DNA of 46,808 bases, from assembly GCA_017395245.1 (NCBI GenBank), contig JAFPVR010000089.1, forward strand, positions 1 to 46,808, given 5' to 3'. Shown piece after piece: positions 1-46,808 of this stretch (its first letter is position 1; the number at the start of each line of letters is the position of its first letter). Source of the DNA: Bacteroidales bacterium. GTDB taxonomy: Bacteria; Bacteroidota; Bacteroidia; Bacteroidales; WCHB1-69. Under the pieces are notes generated by a model. The model was not told the DNA's origin. It made no database searches and saw nothing but the letters and a program-made list of their open reading frames with translations. The translations under genes were made by a program, and so were the position numbers.

Positions 1-94
1 TAATCAATTCGCCAGGAGCATTATTGAATCTGTCGCAGATCTCAATAATCTTGTCGCTGACTTCCTTTTTCATTTTGATAATTATCTTATCCAT
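1..94 (-). CDS. NuoE/HydC-like [2Fe-2S] hydrogenase subunit (5' part only)
   Basis: This is the first 31 codons of a gene that runs off the left edge. The predicted start reads MDKIIIKMKKEVSDKIIEIC, followed by DRFNNAPGELI. The phrase 'FNNAPGELI' is typical of the N-terminal helical part of NuoE-family subunits, where it precedes the thioredoxin-like [2Fe-2S] domain. That domain is not in the window, so the cluster cysteines cannot be checked. The gene follows hydA by about 40 bp on the same strand and would be the last known member of the hydrogenase operon. In trimeric bifurcating hydrogenases the NuoE-like subunit (HydC) passes electrons between the flavin subunit and HydA. Its position after hydA is unusual, since hydC commonly precedes hydB and hydA. 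Identity rests on 31 residues plus context. Confidence 0.6.
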   Translation of the reverse strand, partial: MDKIIIKMKKEVSDKIIEICDRFNNAPGELI

Positions 95-134
95 AATGGT
101 GTTTTTTTAATTATTGATGAATACTGAAACAGAA

Positions 135-1922
135 TTATTTGCTCAAATCCACTTCAACGGTCGTCTGTTTGTCGAAGTAGTGGGTGTGCAACAGTTCATG
201 CGACTTGTGACCGCACGGCTCGCCCAAAAATTCCTTATAGAGAGTTTGGATGGACGGGTTCTCGTGAGATTTACGGATCGGCATGTCCTTGTCAGCTTTG
301 TAGATGGCTTCCCAACGGGCTTTGATGATGTCGCCGTTGCCGTGGTGCAGGGGCTGACCACCGCCGTCGATACAACCGCCGGGACAAGCCATGATCTCGA
401 TAGCGTGGAAGTTGCACTTGCCGGCCTTGATGTCCTCAAGCAGCTTGCGGGCGTTCTTCAGACCGTGGGCGATACCGATGTTGATCGGCAGACCGTCGAA
501 ATCGATGGTGGCGGAACGGATTCCTTCCAGACCGCGCAGCTCCTCGAAGTCGATCTTCGGCAGCGTTTTGCCGGTATAGACTTCGTAAGCGGTACGGACA
601 GCAGCCTCGATCACGCCGCCGGTGGTACCGAAAATGACAGCAGCACCGGTGGATTCGCCGAGCGGGCTGTCAAATTCTTCCTCAGGAAGTTTCGTGAAGT
701 CGATGTTGGCTTGCTTGATGAGGGCGGCCAGCTCGCGGGTGGTGATGGAGAAATCGACGTCGGGATTGCCGTTCACCTTGAACTCGTCGCGGGTGCACTC
801 GTATTTCTTGGCCAGGCACGGCATCACGGACACGCTGATCATGTCCTCGCGTTTCACCCCGATCTTGTCGGCGAAATAGGTTTTCGCCATGGCACCGAAC
901 ATCTGTTGCGGGGATTTTGCGGTGGAAGGCAGCTCCTTCAGTTCCGGGAACTGGTGCTCGAAGAAATTCACCCATGCCGGGCAGCAGGAGGTCAGGATAG
1001 GCAGCTTGACATCCTTGTCGCCACCGAGGAATCTCTTGAGACGGCCGAGGAGCTCAGTACCCTCTTCCATGATGGTCAAGTCGGCGCTCCAGTCGGTGTC
1101 GAACACGTAGTCGAAGCCGAGGGCCTTGAGGGCGGCGGTGAGCTTGCCGGTCACGATGGAGCCGGGCTTCATGCCAAATTCCTCGCCGAGGGCCACACGC
1201 ACGGCGGGAGCCACTTGGACAACCGTCTTCTTGGTAGGATCCACGATGGCGCGGATAACTCTCGCGGTGTTGTCAACCTCGGTAAGGGCGCCCACGGGAC
1301 AGACGGCGACGCACTGGCCGCAGAACGTACACGGCGAGTGGTCGAGGTGCTGGTTGAAGGCGGTGGAGACGACTGCCGGGAAGCCGCGCTCGATGGCGGA
1401 GAGGGCACCCACGGTCTGCATCTCGTTGCACATCATTTCGCAACGACGGCACATGACGCACTTGTTCATGTCGCGGATGATGGAGGGAGAAACCTCGATC
1501 TGGTAGCTGGACTGAACGTGGTCGGGGCCGACGAACGGGTTGGTGCGGATGCCGAAGCGGATAGCTAAGGCCTGAAGCTCGCACTTGCCGCTCTTGGCAC
1601 ATTGCAGACAATCGTTCGGGTGGTCGGAGAGCATGAGCTCAAGCACCGTGCGGCGGGCGTTGATCACGCGCATGGAGTTGGTGCGGACGACCATGTCGGG
1701 CATACATTCGGTGACGCAGGCGGGAGCCAGGTTGCGGCGACCGGCGACCTCCACCACACAAATACGGCATCCGCCGGGTTTGTTGTGGACGTCCATGCCC
1801 TTGAATTCAAAGTGGCAAAGGGTGGGGATGTTGATGCCCAGCTTCTTTGCGGCGTTAAGAATCGTTGTACCTTTCGGCACTTCAAGTTCTCTGTTGTCTA
1901 TTGTTAATTTAATTGTATCCAT
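135..1922 (-). CDS. hydA: [FeFe] hydrogenase catalytic subunit HydA (NADH-dependent/bifurcating type)
   Basis: Reversible H2 formation from reduced ferredoxin and NAD(P)H in the cytoplasm. The 595 residues show the full modular order. A plant-type [2Fe-2S] domain has Cys36, 52, 55 and 69. A NuoG-like cluster follows with His101, Cys105, 108 and 114. Two [4Fe-4S] motifs lie at CVMCRRCEMMC (155-165) and CTFCGQCVAVC (198-208). The H-domain has all three signatures: L1 TSCCPAW (311-317), L2 MPCLAKKYE (367-375) and L3 MACPGGCIDGGGQP (511-524). The C-terminus is the iron-hydrogenase small-subunit-like tail ending in a Cys/His-rich stretch. ATG at 1922 is preferred over the in-frame GTG at 1931 because AAAGG sits 8 nt before it. 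hydB ends 15 nt upstream. All active-site cysteines are present, so the enzyme should be functional. Confidence 0.96.
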   Translation of the reverse strand: MDTIKLTIDNRELEVPKGTTILNAAKKLGINIPTLCHFEFKGMDVHNKPGGCRICVVEVAGRRNLAPACVTECMPDMVVRTNSMRVINARRTVLELMLSDHPNDCLQCAKSGKCELQALAIRFGIRTNPFVGPDHVQSSYQIEVSPSIIRDMNKCVMCRRCEMMCNEMQTVGALSAIERGFPAVVSTAFNQHLDHSPCTFCGQCVAVCPVGALTEVDNTARVIRAIVDPTKKTVVQVAPAVRVALGEEFGMKPGSIVTGKLTAALKALGFDYVFDTDWSADLTIMEEGTELLGRLKRFLGGDKDVKLPILTSCCPAWVNFFEHQFPELKELPSTAKSPQQMFGAMAKTYFADKIGVKREDMISVSVMPCLAKKYECTRDEFKVNGNPDVDFSITTRELAALIKQANIDFTKLPEEEFDSPLGESTGAAVIFGTTGGVIEAAVRTAYEVYTGKTLPKIDFEELRGLEGIRSATIDFDGLPINIGIAHGLKNARKLLEDIKAGKCNFHAIEIMACPGGCIDGGGQPLHHGNGDIIKARWEAIYKADKDMPIRKSHENPSIQTLYKEFLGEPCGHKSHELLHTHYFDKQTTVEVDLSK

Positions 1923-1937
1923 ATTGTTCACCTTTGA

Positions 1938-3731
1938 CTAAATAATACTAATTGCACCGAATTTACATTTCTCAATACACGTACCGCACTTGATACAGAG
2001 CTCTTGGTTGATTTCGTGCGGCATCTTGACTGTGCCCTTGATGGCGCCGACGGGGCAGTTGCGGGCGCAGGCCGTACAGCCTTTGCACTTCTCCGCGTCG
2101 ATGACATACTGTTTGAGGGCCTTGCACTGGCCGGCGGGACATTTCTTTTCGGTGACGTGGGCCACGTATTCGTCCCAGAAGTTGTCGATGGTGGACAACA
2201 CGGGGTTCGGGGAGGTCTGGCCCAAGCCGCAGAGCGCCGTGTCTTTGATGACGTGGCTGAGGTTCTTCAGCAGGGCGAGGTCTTCCATGGTGCCGTTACC
2301 CTTGGTGATGCGGTCGAGGATTTCGCTCAGACGCTTGTTACCGATACGGCACGGGGTGCACTTACCGCAGGATTCCTCCACGGTGAAGTCGAGGTAGAAC
2401 TTGGCGACGGAGACCATGCAGGAGGTCTCGTCCATGACGATCATACCGCCGGAGCCCATCATGGAGCCGGCAGCCACGAGGTTGTCGTAGTCGATCGGGG
2501 TGTCGAGGAACTTCTCGGTCAAGCAGCCGCCGGAAGGACCGCCGGTTTGCACGGCTTTGAACTTCTTGCCGCCCTTGATGCCGCCACCGATTTCGTAGAT
2601 GACCTCACGAAGGGTGATGCCCATAGGAACCTCGATCAGACCGACGTTGTTGATCTGGCCGGCCAAAGCGAACACTTTCGTGCCTTTGGACTTCTCGGTG
2701 CCGATGGAGGAGAACCACTCCCAACCCTTGTTGATGATGACGGGGATGTTGGCGTAGGTCTCAACGTTGTTCACGTTGGAGGGTTTCTTCATGTAACCCG
2801 AAACGGCCGGGAACGGGGGTTTGAAGGTGGGTTCGCCGCGTTGACCTTCCATGGAGTGGATCAGAGCGGTTTCCTCACCGCAAACGAATGCGCCGGCACC
2901 GTAGCGGAGGATGATGTCGAAATCGAAGCCTGTGCCGAAGATGTCCTTGCCGAGGAGGCCGTACTCACGAGCCTGGTCGATAGCGACCTGCAGACGGTGG
3001 ATGGCCAGCGGGTACTCAGCGCGGATATAGACCAGACCGATGGTGGCGCCGATACAGAAGCCGCCGATGGCCATAGCCTCGATGATGGAGTGCGGGTCGC
3101 CTTCCAAGATGGAACGATCCATGAATGCGCCGGGGTCCCCCTCGTCAGCGTTGCAGATGATGTATTTCTGGTCGGCAGCGTTCTTGGCGCAGAGTTCCCA
3201 TTTCAAACCGGTGGGGAAGCCGGCGCCGCCGCGGCCGCGAAGACCGGATTTCTTGATCAGGTCGATGGTGGCAGCGGGGTCGTTTTGCTCCAAAACGCTG
3301 GCCAAAGCCTTGTAACCGTCACGTGCGATGTACTCGTCGATGTTTTCGGGATCGATGAAACCGCAGTTACGCAGGGCGATACGCATCTGTTTCTTGTAGA
3401 AGCCCATGTGCTTGGAGTCGGAGATGTGCTCCTTGTCCTCGGGGTTCTCATAGAGCAGGCGCTGCACCTTACGGCCTTTGATGATGTGCTCGTTGACGAT
3501 TTCGAGGGCGTCTTCGGGCTTCACCTGGGTGTAGAAGGTGTTGTCGGGAAGAATCTTCACAATGGGGCCTTTTTCGCAGAAGCCGAAGCAGCCGGTGGTC
3601 ACCACCTGCACATCGTCGCTGAGGTTCTTCTCCTTCAGGATTTGAACAAAATTCTCTCTGATTTTGGGGCTCTCCGAAGCCGTACATCCCGTACCGCCGC
3701 AGAGCAGAATGTGGTATTTGTAACTTGCCAT
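1938..3731 (-). CDS. hydB: HydB/NuoF-like flavin subunit of bifurcating hydrogenase
   Basis: NAD(P)H- and FMN-binding subunit that links pyridine nucleotide to HydA; in characterised bifurcating hydrogenases this type of subunit carries the bifurcating flavin. Domains along the 597 residues: an N-terminal thioredoxin-like [2Fe-2S] domain (Cys11, 16, 48, 52); a NuoF core with the glycine-rich GRGGAGFPTGLKW motif (about 165-180) for NADH/FMN; a SLBB-like middle; the CGKCTPCRIG cluster motif (about 455-465) with a later CGLGQ; and a C-terminal 2x[4Fe-4S] ferredoxin domain (CKGCTACARNC and CIKCGTCIEKC). The fused N- and C-terminal iron-sulfur domains separate this type from respiratory complex I NuoF. 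It lies 18 nt after the small 2Fe-2S gene and 15 nt before hydA. It has a strong Shine-Dalgarno sequence, listed separately. Confidence 0.95.
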   Translation of the reverse strand: MASYKYHILLCGGTGCTASESPKIRENFVQILKEKNLSDDVQVVTTGCFGFCEKGPIVKILPDNTFYTQVKPEDALEIVNEHIIKGRKVQRLLYENPEDKEHISDSKHMGFYKKQMRIALRNCGFIDPENIDEYIARDGYKALASVLEQNDPAATIDLIKKSGLRGRGGAGFPTGLKWELCAKNAADQKYIICNADEGDPGAFMDRSILEGDPHSIIEAMAIGGFCIGATIGLVYIRAEYPLAIHRLQVAIDQAREYGLLGKDIFGTGFDFDIILRYGAGAFVCGEETALIHSMEGQRGEPTFKPPFPAVSGYMKKPSNVNNVETYANIPVIINKGWEWFSSIGTEKSKGTKVFALAGQINNVGLIEVPMGITLREVIYEIGGGIKGGKKFKAVQTGGPSGGCLTEKFLDTPIDYDNLVAAGSMMGSGGMIVMDETSCMVSVAKFYLDFTVEESCGKCTPCRIGNKRLSEILDRITKGNGTMEDLALLKNLSHVIKDTALCGLGQTSPNPVLSTIDNFWDEYVAHVTEKKCPAGQCKALKQYVIDAEKCKGCTACARNCPVGAIKGTVKMPHEINQELCIKCGTCIEKCKFGAISII

Positions 3732-3736
3732 AAGTG

Positions 3737-3743
3737 ACCTCCT
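3737..3743 (-). promoter_or_regulatory. Strong Shine-Dalgarno sequence for hydB
   Basis: On the minus strand AGGAGGT ends 5 nt before the hydB ATG. Such a full match to the anti-SD is uncommon in Bacteroidetes, where start sites usually have only an A-rich leader. It fixes the start at 3731. Confidence 0.75.
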
Positions 3744-3749
3744 TACTGG

Positions 3750-4145
3750 TTATTTGTCGATTTTCTCATAATTCACCGGGATGACACCCTCCAGGATTTC
3801 GCCGTTCATGACGTACTTGGAGACGAGTTCCTGGCCTTTCTTGGTGTCCACGTGACCGAAGACGATGGGGTCTTGGCCGGGTTTCTTCACCTCGACGGTG
3901 GGTTCTGCGTAGCAGTAGCCCATGCAGCCGGTCTGGGTGACGACGGCCTTGACGTTCTGCTTGTTGCACTCCTCGATGATGGCTTCCATGGTCTGCTTCG
4001 CGCCGGAGGCGATACCGCAGGTTGCCATAGCCACCTTGATCTGCACCAGGTTTTCGACGTTCTCGCCGCCTTCGCGCAAGTCAATCTTGGACTGCAGCTC
4101 TTCTCTCTTTTTCTTGAGATCTGCCAATGATTTGATTTTTTCCAT
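3750..4145 (-). CDS. Small thioredoxin-like [2Fe-2S] ferredoxin-domain protein of the hydrogenase operon
   Basis: First gene of the hydrogenase operon (131 aa). After a charged helical N-terminus (about 1-30) comes a thioredoxin-fold [2Fe-2S] domain with the family pattern 'ATCGIASGAK' (Cys43) and 'TQTGCMGYC' (Cys74, Cys78). The same fold forms the N-terminus of HydB and the core of NuoE. Stand-alone proteins of this type are found next to hydB in clostridial and Bacteroidetes bifurcating hydrogenase loci and probably act as an extra electron-transfer subunit or module. Translation should start at the ATG at 4145, preceded by an AT-rich leader. A -7-like box lies 79 nt upstream. The exact role is not known; membership in the complex is inferred from position. 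Confidence 0.85.
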   Translation of the reverse strand: MEKIKSLADLKKKREELQSKIDLREGGENVENLVQIKVAMATCGIASGAKQTMEAIIEECNKQNVKAVVTQTGCMGYCYAEPTVEVKKPGQDPIVFGHVDTKKGQELVSKYVMNGEILEGVIPVNYEKIDK

Positions 4146-4223
4146 ACTATAAAATTTGGTTGTAGATTTATTTTATTGTTTTGTTGATATTTACGACAAA
4201 ACCTCTCGCTTTTTTTAGCGCGG

Positions 4224-4231
4224 CAAAGGTA
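4224..4231 (-). promoter_or_regulatory. Bacteroidetes-type -7 box for the hydrogenase operon
   Basis: On the minus strand TACCTTTG is followed by GCCGCG, matching the TAnnTTTG consensus, 79 nt before the first gene of the operon. No good TTG lies 19-21 nt further upstream, so only the -7 element is supported. Confidence 0.55.
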
Positions 4232-4329
4232 CAAAAAAAAGTGATACAAAAGTATGGAAAAAACGGGGTGATTTTAAGGAGTTGAAAACGCGGTACAAAC
4301 TCTCGTTTTCCTGCGAAAACCCAATCCAG

Positions 4330-4361
4330 AATTTAACTATTCAAGGCTGAATAGTTAAATT
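4330..4361. repeat. 32-bp perfect inverted repeat in the divergent hydrogenase/DUF5618 spacer
   Basis: Two 14-nt arms (AATTTAACTATTCA and TGAATAGTTAAATT) flank the 4-nt spacer AGGC. The site lies about 50 bp upstream of the plus-strand promoter and about 100 bp upstream of the hydrogenase -7 box. It could be an operator or a hairpin. The T-run on either side is too short for a convincing terminator. The rest of the 358-bp spacer holds the two promoters and AT-rich sequence without other visible signals. Confidence 0.6.
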
Positions 4362-4411
4362 TAATTTTTCAATATTCTGATTCCCAGGGAAATAAAAATT
4401 TCGCAAAACCC

Positions 4412-4442
4412 TTGACAAACATTGGATTTTGTTGTATCTTTG
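4412..4442 (+). promoter_or_regulatory. Bacteroidetes promoter for the DUF5618-like gene
   Basis: TTG at 4412-4414 and TATCTTTG at 4435-4442 are 20 nt apart, matching the -33/-7 arrangement. The predicted transcript has a leader of about 55 nt before the ATG at 4504. Confidence 0.75.
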
Positions 4443-4503
4443 CCTCCGAGAAATAACACGTAGGACATTAAACTTAAGACTATTGATTTTAACCCTTAAA
4501 CCT

Positions 4504-4905
4504 ATGGAAGTGAAAAATCCCATTGAAGAGGCCAGAAGGTATGTGGCCAATGCTGAAATGGTCATTGTGAATGCCAACTATGACCCTGAACTGAAAATTT
4601 ATACTGACGGAAAATACGTCAAGATGGCTGGTGACACTCTCTGGAAAGGATGCCTGATTGCACTGGATGCCGCCTTGGGCATACGGAAAGGCAAAGGCAG
4701 GCCTTCGATAGAGAAATACAAGGAGGCCGCCGGCAAGCGTGACCGCAAACTGCTGGCGGCCATCGTGGCAGGTTATGACATTATGCACCTGTCTATGGGC
4801 TATGACGGTACTAAGAGCAAGAAAATCTGCGATGTGGGCTTCGAGACTGCGAACGCCATTATCGACCGCTGTGCCGCGTTGATTCCGACGGAAATATACG
4901 CTTGA
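4504..4905 (+). CDS. Small all-helical protein, DUF5618-like
   Basis: A 133-residue protein of unknown function. The open frame extends upstream to 4429, but that start overlaps the -7 box, so the ATG at 4504 is chosen. There is no signal peptide or TM segment. The sequence is helical and charged; its best-conserved-looking parts are 'DGKYVKMAGDTLWKGCLIALDA' (shown here in part: KYVKMAGDTLWKG) and 'AAIVAGYDIMHLSMGYDGT'. These resemble the Bacteroidetes family DUF5618, which I recall as having a HEPN-like helical fold. That assignment is from memory of the family pattern and is not proven. No toxin or nucleotidyltransferase partner is adjacent: one neighbour is the divergent hydrogenase operon and the other a convergent secreted protein gene 5 bp away. 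Confidence 0.6.
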   Translation: MEVKNPIEEARRYVANAEMVIVNANYDPELKIYTDGKYVKMAGDTLWKGCLIALDAALGIRKGKGRPSIEKYKEAAGKRDRKLLAAIVAGYDIMHLSMGYDGTKSKKICDVGFETANAIIDRCAALIPTEIYA

Positions 4906-4910
4906 ACACC

Positions 4911-6338
4911 TTACCGTATCAACGTCACGCTTCCCTTCAACGTCTTCGGTTTCGCGCCGCGTGAGGTGTAATGCACCACCACCGCATACACGCCCTCTAC
5001 CGCGTTGGCGCCGTTCCAACCGAAGGTCGGCTCCTCGGTGCGGAACACTAAACCGCCCCAACGGTTGTAGATTTCCATGCTGTACTCCCCGATTTCGTCC
5101 GGATTGGTGAAGACGGGCAGGAAGATGGTGTTCTTGCTGTCGTCGTTCGGGGTGAAGGCGTTGGGGAGGTAGAGCACGTTCGGCTCGGTCTCCTCAACGA
5201 CGGTGGTGTCGGGTTCGATACCGTCGAGGGTGAGCGTCAGGATAACCGTGCTGTCACAACCGTGAATATTGTTGAAATACTGGGTGTAAGTGCTTTCTTG
5301 CGTGTAAGTTACGCCGTTCCAGACGAAGCTCTGCCCGCCATGCTCCTCGATTTCCACCACGTCGGGCTGAAGGAGGGTGAGATAGACCGTGATTTCGCTC
5401 TCACAGCCCGCCACACCGGCAATCCGGAAGAGGGTGGTGTCCAAGATATTGGCCGTCTCCTCCGCAGTCAGCGAGAAACCGTAACTGTTGTAGGTGGCGC
5501 CCTGACATATCGTATCGTAATAGGTTTGCGGTTCGTTGTCGAGCACCATCACCTCCACCGAGGCCGAATTGGTGCAACCGTAAGCATTGGAGACGGTTAC
5601 GGTGTAATTGGTGGTCTGCAGCGGAATATCCGAGAAATGCGGATCGGTGGAGCCGGTATTCCAGCTGTAGGTGAGGGTGGTGTCGTAAACATTTTCCGGA
5701 GGCGGAATGTTGCATACGGCCCGGACCATTGCGCGCTCACTCTTGAGGACTTGCATCGGGGTTCCAGTATATTGGGACCATGCAACAGCCGAACCGGCAT
5801 CTTCGGTAAAAGGAAGTAGCCATGCCTGGCTGCTGGATGATTCTGTGCTGCTCCAATAGATGTCTTGCCATGAGTAATAGGTGGAAGAATGCTCTGTCTG
5901 CAAAGGAGTCCCTCCTGCGGCCGTCAAGGCGGCCTGGATAAACGGCAGTTGGGCGTAAATCAGGCAGAGTTGTGCAAGGGAGGGCAGGTACCAGCCGTGG
6001 TCGAAATCCACCGCATTCGCAGCGTAGTCTCCAACCCCCGAGTAGTTGCGTATAGCCAAGGTGTTCGCATATCCGGAGGTGTCAGCAAGTGTCGTCTGAG
6101 AGGGGAGATCGTAATTGGTTAGTTCGGGAATGTCTCCCCCAACTCCTGTCCATACGTAACCGTGATCGCTCGGTGCATCGTGAAGCGCCACCGCCCATCC
6201 GCCTCCGTCCGCCGTCAAAAAGAAGACAATGCCCTGTGATCCGTCTTCGGCGGTGTACAAATCCCCGATGTGGTAGGTTTGTCCGAAGCAGACCATGGCA
6301 GCGAATTGCAACAGGAAGTATAGGACGTGTCTTTTCAT
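4911..6338 (-). CDS. Secreted protein with DUF1566-like domain and type IX sorting (type B) C-terminus
   Basis: A 475-residue exported protein. A signal peptide (about 1-20, ending FGQ) is followed by a DUF1566/Lcl-C-like domain (about 20-215) with 'HGWYLPSLAQL' and 'YWSSTESSSSQAW'. Next are Ig-like or SprB-like repeats with the 'TICQGATYNSYGF...GC' and 'GCDSTVILTL' patterns (about 215-385). It ends with a gliding-motility-associated CHU_C domain (about 390-475: 'LPNAFTPNDD', 'IYNRWGGLVF', 'WNG', 'GVYAVVVHY'). That tail is the T9SS type B sorting signal, so the protein should be exported across the outer membrane and probably surface-attached. It starts 15 nt after the larger related gene and is probably cotranscribed with it. 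The ligand is unknown. Confidence 0.85.
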   Translation of the reverse strand: MKRHVLYFLLQFAAMVCFGQTYHIGDLYTAEDGSQGIVFFLTADGGGWAVALHDAPSDHGYVWTGVGGDIPELTNYDLPSQTTLADTSGYANTLAIRNYSGVGDYAANAVDFDHGWYLPSLAQLCLIYAQLPFIQAALTAAGGTPLQTEHSSTYYSWQDIYWSSTESSSSQAWLLPFTEDAGSAVAWSQYTGTPMQVLKSERAMVRAVCNIPPPENVYDTTLTYSWNTGSTDPHFSDIPLQTTNYTVTVSNAYGCTNSASVEVMVLDNEPQTYYDTICQGATYNSYGFSLTAEETANILDTTLFRIAGVAGCESEITVYLTLLQPDVVEIEEHGGQSFVWNGVTYTQESTYTQYFNNIHGCDSTVILTLTLDGIEPDTTVVEETEPNVLYLPNAFTPNDDSKNTIFLPVFTNPDEIGEYSMEIYNRWGGLVFRTEEPTFGWNGANAVEGVYAVVVHYTSRGAKPKTLKGSVTLIR

Positions 6339-6353
6339 CTTTTGAGTTGCAAA

Positions 6354-8624
6354 TTAGAAGTTTCGGACGGCTCTGACGGGCATTTGGGTGATTTTCTCAC
6401 CCTTCATTATCGTTTGGTTGCTGGATATGAACCAAGCCATGGAATCGGAACTCTCTGTGGAAGTCCAGTATCGCCAATACGAATTCAAGGGGAAAATGTT
6501 GACCCCGACGGCTTGTAAGGAGTTGTTTACTATGCCGAGGGTGGCGTACAGGTAGTAGAATTGCGCGGCGGAAGGCAGATACCAGCCGTGGTCGAAGTCT
6601 ACCGCGTAGGCTGCAGGGAATTGGGTGGCAGTCCCTAAAGCCCTGATGTTGGCGGTATTCTGGTACCCGTCCACATCCGCCATAGTTGAAAAGGCGGAAG
6701 CATAATTTGTCAAGGGGGAAAGGTCGCTGGTCGTGGTTCCCCATTGGCGGGGAACGGGATTTTCGTTCAGACTGACCGCCCACCCGTGTTGCCCGGTTGC
6801 ATCCACGTAGAACACGATGCCCCAGGCCACTTTGCCGCAAGGCCAGTTTTGCGGATGCGCGAAAGTGCTGTCCGTGCACAGGATGTCCCCAACCGCCACA
6901 CTCAGAATCTGGGAGGGCAGAGTGACGGAGGCCTGAGAACCCACCGCAAACAGATTTGTCTCGCTCCCGACACATATCTCCGTCGGGTCAGCCAACGCCT
7001 CCACGGTAGGGGTCTCGGCCACAAGCAGTTCCAGTACACTGACGCTGTCGCACCCTTGCTGGGTTGTGCCATTCAGAACATGGACATAGTAGCCCGCTGT
7101 GTCTTGTGTGCCAAGCTGATATCCGTGCTGTGTGTAGGTGTTTCCCGTGCAGATAGTGTCGCTCAACATGATGGAATACGAAGAGCCGACAGCAATATCA
7201 AAAGGCAACGTGGCACTGCCGCAGCCATTGTCGGCGGTGAGCGAAATCTGTGCGGAAGAAGGGGCATTCTGCGTAAAGTAGAGCTGAGCGTTCGGGGTGC
7301 CTTGTCCGAGATAGACAATCACTCCGTCGGGAGCCGTCCAATGGTAGTTGGTGGTGGTCGGCGAGGGCGCATTGGGCAGGAAATAGGTTTCCAGGGAACC
7401 CTCGCACACCTCATGCGGACCATTGATGGTCTCGGACATCGAAAAGATGTGGTTCACCGTGAGATGCAAGATGGTCGTGGAGTCACAGCCGTAGGGAAGC
7501 GGTACGTAGGTGGTGTCCGTTACCTCTCCTTGGGTAAGCTGGGTCAAGTGAAAGCCGTTGGCGTTGTAACTCTCTCCTTCGCAGGCCATATCGTAAATGT
7601 GGTAGTAGCGGGGATGCACGTGCAGATATAACGTGTTGGTACCCTCTTCAATGCAGGCGGTTGCGTTGAAATAGGTGTTGGCGATGACATAATCCCCTGG
7701 TGTAGAATAGACTGGCAAGTTAAAACCGTGATTTTGGTAGTCCATCCCCTCGCATATCGTATCGTAAAAAACATAATCTTGCGGGATGGTGTCTTGGGTG
7801 AAGGTCACGGTTTCCAAAAGTTGGCAGCCGGTGACGGTGCTGATTTGGCATGTGGCCACCGTATTCCCTTGGATGGTATAGGTCGTGGTGGTTGCGTGAC
7901 TGCCGTTGTTCCAGGTATAGCTTTCAAACCCGCTGGGGGCGGTGATAGTGACTTGTTGGCCGGTGCAGCCCGTGATGGTCAGCTTGTTGCTGATGCAGGT
8001 AGCGGTAAAATAGGCATATCCGAAATGAGCGCCGGCCGTGCAGTCGAAAGTGGAAATCTGGAACTTCACGGTCTGTCCTGCGTATTGCGACAGATCAAAG
8101 CCGTTTGTTGTCCACGGCCGCCACATCACATGATTGTGAGCCTGAAATCCGGGAATGGTGGGCGACGATATGACATTGTATTCCATACATCCATTCAAAA
8201 GTGTGCCATTGGCATCCAACATCTGTATGAGAAAACGGGGTTGTTCTATTTCGACATGATGGGGATCTTCCAAAACAACAGCATACTTCAGCAGCAAAAT
8301 GGGATAATCCGGATTCACCGTGAAGGTGTAAACCAAGGATTCAGTTTCTGCACCTACACCGGAGTTTCCTAACCTCACCACCGCATTCTCGCCGTTCGGA
8401 ATTAACGGCAGTTGCCCACCCGTTTTCGGATCCGTGCCTTGCTGCGTAATGAGCGTGTGGCGATTCGGAACAATACCGACGTTCATGACGGTATCATAGA
8501 TATACCCATAGTATCCTGTCACGGCGTTGCTCGTCAAATCCATAAAATCCGGGCACTGCGCCTGCGCTGTGAGAGCTAAAAGTCCCCACAATAGAGTGCT
8601 CAATATGGATTTTTTAAGTTGCAT
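6354..8624 (-). CDS. Large secreted repeat protein ending in a DUF1566-like domain
   Basis: 756 residues from the ATG at 8624, chosen because a signal peptide (MQLKKSILSTLLWGLLALTAQAQ) begins there; an in-frame ATG at 8657 would add 11 residues and lies upstream of the -7 box. The first about 220 residues look like a jelly-roll/adhesin region. Several repeats follow with 'DTICEG..Y..HGF' and 'GCDSTTILHL' patterns, plus a PKD/Ig-like segment. The last about 150 residues are a DUF1566-like domain ('HGWYLPSAAQFYYLY', 'YWTSTESSDSMAWF') ending in VRAVRNF. Unlike its downstream partner it has no recognisable T9SS C-terminal domain. Likely cell-surface or secreted; function unknown. Confidence 0.8.
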   Translation of the reverse strand: MQLKKSILSTLLWGLLALTAQAQCPDFMDLTSNAVTGYYGYIYDTVMNVGIVPNRHTLITQQGTDPKTGGQLPLIPNGENAVVRLGNSGVGAETESLVYTFTVNPDYPILLLKYAVVLEDPHHVEIEQPRFLIQMLDANGTLLNGCMEYNVISSPTIPGFQAHNHVMWRPWTTNGFDLSQYAGQTVKFQISTFDCTAGAHFGYAYFTATCISNKLTITGCTGQQVTITAPSGFESYTWNNGSHATTTTYTIQGNTVATCQISTVTGCQLLETVTFTQDTIPQDYVFYDTICEGMDYQNHGFNLPVYSTPGDYVIANTYFNATACIEEGTNTLYLHVHPRYYHIYDMACEGESYNANGFHLTQLTQGEVTDTTYVPLPYGCDSTTILHLTVNHIFSMSETINGPHEVCEGSLETYFLPNAPSPTTTNYHWTAPDGVIVYLGQGTPNAQLYFTQNAPSSAQISLTADNGCGSATLPFDIAVGSSYSIMLSDTICTGNTYTQHGYQLGTQDTAGYYVHVLNGTTQQGCDSVSVLELLVAETPTVEALADPTEICVGSETNLFAVGSQASVTLPSQILSVAVGDILCTDSTFAHPQNWPCGKVAWGIVFYVDATGQHGWAVSLNENPVPRQWGTTTSDLSPLTNYASAFSTMADVDGYQNTANIRALGTATQFPAAYAVDFDHGWYLPSAAQFYYLYATLGIVNNSLQAVGVNIFPLNSYWRYWTSTESSDSMAWFISSNQTIMKGEKITQMPVRAVRNF

Positions 8625-8637
8625 ATTTTTTACTCCG

Positions 8638-8645
8638 CAAAAATA
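8638..8645 (-). promoter_or_regulatory. -7 box (TATTTTTG) for the secreted-protein pair
   Basis: Reads TATTTTTG then CGGAGT on the minus strand, 13 nt before the ATG at 8624. No clear -33 element is visible. Confidence 0.55.
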
Positions 8646-8708
8646 CAATAATTTCAATCTGTATGCGTTATTTGCACTGGAAAATTCAAACTTAAAAAAC
8701 CATCAGAT

Positions 8709-9446
8709 ATGAAAAACAAAGCAGTTGTCATCGCGATTATCGCCAGTATCGGGCTCTTTTTGGCCGCTATCGCCATCGGTGTGGCTTTCTATCAAACCAA
8801 AAAGCCTCAGAAAACCGTCTCCGTCGTCGGTCTTGTGGAGAAGGACTTCACCTCCGACCTCATCGTGTGGGAGTTCGACTATTCGGCTAAAGACCCGGAT
8901 ATGAAGGTGGCTTATACCAAGCTTAAAGAACAAAATGAAATTGTGAAAGCTTACCTCAAGAAAGCGAATATTCCCGAGAAAGAGATTGATTTCAAGAAAA
9001 TCACAACCCAACCGACCTATAACAGCTACTATGATGAAAATGGTCGTTGGCGGGAGACGTTTACTGGTTACGAGGCCAAACAGGCGGTGCGTATCGAGTC
9101 TCACGACATCGAGAAAATCGAGGCTCTCACCCGCGACATTGCCGAGCTTTACGACCAGAACATTATGATTAACAACGACAATCCCGAGTATTACTATACC
9201 AAGCTGTCCGACCTGAAGTTGCAGATGCTGGCCGAGGCCTCGCAGGATGCCAAAAATCGCGCCGAGACCATCACCAAGAACGCCGGTGCGAAACTCGGCG
9301 ACCTCAAGAGTGCGAACATGGGTGTGTTCCAAATCACCAAGCCCAACTCCTCCGAAGAGGACTACACCTGGGGCGGTGCCTTCAACACCTCATCGAAAGA
9401 GAAACGTGCCAGTATCAACATGCGATTAACCTATTATGTGAAGTAA
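8709..9446 (+). CDS. SIMPL-domain (DUF541) membrane-anchored periplasmic protein
   Basis: 245 residues. One N-terminal TM helix (about 5-28) acts as a signal anchor. The rest is a SIMPL domain (about 38-245) with the usual 'TVSVVGLVEKDFTSDLIVWEFDY' start (part: VSVVGLVEKDF), the middle 'QAVRIESHDIEKIEALTRDI', and the late 'EASQDAKNRAETITKNAGAKLGDL' region in which Ala/Lys-rich helices pack against the sheet. Family members are periplasmic or surface proteins of uncertain role, in some species linked to oxidative stress. It is divergent from the secreted pair and convergent with manC; a bidirectional terminator follows its stop codon directly. Confidence 0.85.
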   Translation: MKNKAVVIAIIASIGLFLAAIAIGVAFYQTKKPQKTVSVVGLVEKDFTSDLIVWEFDYSAKDPDMKVAYTKLKEQNEIVKAYLKKANIPEKEIDFKKITTQPTYNSYYDENGRWRETFTGYEAKQAVRIESHDIEKIEALTRDIAELYDQNIMINNDNPEYYYTKLSDLKLQMLAEASQDAKNRAETITKNAGAKLGDLKSANMGVFQITKPNSSEEDYTWGGAFNTSSKEKRASINMRLTYYVK

Positions 9447-9477
9447 AAAAAAGCCCCGCATCGCGGGGCTTTTTTTT
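9443..9477. terminator. Bidirectional rho-independent terminator between the SIMPL gene and manC
   Basis: An 8-bp GC-rich stem (AGCCCCGC, 9452-9459; GCGGGGCT, 9463-9470) with loop ATC is flanked by an A-run and a T-run, so it works on both strands. The T-run overlaps the manC stop codon. Confidence 0.9.
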
Positions 9478-10570
9478 ACACAAACTCTTTCCCGAAATCG
9501 ACTTGGATGTCGGTGACGTATTGTCGGATCTGCTGTTCCTCCGACTTCTTGCAGATGAGTAGCATGTCGTTGTTTTCCACCACGATGTAGTCTTCCAACC
9601 CCTGGATGACGACCACCTTGTTTCGCGGCATGTTGACGATGCACTTTTCAGAATCGTATACCTTCACATGGTTGCCGACCACGGTGTTGAGGTTTGCATC
9701 CTTCTTGCGCAGATCGTAAAGGGAACTCCACGTGCCGAGGTCTGACCAGCCGAAGTCAGCGGCATATACTTTCACGTTATTGGCCTTCTCCATCACGCCA
9801 TAGTCAATGGATATTTTCCGGCAAACCTGATAGATACGGTCGATAAACTCATCCTCTTGCGGGGTGTTGTACAACCCTTCGCCCTGCTTGAAGAGGTCGT
9901 TGATGTCGGGTAGGAATTCCTCAAACGCTTTGTTGATGGTGTCTAATGACCACATGAAGATGCCGGCGTTCCAAAGGAAGTCGCCGCTTTCGAGGAAGCT
10001 TTTGGCCATCTCCAACTCGGGTTTTTCAGTGAACGTTTTGACGGCAAAGACGGACGGATTGCCCATAAAGACTTCATCTTCATCAAATTGGATATAACCG
10101 TAACCCGTGTTGGGGCATGTCGGGCGGATGCCGATGGTCAACAGACAGGGGTTTTCAGCCGCCAATGCAAGTCCTTTGCTGATGACATCCACGAAAACGT
10201 CCTCTTTTTCGATATAGTGGTCGGAAGGTGCCACCACGATGACTGCGTTGGGGTTCTTGGCTTTGATTTTGTAGTTGGCGTAGGCGATGCAAGGGGCGGT
10301 GTTGCGGCGGTAGGGTTCCAGAATGATCTGCTCGTCGGCGATGTCCGGTAGCTGCTCCCGTGTCTGGTCGTGATACGCCTTGTTGGTGACAATGTAGATG
10401 TTCTCCTTCGGGCAAACTCTGGCGAAACGGTTGAACGTCTTCTGAATCAGAGTCTGCCCGTCGCCCAGCACGTCAATGAACTGCTTGGGCGTGGTGCTGT
10501 TGCTCATCGGCCAGAAGCGTGCTCCCACGCCCCCGGCCATGATGACACAGTAATAGTTATTGTTCAGCAT
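9476..10570 (-). CDS. manC: Mannose-1-phosphate guanylyltransferase
   Basis: Makes GDP-mannose from mannose-1-phosphate and GTP for glycans and fucose-containing polymers. The nucleotidyltransferase core has the N-terminal motif 'VIMAGGVGARFWPMS' close to the start, 'TTPKQF', 'EPYRRNTAPCIAYA', 'VVAPSDHYIE' and the metal/sugar-binding 'FTEKPE', followed by the GMP C-terminal part ('YGVMEKANNVKVYAADFGWSDLGTW'). There is no phosphomannose isomerase fusion, so this is the short monofunctional form (364 aa). The ATG at 10570 is preferred because it has an A-rich leader and family proteins begin just before the CVIMAGG motif; an ATG at 10603 would add 11 polar residues. The stop codon overlaps the shared terminator. 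Confidence 0.92.
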   Translation of the reverse strand: MLNNNYYCVIMAGGVGARFWPMSNSTTPKQFIDVLGDGQTLIQKTFNRFARVCPKENIYIVTNKAYHDQTREQLPDIADEQIILEPYRRNTAPCIAYANYKIKAKNPNAVIVVAPSDHYIEKEDVFVDVISKGLALAAENPCLLTIGIRPTCPNTGYGYIQFDEDEVFMGNPSVFAVKTFTEKPELEMAKSFLESGDFLWNAGIFMWSLDTINKAFEEFLPDINDLFKQGEGLYNTPQEDEFIDRIYQVCRKISIDYGVMEKANNVKVYAADFGWSDLGTWSSLYDLRKKDANLNTVVGNHVKVYDSEKCIVNMPRNKVVVIQGLEDYIVVENNDMLLICKKSEEQQIRQYVTDIQVDFGKEFV

Positions 10571-10606
10571 GTTGTTTTTTTGTTGGTAATTGTATTCATC
10601 CATGCC

Positions 10607-10635
10607 GTAGAGCCGTCATAATATGGCGGCTCTAC
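10607..10635. repeat. Palindromic element, variant with GTAGAGCCG arms
   Basis: Arms GTAGAGCCG (10607-10615) and CGGCTCTAC (10627-10635) flank an AT-rich core. It resembles the GTAGAGACG family but has a changed arm, and lies 23 nt before a full-length copy. Confidence 0.6.
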
Positions 10636-10658
10636 CGGGATTCAATTTTTTTTTCACG

Positions 10659-10688
10659 TGTAGAGACGTGGTGCACCGCGTCTCTACA
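10659..10688. repeat. 30-bp palindromic repeat (TGTAGAGACG family), copy 1
   Basis: Arms TGTAGAGACG and CGTCTCTACA enclose GGTGCACC, itself a palindrome. It sits in the pgk-manC spacer, 7 nt from the pgk stop codon. It is not followed by a U-run, so a terminator role is unclear. Confidence 0.85.
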
Positions 10689-10695
10689 GGGGGGA

Positions 10696-11889
10696 TTAAT
10701 TTTCGTTCAGGGCCTTCACGCCCGGCAATTCCTTACCTTCCAGGTATTCCAACATGGCGCCGCCGCCGGTGCTGATGTAGGAGATGTAGTTGCCGAGGTC
10801 GTATTTGTTGACCGCAGCGATGGAGTCGCCGCCGCCCACGATGGAATACGCGCCCGCCAGGGTGGTGGCTGCCACGCTCAAGGCCACGGCGCGGGTGCCT
10901 TCGCTGAACTTCTCCAGTTCGAACACGCCCACAGGACCGTTCCACAGAATGGTCTTGGAATCCTTGATGACCTTCGCGATGTTGACGCGGCTCTTCGGAC
11001 CGATGTCGAGGGCCTCCCAGTTGTCGGGGATGTTGTTGTCCTCGGTCACCAAAACGTTGGCATCGTTGCTGAATTTGTCGGCGCAGACGCTATCGACACG
11101 GCAGACGAAGTTCACGCCGGAGGCTTTCACTTGGTCGAGGATTTCCTGCGCAACGGGCAGCATATCAGGCTCATACAGAGAGTTTCCGATGGTGAAGCCC
11201 ATCGCCTTCAGGAAAGTGTAGCTCAGACCGCCGCCCACCACGAGGTTATCGACCTTGGGGATGAGGTTTTTGAGGATGTTGATCTTCGTGGAGACCTTCG
11301 AACCGCCGATAATGGCCGTGAAGGGGCGCTCCTGACCGTTGAGGGTCTTTTCGAGGTTCATCACCTCGTTGTAAAGCAGGTAGCCGGCGAAGGCTTTGCC
11401 CGGGAAACAGCGGGCCACGGTGGCTGTGGAGGCGTGCTCACGGTGTGCGGTACCGAAGGCGTCGTTCACATACACGTCGCCCAAGCGTGCGATAGCCTTG
11501 GCAAAATCAACATCGCCCTTCTCTTCTTCTTTGTGGAAGCGTAGGTTTTCCATCAGCACGACACTGCCGGGTTTGAGGCCTTTGCAGAGGGTTTCAGCCT
11601 CAGCAGTCAAAACATCGCCGCCGAAAACGACCTCCGTGCCGAGGATTTCCGATGTTTTCTTCACGATGTGGCGCAAGGACATATCGTCTTTCACCTCGCC
11701 TTTCGGACGGCCGAGATGGGAGAGCAGGATGGCGGAACCGCCGTCGGCGAGAATCTTGCCGATGGTGTCCTTCGTGCGCACAATGCGGGTGACGTCGGTC
11801 ACGTTGAAGTTCTCATCCAACGGCACGTTGTAGTCAACGCGAATCAGGGCTCTTTCGCCGCTGAAGTTATGTTTTTGGATTGATTTCAT
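10696..11889 (-). CDS. pgk: Phosphoglycerate kinase
   Basis: Glycolytic/gluconeogenic enzyme converting 1,3-bisphosphoglycerate and ADP to 3-phosphoglycerate and ATP in the cytoplasm. The 397-residue length is standard. Motifs: N-terminal 'RVDYNVPLDE', 'SHLGRPKGE' (substrate side), 'LMENLRFHKEEE', 'NDAFGTAHR', 'AIIGGSKVSTKI', the nucleotide-side 'ILWNGPVGVFE' and the C-terminal 'GGGDSIAAVNKYD' and 'STGGGAMLEYLEG'. The catalytic Arg in the first motif and the GGGDS loop are intact. It sits between thyA (upstream) and manC (downstream) on the same strand with spacers of 64 and 125 nt, so it need not share a transcript with either. Confidence 0.97.
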   Translation of the reverse strand: MKSIQKHNFSGERALIRVDYNVPLDENFNVTDVTRIVRTKDTIGKILADGGSAILLSHLGRPKGEVKDDMSLRHIVKKTSEILGTEVVFGGDVLTAEAETLCKGLKPGSVVLMENLRFHKEEEKGDVDFAKAIARLGDVYVNDAFGTAHREHASTATVARCFPGKAFAGYLLYNEVMNLEKTLNGQERPFTAIIGGSKVSTKINILKNLIPKVDNLVVGGGLSYTFLKAMGFTIGNSLYEPDMLPVAQEILDQVKASGVNFVCRVDSVCADKFSNDANVLVTEDNNIPDNWEALDIGPKSRVNIAKVIKDSKTILWNGPVGVFELEKFSEGTRAVALSVAATTLAGAYSIVGGGDSIAAVNKYDLGNYISYISTGGGAMLEYLEGKELPGVKALNEN

Positions 11890-11953
11890 AATGTTTGGTA
11901 TTTTGGTGAGTAAAATATTTCGATATTTCCGTTTGCGTCCCGCGGACGGCTCC

Positions 11954-12748
11954 TTACACCGCCACCTCCGCCTTGATATGGGGGTGCGGGTCGTAGTTCT
12001 CTAACGTAAAATCCTCGTATTGGAAGTCGAAGATGCTCTTGACCTCGGGGTTGATGCGCATCTGCGGCAGCGGGCGCGGGTCACGGGAAAGCTGCAACTT
12101 GGCCTGTTCTACGTGGTTGGAGTAGATGTGCGCGTCGCCGAAGGTGTGCACGAAGTCCTTGGCCTTCAGCCCGCAAACTTGCGCCACCATCATCGTCAGC
12201 AGGGCGTAGGAGGCGATGTTGAAGGGCACGCCGAGGAAGACGTCCGCGCTGCGCTGGTAGAGCTGGCACGAGAGCTGTCCGTCGTTGGCGTAGAACTGGA
12301 ACATCGTGTGGCACGGCGGCAGCGCCATCTGATCCACATCGGCGGGATTCCACGCGCTCACAATGAGACGGCGGGAGTCGGGATTGCGCTTGAGTTGCTC
12401 AATCAGGTTGGTGATCTGGTCGATGACATGGCCGTCGGGAGCTTCCCATGAACGCCACTGCTTGCCATAGACCGGTCCGAGGTCGCCATTCTCGTCCGCC
12501 CACTCGTCCCAAATCGTCACGTTGTGGTCGTGAAGGTACTGGATGTTCGTGTCGCCGCGCAAGAACCACAGCAGCTCGTAGATGATGGAACGCAGATGCA
12601 ACTTCTTAGTAGTCAGCAGGGGGAAGCCCTTCTGCAGGTCAAAGCGCATCTGGTAGCCGAAAATACTGTAAGTCCCCGTACCCGTGCGGTCGGATTTGTA
12701 GTGACCCTCGTCAAGGATCGTGCGCATCAGATCAAGGTATTGCTTCAT
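11954..12748 (-). CDS. thyA: Thymidylate synthase (ThyA type)
   Basis: Methylates dUMP to dTMP with 5,10-methylene-tetrahydrofolate. The 264 residues equal the usual bacterial ThyA length. Motifs: '[20 protein letters not shown]', '[13 protein letters not shown]', '[20 protein letters not shown]', the catalytic-Cys segment '[12 protein letters not shown]', '[24 protein letters not shown]', and the dUMP-binding '[12 protein letters not shown]'. The C-terminus ends 'IKAEVAV', as in the family. All catalytic residues are visible. The start lies 5 nt from a heptamer array that reaches back to the stop codon of the Mrp gene, so the two may be cotranscribed with the array as spacer. Confidence 0.97.
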
Positions 12749-12753
12749 TTTGT

Positions 12754-12779
12754 AGTTAGCAGTTAGCAGTTAGCAGTTA
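12754..12779. repeat. Heptamer array A: AGTTAGC x3 plus AGTTAA
   Basis: Exact 7-nt period. It fills the thyA-mrp spacer and ends inside the mrp stop codon (12777-12779). Confidence 0.85.
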
Positions 12780-13604
12780 AGCGGGGACTTCCAAACTCTC
12801 CAATACATCGAGCACATTCTCCAAGCGGGTCTCCTTGACCTTCTCGATCTGGCCTTGGTCGCAGAGGGCGGCCATCTCGGGATCGATGGGCAGTCTGTCC
12901 AACAGTTTGATGTTGAATTCTTTGGCAACCTCTTCGGCAGTACTTTTGCCGAATACGGAAATCTTCTCGCCGCAGTGCGGGCAGGTGATGTAGCTGTAGT
13001 TCTCGATGAGGCCGAGGATGGGGATGTTCATCATGCCGGCCATGTTCACGGCCTTGCTCACGATGAGGGAGACCAATTCCTGCGGGGAGGTGATCATCAA
13101 GATGCCGTCGAGGGTGACGGTTTGGAAGACGGTCAACGGCACGTCACCGGTGCCGGGGGGCATGTCGATCAGCAAGAAGTCGATGTGTTCCCAGATCACC
13201 TCGGTCCAGAACTGCTTCACCATACCAGCGATCAGCGGACCGCGCCAAAGGACGGGTGATTTTTCGTCGGCAATCAGCAAGTTGCTGGAAATCACCTCGA
13301 TGCCAGTCTCGGTGACGGCGGGATAGACGCCCTGCTCGCTGCCGCGCACCATCTCGTGAAGGTTGAACATTTTCGGGATAGAGGGTCCTGTGACATCCGC
13401 GTCGAGGATGCCTACGCGGTAGCCTTTACGGCGCAACGCCACGGCCAACATCGCGGTGACGGAGCTCTTACCCACGCCGCCTTTGCCGCTCACCACACCA
13501 ATCACTTTTTTAATATCGCTTAATGCATTCGGTTTTTCGTGCAAATCTCTGTTTCCGCAGTCTTTCTGGCTGCATTCTTGACAATTGTGATTACATTCGC
13601 TCAT
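12777..13604 (-). CDS. Mrp/NBP35-type iron-sulfur carrier ATPase
   Basis: A P-loop NTPase (275 aa) that in this family binds and hands on iron-sulfur clusters to apoproteins in the cytoplasm. The N-terminus carries a Cys-rich cluster (Cys4, 8, 11, 16: CNHNCQECSQKDC), as in NBP35-type proteins and unlike most bacterial Mrp. The deviant Walker A 'SGKGGVGKSSVTA' is near residue 40, followed by 'DADVTGPSIPKMF' and 'LIDMPPGTGDVPLT'. The C-terminal part has 'ENYSYITCPHCGEKISVFG', where CPHC is the dimer-interface cluster motif. Such a carrier fits a genome with a large iron-sulfur hydrogenase, but the family is nearly universal. A -7 box lies 26 nt upstream of the start. Confidence 0.9.
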   Translation of the reverse strand: MSECNHNCQECSQKDCGNRDLHEKPNALSDIKKVIGVVSGKGGVGKSSVTAMLAVALRRKGYRVGILDADVTGPSIPKMFNLHEMVRGSEQGVYPAVTETGIEVISSNLLIADEKSPVLWRGPLIAGMVKQFWTEVIWEHIDFLLIDMPPGTGDVPLTVFQTVTLDGILMITSPQELVSLIVSKAVNMAGMMNIPILGLIENYSYITCPHCGEKISVFGKSTAEEVAKEFNIKLLDRLPIDPEMAALCDQGQIEKVKETRLENVLDVLESLEVPA

Positions 13605-13630
13605 AATTCCTTTGCTGTTTTTAAGAGCGG

Positions 13631-13638
13631 CAAAGATA
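13631..13638 (-). promoter_or_regulatory. -7 box (TATCTTTG) for the Mrp-type gene
   Basis: Reads TATCTTTG then CCGC on the minus strand, 26 nt before the ATG. The heptamer array at 13648-13710 begins 9 nt upstream and so covers the -33 region. Confidence 0.65.
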
Positions 13639-13647
13639 CATTTTTTT

Positions 13648-13710
13648 AGTGAACAGAGAGCAGTGAATAGCGATTAGAAATTAGGCAAAAGGTTAAAGAG
13701 AAAAGGCAAT
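13648..13710. repeat. Heptamer array B: nine degenerate 7-nt units
   Basis: Units in order: AGTGAAC, AGAGAGC, AGTGAAT, AGCGATT, AGAAATT, AGGCAAA, AGGTTAA, AGAGAAA, AGGCAAT. Every unit begins AG and the period is exactly 7 over 63 bp, although the other five positions drift. It lies between divergent genes, directly upstream of the mrp promoter. Confidence 0.75.
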
Positions 13711-13769
13711 GACAGATGTACAAATGCTGTGACGAAATGACGAAAGTACCGACGTATATGAAAAAAGTA

Positions 13770-13777
13770 TATTTTTG
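13770..13777 (+). promoter_or_regulatory. -7 box (TATTTTTG) for the sphingolipid gene pair
   Basis: TATTTTTG followed by CCGCC, 27 nt before the serine palmitoyltransferase start. No good TTG is seen at the expected distance upstream. Confidence 0.6.
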
Positions 13778-13804
13778 CCGCCTTTTTGAAACGATGTTGT
13801 TCTT

Positions 13805-14995
13805 ATGAAGTCATACATACTAAGAAACAGATGTGCGCAGTACAGAGCGCCGCAAATTGCAAAAGAAAAGGGAATCTACCCATATTATAAGGCCATAGAG
13901 TCGGAGCAGAGCACGGTGGTGAAGATTGACGGCAAGGATGTGCTGATGTTCAGTTCGAACAGCTATTTGGGCCTTTCCAACGACCCCCGGCTGAAAGAGG
14001 CTGCCAAAGCTGCCATCGCTAAATACGGCACCAGCTGTTCAGGCTCACGGTTTCTCAACGGTACCCTCGATATCCATGTCGAACTTGAGGAGAAGCTTGC
14101 CCGATTGGTGGGCAAAGACGGAGCGTTGTGCTTCAGCACAGGCTTTCAGGTGAACTTGGGGGTGGTCTCCGCCTTGTGCGGCCGCAACGATTATCTGTTG
14201 CTTGACCGGCTCAACCACGCCTCCATCATTGAAGGAAGCCGGTTGGCGTTCGGCAAATCGCTGAAATACGCCCACAACGACATGGAAAGTATGGAAAAGT
14301 GCTTGCAGCAATGCGACCCCGAAGCCATCAAATTGATTGTTGCCGACGGTGTCTTTTCCATGGAAGGCGACATTGTTCCGCTTCCCGAGATGGTGGCATT
14401 GGCGGAGAAATATGATGCCGACATTATGCTCGACGATGCCCACTCCTTGGGCGTTTTGGGTCATCAGGGAAGAGGCACGGCCGACCACTTCGGGCTGACC
14501 GACAAGGTGGATCTTATCATGGGCACCTTCTCGAAGTCGTTTGGCTCATTGGGCGGCTTCATCGCGGCTGATGCCGACACCATCAATTACCTGAAACACA
14601 ATGCCCGCTCGCTGATTTTCAGCGCCAGCATGCCGCCGTCAAACGTGGCCGCGGTCAGCAGGGCTATTGATATTATGTTGGACGAGCCGGAGCGTATCCA
14701 GCACCTTTGGGACGTGAGCAACTACGCCCGCAACCAGTTCAAGGAGCGCGGTTTCGATACGGGCCGCAGCGAAACGCCCATTATCCCGCTGTTTGTGCGC
14801 AATTCGGAGAAGGCTTTCTGGCTTTGCTCCCGCCTGCTGGAAGACGGCGTTTTCGTCACGCCGGTCATCGCCCCTGCTGTTCCCGAGAACGATGTCCTGA
14901 TTCGTTTCGCCCTGATGGCCACGCACACCTACGAGCAGGTGGATGAGGCCATTGACAAAATTACCAAGGCATTTAAAGAAGCCGGAATCATATAA
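13805..14995 (+). CDS. spt: Serine palmitoyltransferase (alpha-oxoamine synthase family)
   Basis: First step of sphingolipid synthesis: condensation of serine with a long-chain acyl thioester to 3-ketosphinganine, PLP-dependent and cytoplasmic. 396 residues, soluble bacterial length, no TM. Visible motifs: 'SSNSYLGLS' (about 50-58), 'GTSCSGSRFLNGT' (75-87), the PLP-stacking His in 'LNHAS' (His138), 'DDAHSLGVLG' (210-219) and the Schiff-base Lys in 'GTFSKSFGSLGG' (Lys244). The same family includes BioF and glycine C-acetyltransferase; the adjacent reductase, ACP, acyl-ACP synthetase and GNAT acyltransferase favour Spt over these. It is followed after 2 nt by the reductase, so the two are translationally coupled. 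Confidence 0.88.
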   Translation: MKSYILRNRCAQYRAPQIAKEKGIYPYYKAIESEQSTVVKIDGKDVLMFSSNSYLGLSNDPRLKEAAKAAIAKYGTSCSGSRFLNGTLDIHVELEEKLARLVGKDGALCFSTGFQVNLGVVSALCGRNDYLLLDRLNHASIIEGSRLAFGKSLKYAHNDMESMEKCLQQCDPEAIKLIVADGVFSMEGDIVPLPEMVALAEKYDADIMLDDAHSLGVLGHQGRGTADHFGLTDKVDLIMGTFSKSFGSLGGFIAADADTINYLKHNARSLIFSASMPPSNVAAVSRAIDIMLDEPERIQHLWDVSNYARNQFKERGFDTGRSETPIIPLFVRNSEKAFWLCSRLLEDGVFVTPVIAPAVPENDVLIRFALMATHTYEQVDEAIDKITKAFKEAGII

Positions 14996-14997
14996 TT

Positions 14998-15792
14998 ATG
15001 GTCATTCTGATTACAGGCATCTCGTCGGGCTTCGGCTTGGAAACCGCCCGTCTGTTGGTTCAGGAAGGCCATACCGTTTATGGTACGGTGCGCCGTGAGG
15101 TGGAAAAACTGCCCGGAGTTTACTATCTGAAGCTGGATGTCCGCGATCGTGAAGCGGTAAGAAGCACTGTGCAACAAGTAGTTGACAAAGAAGGTTGCAT
15201 AGATGTGATAGTCAACAATGCCGGCATGGGCATTGGAGGACCTGTGGAATTTGCCACTGAGGAGGAGATTCGGGAGCAGATGGATGCCAACTTCATGGGA
15301 TTGGTGCATTTCGCGACCGCTGTGCTGCCCTCCATGCGCAAGCAAGGTGAGGGCAAAATTATCGCGATGAGTTCCATCGGCGGTGTGATGGGACTGCCCT
15401 TCCAAGGCTTCTACTCCGCCAGCAAATTCGCCATCGAGGGCTATTGCGAAGCCCTCCGTCTGGAAATTCAACAGTTTGGTATCCAAGTGGTTGTAGTCCG
15501 TCCGGGCGATTTCTCCACCGGCTTTACCGCCAGTCGCAAAAAGACGCCTAACGCCGAAGCAATGCAGGCCTATCGGACTTACGCCGAATCAATGGCGAAA
15601 GTGGAACAAGACGAAACTGGCGGTCTGAAACCGCAAGTGTTAGCTCGCAAAATCAGCCAAATCATTCGTAAAAGAAGACCCCGTTACGGCTATGTGGTGG
15701 CCTCGTTCGAGCAACGCCTGTCCGTGCTTTTGAAGCGCATCCTGCCCGCCCGTTGGTTTGCAAAAATCCTCGGCAGTTATTACAAATTGTAA
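14998..15792 (+). CDS. SDR oxidoreductase, probable 3-ketosphinganine reductase
   Basis: Classical short-chain dehydrogenase (264 aa). It has 'TGISSGFG' (6-13, cofactor glycines), 'NNAG' (73-76), catalytic Ser at about 125, and 'YSASK' (Tyr139, Lys143). It begins 2 nt after spt, so it very probably reduces the Spt product 3-ketosphinganine to sphinganine; that is inferred from position, because SDR sequence alone does not fix the substrate. The C-terminal about 45 residues are basic and hydrophobic ('RLSVLLKRILPARWFAKILGSYYKL', in part RILPARWFAK), suggesting membrane association. In Caulobacter the corresponding step is placed by an extended-SDR family protein, so this classical SDR would be a Bacteroidetes-type solution. 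Confidence 0.8.
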   Translation: MVILITGISSGFGLETARLLVQEGHTVYGTVRREVEKLPGVYYLKLDVRDREAVRSTVQQVVDKEGCIDVIVNNAGMGIGGPVEFATEEEIREQMDANFMGLVHFATAVLPSMRKQGEGKIIAMSSIGGVMGLPFQGFYSASKFAIEGYCEALRLEIQQFGIQVVVVRPGDFSTGFTASRKKTPNAEAMQAYRTYAESMAKVEQDETGGLKPQVLARKISQIIRKRRPRYGYVVASFEQRLSVLLKRILPARWFAKILGSYYKL

Positions 15793-15815
15793 AAAAAAAG
15801 GGTGCATTTCGCTAT

Positions 15816-15845
15816 TGTAGAGACGCGCCATGGCACGTCTCTACA
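15816..15845. repeat. 30-bp palindromic repeat (TGTAGAGACG family), copy 2
   Basis: Arms TGTAGAGACG and CGTCTCTACA enclose a GCCATGGC-containing core. It lies between the convergent reductase and acyltransferase genes and may act as a shared terminator-like hairpin. Confidence 0.85.
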
Positions 15846-15857
15846 TGTTCCGTCTCA

Positions 15858-15867
15858 CGTCTCTACA
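15858..15867. repeat. Right half of the palindromic repeat, overlapping an acyltransferase stop codon
   Basis: CGTCTCTACA, a right arm only. On the minus strand it reads TGTAGAGACG, and its TAG (15865-15863) is the stop codon of the GNAT-fold acyltransferase gene. Confidence 0.75.
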
Positions 15868-16978
15868 CGGGGCGCTTGTACGCCCTTCTGCGCATGAACG
15901 GGGTCGTTTTGTATTCCCCGAACAGCGACTGCACCTTGTAATTCTCCTCCAATTGCGGGTTCATGATGATGGTGTCAATGCCCCGCTTGATACAGTTTTC
16001 GTGCAGATACTTGAATAGCAAAATAGGTATCCCACATTGCTGATACTCAGGCATTACACCCATAATGAGCGCCTCTAAGGTGTCGTTTTTCTTCAACGCT
16101 TTCATGATGCGGATAAAGCCGAAGGGGAACAGCCGTCCGTTGGATTTTTTCACCGCTTTGGAAAGCGACGGCACGCAGAAGAGGAAACCTACGGGTTGGT
16201 CTTTTTCGTTGACGGCCAGCGCCACGAAGTCTTTGTCCAAAATAGGCACATACGTCTTCAAATAGGCGTCTATCTGTTTGTCAGTCAGGGGCGAAAAACC
16301 ATGCAACGGAGCAAAAGCCTCATTGTACATGTGGAAAATTTCCATGCCGTAGCGCTTGCACATGTCGTTCATGCTGGTCGGCTGGACGACGTGGACATTG
16401 GATCTCTCTTCGACCAGATTGGCAAACCGGAACATGGACGGCAATTCGGGACTCACCTCCAACGTCCGTTGGGTCCAGTCCACCTCTTTCGTAAAGCCGA
16501 GTTTCTCCAACATAGGCCCATAATAGGGGAAGTTATAGAGGCAGGTGAACGGGCTCAAGTGCTCAAAACCTTCCACTAACAGGCCTTCTTTATCCATGTC
16601 GGTAAAGCCCCACGGGCCGCGCATGTCAGTGCGCCCCCGTTGTTTTCCCCATTCGGCGACGGTGTCTATCAGGGACTTAAGCACTTCTTCGTCTTCGATG
16701 AAGTCGAGCCAGCCGAAGCGGACGAGTTTCTGTTCGTCGTCGGCTTTGTGGTTGATGATGGCGGCCACGCGTCCTACAACCTCATCGCCCCGAAAGGCCA
16801 AGAAACAATCGGCTTCGCAAAAGTCGTAGGCACCGTTTTTTTGAGGATTAAAGGTGTCGTACTCGTCGCCTTCCAGAGCCGGCACCCAATTTTCGCAGTT
16901 TTTATAAAGATGAAGAGGAAAAGTCACAAACTGCTTCCGCTGTCTGTGACTTTCAACCTTGACAATTCTAATATTCAT
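15863..16978 (-). CDS. GNAT-fold acyltransferase, probable bacterial ceramide synthase
   Basis: 371 residues. The N-terminal part ('FPLHLYKNCENWVPALEGDE', 'FLAFRGDEVVGRVAAIIN') and C-terminal part ('GVMPEYQQCGIPILLFKYLHENCIKRG', in part EYQQCGIPILLFKYL) look like GNAT N-acyltransferase segments, the latter being the CoA/acyl-donor-binding region. Proteins of this length and pattern, often annotated only as 'N-acetyltransferase' or 'hypothetical', include the bacterial ceramide synthase described in Caulobacter. It is the last gene of an operon with an acyl-ACP synthetase and an ACP and converges on spt-reductase, so N-acylation of sphinganine is the likely reaction. Function is inferred from context and family resemblance. 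Its stop codon lies in a palindromic-repeat half. Confidence 0.75.
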   Translation of the reverse strand: MNIRIVKVESHRQRKQFVTFPLHLYKNCENWVPALEGDEYDTFNPQKNGAYDFCEADCFLAFRGDEVVGRVAAIINHKADDEQKLVRFGWLDFIEDEEVLKSLIDTVAEWGKQRGRTDMRGPWGFTDMDKEGLLVEGFEHLSPFTCLYNFPYYGPMLEKLGFTKEVDWTQRTLEVSPELPSMFRFANLVEERSNVHVVQPTSMNDMCKRYGMEIFHMYNEAFAPLHGFSPLTDKQIDAYLKTYVPILDKDFVALAVNEKDQPVGFLFCVPSLSKAVKKSNGRLFPFGFIRIMKALKKNDTLEALIMGVMPEYQQCGIPILLFKYLHENCIKRGIDTIIMNPQLEENYKVQSLFGEYKTTPFMRRRAYKRPV

Positions 16979-16997
16979 AGATGTAAACTATTGAATT

Positions 16998-17240
16998 CTA
17001 TATTGTTGCATGTGAACTGACGTAGTCTATCACTTCGCCCACAGTTTCAAACTTGGGCGTACCTTCGAACTTGAATCCGAACTTGTTCTCAACGGCGAGG
17101 CTGAGGAGCAGGATGGTGAGGGAGTCGAGGCCGACATCGCGGACTAGCTGCGATTCCTCGGTCACGGCGGACAAGTCCATGGAGGGTTTAATCAGAATCA
17201 GGATCTCTTTTAATTCGTTAAGAATAGCTTCTCTTTCCAT
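16998..17240 (-). CDS. Dedicated acyl carrier protein of the sphingolipid cluster
   Basis: 80 residues, acidic and helical. The phosphopantetheine attachment motif is 'DVGLDSLTILLL' with Ser40. It starts 3 nt after the acyl-ACP synthetase gene and ends 19 nt before the acyltransferase gene. The arrangement indicates a carrier for the fatty acyl group used by Spt or by ceramide synthesis, not the housekeeping AcpP, which would normally sit beside fabF. Confidence 0.92.
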   Translation of the reverse strand: MEREAILNELKEILILIKPSMDLSAVTEESQLVRDVGLDSLTILLLSLAVENKFGFKFEGTPKFETVGEVIDYVSSHATI

Positions 17241-17243
17241 ATC

Positions 17244-18740
17244 TTATTGATTGCGTGACACTTTCAGGGCACCAGTGCGCTTGAAATCTTCCTTACGAAC
17301 GGTGATTTTGCTGACTTGGTGCGTGCTGGGCAGCGTGGCGTTGACCTTGCCGACGAGCTCTTTGAAGTAGGCTTCCACCTCTTCCCAAGGAGCGTTGCCG
17401 AAGTCGTCTATACGCGGCAGGATTTCGATGGCGATCACTTTGCGGCCGTCTATTTCGTCCTCTTTGACCAAGCAGTCGCGCAGCTTGTTGTCTTTGTAGA
17501 AGGGTTCCTCGATGCTTTCGGGGCTGATGTTTTCGCCGTTGGAGAGGATGATGAGGTTTTTGATGCGGCCCACGATGTACATGAAGCCGTCTTCGTCGAA
17601 GCGGACGAGGTCGCCGGTTTTGACCCAGCCGTCGGGCGTGAGGGTTTCCGCAGTCTTTTCGGGGTCACCATAATAGCCGAGGAAGACGTTGTCGCCGCGG
17701 AACCACAGTTCGCCGTCCACGACTTTGGCTTCCTGCTCCGGATAGAGCTTGCCGACGGACGTGGGTCTGGTTTTCACGTCGATATTGCCGGTGGTGAGGT
17801 TGGCACCCTCGGTCATACCGTAGCCGCCGAAGAGGTTGATGCCCAGTTCGTCGAATTCACCGATGAGTTTCGGGGGCACGTTGGCCGCACCGGAGATGAT
17901 GACCTTCAGCTCGCCGCCGAGGAAGGGCTTGCCGTACATCTTGACGAGACCTAAAAGGATTTCGCAGATGCCGGGCACGGCCACTATCATGGTGGGTCTG
18001 ATGGCAGGTAGCTTGCCGATGGTGTCTTTGGTGTTGCCGACCGAATACCAGGCGGCTCCTTTATAGAGGACGGACAAAGTGCTGTAAATCAAACCAAATA
18101 CATGGCTGAGCGGCAACACGCAAGCGTAACGGTGGCAGCCGAGCTGGTGTCCTGGGGCGTAGAGACCGTTCAGAGCTCCGCGCATCAGGGCGCGATGAGG
18201 CAAGATGGCGCCTTTGGGTGCGCCCGTCGTACCGCCCGTGAAGAAGATGGCAGCCGGGTCGTTTTTATCGACGGCGGCGACAGGGGCGGTCTGGTCGGCG
18301 CAGTCTGTGATGGCGATAACCTTACAAGGAGCCCCATTCAAGGTCTCCATAAAATTTTTTCCGGCAGCCAACACCTTGATGCCGAACTTCATGCAGCAAC
18401 CTATGATGGCCTGTGCAGGCAACATGGCCGGCAAGTTGATGGCCACATAGCCCGCCGATGTGACGGCCAGAAACATCTCTACCGCATTGATGGTGGAGTT
18501 ATCCAAAATGGCCACTTTGTCACCCTTCTGCAGCCCAAAGCTGTTGAGAAGAGCGCGTTTGCGTGCCACGTGGTCGCAGACTTGGCGGTAAGTATAGGTG
18601 TTCACCGTGTCGGAAAGACAGGGAAGGTCAGACCATTTCTGTTCAATCCAAGTTACAAATTCGGGGAGAGTGGGAATGTACTTCACCTGCGCGAGCTCCT
18701 CGGCAGGAAGCATTGATGGGAAATAATTGTTCTCTTGCAT
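17244..18740 (-). CDS. AMP-forming acyl-ACP/acyl-CoA synthetase of the sphingolipid cluster
   Basis: 498-residue ANL-superfamily ligase that activates a fatty acid as acyl-AMP and transfers it to a thiol. Motifs: P-loop 'IFFTGGTTGAPKGAILPH' (about 170-187), 'GYGMTEGANLTTG', 'WFRGDNVFLGYYGDPEKT', 'GWVKTGDLVRFDEDGFMYIVGRIKNLIILSNGENISPESIE' (in part GDLVRFDEDGFMYIVGR), and a C-terminal catalytic Lys in 'KRTGALKVSR'. There is no TM domain. The ACP gene 3 nt downstream suggests ACP as acceptor. A -7 box lies inside the 3' end of the upstream transporter gene, so the operon can be expressed on its own. Confidence 0.87.
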   Translation of the reverse strand: MQENNYFPSMLPAEELAQVKYIPTLPEFVTWIEQKWSDLPCLSDTVNTYTYRQVCDHVARKRALLNSFGLQKGDKVAILDNSTINAVEMFLAVTSAGYVAINLPAMLPAQAIIGCCMKFGIKVLAAGKNFMETLNGAPCKVIAITDCADQTAPVAAVDKNDPAAIFFTGGTTGAPKGAILPHRALMRGALNGLYAPGHQLGCHRYACVLPLSHVFGLIYSTLSVLYKGAAWYSVGNTKDTIGKLPAIRPTMIVAVPGICEILLGLVKMYGKPFLGGELKVIISGAANVPPKLIGEFDELGINLFGGYGMTEGANLTTGNIDVKTRPTSVGKLYPEQEAKVVDGELWFRGDNVFLGYYGDPEKTAETLTPDGWVKTGDLVRFDEDGFMYIVGRIKNLIILSNGENISPESIEEPFYKDNKLRDCLVKEDEIDGRKVIAIEILPRIDDFGNAPWEEVEAYFKELVGKVNATLPSTHQVSKITVRKEDFKRTGALKVSRNQ

Positions 18741-18749
18741 ATCTATTTT

Positions 18750-19664
18750 TCAATTTGACGGCAAAAATACACTTTTTTTTCGGTCGTGCCACCACAATTG
18801 CAGACTGTTGAACAGATTCTGCCAGATGATGTAGAAGGCCAGGAATACGGAAGACAGCGGCTGGAGGTAGGTGTTGGACATCCAGATGCCCATGGCGGTG
18901 TTTTTCTGTCCGAGTAATTGCCCGCCCGCCACGGTGTCGCCGTAACGGTGCCCCAGCCACTTGCCGAAGCCGAATTGTATGGCGCACATCACCGCTGAGA
19001 AAATCGCACCGTAGAGAATGATGCGCCCGTTGTCGCGTCCTTGCAGGAAGATGTAGTCGATGGTGCGGCCCAAGGTGATGAACAGTGCGAACGCCCACAG
19101 GTAGAACGAAACGCTTTTGTAGTGGCAGAGCCAGTCGTTGGCCTTGGGTGCCCACGTCTGCAACGCCAGCACCGTGAAAAACGGCAGGGCCAGCGTGGGA
19201 GTGATGCGCCGCAGAATCATCAAAAACGAGTGCCAGAAGGTGAGTTCCGGGTGTACGCCAATGATGGTGAAGCAGAGCGGTGCCGCCACCGACATCACCA
19301 AATTGCAGAGCATGGTGTAGGCGGTAGTTGTCATGCGGTCGGCGCCAAGCATGGAGGAGATGACCACCACCGAAGCGGCTACGGGACACAGGGCGCACAT
19401 CATGAAACCTTGCGCCATCGTCTCATTGCCCGACACAGCCCGTACCAACAGATAAAGTCCGGCACTGACCACTAATTGGAAGACCAGCAGCCAGAAATGC
19501 AGCATGGAGAAACGCAGATGCCGCAAATCGACGGTCACGAAATTCAGGAGCAGGATGGTGAAAATGAGCCACGGTACCAACGCAGAAAGTTGCACGCTGA
19601 CCCCATGGAACAGCAGTCCCAACAGGATGGCGACAGGGAGCACGTAACTGCGATATTTCTGCAT
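18750..19664 (-). CDS. BASS-family (bile acid:sodium symporter-like) transporter
   Basis: 304-residue inner-membrane protein with about 9-10 hydrophobic segments. The signature-like stretch 'GGQLLGQKNTAMGIWMSNTYLQPLSSV' (in part GQLLGQKNTAMGIW) and the earlier 'MMCALCPVAASVVVISSMLGAD' correspond to the two crossover regions of the BASS fold that bind sodium and substrate. The substrate cannot be told from sequence; family members carry bile acids, pantoate, pyruvate and other anions. It starts 16 nt downstream of hydF. Its last 7 codons contain the -7 box of the next operon. Confidence 0.75.
   Translation of the reverse strand: MQKYRSYVLPVAILLGLLFHGVSVQLSALVPWLIFTILLLNFVTVDLRHLRFSMLHFWLLVFQLVVSAGLYLLVRAVSGNETMAQGFMMCALCPVAASVVVISSMLGADRMTTTAYTMLCNLVMSVAAPLCFTIIGVHPELTFWHSFLMILRRITPTLALPFFTVLALQTWAPKANDWLCHYKSVSFYLWAFALFITLGRTIDYIFLQGRDNGRIILYGAIFSAVMCAIQFGFGKWLGHRYGDTVAGGQLLGQKNTAMGIWMSNTYLQPLSSVFLAFYIIWQNLFNSLQLWWHDRKKSVFLPSN
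18762..18769 (-). promoter_or_regulatory. -7 box (TATTTTTG) inside the 3' end of the BASS gene
   Basis: Reads TATTTTTG then CCGTC on the minus strand, 21 nt before the acyl-ACP synthetase ATG. The same bases encode Val-Phe-Leu near the end of the transporter. Confidence 0.55.
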
Positions 19665-19670
19665 ATAAAT

Positions 19671-19684
19671 AGTTTAGAGTTTAG
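19671..19684. repeat. Short heptamer pair AGTTTAG x2
   Basis: Two exact copies between the BASS start codon (19664) and the palindrome at the hydF 3' end. Only two units, but in the position that longer arrays take elsewhere in the window. Confidence 0.45.
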
Positions 19685-20880
19685 GGTAGAGACGTTTCAT
19701 GAAACGTCTCTACAAATGGTGCGACAGCTCGGTCAAAAATGCCATTCACGTAGGCGAGCACCATGCCATAGTTGCTGACGGGGATTCCCGCTTCGATGGC
19801 TGGGCGCAAACGTTCTTTCAGCTGCTTGCGGGTCACCATGCAGCCGCCGCACTGGATGACCATCGCATATTGTTGGATATCAGGGATTTGATTGAGACCC
19901 GAGACAAAGTCAAATTCTAACGTTTTGCCCGTGAACTTTTGGATAAGCCTTGGCAGCTTCACCCGCCCAATGTCTTCGCAGGAGGTGAGGTGCGTACACG
20001 ATTCCAACATCAGGATGCGGTCGCCGTCGCGAAGGTTGCGGAGCTTCGGGGTGCCTTCGAGATAGGCTTCGAACTCGCCCTTGTGGTGCGCCAAAACCAC
20101 GCTGAAGCCCGTCAGGGGAATGTTTTCCGGCACTACTTTCTCCACCGCGTGGAAGGCTTGGCTGTCGGTGATGACTAACTTTGGGGCACGGTGATTTTGC
20201 AGGTAAGCAACCACTTTGTCCTCTTTTAGTACGATGGCAATCGCCTCATTGTCAAGTACATCGCGAATCATCTGCACTTGCGGGAGAATCATCCGTCCTT
20301 CGGGGGCTTCCGAATCGATAGGGGTCACTAACAGTACTTCGTCGCCCTCGTTGATAAGGTCGCCGAGCAGCGAGCGGGTACGATACGCTGACTCCGGCAT
20401 TATCCGCACCACTTCCTGCAGCATCTCGTCAATGCCGTTGTACGTTTTCGTACTGATATTCAAAACCTTGCAACCGTCAACTTCCATTTCGCGCGAGGTG
20501 ACAAGGTCACATTTGTTATTGACGATGAGATAGGGAATCTCGTATTGTCGGAACTGCTCCATCAGCTGCCGTTCGGGAATGCCGACTTCGTAATCGGTAA
20601 TCACAAGGATGGCCAAGTCAATGATTTTTTGCACTTCCAGTGATTTCTGGATGCGTTTCGCCCCGACGGTGCCTTCATCGTCGATGCCGGCGGTGTCGAT
20701 GATGATGCACGGCCCGATGCCGAAAATCTCAATGGATTTGCGCACGGGGTCGGTGGTGGTGCCGGCCGTGGCATCCACAATGGCGACCTCCTGTCCCGTG
20801 ATGGCGTTGATCAGCGAGCTCTTGCCGTTGTTCCTTCTCCCAAAAATGCCGATGTGCGGCTTGTCGTTACGTCCTTTCAT
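19681..20880 (-). CDS. hydF: [FeFe] hydrogenase H-cluster maturation GTPase HydF
   Basis: Scaffold that assembles and delivers the diiron H-cluster precursor to apo-HydA. The N-terminal Era-like GTPase has P-loop 'GRRNNGKSS' (14-22), switch 'GTTTDP' and 'DTAGIDDEG'. The middle dimerisation part is followed by the C-terminal cluster domain with 'ESCTHLTSCEDIGR' (the CxH pair) and 'CGGCM', which together supply the ligands of the family's CxH...CxxC motif. Family proteins normally end near 'YVNGIFDRAVAPF'. Here 10 more residues (VETFHETSLP) are encoded by a palindromic repeat. hydE and hydG are not in the window. hydF starts 1 nt after the ABC exporter stop codon and lies about 15 kb from hydA. 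Confidence 0.95.
   Translation of the reverse strand: MKGRNDKPHIGIFGRRNNGKSSLINAITGQEVAIVDATAGTTTDPVRKSIEIFGIGPCIIIDTAGIDDEGTVGAKRIQKSLEVQKIIDLAILVITDYEVGIPERQLMEQFRQYEIPYLIVNNKCDLVTSREMEVDGCKVLNISTKTYNGIDEMLQEVVRIMPESAYRTRSLLGDLINEGDEVLLVTPIDSEAPEGRMILPQVQMIRDVLDNEAIAIVLKEDKVVAYLQNHRAPKLVITDSQAFHAVEKVVPENIPLTGFSVVLAHHKGEFEAYLEGTPKLRNLRDGDRILMLESCTHLTSCEDIGRVKLPRLIQKFTGKTLEFDFVSGLNQIPDIQQYAMVIQCGGCMVTRKQLKERLRPAIEAGIPVSNYGMVLAYVNGIFDRAVAPFVETFHETSLP
19686..19713. repeat. 28-bp perfect palindrome (GTAGAGACG family), copy 3, inside hydF
   Basis: Arms GTAGAGACGTTTCA and TGAAACGTCTCTAC have no spacer. It is translated as the last residues of HydF and followed at once by the stop codon. Confidence 0.9.
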
Positions 20881-20881
20881 A

Positions 20882-22666
20882 CTAACTTATCGTTTTCGCA
20901 ATCTTCTCGATGTTCAAACTCCGCGCCGAAGCGTCAATGATGTCTTTGTAGATACCGCCCTTTTTGTAGATTTCATCGGGGTCGCCGGATTCCTCCACGC
21001 GGCCGTCCTTGAGGGCGTAAATGTAGTCCGCGTCGATGATCTGCGAGATGCTGTGGGAGATGATGATGACGGTGCGGTCTTGCTTGATGGCGTCGATGCT
21101 GTTCTTGATCTGCTCGGTGGCGATGGCGTCCAAGCTGGCCGTGGGTTCGTCTAAGAAGATGATGGGCGGGTTCTTGAGGAACATTCGGGCGATGGCCACG
21201 CGCTGCTGTTGCCCGCCGGAGAGGTCTGCGGCGTTGTGTGCGAACTGTTTTGGCAACTCCATAATCTGGTCGTAGAGGTGCGCCTTCTTGGCGGCCTCCA
21301 CCACCTCCTCGTGCGAGGCTTCCGGATTGCCGTAGAGGATGTTCTCCTCAATGGTGCCGTCGAAAATGTGGTTTTTCTGCAACACCAGGCCGATGTTCTC
21401 GCGCAGGTAGTGCGTGTCGTAGTCGCGTAAGTCGACCCCGTCAAGGGTGATAGTGCCCACCTGCGGCTCGTAGAACTTGTCCAACAGGTTTACGATGGTA
21501 CTCTTGCCCGCACCGGAGAGTCCAACCAAGGCTGTAATCTTGCCCGGCTCAATCTTCATGTTTACATCGAACAATGCTTGCGTGCCGTTTGGGTAGGTGA
21601 AATCGACGTTCGTAAGCTCGAAGTTGCCGTGAATCTGCTCAGGTTTGTAGTCGCCCGACGGTTCGACTTCTGCATCGGAATTGAGAATGCCGAAGAAACC
21701 TTCTGCGTAGATCAGCGCGTCGTTCACGTCGTCGAAGATGCGCTGCAGCTGCGTGATGGGCGCGATGACGTTGCTGAACAACATCACGTGGTACATGATC
21801 TTACCGATGGTCATGCCGGGGTATTCGATGAGCACCAGATAGGCGGTGAGGATAATAACCAACACAGTACCAATCTGTTTCACGAAACTCTTCAAGCCGT
21901 TGTAGTAGAAAGCCACCTTGCGGGTTTTCATCTGGTTTTCCGTCACTTGGTTCTGGATGTCGAGCTGTTTCTGTCCCTCGATTTCTTCGCGGTTGAAGCT
22001 CTTGATGACGTTGATAGAGTCGATGATGTTCTTGATTCCCTGACTTTTAGACTCCAAATGGGAACGCATCTCGCGACGCCAACCCTTGAGCCGCCGCGCC
22101 TGCCGATAGGTAATCCAAAAGTAGATGGGAACGATGCCGAGGGCGACCAAGCCGACATAGACGTTGGCCGCGAACATCAGGATAAGGGCGAGCAAGGCAC
22201 TGGTGAACAACGGAAGCAGGTCGATGAAGAAGTTCTGCACCGTGCGCGACAACGAGCTGACACCTTGGTCTATACGCGCCTGCAGCTTGCCGGTGGCGTT
22301 GTCGCCCGAGTTGAAGAAAGCCATCTTGAAGGTGAGCACCTTCTCGATGACGCTCTGCGCCAAATCGCGGCTCACGTAAATCCGCATCCGTTCGCCGAAA
22401 TAGTTCTGCGCAAAGGTGACGATTGCGGAAAGCAACTCCTTGCCTAACAGCACGATGGAGATGATGGTCATAATCCGTGCCGCCTGACCCCATTGGAAGT
22501 TGGTGCCGATGAGCGCGTTGATGGCATCCACCGTCCGGTCGAGCACGATGGCATTGATCTGCGCCATCAGAGAGCCGACAAGAGTAAGGATTAAGGTGAT
22601 GAGCACCAGCCATTTGTAGGGTTTCACAAATGGGCGGAGGTTTTTGAAGAGTTGGAAGAGGTTCAT
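20882..22666 (-). CDS. ABC exporter, fused membrane and ATPase domains (MsbA/MDR type)
   Basis: 594-residue half-transporter that would act as a dimer. Six TM helices fill about 15-330 with intracellular loops ('NATGKLQARIDQGV', 'NSVINSFNREE'-like 'SINVIKSFNREE'). The NBD has Walker A 'GLSGAGKST' (about 380), Q-loop 'VLQKNHIFDGTIEENI', signature 'LSGGQQQR', Walker B 'IIFLDEPTASLD' and H-loop 'IIISHS'. The substrate could be lipid, peptide or drug. It begins 4 nt from a heptamer array and is followed 1 nt later by hydF. The pairing with a hydrogenase maturase probably reflects shared transcription more than shared function. Confidence 0.92.
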   Translation of the reverse strand: MNLFQLFKNLRPFVKPYKWLVLITLILTLVGSLMAQINAIVLDRTVDAINALIGTNFQWGQAARIMTIISIVLLGKELLSAIVTFAQNYFGERMRIYVSRDLAQSVIEKVLTFKMAFFNSGDNATGKLQARIDQGVSSLSRTVQNFFIDLLPLFTSALLALILMFAANVYVGLVALGIVPIYFWITYRQARRLKGWRREMRSHLESKSQGIKNIIDSINVIKSFNREEIEGQKQLDIQNQVTENQMKTRKVAFYYNGLKSFVKQIGTVLVIILTAYLVLIEYPGMTIGKIMYHVMLFSNVIAPITQLQRIFDDVNDALIYAEGFFGILNSDAEVEPSGDYKPEQIHGNFELTNVDFTYPNGTQALFDVNMKIEPGKITALVGLSGAGKSTIVNLLDKFYEPQVGTITLDGVDLRDYDTHYLRENIGLVLQKNHIFDGTIEENILYGNPEASHEEVVEAAKKAHLYDQIMELPKQFAHNAADLSGGQQQRVAIARMFLKNPPIIFLDEPTASLDAIATEQIKNSIDAIKQDRTVIIISHSISQIIDADYIYALKDGRVEESGDPDEIYKKGGIYKDIIDASARSLNIEKIAKTIS

Positions 22667-22670
22667 TTTA

Positions 22671-22698
22671 ATGTAGAATTATGAATGTAGAATGAAAA
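22671..22698. repeat. Heptamer array C: four 7-nt units
   Basis: ATGTAGA, ATTATGA, ATGTAGA, ATGAAAA, starting 4 nt from the ABC exporter start codon. The remaining 61 nt to the rimO stop codon include a small hairpin with GCCCC and GGGGC arms (22715-22728). Confidence 0.65.
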
Positions 22699-22759
22699 AT
22701 AATTTCCTTGAACAGCCCCGGTAGGGGCAAGAGCTCGGTAGAGAATGTTATTTCGATTA

Positions 22760-24037
22760 TCAATCCATTACATTTCCGAAAAGGTCGTATTCTGCGGCAT
22801 CCGTGATTTTCACGTTGTAGAATTCCCCGACGGTGAGCGGTTTGAATTTGTCGATGAAGACGGTATTGTCCACATCGGGTGAATCGAATTCGGTGCGGCC
22901 GATGTAACAGTCCTGTTCCTCGCTGTCAATCAGAACCTTCATGGTGTTACCGACGCGGGTCTGGTTGATCTCGTAGGAGATTTTCTCCTGCAGTTTCATG
23001 ATTTCGTTGACGCGCTTGTTCTTCTCGGAAGCCTTGATGGGGTCGCCGAGGTCGTAGGCGGGCGTGTCTTCCTCTTGGGAGTAAGCGAAAACCCCAAGCC
23101 GTTCGAAACGGTTGCGGCGCACAAACTCCACCAATTCTTTGTGTTGCTCGCGAGTCTCGGTCGGGTATCCGGAAATCAGTGTGGTGCGCAGCGCAATGCC
23201 GGGGATCGTCTCGCGAATGCGGGCGATGAGGTCGTAAATGTAGGCCGAGCTGCCGCCACGCCGCATACTTTGCAGAATGTCATCGCTCACATGCTGGAAC
23301 GGAATATCCAAATAGCGGCAGTATTGCGGGTACTGCTTCATCACCTCCAAAATCTCGTAAGGGAAGTTCAATGGGTAGGCGTAGTGCAGCCGAATCCATT
23401 GGATACCATTCACTTGCGCGAGTTTGTCCATCAGGTCGGCGAGTTCGCGCTTGCCGCTGCGGTCGATGCCATAGTAGGTGAGGTCCTGAGCGATCAGCAT
23501 CAGTTCCTTAACTCCTTGGTCGGCCAAACGTTGCGCCTCATCCACCAAAAGCGGAATCGGCTTGGAAATCTGCCGGTCGCGGATAAGCGGAATAGAGCAG
23601 TAGGAACATTGGTGGTCGCAGCCTTCGGAAATCTTGAGGTAGGCGTAATGACGCGGAGTCGAAAGCATCCGGTCGGGCGTATTAAGCAGCTGGAAATCTG
23701 GAGATTCCAACAACTTTGGAAGTTCCGCGAAAGTGAAGAAGCCATCCACTTCGGGCAGAGCCTTCTGCAGTTCTGCCATATTGCGTTGGACAAGGCATCC
23801 TACCACGTACAACTTCTTGATTTGGCGGCGTTTCTTGCGTTCTATTTGGGTAAGAATCTCGTTTACAGACTCTTCCCGCGCATCGTGGATGAAGCTGCAG
23901 GTGTTGATGATCACGATGTCGGACTTCTGCGCACTTTCGTAGTAGACTTCATGGCCGTTTCGGTGCAGCTGCGCGGCCATAACCTCCGAATCCACAACGT
24001 TCTTGGAACATCCTAAAGTGATGATGTTTATTGACAT
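22760..24037 (-). CDS. rimO: Ribosomal protein S12 methylthiotransferase
   Basis: Radical-SAM enzyme that adds a methylthio group to Asp of ribosomal protein S12. 425 residues from the ATG at 24037; an upstream ATG at 24061 is rejected because it overlaps the -7 box. The order is an N-terminal MTTase domain ('ITLGCSKNVVDSEV', 'NTCSFIHDAREESVNEI', 'VVGCLVQR', three Cys for the second cluster), the radical-SAM core 'SEGCDHQCSYCSIPLIRDRQISKP' (CxxxCxxC), and a C-terminal TRAM domain. The LGCSKN start and 'SIPLIRDRQISKP' fit RimO better than MiaB. Confidence 0.93.
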   Translation of the reverse strand: MSINIITLGCSKNVVDSEVMAAQLHRNGHEVYYESAQKSDIVIINTCSFIHDAREESVNEILTQIERKKRRQIKKLYVVGCLVQRNMAELQKALPEVDGFFTFAELPKLLESPDFQLLNTPDRMLSTPRHYAYLKISEGCDHQCSYCSIPLIRDRQISKPIPLLVDEAQRLADQGVKELMLIAQDLTYYGIDRSGKRELADLMDKLAQVNGIQWIRLHYAYPLNFPYEILEVMKQYPQYCRYLDIPFQHVSDDILQSMRRGGSSAYIYDLIARIRETIPGIALRTTLISGYPTETREQHKELVEFVRRNRFERLGVFAYSQEEDTPAYDLGDPIKASEKNKRVNEIMKLQEKISYEINQTRVGNTMKVLIDSEEQDCYIGRTEFDSPDVDNTVFIDKFKPLTVGEFYNVKITDAAEYDLFGNVMD

Positions 24038-24058
24038 AAAAGCATAATTTTCGGACGG

Positions 24059-24066
24059 CAAAGATA
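24059..24066 (-). promoter_or_regulatory. -7 box (TATCTTTG) of rimO, abutting a terminator
   Basis: TATCTTTG then CCGTCC on the minus strand, 21 nt before the rimO ATG. It follows directly on the T-run of the preceding gene's terminator. Confidence 0.7.
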
Positions 24067-24095
24067 CAAAAAAGCCGCGGTGAATTTACCGCGGC
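24067..24095 (-). terminator. Rho-independent terminator of the small lipoprotein gene
   Basis: On the minus strand an 8-bp stem (GCCGCGGT/ACCGCGGC, 24074-24081 with 24088-24095) and a 6-nt loop are followed by TTTTTT. It ends the 24120-24335 transcript and touches the rimO -7 box. Confidence 0.85.
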
Positions 24096-24119
24096 CGATG
24101 ACTTTCGTCGAAACTCCAA

Positions 24120-24335
24120 TTAGAAGAGTTTGGATTTGCACTCAATACCCGTTTTGGGGTCTTCCGTGATAATGGACGTGTAGTCTGAACACTTCTTACC
24201 TTTGTCCAACTCCACTTCAGAAGTGGTGGTGACAACACCGGCAACATACGTTTTGCATTCACATTTCTTGTTGCAAGAGGTTGCAACGCCGGCCAGCAAC
24301 AGGGTGGCGGCGAAAATAGCCATGACTTTCTTCAT
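24120..24335 (-). CDS. Small Cys-rich lipoprotein
   Basis: 71 residues. A lipoprotein signal peptide ends at 'LLLAGVATSC' with the lipobox Cys at position 21. The short mature part has further cysteines (CNKKCECK, then Cys in 'GKKCSDY' and 'IECKSKLF') and Thr/Lys-rich sequence. Four later cysteines suggest disulfides in the periplasm. No family is recognised. It has its own terminator and a -7 box (24380-24387), so it appears monocistronic and expressed. Confidence 0.75.
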   Translation of the reverse strand: MKKVMAIFAATLLLAGVATSCNKKCECKTYVAGVVTTTSEVELDKGKKCSDYTSIITEDPKTGIECKSKLF

Positions 24336-24379
24336 TTTTTTCGGTTTTTGGTTAATACTTTTGGTGTTAAAAAACGCGG

Positions 24380-24387
24380 CAAAAATA
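24380..24387 (-). promoter_or_regulatory. -7 box (TATTTTTG) of the small lipoprotein gene
   Basis: TATTTTTG then CCGCG on the minus strand, 44 nt upstream of the ATG at 24335. No clear -33 element. Confidence 0.5.
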
Positions 24388-24427
24388 AACTTTTTTCGAA
24401 TATGTGAATCTCGATTGTTTGTACTTG

Positions 24428-24458
24428 TTGCTCGTTACGAAAAAAAAGTGTATCTTTG
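24428..24458 (+). promoter_or_regulatory. Promoter of the 24497 lipoprotein gene and downstream genes
   Basis: TTG (24428-24430) and TATCTTTG (24451-24458) with a 20-nt spacer, a full match to the Bacteroidetes -33/-7 pattern. Confidence 0.75.
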
Positions 24459-24496
24459 CGGTTTGAAATTTTGATTCACCTTAAAGTTATAAAAAA

Positions 24497-24964
24497 ATGA
24501 AAAAGATTTTTCCAATTCTGCTGATTGCTGTGCTTGCCCTGACAGGCTGCACCAACAAGAACCAGTATGCCGGTACTTATACCGGTAATTTCCAATTCTT
24601 TAAATTTACCACTTCTGAGATTATCCCGAGTGCAACTCCCACCGATAACAAAAGTGGCAAAATGCAGTTTCTCACCAACCCGCTGACAAACGGCTTGTTC
24701 CTCTACAGCGTGATTCCGCTCAATGCTGTCACCCCGGAACAGTATGTTTCCAATAGCGGTTTGCTGGATTATCTCGATATGCTGTTGGATAACATTGGCT
24801 ATCAAAACAGCATCTACAATGCTACTACAGAGCAAATTAAAAACATCGGCATAACAGTAACCTTCTCCGGAAACACTGTTCATGCTGAATTACAGTACGA
24901 AATTGAGATTTTGGGTACAATCAACACCCGTATCACGATTGTCAAGTTTGACGGAACAAGATAA
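24497..24964 (+). CDS. Lipoprotein of unknown function
   Basis: 155 residues. Signal peptide with lipobox 'LALTGC' (Cys18). The mature part begins 'TNKNQYAGTYTGNF' and is predicted beta-rich ('GITVTFSGNTVHAELQYEIEI', in part GNTVHAELQYEIEI), like small periplasmic calycin or lipocalin-type lipoproteins; the family is not recognised with confidence. It is followed 10 nt later by the MORN-repeat gene and probably forms an operon with it. Confidence 0.75.
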   Translation: MKKIFPILLIAVLALTGCTNKNQYAGTYTGNFQFFKFTTSEIIPSATPTDNKSGKMQFLTNPLTNGLFLYSVIPLNAVTPEQYVSNSGLLDYLDMLLDNIGYQNSIYNATTEQIKNIGITVTFSGNTVHAELQYEIEILGTINTRITIVKFDGTR

Positions 24965-24974
24965 TCTACTGAGT

Positions 24975-26483
24975 ATGATGAAAAAGTGGACTCTTGGGCT
25001 GATTCTCCTGATGGGAGCGGTGTTCTGCCAGGCTCAGGACTCCACTTTTTTGTATCCTGATGATTACAAAATATACTACTACCCCAACGGTGTGAAGTCA
25101 AGCGAAGGCCGCTTAGTCGACGGCAAGCCCGACGGCTGGTGGAAATCCTACAACGAGAAAGGCGTTCTCGTCTCCGAAGGCAATCGCAAGAATTTCCTGC
25201 TCGACAGTTTGTGGATATTCTACAACGACGATGCCACCGTGCGCATGAAAGTGCACTATAAGGAAGACAAAAAAGACGGTGAACAGACTGTCTATCAGAA
25301 AGATGAATACACCGTGACACAATGGCGGCAGGATACGATTGTCGGCAGTGTGAATACCTATAATATAAATAATGTATGGAAGAAGACGGTGCCCTACGTG
25401 AACGGGTTGCCGCACGGGCTGGCCAAAGAGTTCAATGACACAGGGCTCGTGGTGGCCGTAACCAAATACTATCGCGGGGTGCGCAGCCGTCGAGAGGTGG
25501 TGAACCGTACTGACAAATTTGGACTCAAGCAAGGTAGCTGGAAGTACTTTTGGGAAAACGGCAACTTGCGGGTTGAGGCACAGTATCTCAACGACAAGAA
25601 ACACGGTTTCTTCAAATATTACGATGAAAACGGCGATTTCCTGTACGTGGAGAAGTACGAAAACGACCAGCTTGTGAAAGATGCCAAGGAGACCAAGCAG
25701 ATGGAGCGTCGGCAGACGTATCATCCTAACGGACAGGTCGCTATTTCCGCAACTTACTACAACGGCCGTCCCGATGGCATCCGTCGCGATTTCGACTCTA
25801 CCGGCAAGATCACCAACGGTTATCTCTACGAAGACGGTTGGCTTCGCTACGAGGGTGTCACCGACCTCAACGGATTGCGGCAGGGGCTCTGGAAAGAGTA
25901 CTACCCGACGGGCGAGTTGCGTTCCAAGGGCAAGTACAAAAACTCCAAGCCCATCGGTGAATGGAACTTCTACTTTACGGATAAGACTGTCGAGATTACA
26001 GGTAGTTACAACGGAAAAGGACAGAAAATCGGCGAGTGGCTTTGGTTCTATCCGAGCGGCGACACGATGACGGTGGCCAACTACGAAGACGGCGATTTGG
26101 AGGGCCGCTATGTGGATTACGACGAAGAAGGAACCGCAGTGACGACGGGTCAGTACGAAGCGGGCTACGAGGAGGGAACATGGATGTATAGAAACGGAAC
26201 AGCCTACGAAACAGGACGTTACAGCGGGGGCTTGCGCGATGGAATGTGGAAATCGTGGTTCGAGCCGGGAAAGATTGCTTCCGAAATACAGTATCGCGAC
26301 GACGTGATGGACGGAAAATATGTGCTTTACTGGGAAAACGGCAATATTCGCCTGACCGGAAAGTACGAAAATGGTCTGCAGGAGGGCGCTTGGCAGCTTT
26401 ATGATGAGGAAGGAGTCCTCTCTGTCACCACACTTTTTCAAGGAGGAAAAGAAATAAAATGGAATAGCTATACAATAAAATAG
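24975..26483 (+). CDS. Secreted MORN-repeat (YwqK-like) protein
   Basis: 502 residues from the ATG at 24975; the frame is open upstream to 24882, but that part overlaps the preceding gene and the signal peptide (MMKKWTLGLILLMGAVFCQA) starts here. The mature protein is about 18 MORN_2-type repeats of the form 'G.....Y...G.....G.Y..G...G.W..Y...G', for example 'YYPNGVKSSEGRLVDGKPDG' and 'YWENGNIRLTGKYENGLQEG'. These are annotated as 'YwqK family antitoxin', but that label is not supported by context: no toxin is adjacent and the protein is exported. Likely periplasmic or outer-membrane scaffold or ligand-binding role, unknown. Confidence 0.82.
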   Translation: MMKKWTLGLILLMGAVFCQAQDSTFLYPDDYKIYYYPNGVKSSEGRLVDGKPDGWWKSYNEKGVLVSEGNRKNFLLDSLWIFYNDDATVRMKVHYKEDKKDGEQTVYQKDEYTVTQWRQDTIVGSVNTYNINNVWKKTVPYVNGLPHGLAKEFNDTGLVVAVTKYYRGVRSRREVVNRTDKFGLKQGSWKYFWENGNLRVEAQYLNDKKHGFFKYYDENGDFLYVEKYENDQLVKDAKETKQMERRQTYHPNGQVAISATYYNGRPDGIRRDFDSTGKITNGYLYEDGWLRYEGVTDLNGLRQGLWKEYYPTGELRSKGKYKNSKPIGEWNFYFTDKTVEITGSYNGKGQKIGEWLWFYPSGDTMTVANYEDGDLEGRYVDYDEEGTAVTTGQYEAGYEEGTWMYRNGTAYETGRYSGGLRDGMWKSWFEPGKIASEIQYRDDVMDGKYVLYWENGNIRLTGKYENGLQEGAWQLYDEEGVLSVTTLFQGGKEIKWNSYTIK

Positions 26484-26526
26484 AAGATTTTGCGTTACAA
26501 TTGCTCGTACTTAAAAAATCGAAAAC

Positions 26527-28140
26527 ATGAGATATAAATTATTGATATTAACCTTGTTGTGTTGTTTCGTCTGGCCTATGCGGGCACAGAACGACGCTAC
26601 GACTAAGGACTCCACCGCGATAGAGAGTCTGGAAATTTTTACCCGCAATGAGATCCGGCTGATGGATTCGTTGCTGAATGTCTGGTACGTGAAGCGCGAC
26701 CTTGCCTCCCAGAACTCCGTCCTCTCCAAGCTTACAGACGACACTACCAAATATGATAACAACGACTCCTTGATTTTCAAACGGTTAAGCGCAATCGAGA
26801 CCCCTATCCAGGTGGCTTATAACGACAAGGTGAAACGTTTCATTGAGCTCTATTCTGTACAACGTCAGCGCAGTTCCTCCGTGATTTTGGGGCTTGCGCA
26901 GTACTATTACCCATGGATGAAGGCCATTTTCGACAAGTACAATCTGCCCGAAGAGCTTGTCTATATCACGATTATCGAGTCTGCCCTGAACCCCACGGCC
27001 GTGTCGCCTGCGGGCGCAACGGGCATTTGGCAGTTCATGCATGGCACGGGAAAGCTTTACGGATTGGAAGTCACGTCATACGTGGATGACCGCCGCGACC
27101 CGTACAAGGCTACTGAAGCTGCTGCGCGCCATTTCCGCGACCTTTACAACATCTTTGGTGACTGGGGATTGGCGATTTCTGCCTATAATTGCGGCGCGGG
27201 CAATGTGCGCAAGGCTATCCAGCGCTCCGGCGGCAAAACCGACTTTTGGAGTGTGAGCCCATACCTTCCACGCGAAACTCAAAACTATTTTCCCGCCTTC
27301 ATCGGTGCCATGTACATGATGACCTACCACAATCTCTACGGCATCCAGCCTGCGAAAATCTCTATCCCGTCGGATGTGGACACCATTATGATTGACAAGG
27401 AGACGCATTTTCAGCAGATTGCCAACGTGTTGAATGTCAGCTATGACGAGATAAAAACACTCAACCCGCAGTACAAAAGGGATATTATCCCGGCCTTCAA
27501 CCAGCCGATGTCTGTGCGCCTGCGTTCCAACGACATTCTGCGCTACATCGCCCTCGCCGATTCGGTTCCGAACTACAACTATGACACCTATTTCAACCCG
27601 ACCAAGGACTTGAATGTGGTGGCCTCCAACGGCACAGTGACCGATGACGGGATGATGATTGTGCAGAAAACCCCGAACAAGTATCACACGGTGAAAAAGG
27701 GCGAAACATTAGGTAAAATTGCCGCCAAATACCACACTTCAGTCAACAATCTGAAAAGTTGGAACCATTTGCGTAGCACTAATTTGCGTGTTGGACAGAA
27801 GCTGATAGTCAAGAAAGGCACAACAGTCAAGGTGCCGAACCCGAATGCAAAACCGACGGCGCAGGATTCCACCAAGGTGATTGCCGAGAAGAGCACAACA
27901 GACTCAGCAACAGCGAAATGCGATACTATTGGTAGCCCCGTTCCGGTAAAACCGCAACCGGAGATCAAGCCCGTGCAGCAACAGGTGAGCTACACCTCAT
28001 ACACCATCCAACGAGGTGATACGCTCTCCTCCATTGCCCGCCGTTACGGCACCACCGCTGACTATCTCGCCGACTACAACAATCTCGCCAATAAGAACGC
28101 CTTGCAGGTCGGTCAGAAACTGAAAATCCCGAAAAAGTAG
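26527..28140 (+). CDS. MltD-like membrane-bound lytic transglycosylase with two LysM domains
   Basis: Cleaves peptidoglycan glycan strands in the periplasm. 537 residues: signal peptide (about 1-21); an SLT domain (about 125-290) with the catalytic Glu in 'TIIESALNP', then 'SPAGATGIWQFM' and 'AYNCGAGNVRKA'; and two LysM modules, 'YHTVKKGETLGKIAAKYHTS' (about 385-430) and 'YTIQRGDTLSSIARRYGTT' (about 490-537), joined by a Pro/Thr/Lys-rich linker. The arrangement matches MltD of Bacteroidetes. There is no lipobox, so it is probably soluble or otherwise attached. Confidence 0.92.
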   Translation: MRYKLLILTLLCCFVWPMRAQNDATTKDSTAIESLEIFTRNEIRLMDSLLNVWYVKRDLASQNSVLSKLTDDTTKYDNNDSLIFKRLSAIETPIQVAYNDKVKRFIELYSVQRQRSSSVILGLAQYYYPWMKAIFDKYNLPEELVYITIIESALNPTAVSPAGATGIWQFMHGTGKLYGLEVTSYVDDRRDPYKATEAAARHFRDLYNIFGDWGLAISAYNCGAGNVRKAIQRSGGKTDFWSVSPYLPRETQNYFPAFIGAMYMMTYHNLYGIQPAKISIPSDVDTIMIDKETHFQQIANVLNVSYDEIKTLNPQYKRDIIPAFNQPMSVRLRSNDILRYIALADSVPNYNYDTYFNPTKDLNVVASNGTVTDDGMMIVQKTPNKYHTVKKGETLGKIAAKYHTSVNNLKSWNHLRSTNLRVGQKLIVKKGTTVKVPNPNAKPTAQDSTKVIAEKSTTDSATAKCDTIGSPVPVKPQPEIKPVQQQVSYTSYTIQRGDTLSSIARRYGTTADYLADYNNLANKNALQVGQKLKIPKK

Positions 28141-28147
28141 AGCCATA

Positions 28148-28196
28148 ACGGTTGACGATTAACCGTCTGTAGGGGTAGGACATACCTGTTTCTACA
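28148..28196. repeat. Hairpin plus degenerate TGTAG...CTACA palindrome
   Basis: ACGGTT/AACCGT arms (28148-28166) are followed by TGTAGGGG...TTCTACA (28168-28196), a decayed member of the palindromic family. It lies between the transglycosylase and flippase genes and could weaken read-through. Confidence 0.5.
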
Positions 28197-28213
28197 GAAA
28201 AACGCAGAGAATT

Positions 28214-29734
28214 ATGGGCATCGTTATCAAACAGAGCATTAAGGGTACGATTGTCAACTACGTGGGGATTGCCATCGGGTTTGTCACCACGTTTTTCATT
28301 ATTACGAAGTACCTGACGCAGGAGGAGATTGGTCTCACCCGCGTGCTCATTGATGCTGCAATCCTTTTTGCCAGCTTCTCGCAGCTTGGGACCAGTTCGT
28401 CCGTCATCCGTTTTTTCCCTTACTTCAAGGACGAAAACGCAAAGCATCACGGTTTCTTCTTTTGGACATTGGTGGTTCCGCTCGTAGGGTTTCTCCTTTT
28501 TTTGATTGTGGCCAAATGTTTGGAAGGTACTATCCTCCAGACTTTTTCGAGAAACTCTGATCTATTTGTCACGTATTATCGGTTCGTTTTCCCGTTGTCG
28601 CTATTCATGCTTTACAGGACGGTGTTCGAAGCCAATGCCAACGTGCTGATGCGCATCGTGGTGCCGAAGTTCGTGTGCGAGGTGGGCGTGCGGGTTGGTT
28701 TGTTGGTGACTTACTTACTGTACGGGTACTGGCAAATTATTGATTTGGACGGACTTGTCATCGGAATATGCATTACCTATTTCCTTGCCGCCCTTGTCGA
28801 CTTTTTCTATCTCCTTACCTTGGGCAAGATTTCGTTCAAGCCTGATTTTAAGGTGTTTACAAAGCCGTTGTTGAAAGATATCGGCTTTTATACCTTGTTT
28901 TTGCTGCTGAATGCCGTCACTGTGAATGTGATGCCTCTGTTGAACACTTTTTTTGTGAGTGCGGGCATGGGGCTTTCATTTACAGGTATTTACGCCATTG
29001 CCAACTATATCGCCACAGTGGTGGAAGTGCCGAACCGGTCGCTGAATGCCATAGTGCAGCCGGAAATCTCCGAATCTATTAAAAATAACGACATTAATCG
29101 GGCCGAAACGCTCTGCAAGTCCGTCTCTTTGCACCTTATGCTGTCGAGCGCGCTCATTTTCCTCTTCATTTGGATTAATCTTGACGCGCTTTTCCTGCTG
29201 CTGCCCAACGGTGAGATGTATGAGGCGGGCAAAAGCGTGGTGCTGATTCTCGGGTTTGCCAAGTTTTTCAATTCCACGCTGTTTGTCAGTTCGAGTGCCT
29301 TGAACTACTCGAAATATTACTATTGGTCGCTGGTTTTCACCATACTGTTGACAGTGATGGCGGTGGTGCTGAACGTGCTACTCATCCCGCATTTCGGCAT
29401 GGATGGTGCTGCGTTGTCGCATCTTCTCTCCTACTTGACGTTTTATCTCTGTCTGTTGCTCGTTGTCCGTGTAAAGCTGGATATCAATATTTTGTCTTTA
29501 GCTCAAGTCAAGGTCGTTGTCCTTGTTGTGGCACTCCTACTTCTGAACTTTGGCTGGGTGAAAGCCCTTTCCCCGCTCTTTATGAGACTGCCGTTCACCT
29601 CGACTGTCAATGCATTGGTGGACGCGGGGGTGAAGAGCCTCGTCCTGATGGCCGTTTCCGTCGGCGTTTGCTACTTCTGGCACATTTCCGAAGAATTGAA
29701 TCAGCTGGTACGCAAAGCGCTACATATCAAGTGA
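28214..29734 (+). CDS. Polysaccharide flippase (Wzx-like, MOP superfamily)
   Basis: 506-residue inner-membrane protein with about 14 hydrophobic segments. The N-terminus 'GIVIKQSIKGTIVNYVGIAIGF' (in part KQSIKGTIVNYVG) and 'YLTQEEIGLTRVLIDAAILFASFSQLG' (in part YLTQEEIGLTRVL) are typical of Bacteroidetes oligosaccharide flippases, which move undecaprenyl-linked glycans to the periplasmic face. No glycosyltransferase genes adjoin it, so it is an orphan flippase. Its stop codon is followed at once by a TGACCTT/TGACTT repeat. Confidence 0.85.
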   Translation: MGIVIKQSIKGTIVNYVGIAIGFVTTFFIITKYLTQEEIGLTRVLIDAAILFASFSQLGTSSSVIRFFPYFKDENAKHHGFFFWTLVVPLVGFLLFLIVAKCLEGTILQTFSRNSDLFVTYYRFVFPLSLFMLYRTVFEANANVLMRIVVPKFVCEVGVRVGLLVTYLLYGYWQIIDLDGLVIGICITYFLAALVDFFYLLTLGKISFKPDFKVFTKPLLKDIGFYTLFLLLNAVTVNVMPLLNTFFVSAGMGLSFTGIYAIANYIATVVEVPNRSLNAIVQPEISESIKNNDINRAETLCKSVSLHLMLSSALIFLFIWINLDALFLLLPNGEMYEAGKSVVLILGFAKFFNSTLFVSSSALNYSKYYYWSLVFTILLTVMAVVLNVLLIPHFGMDGAALSHLLSYLTFYLCLLLVVRVKLDINILSLAQVKVVVLVVALLLLNFGWVKALSPLFMRLPFTSTVNALVDAGVKSLVLMAVSVGVCYFWHISEELNQLVRKALHIK

Positions 29735-29782
29735 TGACCTTTGACTTTGACCTTTGACTTTGACCTTGACCTTTTGACTTGA
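29735..29782. repeat. TGACCTT/TGACTT tandem repeat
   Basis: Units of 6-8 nt alternate TGACCTT and TGACTT (a 13-nt higher period), starting right after the flippase stop codon and ending just before the pyrC stop codon at 29787. The period is less strict than in the heptamer arrays. Confidence 0.7.
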
Positions 29783-29786
29783 GGTC

Positions 29787-31139
29787 CTAAGCTTGAAATT
29801 TTAGCTTTTTCCCTCTGCTTTCTTCATGGAACTGCCCGTTTTCGTACACTAAGTTCCCGTTCACGAACGTGTGGGTTACTTGCGTGCGGACGGTTGTGCC
29901 GTCGTAGGGGGTCCAGCCGCATTTGTAATACACTTTTTCGTTGGTAATCAAGTCATTGACGTTCGTATCCAGGAGGACTAAGTCGGCATGGTAGCCTTCG
30001 CGGATAAAGCCGCGCCGGTCGATGCGGTAGAGTAGGGCAGGGTTATGGCACATTAGGGCCACTAAATCGGTTATAGCCAAGCCGTTGCGTTTGAAATTGT
30101 CGGCCATGAGCGGCAGGTTGTACTGGATGGACGGGAATCCCGACTTGGCCGTGAAATAGCTGTCGGTGAACTTCTCCTCGCGCAGGTGCGGTGCATGGTC
30201 GGAACCGATGGTGTCGATGTAGCCGTCCATCACCCCCCGCCAGAGTGCGCGTTTGTCGTGTGCCGACTTGATGGCGGGATTGCATTTGATGGCAAAGCCG
30301 TAGCGGACATAGTCGCGGTCGTCGAAAAGGAGGTAATGCGGACAGGTTTCTGCCGTTATTTTTCTCTCTTTCAATGGTATACGCGGGTCAAAGAGGAGCA
30401 GTTCCGCACGGGTGGATATGTGCATGACATGCAGGCGGGCACCTGTCTTCTTGGCCATGTTCACCGCCTTTTTGGTGGAGCGGTAGCAGGCCTCTTCGGT
30501 GCGGATAAGCGGATGGAGGGTTGCATCCGGCATAATTTCGTGTTTGTCTGCCAATTCTTTGTAATGCTGTGTGTTATGTTTGATAATGTCTTCGTCCTCG
30601 CAGTGCGCGGCAATGAGGCACGGCGATTCCTTGAAGAGCGTTTCCAAAACGGAATCTTTATCCACTAACATGTTGCCAGTGCTGGAGCCCATGAACAGCT
30701 TCACGCCGCAGACGTTGGTGGGGTCTGTTTTCACGATTTCATCGAGGTTGTCGTTCGTTGCCCCGATGTAGAACGAGTAGTTGGCCAGCGATTTCTCAGC
30801 GGCGTGGTCGAATTTTTCCTGCAAAAGGGCCTGTGTGGTGGTCTGCGGCACGGTATTTGGCATTTCCATGTAGGAGGTTACGCCGCCCGCCACCGCCGCC
30901 CGGCTCTCGCTGTAGATATCGGCTTTGGCGGTCATGCCCGGCTCCCGGAAGTGCACATGTTCGTCAATGACACCGGGAATGAGATATTTGCCACGTGCGT
31001 CGATGACCTGTGCATTTTCCGGTTCGAAACAGTCGCCATCGCGCACTATCTTGGCAATGATGCCGGCCTTAATAAAAAGGTGAGCGTTAAATGTCTCACC
31101 TTCGTTCACAATTATTGCGTTTTTGATATAATAATTCAT
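29787..31139 (-). CDS. pyrC: Dihydroorotase
   Basis: Third step of pyrimidine synthesis: cyclisation of N-carbamoyl-aspartate to dihydroorotate. 450-residue amidohydrolase of the class I type common in Bacteroidetes. Metal ligands are in 'GVIDEHVHFREPG' (HxH), 'IAAHCED', 'LHVMHIST' and 'TIGSDHAPH' (catalytic Asp). A substrate-binding Asn lies in 'MPNTVPQTT'. The usual metal-bridging Lys is not obvious: 'VKLFMGSSTGNM' holds the candidate Lys. The gene starts 7 nt from a heptamer array that links it to the TPM-domain gene. Confidence 0.92.
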   Translation of the reverse strand: MNYYIKNAIIVNEGETFNAHLFIKAGIIAKIVRDGDCFEPENAQVIDARGKYLIPGVIDEHVHFREPGMTAKADIYSESRAAVAGGVTSYMEMPNTVPQTTTQALLQEKFDHAAEKSLANYSFYIGATNDNLDEIVKTDPTNVCGVKLFMGSSTGNMLVDKDSVLETLFKESPCLIAAHCEDEDIIKHNTQHYKELADKHEIMPDATLHPLIRTEEACYRSTKKAVNMAKKTGARLHVMHISTRAELLLFDPRIPLKERKITAETCPHYLLFDDRDYVRYGFAIKCNPAIKSAHDKRALWRGVMDGYIDTIGSDHAPHLREEKFTDSYFTAKSGFPSIQYNLPLMADNFKRNGLAITDLVALMCHNPALLYRIDRRGFIREGYHADLVLLDTNVNDLITNEKVYYKCGWTPYDGTTVRTQVTHTFVNGNLVYENGQFHEESRGKKLKFQA

Positions 31140-31146
31140 TATTAAT

Positions 31147-31181
31147 GGTTATTGGTTATAGGTTATAAGTTATAGGTTATT
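31147..31181. repeat. Heptamer array D: five GGTTATA-like units
   Basis: GGTTATT, GGTTATA, GGTTATA, AGTTATA, GGTTATT, exact period 7, starting 7 nt from the pyrC start codon. Confidence 0.85.
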
Positions 31182-31187
31182 GAAACC

Positions 31188-31215
31188 TACGATTTACAAT
31201 TTGCGGTTTACGACA
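31188..31215. repeat. Heptamer array D2: four TACGATT-like units
   Basis: TACGATT, TACAATT, TGCGGTT, TACGACA. A second array with a different unit, 6 nt after array D and directly before a palindromic repeat. Confidence 0.65.
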
Positions 31216-31216
31216 T

Positions 31217-31244
31217 GTAGAGACGCAAAATTTTGCGTCTCTAC
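31217..31244. repeat. 28-bp perfect palindrome (GTAGAGACG family), copy 4
   Basis: Arms GTAGAGACGCAAAA and TTTTGCGTCTCTAC without spacer, 21 nt from the stop codon of the TPM gene. It could act as a hairpin in the spacer. Confidence 0.9.
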
Positions 31245-31265
31245 GACACCCTACATTCTCCATTT

Positions 31266-32060
31266 TTAGAAACTTCGGCCAGCACCTCCACCGCCGAATC
31301 CGCCGCCGCCGCCGAAACCTCCGAATCCTCCTCCGAATCCGCCACCGCCGTAACCGCCTCTGTAGCCTCCGCTATAGTCGGACCAGTTGCCGCCGTAGTG
31401 GCTGGGCGGGAAGAAACCTCCTCCGTAATTACTATCGCCGGTACTGTTGGGGTGCTTTTTGGAGAAGTGGATAATGACAATAACCAGTACGATGATGAAA
31501 ATGAGACCTAAGAGCACTTCCACGGAGTCGTCGTCATCATCGTACAGCCTTTGCGCGCTGATTTCGCCGGCCGCGAGGGGCAGAATGTACGCCAACGCGG
31601 AGTCTATGGCCGCGTTGTAATCGCCTTCGCGCAAGGCGGGCATCATCTTGCGGTCGATAATCTTACCTGCCGTAATATCCGGAATGGCACCCTCCAAATC
31701 GTAACCGACAGCAATATAGACTTCACCAGAGGTTTCGTTGCGCGGCTTGAGCAATAGCACCACACCATTGCGCTTGTCTTCGGAGCGGACACCCCACCTG
31801 TCACCAATCTCGTATGCAAATTCGGCAGGCGTATAATTGCCTAAATCGTTGACAGTTACCACACAAATCACATTTGTGGTCGAATCGTTGAATGCCACCA
31901 GCAAGTCTTCTTTCTCCTGAATTTGTTCAGGAGTCAAGATACCCGCAAAGTCGTTGACCAAGCGTGGAGGATTGGGCGCGGGCGGAATCACGTCCGTGTC
32001 CTTGGCCGCTCCAGTCCAGGCCAATGCAATGGCGAACAGTATGGTTATCAGTCGTTTCAA
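31266..32060 (-). CDS. TPM-domain (YgcG-like) exported protein with Gly-rich tail
   Basis: 264 residues. Signal peptide (about 1-19) then a TPM domain (about 30-165) with 'LVNDFAGILTPEQI', 'ICVVTVNDLGNYTPAEFAYEIGDRWGVRSEDKRNGVVLLL' (in part YEIGDRWGVRSEDKRNG) and 'VGYDLEGAIPDITAGKIID'. One TM helix (about 183-200) and a tail of GGYGGGGFGGGFGG repeats ending in GAGRSF follow, the usual YgcG form. Domain members have been tied to photosystem repair in plants and are uncharacterised in bacteria. It is 21 nt downstream of lemA, a very common pair. Confidence 0.88.
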   Translation of the reverse strand: MKRLITILFAIALAWTGAAKDTDVIPPAPNPPRLVNDFAGILTPEQIQEKEDLLVAFNDSTTNVICVVTVNDLGNYTPAEFAYEIGDRWGVRSEDKRNGVVLLLKPRNETSGEVYIAVGYDLEGAIPDITAGKIIDRKMMPALREGDYNAAIDSALAYILPLAAGEISAQRLYDDDDDSVEVLLGLIFIIVLVIVIIHFSKKHPNSTGDSNYGGGFFPPSHYGGNWSDYSGGYRGGYGGGGFGGGFGGFGGGGGFGGGGAGRSF

Positions 32061-32081
32061 CTCGAATAAGGATGTTTATGA

Positions 32082-32681
32082 TTAGTTGAAATCAAATTCC
32101 ACTTCGGGAGCCTTGTCAGCACCTTCGGAAGCCTTGAAGTAACCCTTCTTGTCGAAGTTGAACATGCCGGCGATAATGTTGTTCGGGAACTTACGGATGT
32201 AGCTGTTGTAATCGTTGACCACTTCGTTGAAGTTGTCACGCGCAACATTAATCCGGTTTTCGCATCCTTCCAGCGCATCCATCAAGCTTTGAAACTGCTC
32301 TGTGGCTTTCAGCTCGGGATAGCGCTCCACCACCACCATGAGGCGGCTCAAAGCAGAACTCAGCTGATCTTGGGCAGCTTGGAACTGGGCGATGGACTCT
32401 TCCGTCAGATTGCTCGGATCCACTTGCACTGAAGTGGCTTTCGCGCGGGCATTGATCACGGCCTCAAGCGTTCCTTTTTCATAGTCTGCCGCTCCTTGGA
32501 CGGTCTTCACCAAGTTGGGAATCAGGTCCATACGACGTTGATAAGCACTCTCCACATTGGCCCAAGCCTTGGAGCAGCTTTCGTCCTTTTTCACCATCGT
32601 GTTGTATGGTGTTACTAACATGGCCGCCAAAACGAGGACGATGCCAACAATAATCAGAACGGTTTTTAATGTCTTGCTCAT
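32082..32681 (-). CDS. lemA: LemA family protein
   Basis: 199 residues from the ATG at 32681 (MSKTLKTVLIIVG); an in-frame upstream ATG at 32711 is less likely because it lies next to the heptamer array. One N-terminal TM helix (about 5-25) is followed by a long helical domain with the family motifs 'YNTMVKKDESCSKAWANVESAYQRR' (in part AWANVESAYQRR), 'DLIPNLVKTVQGAADYEK' and 'YNSYIRKFPNNIIAGMFNF'. LemA proteins are membrane-anchored helical bundles of unclear function, usually beside TPM/YgcG proteins as here. Confidence 0.93.
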   Translation of the reverse strand: MSKTLKTVLIIVGIVLVLAAMLVTPYNTMVKKDESCSKAWANVESAYQRRMDLIPNLVKTVQGAADYEKGTLEAVINARAKATSVQVDPSNLTEESIAQFQAAQDQLSSALSRLMVVVERYPELKATEQFQSLMDALEGCENRINVARDNFNEVVNDYNSYIRKFPNNIIAGMFNFDKKGYFKASEGADKAPEVEFDFN

Positions 32682-32703
32682 TTTTTTATGTTTTTTGTTA
32701 GAA

Positions 32704-32794
32704 ATTGTCAATTGTTAAAAGGCAAAAGTTAAAAGGCAGAAGGCAGTAGGCAATAGTTTCAAGTTTCAGGTTTCAAGATTCAGGTTTTAAGTTA
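32704..32794. repeat. Heptamer array E: thirteen 7-nt units running into the waaA coding end
   Basis: Units in order: ATTGTCA, ATTGTTA, AAAGGCA, AAAGTTA, AAAGGCA, GAAGGCA, GTAGGCA, ATAGTTT, CAAGTTT, CAGGTTT, CAAGATT, CAGGTTT, TAAGTTA. Period 7 is exact over 91 bp while the unit drifts from AAAGGCA to CAGGTTT. The last three units encode the waaA stop codon and last residues (LKPES). Confidence 0.85.
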
Positions 32795-34008
32795 ATGGTC
32801 TTATATATAATTTCCGCTGCACCTGCGTTTTGTGCCACAAATTGTTGGCAAATAGTGCAGGTTTGAGCGTAATAGTTCGGATCCTGCTCGAAATTCTCCA
32901 TGATAGTCTGCATCTCAGCGGTATTTTTTACGGAGAAAGCTCCTTTCAAAGCTACCAAATTCACGGCTTCGTTGAAGTGGTCGTAGTTCGGACCGAAGAA
33001 GAGCGGCCGACCATACACGGCAGCTTCCAAAGTGTTGTGCAGCCCCGTTTTGAATGCGCCGCCGACGTACGATATCGTGCTGTATTGGTACAACCGGCTC
33101 AGAATGCCGATGGTGTCTATAACAAGAACCTGCATGTCAGCAAGTTGGCTTTCGTCCAGAGTGGTGTAGAAAGCGGTTTTGTAGGCGGCGAAGGTTTCTT
33201 TCACTTCCGGCGTGCGGCTGATTTCGTGGGGTGCGACAACAAGCTTATACCCCGGAAAATGTTGCAATAACTGTGCCAGCAATTGTTCGTCAGGTCCCCA
33301 AGTGCTGCCTGCCACAATGACTTTTGCGCCGTTCAGGAATGTCTCCATAAACGGGAACGGCTGAACGGTTGCGGCAATTGCGCTTACGCGGTCGAAGCGG
33401 GTGTCACCACAGACGGTAACCTGCTTTATGTCAATGCTTTCTAAAAGTTGTTTGGATTTCTCCGTTTGCACGAAGAAGTGCGTGGCCTGTCGTAGCTGTT
33501 TGGCGAACCAGCGGCCACTGGGCTTGAAAAAGTGCTGTTTTTCTCTGAAAATGGCACTGATGTAGTAGAACGGTGTGTTTCGTTTGTGCAGTTCGTGCAT
33601 ATAGTTGAACCAGAACTCGTATTTCACGAAAACGGCGGCGGAAGGCTTTACGATGTCAAGGAATCGGCGGGCGTTTCGCGGCAGGTCCAACGGCAGGTAG
33701 AATACATAATCCGAAAGTTTCTTTTTCACCGCCTGCGTGTATCCAGACGGCGAGAAGAATGTGGTAACAATCAATGTATCAGGTTGTTCTGCTTTGATTT
33801 TCTCAATCAGCGGTTTAGCCTGCTCATACTCGCCCAACGATGCGCAATGTACCCATACGGGCGATGGCTTTCCGGCGAAAGCTTTCTCCAACTCGGAGAA
33901 GATGTCCTTCCGCCCCTGCACCCACTGTTTCGCCTTCGCGTTGAAGAGCGCGGCAATGCGGATACCAAGGCCGTAAAACCAGATCCCTATGGAGTACAGT
34001 ATTTTCAT
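32773..34008 (-). CDS. waaA: 3-deoxy-D-manno-octulosonic acid (Kdo) transferase
   Basis: Adds Kdo to lipid A precursor at the inner membrane; 411 residues, glycosyltransferase family 30. An N-terminal TM anchor (about 3-22) precedes 'VWVHCASLGEYEQAKPLIEKI' (in part WVHCASLGEYEQAKP, with the catalytic Glu), 'PLDLPRNARRFLDIVKPSAAVFVKYEFWFNY' (in part KYEFWFNY), 'GDTRFDRV', 'VIVAGSTWGPDE' and 'YVGGAFKTGLHNTLEAAVYGRPLFFGP' (in part GGAFKTGLHNTLEAA). Its last five residues come from heptamer array E, so the C-terminus has probably been remade by the repeat. Confidence 0.94.
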   Translation of the reverse strand: MKILYSIGIWFYGLGIRIAALFNAKAKQWVQGRKDIFSELEKAFAGKPSPVWVHCASLGEYEQAKPLIEKIKAEQPDTLIVTTFFSPSGYTQAVKKKLSDYVFYLPLDLPRNARRFLDIVKPSAAVFVKYEFWFNYMHELHKRNTPFYYISAIFREKQHFFKPSGRWFAKQLRQATHFFVQTEKSKQLLESIDIKQVTVCGDTRFDRVSAIAATVQPFPFMETFLNGAKVIVAGSTWGPDEQLLAQLLQHFPGYKLVVAPHEISRTPEVKETFAAYKTAFYTTLDESQLADMQVLVIDTIGILSRLYQYSTISYVGGAFKTGLHNTLEAAVYGRPLFFGPNYDHFNEAVNLVALKGAFSVKNTAEMQTIMENFEQDPNYYAQTCTICQQFVAQNAGAAEIIYKTINLKPES

Positions 34009-34015
34009 TTCTTTT

Positions 34016-34043
34016 TTAGACGTTAGACTTAAGACTTTAGACT
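34016..34043. repeat. Heptamer array F: TTAGACG, TTAGACT, TAAGACT, TTAGACT
   Basis: Exact period 7, starting 7 nt from the waaA start codon. Confidence 0.8.
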
Positions 34044-34081
34044 TTGTTCTTCTATGTCCTTATTTCGTATGCTTGTTGATT

Positions 34082-34116
34082 AAGGTCTCAAGTCTCAAGT
34101 CTTAAGTCTCAAGTTT
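34082..34116. repeat. Heptamer array F2: AAGGTCT, CAAGTCT x2, TAAGTCT, CAAGTTT
   Basis: Exact period 7. It ends inside the stop codon of the outer-membrane protein gene (34115-34117). Its sequence is nearly the reverse complement of array F, 38 nt away, so the spacer could fold. Confidence 0.8.
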
Positions 34117-34978
34117 ATCGATAATAGAACGTTGTCGTCGTTTTTTGTTCGTAGAGCGGGATATTCCAGCCGGCGCGGAGGCCGATGAGGCCGCTGAATT
34201 TGGCGGGCATGTCGGCGGTGGGGCCTTCGAAGAAGATGTAGTTGCGGTTTGGCTTGGTCCACATTTCTTGGAACTCAAGTCCGACGGTGAAGTTCAACAT
34301 GCGGTTTTTGCGCACGAAGTGGTAACCGACAAACTGGTTGAGGACAAAACCTCCGGAACGGCGATCGTAGCCTTTGGCGTAGTCGTTGTCGAGCTGCGGG
34401 TACTGTTTGCTGTAGTCGTCGAGGCGCAAACGGTGGCTGAAGTAGCCCGCACCGAGGCGCAGCCAGATGCCGGAGTTCTTCCAACGATCCACGGGGATAA
34501 TCTTTCCGACCTCCGCCTGCACGGTCCAATAGCGGCCTTCCGCGCGGATACCGCCACGCGACACTAACCCGTTCATGTCAATGACAACACCGTCATCATT
34601 GGCCAAAGTGCCGTTGAAGAAGTTGGGGTCGCGCAGGTTGGCGCTGAACATGTAGTCAAGATGGAATCCAATCGTCCAGTTGCTTTTCGACTTAAACGTG
34701 AATCCCGGTCCGACGGCGAAATTGTTCTTGAACATTGTCCGCAGATGTCCCACTGGGAATTGGTACAACATGTGCGCGTCTATCCAAATCATCGGAGCCG
34801 CAGTGTCGACGAAGTCCTTGCTGGAGAAGTCGGTCTGATAGACGGGCTTGCTGCGCTGTGCGTCAGCCTTTTGCGGCATAAAGACAGCCATCACTGTCGC
34901 AAAAACGAGAAAAAGATGCAGCAGGCGACGACCTGCCACATCTTTTTCGCTATGCATGTTTCTTAAGTTCATAGTCAT
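34115..34978 (-). CDS. Outer-membrane beta-barrel-like protein
   Basis: 287 residues from the ATG at 34978. An N-terminal segment of about 40 residues has the features of a signal peptide ('LLHLFLVFATVMAVFMPQKADAQ', in part HLFLVFATVMAVF). The mature part alternates aromatic and polar residues in strand-like stretches ('FKSKSNWTIGFHLDYMFSANL', 'WLRLGAGYFSHRLRL', 'GFVLNQFVGYHFVRKNRMLNFTVGLEFQEMW' in part GYHFVRKNRMLNFTV) and ends with 'TTTFYYR', a strand with terminal aromatic residues. The frame continues upstream to 35167 but that part is array-derived and covers the aminotransferase coding region. Other in-frame ATGs (34972, 34957) are possible. Function unknown. Confidence 0.75.
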   Translation of the reverse strand: MTMNLRNMHSEKDVAGRRLLHLFLVFATVMAVFMPQKADAQRSKPVYQTDFSSKDFVDTAAPMIWIDAHMLYQFPVGHLRTMFKNNFAVGPGFTFKSKSNWTIGFHLDYMFSANLRDPNFFNGTLANDDGVVIDMNGLVSRGGIRAEGRYWTVQAEVGKIIPVDRWKNSGIWLRLGAGYFSHRLRLDDYSKQYPQLDNDYAKGYDRRSGGFVLNQFVGYHFVRKNRMLNFTVGLEFQEMWTKPNRNYIFFEGPTADMPAKFSGLIGLRAGWNIPLYEQKTTTTFYYR

Positions 34979-34990
34979 GATCAATCGTTT

Positions 34991-35018
34991 ATAGCCAATA
35001 GCCAATGGCCAATAGCCA
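34991..35018. repeat. Heptamer array G: ATAGCCA x2, ATGGCCA, ATAGCCA
   Basis: Exact period 7, between the aminotransferase stop codon (35022) and the outer-membrane protein start (34978). Confidence 0.8.
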
Positions 35019-35021
35019 AGG

Positions 35022-36221
35022 TTAGTTCGTGCGTCCCGGATAGACCTTGAGGGCTTCGCGGAGGCACTCGACGGCCTTCTCCAAATCGGAGACGTTGAGG
35101 CAGTAGCTGATACGGACCTCGTTGACGCCCTGACCCTTCTTGGAGTAGAATCCCGTGGCGGGGGCAAACATCACCGTAGCGCCCTTGTAGCTGAAGTCTT
35201 CGAGCAGCCAGCGGCAGAATTTGTCGGAATCGTCGATGGGCAGACGGGCGACGCAGTAGAAGGCGCCCTTCGGCATCGGGACGAAGCAGCCGGGGATGGC
35301 GTTCACGCCGTTCACGATGGTGTTTCTGCGAGCCACATATTCCTTGTTGACGCTCTCGAAATACTCTTTGGGAGTATCGACGGCAGCCTCGCCGAGGATC
35401 TGGCCGTAAGAAGGCGGGCTCAAACGGGCCTGGGCCATCTTCATGGCGGTGGCATAAACTTCCTTGTTATGCGTGATGAAGGCACCCACACGCACACCGC
35501 ATGCGCTGTAACGCTTTGACACAGAGTCCAAAAGCACCACATTGTCGGCAATGTCGGTCAGCTCCATGACGGAGAAATGTTTCACGCCGTCATAGCAGAA
35601 CTCGCGATAAACCTCGTCGGCGAAGAGGAAGAGGTCGTGGTTTTTGGCGATCTCACCCAACTTTAGGATTTCCTCCTTGGAGTAGAGGTAGCCGGTGGGG
35701 TTGTTGGGGTTGCAGATCATGATGGCCTTCGTCTTTGGGGTAATGACCTTCTCGAAATCCTCGATGGAGGGCAGCGCAAAGCCGTTCTCAATGGTGGAGA
35801 CGATGGGTTTCACCACTACGCCGCACATGGTGGCGAAAGCGTTATAGTTAGCATAGAAAGGCTCTGGGATGATGATTTCGTCGCCCGGATCCATGCAGCT
35901 GTTGAAGGCGAAAAGGAGGCCTTCGCTGCCGCCGGTGGTGACGATGATCTCGTCGGTGGTGACTTCGATGCCCACGCTGTGGTAGTATTCCACCAGTTTC
36001 TTGCGGTAGCTGAGGTTGCCGGCAGAGTGGCTGTAGGCAATCACCGGGATATCGGCGTTGCGCACGGCGTCACGGGCGCCTTTCGGGGTTTCGATGTCGG
36101 GCTGACCGATGTTCAAATGATAGACGTGGATGCCACGATTTTTAGCGGCATCGGAGAAGGGGACGAGCTTCCGGATGGGGGAAGACTGCATGCTTGCACC
36201 TTTTTGGGAAATTTTCGGCAT
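35022..36221 (-). CDS. Class I PLP-dependent aminotransferase (aspartate aminotransferase-like)
   Basis: 399 residues, cytoplasmic. Fold-type I motifs: 'HLNIGQPDIETP' (substrate-binding start), 'IIVTTGGSEGLLFAF' (PLP phosphate), 'IIPEPFYANYNAF', 'CNPNNPTGYLYSKEE' (Asn contacting PLP), 'FADEVYREF' (Asp/Tyr), and the Schiff-base Lys in 'DSVSKRYSACGVRVG'. The C-terminal 'NEVRISYCL' Arg binds the carboxylate. The exact amino acid substrate (aspartate, tyrosine or alanine) is not determined. A good promoter lies 57-86 nt upstream. Confidence 0.9.
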   Translation of the reverse strand: MPKISQKGASMQSSPIRKLVPFSDAAKNRGIHVYHLNIGQPDIETPKGARDAVRNADIPVIAYSHSAGNLSYRKKLVEYYHSVGIEVTTDEIIVTTGGSEGLLFAFNSCMDPGDEIIIPEPFYANYNAFATMCGVVVKPIVSTIENGFALPSIEDFEKVITPKTKAIMICNPNNPTGYLYSKEEILKLGEIAKNHDLFLFADEVYREFCYDGVKHFSVMELTDIADNVVLLDSVSKRYSACGVRVGAFITHNKEVYATAMKMAQARLSPPSYGQILGEAAVDTPKEYFESVNKEYVARRNTIVNGVNAIPGCFVPMPKGAFYCVARLPIDDSDKFCRWLLEDFSYKGATVMFAPATGFYSKKGQGVNEVRISYCLNVSDLEKAVECLREALKVYPGRTN

Positions 36222-36277
36222 AATTTTTTATGTTATTAAATTGATAATCAGTTAGATAGTTTTAATATTTTAACTGG

Positions 36278-36307
36278 CAAATATACAAAATCTTTGTAAG
36301 GAAGCAA
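36278..36307 (-). promoter_or_regulatory. Promoter of the aminotransferase gene
   Basis: On the minus strand TTG (36307-36305) and TATATTTG (36285-36278) are 19 nt apart. Confidence 0.7.
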
Positions 36308-36319
36308 GTGGGAAGGAGG

Positions 36320-36823
36320 TTATTTCTCCGCATTCCGCGTCTCTACCTTTTCCGCATCCCGCGTTTCCTTCCATTCCAGCACGTGCGACATCACCGGCGA
36401 AAGCTGCTTGTAGGCGACGGAATCCTCTTTCACGTCGTGTTTGATGAGGATTTCCTTCTTATCAACGGTGTCAATGAAATAGAACAGCACTCCCGCCACC
36501 AACACCACTTTCAAGACGCCGAACAGCACTCCGAGCCCTTTGTCGAGGAATTCGGACAGCACCGGCTTGAGTGCCCGCTTCAGAATTCGCCCTAACAAGT
36601 TGACCAACACGATGGTAAGTATAAAGCACAGGGAGAAGGAGATAGGCTTGGCTAACGTGGTGCCCGTAATCCAGAGGGAAATCAGGTCGGAAAACTTATA
36701 CGAGATGAACAGTCCCAAAAACAAGGCCGCCAAGGAGACTATCTCCATCAGGAAGCCGTTTTTGAAACCTTTGAAGGCGAACCAGCAAAGGGGGATGAGG
36801 ACGATAATGTCAATCCAGTTCAT
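36320..36823 (-). CDS. CvpA family membrane protein
   Basis: 167 residues with four TM helices (about 4-22, 30-48, 62-85 and 100-120), matching the CvpA/colicin V production family: 'WIDIIVLIPLCWFAFKGFKNGFLMEI' (in part FKGFKNGFLMEI) then 'LGRILKRALKPVLSEFLDKGLGVLFG' (in part LDKGLGVLFGVLK). The role of the family is not settled; it affects envelope stress and purine phenotypes in enteric bacteria. The last 15 residues (ETRDAEKVETRNAEK) are a duplicated 8-codon unit, and the second copy contains GTAGAGACGC of the palindromic family, so the C-terminus was extended by repeat sequence. Confidence 0.85.
   Translation of the reverse strand: MNWIDIIVLIPLCWFAFKGFKNGFLMEIVSLAALFLGLFISYKFSDLISLWITGTTLAKPISFSLCFILTIVLVNLLGRILKRALKPVLSEFLDKGLGVLFGVLKVVLVAGVLFYFIDTVDKKEILIKHDVKEDSVAYKQLSPVMSHVLEWKETRDAEKVETRNAEK
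36337..36346. repeat. Palindromic-repeat half inside the cvpA 3' end
   Basis: GCGTCTCTAC, one arm of the family, lies in a duplicated stretch at the end of cvpA and is translated in frame as Val-Glu-Thr-Arg. Confidence 0.6.
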
Positions 36824-36827
36824 TTTT

Positions 36828-36915
36828 GTAATGGTTATGTAATGGTTATGGGTTATGGGTTATAGAGGGTTAAAGGTTAGAGGGTTAGGAGGTTAAGAGG
36901 TTAAGAGGTTAAGGA
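36828..36915. repeat. Mixed 7/8-nt tandem array H (GGGTTAT, then GAGGTTAA)
   Basis: Starts 4 nt from the cvpA ATG. Two copies of an 11-nt GTAATGGTTAT are followed by GGGTTAT x2, intermediate forms and GAGGTTAA x3. It lies between the cvpA -7 box (36939) and its start codon, so it forms the mRNA leader. Confidence 0.75.
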
Positions 36916-36938
36916 TCCTAGATGTTTTTTTTGGCGGC

Positions 36939-36946
36939 AAAAGTAC
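36939..36946 (-). promoter_or_regulatory. -7 box (TACTTTTG) of cvpA
   Basis: TACTTTTG then CCGCC on the minus strand, about 115 nt before the cvpA ATG, with array H as the transcribed leader between them. Confidence 0.55.
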
Positions 36947-36958
36947 ATAAATTACCAT

Positions 36959-36980
36959 TGTAGAGACGCAATAATTTGCG
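36959..36980. repeat. Truncated palindromic repeat (TGTAGAGACGC arm)
   Basis: TGTAGAGACGC...TTTGCG has a complete left arm and only the inner part of the right arm. It lies just upstream of the -33 box of the FISUMP gene. The left boundary is uncertain by one base. Confidence 0.6.
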
Positions 36981-36982
36981 GC

Positions 36983-37013
36983 TTGATGGAAATATCGTTT
37001 TTTTGTATTTTTG
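36983..37013 (+). promoter_or_regulatory. Promoter of the FISUMP-domain gene
   Basis: TTG (36983-36985) and TATTTTTG (37006-37013), 20 nt apart, 22 nt upstream of the ATG. Confidence 0.7.
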
Positions 37014-37035
37014 CCATCATTTTTAATGCACAGAT

Positions 37036-38445
37036 ATGAGAAAGACATTCATATTCATAACCATTATCATGATGCTGTTTGTGATAGTTCCGGCGCAGAC
37101 GGTGACATTGATCTTCACGGGGCGTGACGCCAGCAACCAGTATATTCCTTTGAACCGCGTGGTTGTCAGCAATCTCACGCGCGGATGGCGAGAGACATTG
37201 ATATGGCCCGATACCGTGCTGGTCATGACGAATCAGACGGGCATTGACGATTTAGTGACGGATGGTTTCCTTCTGTCACAGAATAACCCCAACCCTTTTG
37301 ATGGTATCACGTATGTGAATTTGAACGTGACCGAGCCGGGAGATGTATCGTTGGTGATTACCGACATCACCGGACGCATCGTAGGGGCGAATAATTATTC
37401 GCCCCTACAACCAGGCATCCGCGAAATCCGCATCTCCCTGTCCTCAGCAGGTATCTACTTCCTGACTGCCCGGCAGAACGGGCAGACCGCTTCGGTGAAG
37501 ATGGTAAACCGTGGTAATGGTAGTGGTAATTCCATCGCCTTTACGGGCACCGTGAAGGTGAATAATGATTCGCCCCTACAGCAACCCAAAAATAACAACA
37601 AAGGTCTCACTGACAGCACCTTTGTCGCGGGCGATCAGATGCAATACGTGGGTTATGCCATATTTAACGGTGAAGAACAGGAGAGCGGGAATATGGTACA
37701 GACACAAGACAGTGCCCAGACGATTATACTGTCGTTCACCTTCTCTATTTTCGACTCTTTACCATGTCCAGGTACTCCCACTGTCACTGATATTGATGGC
37801 AACGTCTATAGCACGGTGCAACTTGGTCAGCAGTGCTGGATGAGGGAAAATCTACGGACTATGCATTACGCAGACAGTACCGCTATTTCTTTTGGTACCG
37901 CAAATATCAGCTACAGCCAACCTTATTACTATAACTACGTCAGTCACAGTCTTCCATTGGAAAAGCGAGGTTGTCTTTACAATTGGCCTGCGGTGATGCA
38001 TGGCGCAGCTTCTAGCGAGACTAACCCGAGTTGGGTACAAGGAATATGTCCTGCAGGGTGGCATGTGCCAAGCCATGCAGAGTGGGTACAATTGACCGAC
38101 TATGTGAGTAGCCAGAGTGTATATTCTTGTGATGGCAACAGCAGCCATATCGCTAAAACATTAGCATCCGCAGAGGGATGGAACAGTGATTATGATTATC
38201 ACCAATGTACGGTGGGTAATAATCAGGGTGCGAATAATGCAACAGGTTTCTGTGCTTTCCCTGCTGGTGAATGCATCGGCGAGACAACTTATTTTAATGG
38301 TGGATCTGTAACCCGTTTTTGGTCATCCACGGCAACAAATAGTGGCAACAAGTGGATGTGTAGTTTGGGGTATAACTCCACGTATGTGTGGCAGTATCCT
38401 GAACCACCCTACTGTGGCTTTTCTGTCCGCTGCCTCCGCGACTAG
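37036..38445 (+). CDS. Secreted FISUMP-domain protein with an internal T9SS-CTD-like region
   Basis: 469 residues. A signal peptide (about 1-21) precedes a short region, then a stretch that looks like a T9SS type A C-terminal domain but is internal (about 79-157: 'SQNNPNPFDGITYVNLNV', 'VSLVITDITGRIV', 'SLSSAGIYFLTA'). After a linker the C-terminal half (about 255-469) is a FISUMP/Fib_succ_major domain: 'DIDGNVYSTVQLGQQCWMRENLRT' (in part VYSTVQLGQQCWMREN), 'GICPAGWHVPSHAEW' and 'FWSSTATNS'. Residues 116-124 are encoded by a 28-bp palindromic repeat and 176-182 by a partial copy in the same frame. The frame is intact, so the protein appears to be made. Surface location is likely; ligand unknown. 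Confidence 0.85.
   Translation: MRKTFIFITIIMMLFVIVPAQTVTLIFTGRDASNQYIPLNRVVVSNLTRGWRETLIWPDTVLVMTNQTGIDDLVTDGFLLSQNNPNPFDGITYVNLNVTEPGDVSLVITDITGRIVGANNYSPLQPGIREIRISLSSAGIYFLTARQNGQTASVKMVNRGNGSGNSIAFTGTVKVNNDSPLQQPKNNNKGLTDSTFVAGDQMQYVGYAIFNGEEQESGNMVQTQDSAQTIILSFTFSIFDSLPCPGTPTVTDIDGNVYSTVQLGQQCWMRENLRTMHYADSTAISFGTANISYSQPYYYNYVSHSLPLEKRGCLYNWPAVMHGAASSETNPSWVQGICPAGWHVPSHAEWVQLTDYVSSQSVYSCDGNSSHIAKTLASAEGWNSDYDYHQCTVGNNQGANNATGFCAFPAGECIGETTYFNGGSVTRFWSSTATNSGNKWMCSLGYNSTYVWQYPEPPYCGFSVRCLRD
37381..37408. repeat. 28-bp perfect palindrome (GTAGGGGCG type) inside a coding sequence
   Basis: Arms GTAGGGGCGAATAA and TTATTCGCCCCTAC, no spacer, encoding Val-Gly-Ala-Asn-Asn-Tyr-Ser-Pro-Leu in frame. 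Confidence 0.9.
37561..37580. repeat. Partial in-frame copy of the GTAGGGGCG palindrome
   Basis: 20 nt matching the right part of the 37381 copy with one mismatch. It is translated in the same frame (Asn-Asn-Asp-Ser-Pro-Leu-Gln against Asn-Asn-Tyr-Ser-Pro-Leu-Gln). Confidence 0.8.
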
Positions 38446-38510
38446 TCAATTCATGAAAGCTTTTTTTACGAGCGGATTTAAGAGAACAAGGAAAATGATA
38501 GAGAATATTT

Positions 38511-38547
38511 TTTGCGGAATGTTGTAAAATATATGAGATTCCGCAAA
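38511..38547. terminator. Inverted repeat between convergent genes, possible terminator
   Basis: Arms TTTGCGGAAT (38511-38520) and ATTCCGCAAA (38538-38547) with a 17-nt AT-rich loop. It is preceded by a T-rich run and followed by TAATTTT. Moderate evidence only. Confidence 0.45.
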
Positions 38548-38557
38548 TAATTTTGCC

Positions 38558-39310
38558 TCATAACGTTTTCCGTAACCTCTGTGTCAGCGGCTGTGCGTAG
38601 ATGAAATCATTCAACGTCTGGTTGTCGGAGGTGAGGATGTTGTCGCTGCTGCCGCGCCAGGCCAAATGCCCTTGGTAGATGAACGAGATGGTCTCGCCGA
38701 TCGTGATGATGGAGTTCAGGTCGTGGGTGTTGACTACCGTGGTGGTGTTGAACTCGTGGGTGATCTTGGTGATGAGCTCGTCGATGAGCAGGGAGGTTTT
38801 GGGGTCGAGGCCGGAGTTGGGTTCGTCGAAGAAAAGGTACTTGGGGTTGAAGGCCAAGGCGCGGGCGATGGCGGCGCGTTTCTTCATGCCGCCGCTCAAT
38901 TCCGCCGGAAAGAGCTTGTTGACATTCTCCAAATCAACGCATTCGAGGCAGAAATTGGCGCGGTCGCGTTTCTCGCTCTCGCTCATGTCCGTGAACATGT
39001 CCAACGGGAAGGTGACATTCTCTTCAATAGTCATCGAATCGAAAAGTGCGGATCCTTGGAATACCATCCCCATCTCCTTTCGAAGCAGCAACTTCTCCTT
39101 TTCCGGCAGGTTGTGGAACTCGCGCCCGCTATAGAGTACTTCCCCCTCCTCGGGCGTATGCAATCCCACCAAGCACTTCATCAGCACCGTCTTTCCCGAC
39201 CCGGAACGCCCGATGATCAGGTTCACCTTGCCCTCCTCGAACTGCGTGTCGATATTGTGCAGCACCTGCTTCTCGCCGAAATATTTGGAAACGTTGTTGA
39301 CGGTTATCAT
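38558..39310 (-). CDS. mlaF: MlaF-like ABC ATPase of a lipid-transport system
   Basis: 250-residue ATPase. Walker A 'GRSGSGKTVLMKCLVG' (about 34-49), Q-loop 'MVFQGSALFDSMTIEENVTFPLDM' (in part MVFQGSALFDSM), signature 'LSGGMKKRAAIARAL', Walker B 'YLFFDEPNSGLDP' and H-loop 'VVNTHDL'. The SGGMKKR signature and 'GSALFDS' are typical of MlaF/Ttg2A. It powers an MlaE-type permease in phospholipid or other lipid traffic between the membranes. Its partner mlaE is upstream but separated by 184 bp of heptamer arrays, where these genes usually abut. No MCE-domain (MlaD) gene is in the window. Confidence 0.92.
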   Translation of the reverse strand: MITVNNVSKYFGEKQVLHNIDTQFEEGKVNLIIGRSGSGKTVLMKCLVGLHTPEEGEVLYSGREFHNLPEKEKLLLRKEMGMVFQGSALFDSMTIEENVTFPLDMFTDMSESEKRDRANFCLECVDLENVNKLFPAELSGGMKKRAAIARALAFNPKYLFFDEPNSGLDPKTSLLIDELITKITHEFNTTTVVNTHDLNSIITIGETISFIYQGHLAWRGSSDNILTSDNQTLNDFIYAQPLTQRLRKTL

Positions 39311-39314
39311 TTTG

Positions 39315-39384
39315 GTTTAAGGGTTAAGGTTTAAAGGGTATAGACTTAAGACTTAAGACTTAAGACTTAAGACGTAAGACTTTT
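39315..39384. repeat. Heptamer array I: ten 7-nt units next to the mlaF start codon
   Basis: GTTTAAG, GGTTAAG, GTTTAAA, GGGTATA, GACTTAA x4, GACGTAA, GACTTTT. Exact period 7 for 70 bp, starting 4 nt from the mlaF ATG. Confidence 0.9.
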
Positions 39385-39450
39385 TCGGGTCTATTGTTAT
39401 TATCTGCAAATAATGCACTGTTTGCCATGTTTCACTATCTTTTGTTTTTA

Positions 39451-39499
39451 AGTCTCAAGTCTCAGGTCTTAAGTCTCAGGTCTTAAGTCTCAAGTCACA
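39451..39499. repeat. Heptamer array I2: seven 7-nt units ending in the mlaE stop codon
   Basis: AGTCTCA x2, GGTCTTA, AGTCTCA, GGTCTTA, AGTCTCA, AGTCACA. Exact period 7; it overlaps the mlaE stop codon (39495-39497). Confidence 0.88.
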
Positions 39500-40238
39500 A
39501 CATAACATCCGTAATCACCACATTCAACACCAAAATAACAAAACTCGACACCACAATCGCTTGCGTGCTGGCCTTGCCAAGTTCGAGTGCGCCGCCTTCG
39601 ATACGGTAGCCGTAGAAGGAGGCCACGGTGGACATGACGAAGGCGAAGATGCAGGTTTTTGTCAGCGCATATACCACGTCATAAACACGGAAGCAGTAGG
39701 TCAGACCGTCGATGAAATGGTAGGTGCTGATGCAGCCAGTGATCCACACCGTCAGAAAGCTGCCGAGTAGGGCAAAGGCGATACTGAAAACGCAAAGTAT
39801 GGGGTTGACGATGATGGATGCCAGTACTTTGGGCAGCACCAAATGCGAGGCGGGGTTGATGCCCATAACCTCCAATGCGTCAATCTGTTCTGTGACACGC
39901 ATACTGCCAATCTCCGCCGTGATGCGCGAACCGAGGTTGCCCACCAACAGCAGACTGATGATGGTGGGGCAGAGTTCCATCACGATGGAGGTACGGGAAA
40001 TGAAACCCACCGTCCATTTGGGAATCCAGCCGCTTTCAATCTGCAGAGCCGTCTGCATCGTGATCACACTGCCCATGGCAAGTGACACGATGCTGACGAT
40101 CAGCATGGAGCCGATGCCCATAGCGTCCATCTCGAACACCCATTTCTTCAGAAACACGGACCATTTGGCCGGTTTGCTGAAGACCTGGCGCAGGAAAATG
40201 AGATATTCGCCAAAGGTGGCAAGGGCTTGTCGGAGCAT
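39495..40238 (-). CDS. mlaE: MlaE-family ABC permease
   Basis: 247-residue inner-membrane permease with about 5-6 hydrophobic segments. Family motifs: 'FLKKWVFEMDAMGIGSMLIVSIVSLAMGSVITMQTALQ' (in part GSMLIVSIVSLAMGSVITM), 'ELCPTIISLLLVGNLGSRITAEIGSMRVTEQIDALEVMGI' (in part GSRITAEIGSMRVTEQIDA, the coupling-helix region) and 'LVLPKVLASIIVNPIL'. With MlaF it forms the membrane part of a lipid-transport ABC system. The start codon abuts the aspS stop codon with no spacer, so it is translated from the aspS transcript. Confidence 0.93.
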   Translation of the reverse strand: MLRQALATFGEYLIFLRQVFSKPAKWSVFLKKWVFEMDAMGIGSMLIVSIVSLAMGSVITMQTALQIESGWIPKWTVGFISRTSIVMELCPTIISLLLVGNLGSRITAEIGSMRVTEQIDALEVMGINPASHLVLPKVLASIIVNPILCVFSIAFALLGSFLTVWITGCISTYHFIDGLTYCFRVYDVVYALTKTCIFAFVMSTVASFYGYRIEGGALELGKASTQAIVVSSFVILVLNVVITDVML

Positions 40239-41981
40239 TTATTTCAGTTTGATGTTCAGCTCGTCGAGCTGTTTGGGATCGATGGGGGTGGGGGCGGGCA
40301 GCATGGTGTCGCGGCCGGCGTTGTTCTTCGGGAACGCGATGAAGTCACGGATGCTGTCGCAATCGCTCAGCACGGCGCACAGACGGTCGAAACCGAAGGC
40401 GATACCACCGTGCGGCGGGGCACCGAACTTGAAGGCGTTAATCAAGAATCCGAACTGGCTTTGCGCCTGCTCTTCGGTAAAGTTCAGGGCTTTGAACATG
40501 CGCTTTTGCAGCTCCGGACGGTGGATACGGATGGAGCCGCCGCCGATTTCCGAACCGTTGATGACCAGGTCGTAAGCGTTGGCCAACACCTCGCCGGGAC
40601 GGCTTTCGAGCCAGTCCTCATGCTCGGGTTTCGGCGCGGTAAACGGGTGATGCATAGCGTAATAGCGTTGCGTCTCCTCATCCCACTCCAAAAGCGGGAA
40701 ATCGATCACCCACATCGCCTTGTACTCGCCGGCCTTGCGCAGACCGAGACGGGTGCCCATCTCCAGACGCAGCTCGCACATCTGCTTGCGCGTCTTCATC
40801 GCCTTGCCGGAAAGGATCAGGATGAGGTCGCCGGCGTGCGCATCGCAACGTTCGGCCACGGCCTTGAGGTCATCCTGCGTGTAGAATTTATCGACAGAGG
40901 ACTTGTACGTACCATCTTGATTGCAAAGGATATAGACCAAACCGGCGGCACCCACACGCGGACTCTTCACAAACTCGGTGAGATTGTCGAGTTGCTTGCG
41001 GGAGTAGTTGCCGCAGCCCTCGGCCTTGATGCCGACGATGAGCTCAGCCTCGTTGAAGACTTTGAAATCCTTGTGCTGCAGCACGTCGTTGAGCTCCACA
41101 AAACGCATGCCGAAGCGGGCGTCGGGCTTGTCGGAGCCGTAGTATTTCATCGCGTCGTTCCAGGTCATGCGGTCTAACTTGCCGATTTCCATCCCCTTGA
41201 AGGTGCGGAAAATGTGCTGCACGAGACCTTCGAACAGGTTGAGGATGTCTTCCTGTTCGATGAACGACATTTCGCAGTCGACCTGGGTGAATTCGGGTTG
41301 GCGGTCGGCGCGGAGGTCTTCGTCGCGGAAGCAGCGCACAATCTGGAAGTAGCGGTCCATGCCGGCCATCATCAACAGTTGCTTGAGGGTCTGCGGGGAT
41401 TGCGGCAGGGCGTAGAACTCGCCGGGGTTCATGCGGGAGGGCACGAGGAAGTCGCGGGCGCCCTCGGGGGTGCTGTTCACGAGGAACGGGGTCTCAATTT
41501 CGAGGAAGCCCTGTCCGCTCAGGTATTTGCGGATTTCCAGACCGAGTTTGTGGCGGAAGATGAGGTTGTTCTTCACGGGGTTGCGACGGATGTCGAGGTA
41601 GCGGTAGCGCATACGCAGTTCGTCGCCGCCGTCGGACTCGTCCTCGATGGTGAACGGGGGCACTTCCGCAGCGTTAAGCACGTTCAGTTCGTGCACCTCG
41701 ATTTCGATGTCGCCAGTGGGGATGTTCTTGTTCTTGCTGTAACGTTCGATCACTTTGCCGGTCACTTGGATTACCCATTCGCGGCCCATCTGTTCGGCGC
41801 GTTCGCAAAGTTCAGGGCGTTCCTCGTGGTTGAAGGCTAATTGCGTGATGCCATAGCGGTCGCGCAAGTCAATGAAAATCATGCCGCCCAGATGGCGGAT
41901 CTTCTGAATCCAACCGCTCAAAGTCACGGTCTGCTGAATGTTCTCAAGCGTCAGCTCGCCACAGGTATGTGTTCTATACAT
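40239..41981 (-). CDS. aspS: Aspartyl-tRNA synthetase
   Basis: Class II synthetase, 580 residues from the ATG at 41981 ([11 protein letters not shown]); the open frame extends 14 codons upstream but across a -7 box, so the shorter form is chosen. The order is an N-terminal OB-fold anticodon-binding domain ('[30 protein letters not shown]' in part [19 protein letters not shown]), class II motif 2 region '[20 protein letters not shown]' with flanking '[16 protein letters not shown]', a bacterial GAD insertion domain, and motif 3 '[15 protein letters not shown]'. The bacterial GAD domain and length make it the housekeeping AspRS. Confidence 0.97.
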
Positions 41982-42012
41982 AATAGTAGGATTATAACCA
42001 AAAAAACGGGTG

Positions 42013-42020
42013 CAAAGATA
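42013..42020 (-). promoter_or_regulatory. -7 box (TATCTTTG) of aspS
   Basis: TATCTTTG then CACCC on the minus strand, 31 nt before the aspS ATG. Heptamer array J begins 17 nt upstream and covers the -33 position. Confidence 0.65.
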
Positions 42021-42037
42021 CATTTTATTTGGGAATG

Positions 42038-42128
42038 GTGATTAGTGAACAGTGATTTGTGATTAGTGATTGGTGAACAGTGATTTGTGATTAGTGATTG
42101 GTGATTAGTGATTGGTGAACAGTGATTT
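42038..42128. repeat. Heptamer array J: thirteen GTGATTA-like units with higher-order order
   Basis: GTGATTA, GTGAACA, GTGATTT, GTGATTA, GTGATTG, GTGAACA, GTGATTT, GTGATTA, GTGATTG, GTGATTA, GTGATTG, GTGAACA, GTGATTT. The period is exactly 7 for 91 bp. The GTGAACA-GTGATTT-GTGATTA-GTGATTG block recurs, so part of it grew by 28-bp duplication. It lies between the divergent promoters of aspS and the RyR cassette. Confidence 0.95.
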
Positions 42129-42171
42129 GTTGAAATAAATGTCATCTATCCCTTCCGATGGAAAAAATTGT

Positions 42172-42179
42172 TACTTTTG
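42172..42179 (+). promoter_or_regulatory. -7 box (TACTTTTG) of the RyR-TIR cassette
   Basis: TACTTTTG followed by CACCG, 26 nt before the RyR gene ATG at 42206. No TTG is seen 19-21 nt upstream. Confidence 0.6.
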
Positions 42180-42205
42180 CACCGATAATTGCAAATGATT
42201 CAGAT

Positions 42206-42502
42206 ATGGAAAACGGATACAGCCCAAAACCCATCGACACCACTGATGTCGAGCTTTCCGAAGAATTGCTTCTGCTCACCGAGCAGTTGGCGCGCAACGT
42301 GCACGACAACTGGGCCATCGGCCGCATAAACGACGGCTGGACCTACGGTCCCGAGCGCAACGACACCCTCAAGCACAATCCCTGTTTGGTGGATTATGAC
42401 GACCTTCCCGAAAGCGAGAAGGAATATGACCGGAATACTGCCATGGAGACGCTGAAGACAATCCTGAAATTAGGGTGGGGAATAGCGAAAATCACGGAAT
42501 AA
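42206..42502 (+). CDS. Stand-alone RyR-domain protein
   Basis: 98 residues, nearly all one RyR (ryanodine receptor) domain (about 20-94): 'LTEQLARNVHDNWAIGRINDGWTYGPERND', 'HNPCLVDYDDLPESEKEYDRNTAMETLKTILKLGWGI' (shown in parts: DNWAIGRINDGWTYGPERND and DLPESEKEYDRNTAMETLK). These are the strongest domain matches in the cassette. The start at 42206 is chosen because the longer frame from 42158 begins upstream of the -7 box. No TM or signal. Bacterial RyR domains are thought to bind small ligands, possibly nucleotide-derived, and often accompany channel or TIR proteins. The next gene starts 19 nt later. Confidence 0.88.
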   Translation: MENGYSPKPIDTTDVELSEELLLLTEQLARNVHDNWAIGRINDGWTYGPERNDTLKHNPCLVDYDDLPESEKEYDRNTAMETLKTILKLGWGIAKITE

Positions 42503-42521
42503 ATCATTAAAAATCAATATT

Positions 42522-43019
42522 ATGGCAGAAGAAAATAACACAGAAAAACTTCAAGAGGCGAAGGGAATCAAAGATGAAATTAAGAAACAAAATAGGAAGA
42601 ACGCATTTTACTTTACGGTAATCGTTGTGGTTCTCGCCTTGTGGATTCTTTTGGGAATGCTTACCATAAGGCAGTTATGGTGGCTGTACAGTGTCCAAAA
42701 GACGCCTCTCGATCTCATTTTGGTCATTTTTGTCATCACGGTTCTCACGGTGATGGCCGCTTTGGCCGTCCGTTTCTTGCACAAAAGAATGACGGAGAAA
42801 GACCAGGAAATAACGCGTTGGCGCACAAAACTTTTGGATGCTTATGGTTGCCTTCTGGAAGCAGAGGTGAATGTTGTTAAAAAAACGATTGAACCAAAGA
42901 AAGAAAAAACGCAAATCGAAAAAGATATAGAGGAAAAGAAGCAGAAACTTGAACTCGAGAAATTGAAACTCGAACTTCATGAAACGACGGAAAAACTGCA
43001 AAAGTATAACGAAAAGTAA
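42522..43019 (+). CDS. Two-TM protein with C-terminal coiled coil
   Basis: 165 residues, not recognised as a named family. The charged N-terminus (1-27) is followed by TM1 (about 29-48), a short loop with 'QLWWLYSVQKTP', TM2 (about 62-84), and a Lys/Glu-rich helical tail (about 92-165), strongly coiled-coil from about 125 ('EKDIEEKKQKLELEKLKLEL'). It lies between the RyR gene and the channel-like gene with 19- and 18-nt spacers, so it is probably a membrane partner or oligomerisation factor of the channel-like protein. More AT-rich than the flanking housekeeping genes. Confidence 0.75.
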   Translation: MAEENNTEKLQEAKGIKDEIKKQNRKNAFYFTVIVVVLALWILLGMLTIRQLWWLYSVQKTPLDLILVIFVITVLTVMAALAVRFLHKRMTEKDQEITRWRTKLLDAYGCLLEAEVNVVKKTIEPKKEKTQIEKDIEEKKQKLELEKLKLELHETTEKLQKYNEK

Positions 43020-43037
43020 TCCGAAAAATAGCATTTC

Positions 43038-45089
43038 ATGATTAACCGACTGATCAGCTTTTTTTTCTGGCATTTTGACCGCACTTTCGGCAACAGCCGC
43101 CGATGGGCAATACAAATACTGCATGTACTGACAATTCTTACAGTGGTAATTGTATTGTTCGCAGCTATTGGATTCTGTTTTAAAATAGGATATCAGCAAC
43201 CAAAAGGGAAAATTGAAGACAACATTTGGCTTCAGACTATCGGCATGATATTCAACGCCAGCAACCTGCCGCCTGCTACGGAGATGCGCGACATCCCTAG
43301 TTGGTGGCAAGTGATTGTCGCTCTGGTGGGTGCGGTCGTGTTCACTGGTTTCACCATCAGCTTCGTCGGCAATTTCTTGACCAACCGCATCAATGCCTAT
43401 CGCGATGGCTCTGTGAGATACTACTTCAGCGACCACATCCTCTTTTTGGGTGGTAGCAGGATGATTCCGCCCATGTTCAGGGAACTGATTAAAAATTCCG
43501 AGTATCGCAAAAAGCACTTCGTCGTTCTCACGAATGACGAGCCGGAGCGTGTGCGCCGGCATATTGACGGGGCTTTGGATTTGGAAGAGAAGAAAGGGCT
43601 GAAAATAACCGTGTTACGCGGTTATCGCGACGACAAAGAAACCTTGCAAAGTGTGCATTTGGACAAGGCGGCCAGAATCTACATTGTTGGGGACAATCCC
43701 TTCGATGTCGAACATGATTCCACCAATATGGCCTGCTGGAACTTGGCCAAACAGCTGTGTTCGCATCGGAAGGATGTGCCCTGCTTCCTGCTTTTCCGCC
43801 GGGAAAGTTCCATCTTCCTGTTCCGGCATCGGGACAGTGACATGAATCTTTGTTTGGACACCACTGTGGTCAACCGTTTGGAGTCGGTGGCGCAGCGCGT
43901 TTTGGTGCACAACGGCGGTGAGAACAGCCAGTATCCCCCGTTGGACAGAAACGGAATCGACAAAGACAGCAATCGAACCGTTCATTTTGTGCTGTACGGC
44001 ATGACTGCGGTCTCCTACGCGATGGCCACCACTGCCGCCCATCTATGCCATTTCCCGAACTTTGTCGCGCGCAACGCCAATGGCACATTCGGAGAAAACA
44101 AGGAAAGACGCACCAAAATCACCTTGATTGCGCCCAACATCAAAGAGGAAATGGCCTATATGACCACGCATTTGGACAGCCTTTTCAGCATTTCCAAGTA
44201 CGCCCTTTATGATAGCAACTGGAAGTTTGGCGACAAGAAGCCCGATCCTGTTTGGAGGCGTGAATTGGGCGAGGTGGGCGATTTCTTGGACATTGAATGG
44301 GAGTTTGTGGATGGCAACATTGCGGATGAACATGTGCGTATGTTGTTGAAACAGTACTACATAGACAATATGGAAGGAAAGACCTATCTCACGGTGGCCT
44401 TTTGTGGGGAGAAAGCGGACCGCAACACGGCGGGGGCGCTTTATCTGCCTTCGGAATACCACCGGATTACCATGAAAGAGGGTGGGGGAGACGAAATTGA
44501 TTACGAAAAGACCATCCCGATCTTGGTCTACCAGCCGGAGAGTGAGGAGTTGCTCAAAACCTCCAACCAGGAGATTGCCATGTTCCGTAATATTTTGCCA
44601 TTCGGCAGTGTGCGAGAGAGTTACGATCCCTCCATTCGCCGCCGGATTTTGGAGGGAAAGCGGATCAACTACATTTACAACCAGGGTGACGACTATGCCT
44701 TTATGACCTCCGATGCTGCTGTGTTGGACGGGCTTTGGCGGAAGGCGAAGTATGTGGACCAGATGTCCAACATATACAGCGCCAGCCACATAGGGGTGAA
44801 ATTGCGCAGTGTGGGCAACCGCACCGACCTCACGGACGAGGATGTGCAGCTGTTGGCCGTCACGGAGCACAACCGCTGGAATGTGGAGAAGCTGCTGATG
44901 GGTTTCGAGGCCTTGCCGAAGGCGGAGCGCGCCAAACAGAACACCGATGAAGGCTATAGGGAATTGAGAGAGTTAAGGAAGCAGTTCAAGCATTACTGCA
45001 TCGCACCCTACAGTGAACTTCTTTCCAAGGATAATAGTTCTGACATATTGATTGTGAAGAACTTGGGGGATGTGGTGGAAAAAGAGTGA
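43038..45089 (+). CDS. Putative ligand-gated membrane protein: 2 TM, RCK/TrkA-N-like and RyR-like C-terminus
   Basis: 683 residues. TM1 is about 24-50 and TM2 about 91-113; the segment between them ('DNIWLQTIGMIFNASNLPP') could hold a pore loop, but no canonical TVGYG filter is visible. A Rossmann-like RCK/TrkA-N region follows (about 130-225: 'HILFLGGSRMIPPMFREL', 'HFVVLTNDEPERVRRHI', 'ITVLRGYRDDKETLQSVHLDKAARIYIVGDN' in part VLRGYRDDKETLQSVHLDKA), a layout like CASTOR/POLLUX-type channels. The last about 65 residues ('LLAVTEHNRWNVEKLLMGFEALP', then 'FKHYCIAPYSELL') match a divergent bacterial RyR-like domain. Likely a nucleotide- or ligand-gated ion channel; the selectivity and gating are inference. 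Confidence 0.75.
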   Translation: MINRLISFFFWHFDRTFGNSRRWAIQILHVLTILTVVIVLFAAIGFCFKIGYQQPKGKIEDNIWLQTIGMIFNASNLPPATEMRDIPSWWQVIVALVGAVVFTGFTISFVGNFLTNRINAYRDGSVRYYFSDHILFLGGSRMIPPMFRELIKNSEYRKKHFVVLTNDEPERVRRHIDGALDLEEKKGLKITVLRGYRDDKETLQSVHLDKAARIYIVGDNPFDVEHDSTNMACWNLAKQLCSHRKDVPCFLLFRRESSIFLFRHRDSDMNLCLDTTVVNRLESVAQRVLVHNGGENSQYPPLDRNGIDKDSNRTVHFVLYGMTAVSYAMATTAAHLCHFPNFVARNANGTFGENKERRTKITLIAPNIKEEMAYMTTHLDSLFSISKYALYDSNWKFGDKKPDPVWRRELGEVGDFLDIEWEFVDGNIADEHVRMLLKQYYIDNMEGKTYLTVAFCGEKADRNTAGALYLPSEYHRITMKEGGGDEIDYEKTIPILVYQPESEELLKTSNQEIAMFRNILPFGSVRESYDPSIRRRILEGKRINYIYNQGDDYAFMTSDAAVLDGLWRKAKYVDQMSNIYSASHIGVKLRSVGNRTDLTDEDVQLLAVTEHNRWNVEKLLMGFEALPKAERAKQNTDEGYRELRELRKQFKHYCIAPYSELLSKDNSSDILIVKNLGDVVEKE

Positions 45090-45140
45090 AAAGAGCGAAT
45101 AGCCGAGACAAATAAACAAGTCAAATAAAATCGAGGAAAA

Positions 45141-45467
45141 GTGGACACCAATTTATCAAAAGAAGAATTCAAAGAGCTGGTCATGCTTTACGTGGCCAAC
45201 AGCGACGGTCGTGTGAACCTCGACGAGGTCCGCGCCATGTTGGAGAGAACCTCCCCGAAAGTCTATGCGGCGGTCCGTCTCAAGTTCGCCAAGATGAACG
45301 ACGTGGAGGTGCTGCAGTGCATCACGGAGCTCAAGAAGCATTATTTCACCACCGACGCCGACCGCCAGGAACTGTTAGCCGACCTGAAGGCTGTGGTGGA
45401 AGCCGACGGAAAGCTATTGCCGGTGGAGGAGTATTTGTTGAGGGGGGTTGAGGGAGTGTTTATCTGA
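45141..45467 (+). CDS. TerB-like domain protein
   Basis: 108 residues, starting with GTG at 45141 (GAGG 5-9 nt upstream). Two similar halves carry the TerB pattern: 'LVMLYVANSDGRVNLDEVRAML' (about 13-34) and 'LLADLKAVVEADGKLLPVEEYLLRGVEGVF' (in part AVVEADGKLLPVEEYLLRGV). The acidic DG motifs resemble the metal-binding pairs of TerB/TelA-associated proteins. It has no TM, so it is a cytoplasmic helical adaptor. TerB-like domains are found in stress and conflict operons beside TIR, vWA or ATPase genes. It lies 51 nt after the channel-like gene and 61 nt before the TIR gene. Confidence 0.68.
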   Translation: MDTNLSKEEFKELVMLYVANSDGRVNLDEVRAMLERTSPKVYAAVRLKFAKMNDVEVLQCITELKKHYFTTDADRQELLADLKAVVEADGKLLPVEEYLLRGVEGVFI

Positions 45468-45528
45468 GGAAAAAGGCTTAACGTGTTATCCTCATCCTGC
45501 ATTTTGATGAATATTAAAAATTGATTTA

Positions 45529-46701
45529 ATGACAAACTACGAAGAGTCAAGTGCTATTCAAGATAATCATGAGTATGATGTCTTTATTTCTTGTAAAAGC
45601 GAAGATTATACTCTTGGTTATGCTATTTATGAATTCCTCATTGAAAATGGTGTTAGAGCCTTTTTCGCAGATCAGGAGTTAAGAAAGCTTGGATTCGCCG
45701 ATTATGGGAAGGTAATTGACAATGCTCTCGATGGCGTCAAGCACTTAATTGTCGTAGCCTCTAATGCGGATTTCACCAAAGAAAAGTGCTCCCCTTACGT
45801 ATATTATGAGTGGAAAACGTTTTCCGAAGAGAAGAGAAGCGGTAGAAAAACGGGAAATATTATGACGGTGGTTACTGACAAATCCATTGTCAAGTCTTTG
45901 CCTATCGCATTACGGAATGTCCAATCGTTCGTTTTTGACGAATACAAGCAAGTTTATAATTATGTGATTGGTGACATGCCATCCGATCCGAAGCCCAGCC
46001 CTTTCCGTCGAATAAAAAATTTCGTTCTCAATTTCAGACTTGGCAAGAATCTCGGTTGTGTTGTTTCAATAGTGCTTTTCGTCTTTTTGGGAGCTGTTAT
46101 TACACCATTTTTTTTCTTACACGAATCATCGGACCCGAGTGCTCCAGTGCTTGAACAAGATAATCCGTCGATTGAACCACACATTCGCCATAACGTTGGG
46201 ATTGGAGGACCCACAGTTCGTTCACGTTCAAATGTTCCAACACCTCCATCGATGGAAAACAGTGCTGTAACAGAGAGCAACAATTTGGTGGATTTAGTGC
46301 CATTCATCTATTTCGTTAAAGTTATGAAAATAGAAATCTATGATGTTCCAGATGATTGCTCTCACGTGCTGGATGGCGGTAAATGGGAATATGTTTTCAG
46401 CGATAATGCACCTACTGCGACAGGTTTCATTACTAACGACAGCGTTTTTGTCACCGCACGTCAGGTTGTAGAACCTTGGGCATATTTTGCATCTGAAGAT
46501 GGCGAATACAATCCATTTACAATAGCCAACATTTTTCACCAATGTAAAGCACAAATAGAAGTTACCCTTATGGCTGAAAACGAGACGGGCGATAAGCTTG
46601 TGATGAAAAGTTCTGATTTCAAAGTGTTTCGCCACAACGACGTCTCTAAAACTATTAACGAAGATTTTGGGGCAGCGGAAAATGTCCGTGGGAAGGGCTA
46701 A
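45529..46701 (+). CDS. TIR-TM protein with degenerate, short trypsin-like C-terminus
   Basis: 390 residues. The TIR domain (about 14-150) has 'YDVFISCKSEDY' (box 1) and the catalytic-type Glu in 'SPYVYYEW' (Glu94, matching the SxWCxxE position of NAD-cleaving TIRs). A TM helix (about 176-197) is followed by a Pro/Ser-rich linker (about 200-250) and a beta-rich region (about 255-375). There 'ATGFITNDSVFVTARQVVEPW' (shown as GFITNDSVFVTARQVVEPW) resembles the His motif 'TARHVV' of trypsin-like proteases, with Gln312 in place of His. The region ends after about 105 residues, far too short for a whole protease. It may be a truncated or repurposed sensor domain. The gene is clearly more AT-rich than aspS or hydA. 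Confidence 0.82.
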   Translation: MTNYEESSAIQDNHEYDVFISCKSEDYTLGYAIYEFLIENGVRAFFADQELRKLGFADYGKVIDNALDGVKHLIVVASNADFTKEKCSPYVYYEWKTFSEEKRSGRKTGNIMTVVTDKSIVKSLPIALRNVQSFVFDEYKQVYNYVIGDMPSDPKPSPFRRIKNFVLNFRLGKNLGCVVSIVLFVFLGAVITPFFFLHESSDPSAPVLEQDNPSIEPHIRHNVGIGGPTVRSRSNVPTPPSMENSAVTESNNLVDLVPFIYFVKVMKIEIYDVPDDCSHVLDGGKWEYVFSDNAPTATGFITNDSVFVTARQVVEPWAYFASEDGEYNPFTIANIFHQCKAQIEVTLMAENETGDKLVMKSSDFKVFRHNDVSKTINEDFGAAENVRGKG

Positions 46702-46735
46702 CCGTATCGTAGCTATCCGGTAAGTGTTTTTTGTG

Positions 46736-46743
46736 TACTTTTG
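46736..46743 (+). promoter_or_regulatory. -7 box (TACTTTTG) for the gene at the right edge
   Basis: TACTTTTG then CCGC, 4 nt before the ATG at 46748, which leaves a very short leader. Confidence 0.45.
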
Positions 46744-46747
46744 CCGC

Positions 46748-46808
46748 ATGGCAAAACAGACAGAAGATATATACAGGTCGTTGGCGAAGGTGTTCCTTCC
46801 CGAAGACA
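46748..46808 (+). CDS. Partial CDS at the right edge, unidentified
   Basis: Twenty codons are visible: MAKQTEDIYRSLAKVFLPED. Too little remains for identification. The pattern 'IY.SLAKVFLPED' recalls the N-terminal proteins of some Bacteroidetes transposase operons (ISAon1-like), which would fit the abrupt end of the TIR protein's last domain 47 nt upstream, but this is a guess. Confidence 0.45.
   Translation, partial: MAKQTEDIYRSLAKVFLPED

What the first reader, a model, noticed from the sequence alone, without database searches (positions are those of the whole stretch)
42206..46701. RyR / two-TM coiled coil / RCK-RyR channel-like / TerB-like / TIR cassette
Five consecutive plus-strand genes combine domains tied to nucleotide signalling and conflict: a stand-alone RyR domain, a membrane coiled-coil protein, a two-TM protein with RCK/TrkA-N-like and RyR-like C-terminal parts, a TerB-like adaptor and a TIR-TM protein with a catalytic-type Glu. 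Two RyR units in one locus suggest ligand sensing at two points. A testable model is that the TIR enzyme turns NAD into a cyclic-ADPR-like signal that RyR/RCK modules sense, opening the membrane protein and harming the cell during infection. Domain associations of this kind have been predicted for nucleotide-centred bacterial conflict systems, but I cannot tell whether this exact five-gene set is known.
Basis: partly seen in the sequence, partly recalled or inferred. Interest (0 to 1): 0.92.

Follow-up and report, generated by a model that had tools for sequence, protein, structure and literature searches.

The report
TIR-linked RyR-domain ion channel operon
A Bacteroidales bacterium (a group common in guts and rumens) carries a five-gene operon that pairs an immune-type NAD-cutting enzyme (TIR) with an ion-channel-like protein ending in a ryanodine-receptor domain, probably an antivirus alarm in which an ADP-ribose signal works a membrane channel; its function is untested.

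Summary
Five co-directional genes (42206-46701) encode a RyR domain (A), a 2-TM coiled-coil protein (B), a 2-TM tandem-RCK channel with a C-terminal RyR domain (C), a TerB protein (D) and a TIR-TM protein (E). An AlphaFold model of C (pLDDT 91) matches DMI1/CASTOR gating rings and GsuK/BK channels.
Related channels recur in Bacteroidales. Of 96 distinct full-length loci, 34 have a TIR gene within 3 kb and 48 a separate RyR gene within 3 kb; TIR_2 genes lie within 5 kb of 8 of 22 other channel loci against about 0.2 expected. The pairing is scattered over the channel tree.
A 2026 preprint shows that phage RyR proteins bind or cleave 2'/3'cADPR through H75, W78, H100 and D117. All four align with near-invariant residues of the channel's RyR domain.
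Best reading: a Thoeris-like abortive-infection module in which TIR makes an ADPR-type signal and the RyR domain gates a membrane pore. Signal, gating and antiphage effect are inferred. Against it: the window's pore lacks the acidic filter residue that CASTOR needs, D-like TerB is rare, 62 of 96 loci have no TIR within 3 kb, and a 2025 survey of TIR systems could not be read.

The parts
42206..42502 (+). A: stand-alone RyR domain protein (98 aa from ATG 42206; a longer ORF starts at 42158). Pocket residues, numbered from 42158: H49, W52, N74 (where RyDEP has H100; H73 precedes it), D91
   Evidence: PF02026 E 6e-35; PDB RyR chains; alignment with RyDEP
42522..43019 (+). B: small membrane protein, two TM helices plus coiled-coil tail
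   Evidence: TM prediction; B-like proteins near a channel in L083, L085, L088, L091, L104, L108; RyR-2TM-coil fusions of the same layout in L112, L116-L118
43038..45089 (+). C: 2-TM, tandem-RCK channel-like protein with C-terminal RyR domain
43254..43265 (+). pore-loop motif of C (residues 73-76, NASN; family consensus DPGN; CASTOR filter AD265S(A)GNHA)
   Evidence: PMC6697748 passage
44838..45089 (+). RyR domain of C (about residues 601-683): H611, W614, H652, D669
45141..45467 (+). D: TerB-family protein (GTG start)
   Evidence: PF05099 E 2e-8; homologs in L079 and L083
45529..46701 (+). E: TIR domain, one TM helix, C-terminal domain of unknown kind
   Evidence: PF13676 E 7e-7; nearest TIR relatives in channel regions L097, L086, L120; E94 invariant in 15 aligned TIR proteins
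45808..45810 (+). codon of the putative catalytic Glu (E94) of E
42172..42179 (+). possible Bacteroidetes -7 promoter box (TACTTTTG) before A
   Evidence: read by eye; consensus recalled; full pattern not matched
46740..46808 (+). repeat at the contig end; bounds what can be seen downstream
   Evidence: 6 copies in the genome, 65-69 bp each, this one included

Best explanation
The locus is most likely a Thoeris-like, TIR-driven abortive-infection module whose effector is an ion channel. Steps: (1) infection activates the membrane TIR protein E (trigger unknown, inferred); (2) E uses NAD+ to make an ADP-ribose-type signal such as a cADPR isomer (inferred from TIR family chemistry and the kept Glu); (3) the signal binds the RyR domain at the C-terminus of channel C, whose pocket residues match those of the phage cADPR-binding RyR protein RyDEP (residue match shown, binding inferred); (4) binding moves the tandem-RCK gating ring and opens the 2-TM pore, depolarising or leaking the cell (fold shown by model, gating inferred); (5) the separate RyR protein A, with membrane partner B, is a second ligand-binding subunit or buffer beside the channel (inferred from adjacency and RyR-2TM fusions). 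D (TerB) is an accessory part of unknown role.
Against: 62 of 96 loci have no TIR within 3 kb and 55 none in the fetched region, some on short contigs. In the window's own clade the pore Asp is lost in all 15 rows (N, R, G or A; D in 60 of 98 overall), and CASTOR D265N carried no current (PMC6697748 passage). The window's A has N where RyDEP has H100 (38 of 58 stand-alone RyRs keep H). Adenine nucleotides also bind animal RyR repeats (PMC12627627 passages), so the ligand could be ATP/ADP. TIR and DUF4062 genes often sit in defence islands, so part of the linkage could be hitch-hiking; the TIR label is no more clustered on the tree than shuffled labels (111 of 500 shuffles as low), so pairings do not last long. 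D-like TerB is rare (3 of 109 regions). No match to C in plasmid, phage or viral-contig collections.
Confidence: 0.55

Rival explanations
1. The channel-RyR pair is a housekeeping or stress channel gated by adenine nucleotides or NAD (like GsuK), and TIR genes are only frequent neighbours in variable defence islands.
For: GsuK structures, including ADP- and NAD-bound ones, are near matches; animal RyR repeats bind AMP-PCP/ADP (PMC12627627 passages); 62 of 96 loci lack TIR within 3 kb.
Against: TIR is enriched far above genome density, mostly on the same strand, and as close as 3-21 bp in L109, L121, L123, L124 and L128; patchy distribution (27 of 393 order genomes at E 1e-10, some of them CASTOR-like); neighbours include DUF4062, SIR2_2, nSTAND1 and RADAR-type genes.
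Confidence: 0.2
2. C is not an ion-conducting effector but a membrane-anchored receptor/scaffold; the harm comes from NAD depletion by the TIR, and RyR proteins tune or clear the signal.
For: The window clade lacks the filter Asp; some relatives have channel-type C-terminal parts without predicted TM helices (L070, L079, second copy in L082); phage RyDEP cleaves the signal and A keeps the equivalents of its dyad H75 and D117.
Against: 2-TM channel fold in the model; 60 of 98 keep the Asp; in L079 the RyR-type proteins sit with another pore type, MscS.
Confidence: 0.17
3. Chance neighbourhood or contig-end artefact: five unrelated genes.
For: The exact five-gene set was found only here, and the contig ends just after E.
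Against: RyR, B and channel in this order recur in L083 with a D-like TerB gene upstream; RyR-channel and TIR-channel pairs recur widely.
Confidence: 0.03

Closest known systems
Thoeris (TIR ThsB + ADPR-signal effector ThsA)
   Same: TIR protein beside an effector that carries a presumed ADPR-signal sensor
   Different: Sensor is a RyR domain and effector a 2-TM tandem-RCK channel; no SLOG, Macro or caspase hit in the window's five genes. The SIR2-SLOG and Macro effectors are named in an abstract listed; the caspase type is recalled
CASTOR/POLLUX/DMI1 and BK/GsuK RCK channels
   Same: 2-TM pore plus RCK gating-ring fold
   Different: Extra C-terminal RyR domain; no Castor_Poll_mid hit; filter motif degenerate in the window clade
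Phage RyDEP proteins and animal RyR Repeat12 (PF02026)
   Same: Same domain and ligand residues (PMC13232231: abstract, passages of section 4, section 5)
   Different: Those are phage counter-defence proteins or part of giant Ca2+ release channels; here the domain is in the host, beside a TIR gene
RyR/TrkA/TIR associations predicted by Burroughs et al. 2015 (NAR gkv1267)
   Same: Recalled as predicting nucleotide-centred conflict systems with such domains
   Different: Not held, so not checked; the RyDEP ligand data postdate it

Membership tests
Thoeris | TIR-domain protein with catalytic Glu | tested here: met
   (E94); sequence only
Thoeris | ThsA-type effector (SIR2-SLOG, Macro or caspase) in the locus | tested here: not met
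   no such hit for the five genes in Pfam or PADLOC; E's best PADLOC match is candidate PDC-S66 at 1.4e-5, ThsB 0.021; the contig ends after E, so a further gene cannot be excluded
Thoeris | TIR makes an ADPR-based signal that activates the effector | not testable with these tools
   needs biochemistry
RyR domain family PF02026 | protein A over the gathering score | tested here: met
   119.8 bits vs 27.4
RyR domain family PF02026 | C-terminus of C over the gathering score | tested here: inconclusive
   no single-sequence hit; 18.8 bits in channel L128; family profile hits RyR structures at 9e-11
RyDEP-type cADPR-binding RyR | H75, W78, H100, D117 equivalents | tested here: met
   channel RyR of the window has all four; protein A has three of four
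CASTOR/POLLUX/DMI1 channels | 2-TM pore and RCK gating-ring fold | tested here: met
CASTOR/POLLUX/DMI1 channels | filter AD[S/A]GNHA | tested here: not met
   NASN in the window
CASTOR/POLLUX/DMI1 channels | Pfam Castor_Poll_mid | tested here: not met
   no hit for C or the eight relatives scanned; hit in the control L009
TerB | PF05099 over gathering score | tested here: met
   D: 34.9 vs 24.4 bits; the L083 homolog is below it, 18.3 bits

The most novel reading that the evidence does not exclude
Bacteroidales own a ligand-gated ion channel opened by a TIR-made cADPR-type signal through a RyR domain: a bacterial counterpart of the long-disputed cADPR-ryanodine-receptor link. The stand-alone RyR protein is its built-in partner subunit or off-switch (a host relative of phage RyDEP). 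It forms a new class of TIR defence in which one channel type pairs with many exchangeable NAD-consuming sensors.
Probability: 0.4. Interest if true: 0.93.

Novelty: new variant of a known kind. Interest (0 to 1): 0.82.

Why it matters
If true, it adds an ion channel to the effectors of TIR immunity, gives a host receptor for the signals that phage RyDEP proteins bind or destroy, and offers a small bacterial system in which the old question of whether cADPR acts directly on RyR domains of ion channels can be tested. It also suggests why phages carry RyR domains: they compete with or erase the ligand of a host RyR sensor.

Tried and rejected
Mobile carriage: no match to channel C in plasmid or phage records (tblastn), and no confirmed relative in viral contigs. 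Two gut 'phage' records with the best RyR matches (H1, H2) look like host Bacteroidales contigs (outer-membrane and polysaccharide-type genes by eye; one holds RyR and the start of a channel), so they are no evidence of close phage relatives. CBASS/Pycsar: only a weak PADLOC match (PycTM E 0.009 for B). A P value of 3e-5 for the four ligand columns is set aside, because the scan motif covers two of them. L083's 1210-aa protein starts with a DUF4062-like motif by eye, but Pfam gave no DUF4062 hit (nSTAND1). The C-terminal part of E reminded me of a protease-like fold; untested, and its TIR relatives do not share it by eye. The 50 VIA rows shown hold no RyR chain; the RCK part can fill that list. 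Counts use one channel per locus (the longest, so in L083 the second copy), and drop CASTOR-like L077/L078/L080, the remnant in L005, L135 (no channel ORF called), channels under 600 aa (L070, L071, L073, L079) and duplicates; one search also drops L076. The TIR, TerB and B profiles were my own, seeded from the window and relatives. Of 252 relatives only the best 80 were seen. Of 100 neighbour proteins listed I scanned 67. Literature searches for the system; none of the rows shown is such a system, but several lists were capped, and Yirmiya 2025 (systematic discovery of TIR systems) and Burroughs 2015 are not held.

Full report
What is there. The window is the whole contig C77 of a 3.78-Mb, 129-contig assembly. 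Its order is Bacteroidales, inferred because same-order contigs share lengths with named Bacteroidales records (for example 56,868 and 172,645 bp). After aspS (opposite strand, named by sequence) come five + strand genes with short gaps. A is a RyR domain (E 6e-35), D a TerB protein (E 2e-8), E a TIR protein (E 7e-7) with one predicted TM helix; B has two TM helices and a coiled tail; C gave no useful Pfam match. Protein C was therefore tested through its family. A class-wide search with C alone matched 18 of 395 genomes at E 1e-3, but beyond the window only G226 clearly over most of its length; an order-wide profile search gave 27 of 393 at E 1e-10; a genome-collection scan confirmed 252 relatives, of which the best 80 were kept: by title 79 Bacteroidota and one Treponema bin.

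Is the set more than chance? In 96 distinct full-length channel loci, a TIR gene lies within 1 kb in 24, within 3 kb in 34 and in the fetched region in 41; 54 of 59 TIR genes within 10 kb share the channel's strand; TIR density falls with distance from 8.1 to 1.9 per 100 kb of coding sequence. With one uniform profile (PF13676) over 22 genomes (53 matches, about 63 Mb), 9 of 23 channel loci have a match within 5 kb, 8 of 22 without the window, against 0.23 genes expected. On a tree of 95 channels the TIR label needs 26 changes, at least 21 on well-supported branches, near the shuffled mean of 28: the pairing was gained or lost many times and does not come from one clone; short contigs add some false 'no' labels. 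A small RyR gene is within 3 kb in 48 of 96; the 48 such genes within 1 kb are all on the channel's strand (17 upstream, 31 downstream). B-like proteins were found in 7 and D-like TerB in 3 of 109 examined regions, some of them duplicates. E's nearest TIR relatives in these regions are in L097 (7e-31), L086 (4e-27) and L120 (1e-13).

Informative relatives. L088: TIR-B-channel-RyR; L091: TIR-M48 peptidase-B-channel-RyR; L108: RdrA-RdrB (RADAR-type)-RyR-channel-B-TIR; L109 and L128: RyR-channel-TIR with gaps of 0-19 bp. L083, with a channel about 60% identical, has a D-like TerB, an nSTAND1 protein, two more genes, RyR, B and channel on one strand. L081 has a DUF4062 protein beside RyR and channel; DUF4062 domains are TIR-like NADases and occur in antiphage defence by the abstract and passages of PMC13174449; in TIR-less loci DUF4062 is, with AAA_16, among the commonest non-repeat families of the neighbours (3 of 67 scanned). 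In L079 an MscS-type protein plus a soluble RCK/RyR-type protein stand in for the channel, with TerB, RyR, two TPR proteins and TIR-TM. In L112 and L116-L118 the RyR domain is fused to a 2-TM coiled-coil protein next to the channel, which suggests that A and B work together. Several of the TIR proteins carry FGE-sulfatase, Sel1, Macro or SIR2_2 parts, as if many sensors feed one channel type.

The ligand question. PMC13232231 (preprint; I read the abstract, passages of several sections, section 5 and part 1 of the references) reports a mycobacteriophage RyR-domain protein, RyDEP, that cleaves 2'/3'cADPR, with H75, W78, H100 and D117 in the pocket; six of eight tested phage homologs bind the signals, and none of the eight cleaves them. 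I took gp78 from the record named there, confirmed these residues and aligned it. Channel RyR: H 97, W 97, H 96, D 97 of 98. Stand-alone RyR: H 58, W 58, H 38 (T 13, N 7), D 54 of 58; the window's A has N at the third place. The genome scan used a motif covering the first two residues, so for them the fair set is the 20 profile-found channels: 19 and 20 of 20. Outside the motif only two columns of the domain reach 95%, and both are ligand residues. The phage protein thus shares its ligand site with a host domain that often sits beside TIR enzymes.

How it probably works. TIR makes an ADPR-type signal; the channel's RyR domain binds it; the RCK ring opens the 2-TM pore; the cell leaks and the infection aborts. 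A (with B) is a second binding subunit, buffer or off-switch. Shown: gene content, predicted fold, linkage, residue conservation. Inferred: trigger, signal, gating, toxicity, antiphage role.

Against. 62 of 96 channel loci have no TIR within 3 kb. The window's clade has lost the Asp of the DPGN motif (15 of 15 rows; 60 of 98 keep it), and CASTOR D265N passed no current (PMC6697748 passage), so conduction in this very protein may be non-selective or absent. RyR repeats also bind plain adenine nucleotides (PMC12627627 passages). Hitch-hiking in defence islands may explain part of the linkage.

Known or new? In the rows shown by nine literature searches I saw no TIR + RyR/RCK channel system; the tenth was about CASTOR. 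Two key works could not be read. I call it a new variant of TIR-based nucleotide-signalling defence, not a member of Thoeris, since no ThsA-type effector was found in the part that can be seen.

Noticed in passing
L005:7342-7920 (contig C126 of the same genome): A 192-aa ORF joins the first part of a stand-alone RyR gene to the RyR tail of a channel gene, looking like the remnant of a deleted second copy; a TIR gene lies at the same contig's start.
   Followed up: partly
L165 (contig C76:54000-72000 of the same genome): A cluster of four TIR proteins in about 11 kb, one with a Macro-like N-terminus by eye, resembling the Macro-TIR beside the channel in L097.
   Followed up: partly
42027-42127: Imperfect tandem repeat (28-bp unit, 3.6 copies) between aspS and the operon.
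   Followed up: no
46740-46808: Contig ends in a repeat with six copies in the genome, possibly the start of a mobile-element gene.
   Followed up: partly
L108:3128-9121: RADAR-like RdrA and RdrB directly upstream of RyR, channel, B and TIR: a possible RADAR accessory set.
   Followed up: partly
MT837259.1 and MT836850.1 (L166, L167): GenBank 'Bacteriophage sp.' records that look like host Bacteroidales DNA; one carries RyR and the start of the channel.
   Followed up: yes
37036-38445: ORF whose C-terminal half looks like a Fibrobacter-type repeated (FISUMP-like) surface domain, recalled, not searched.
   Followed up: no
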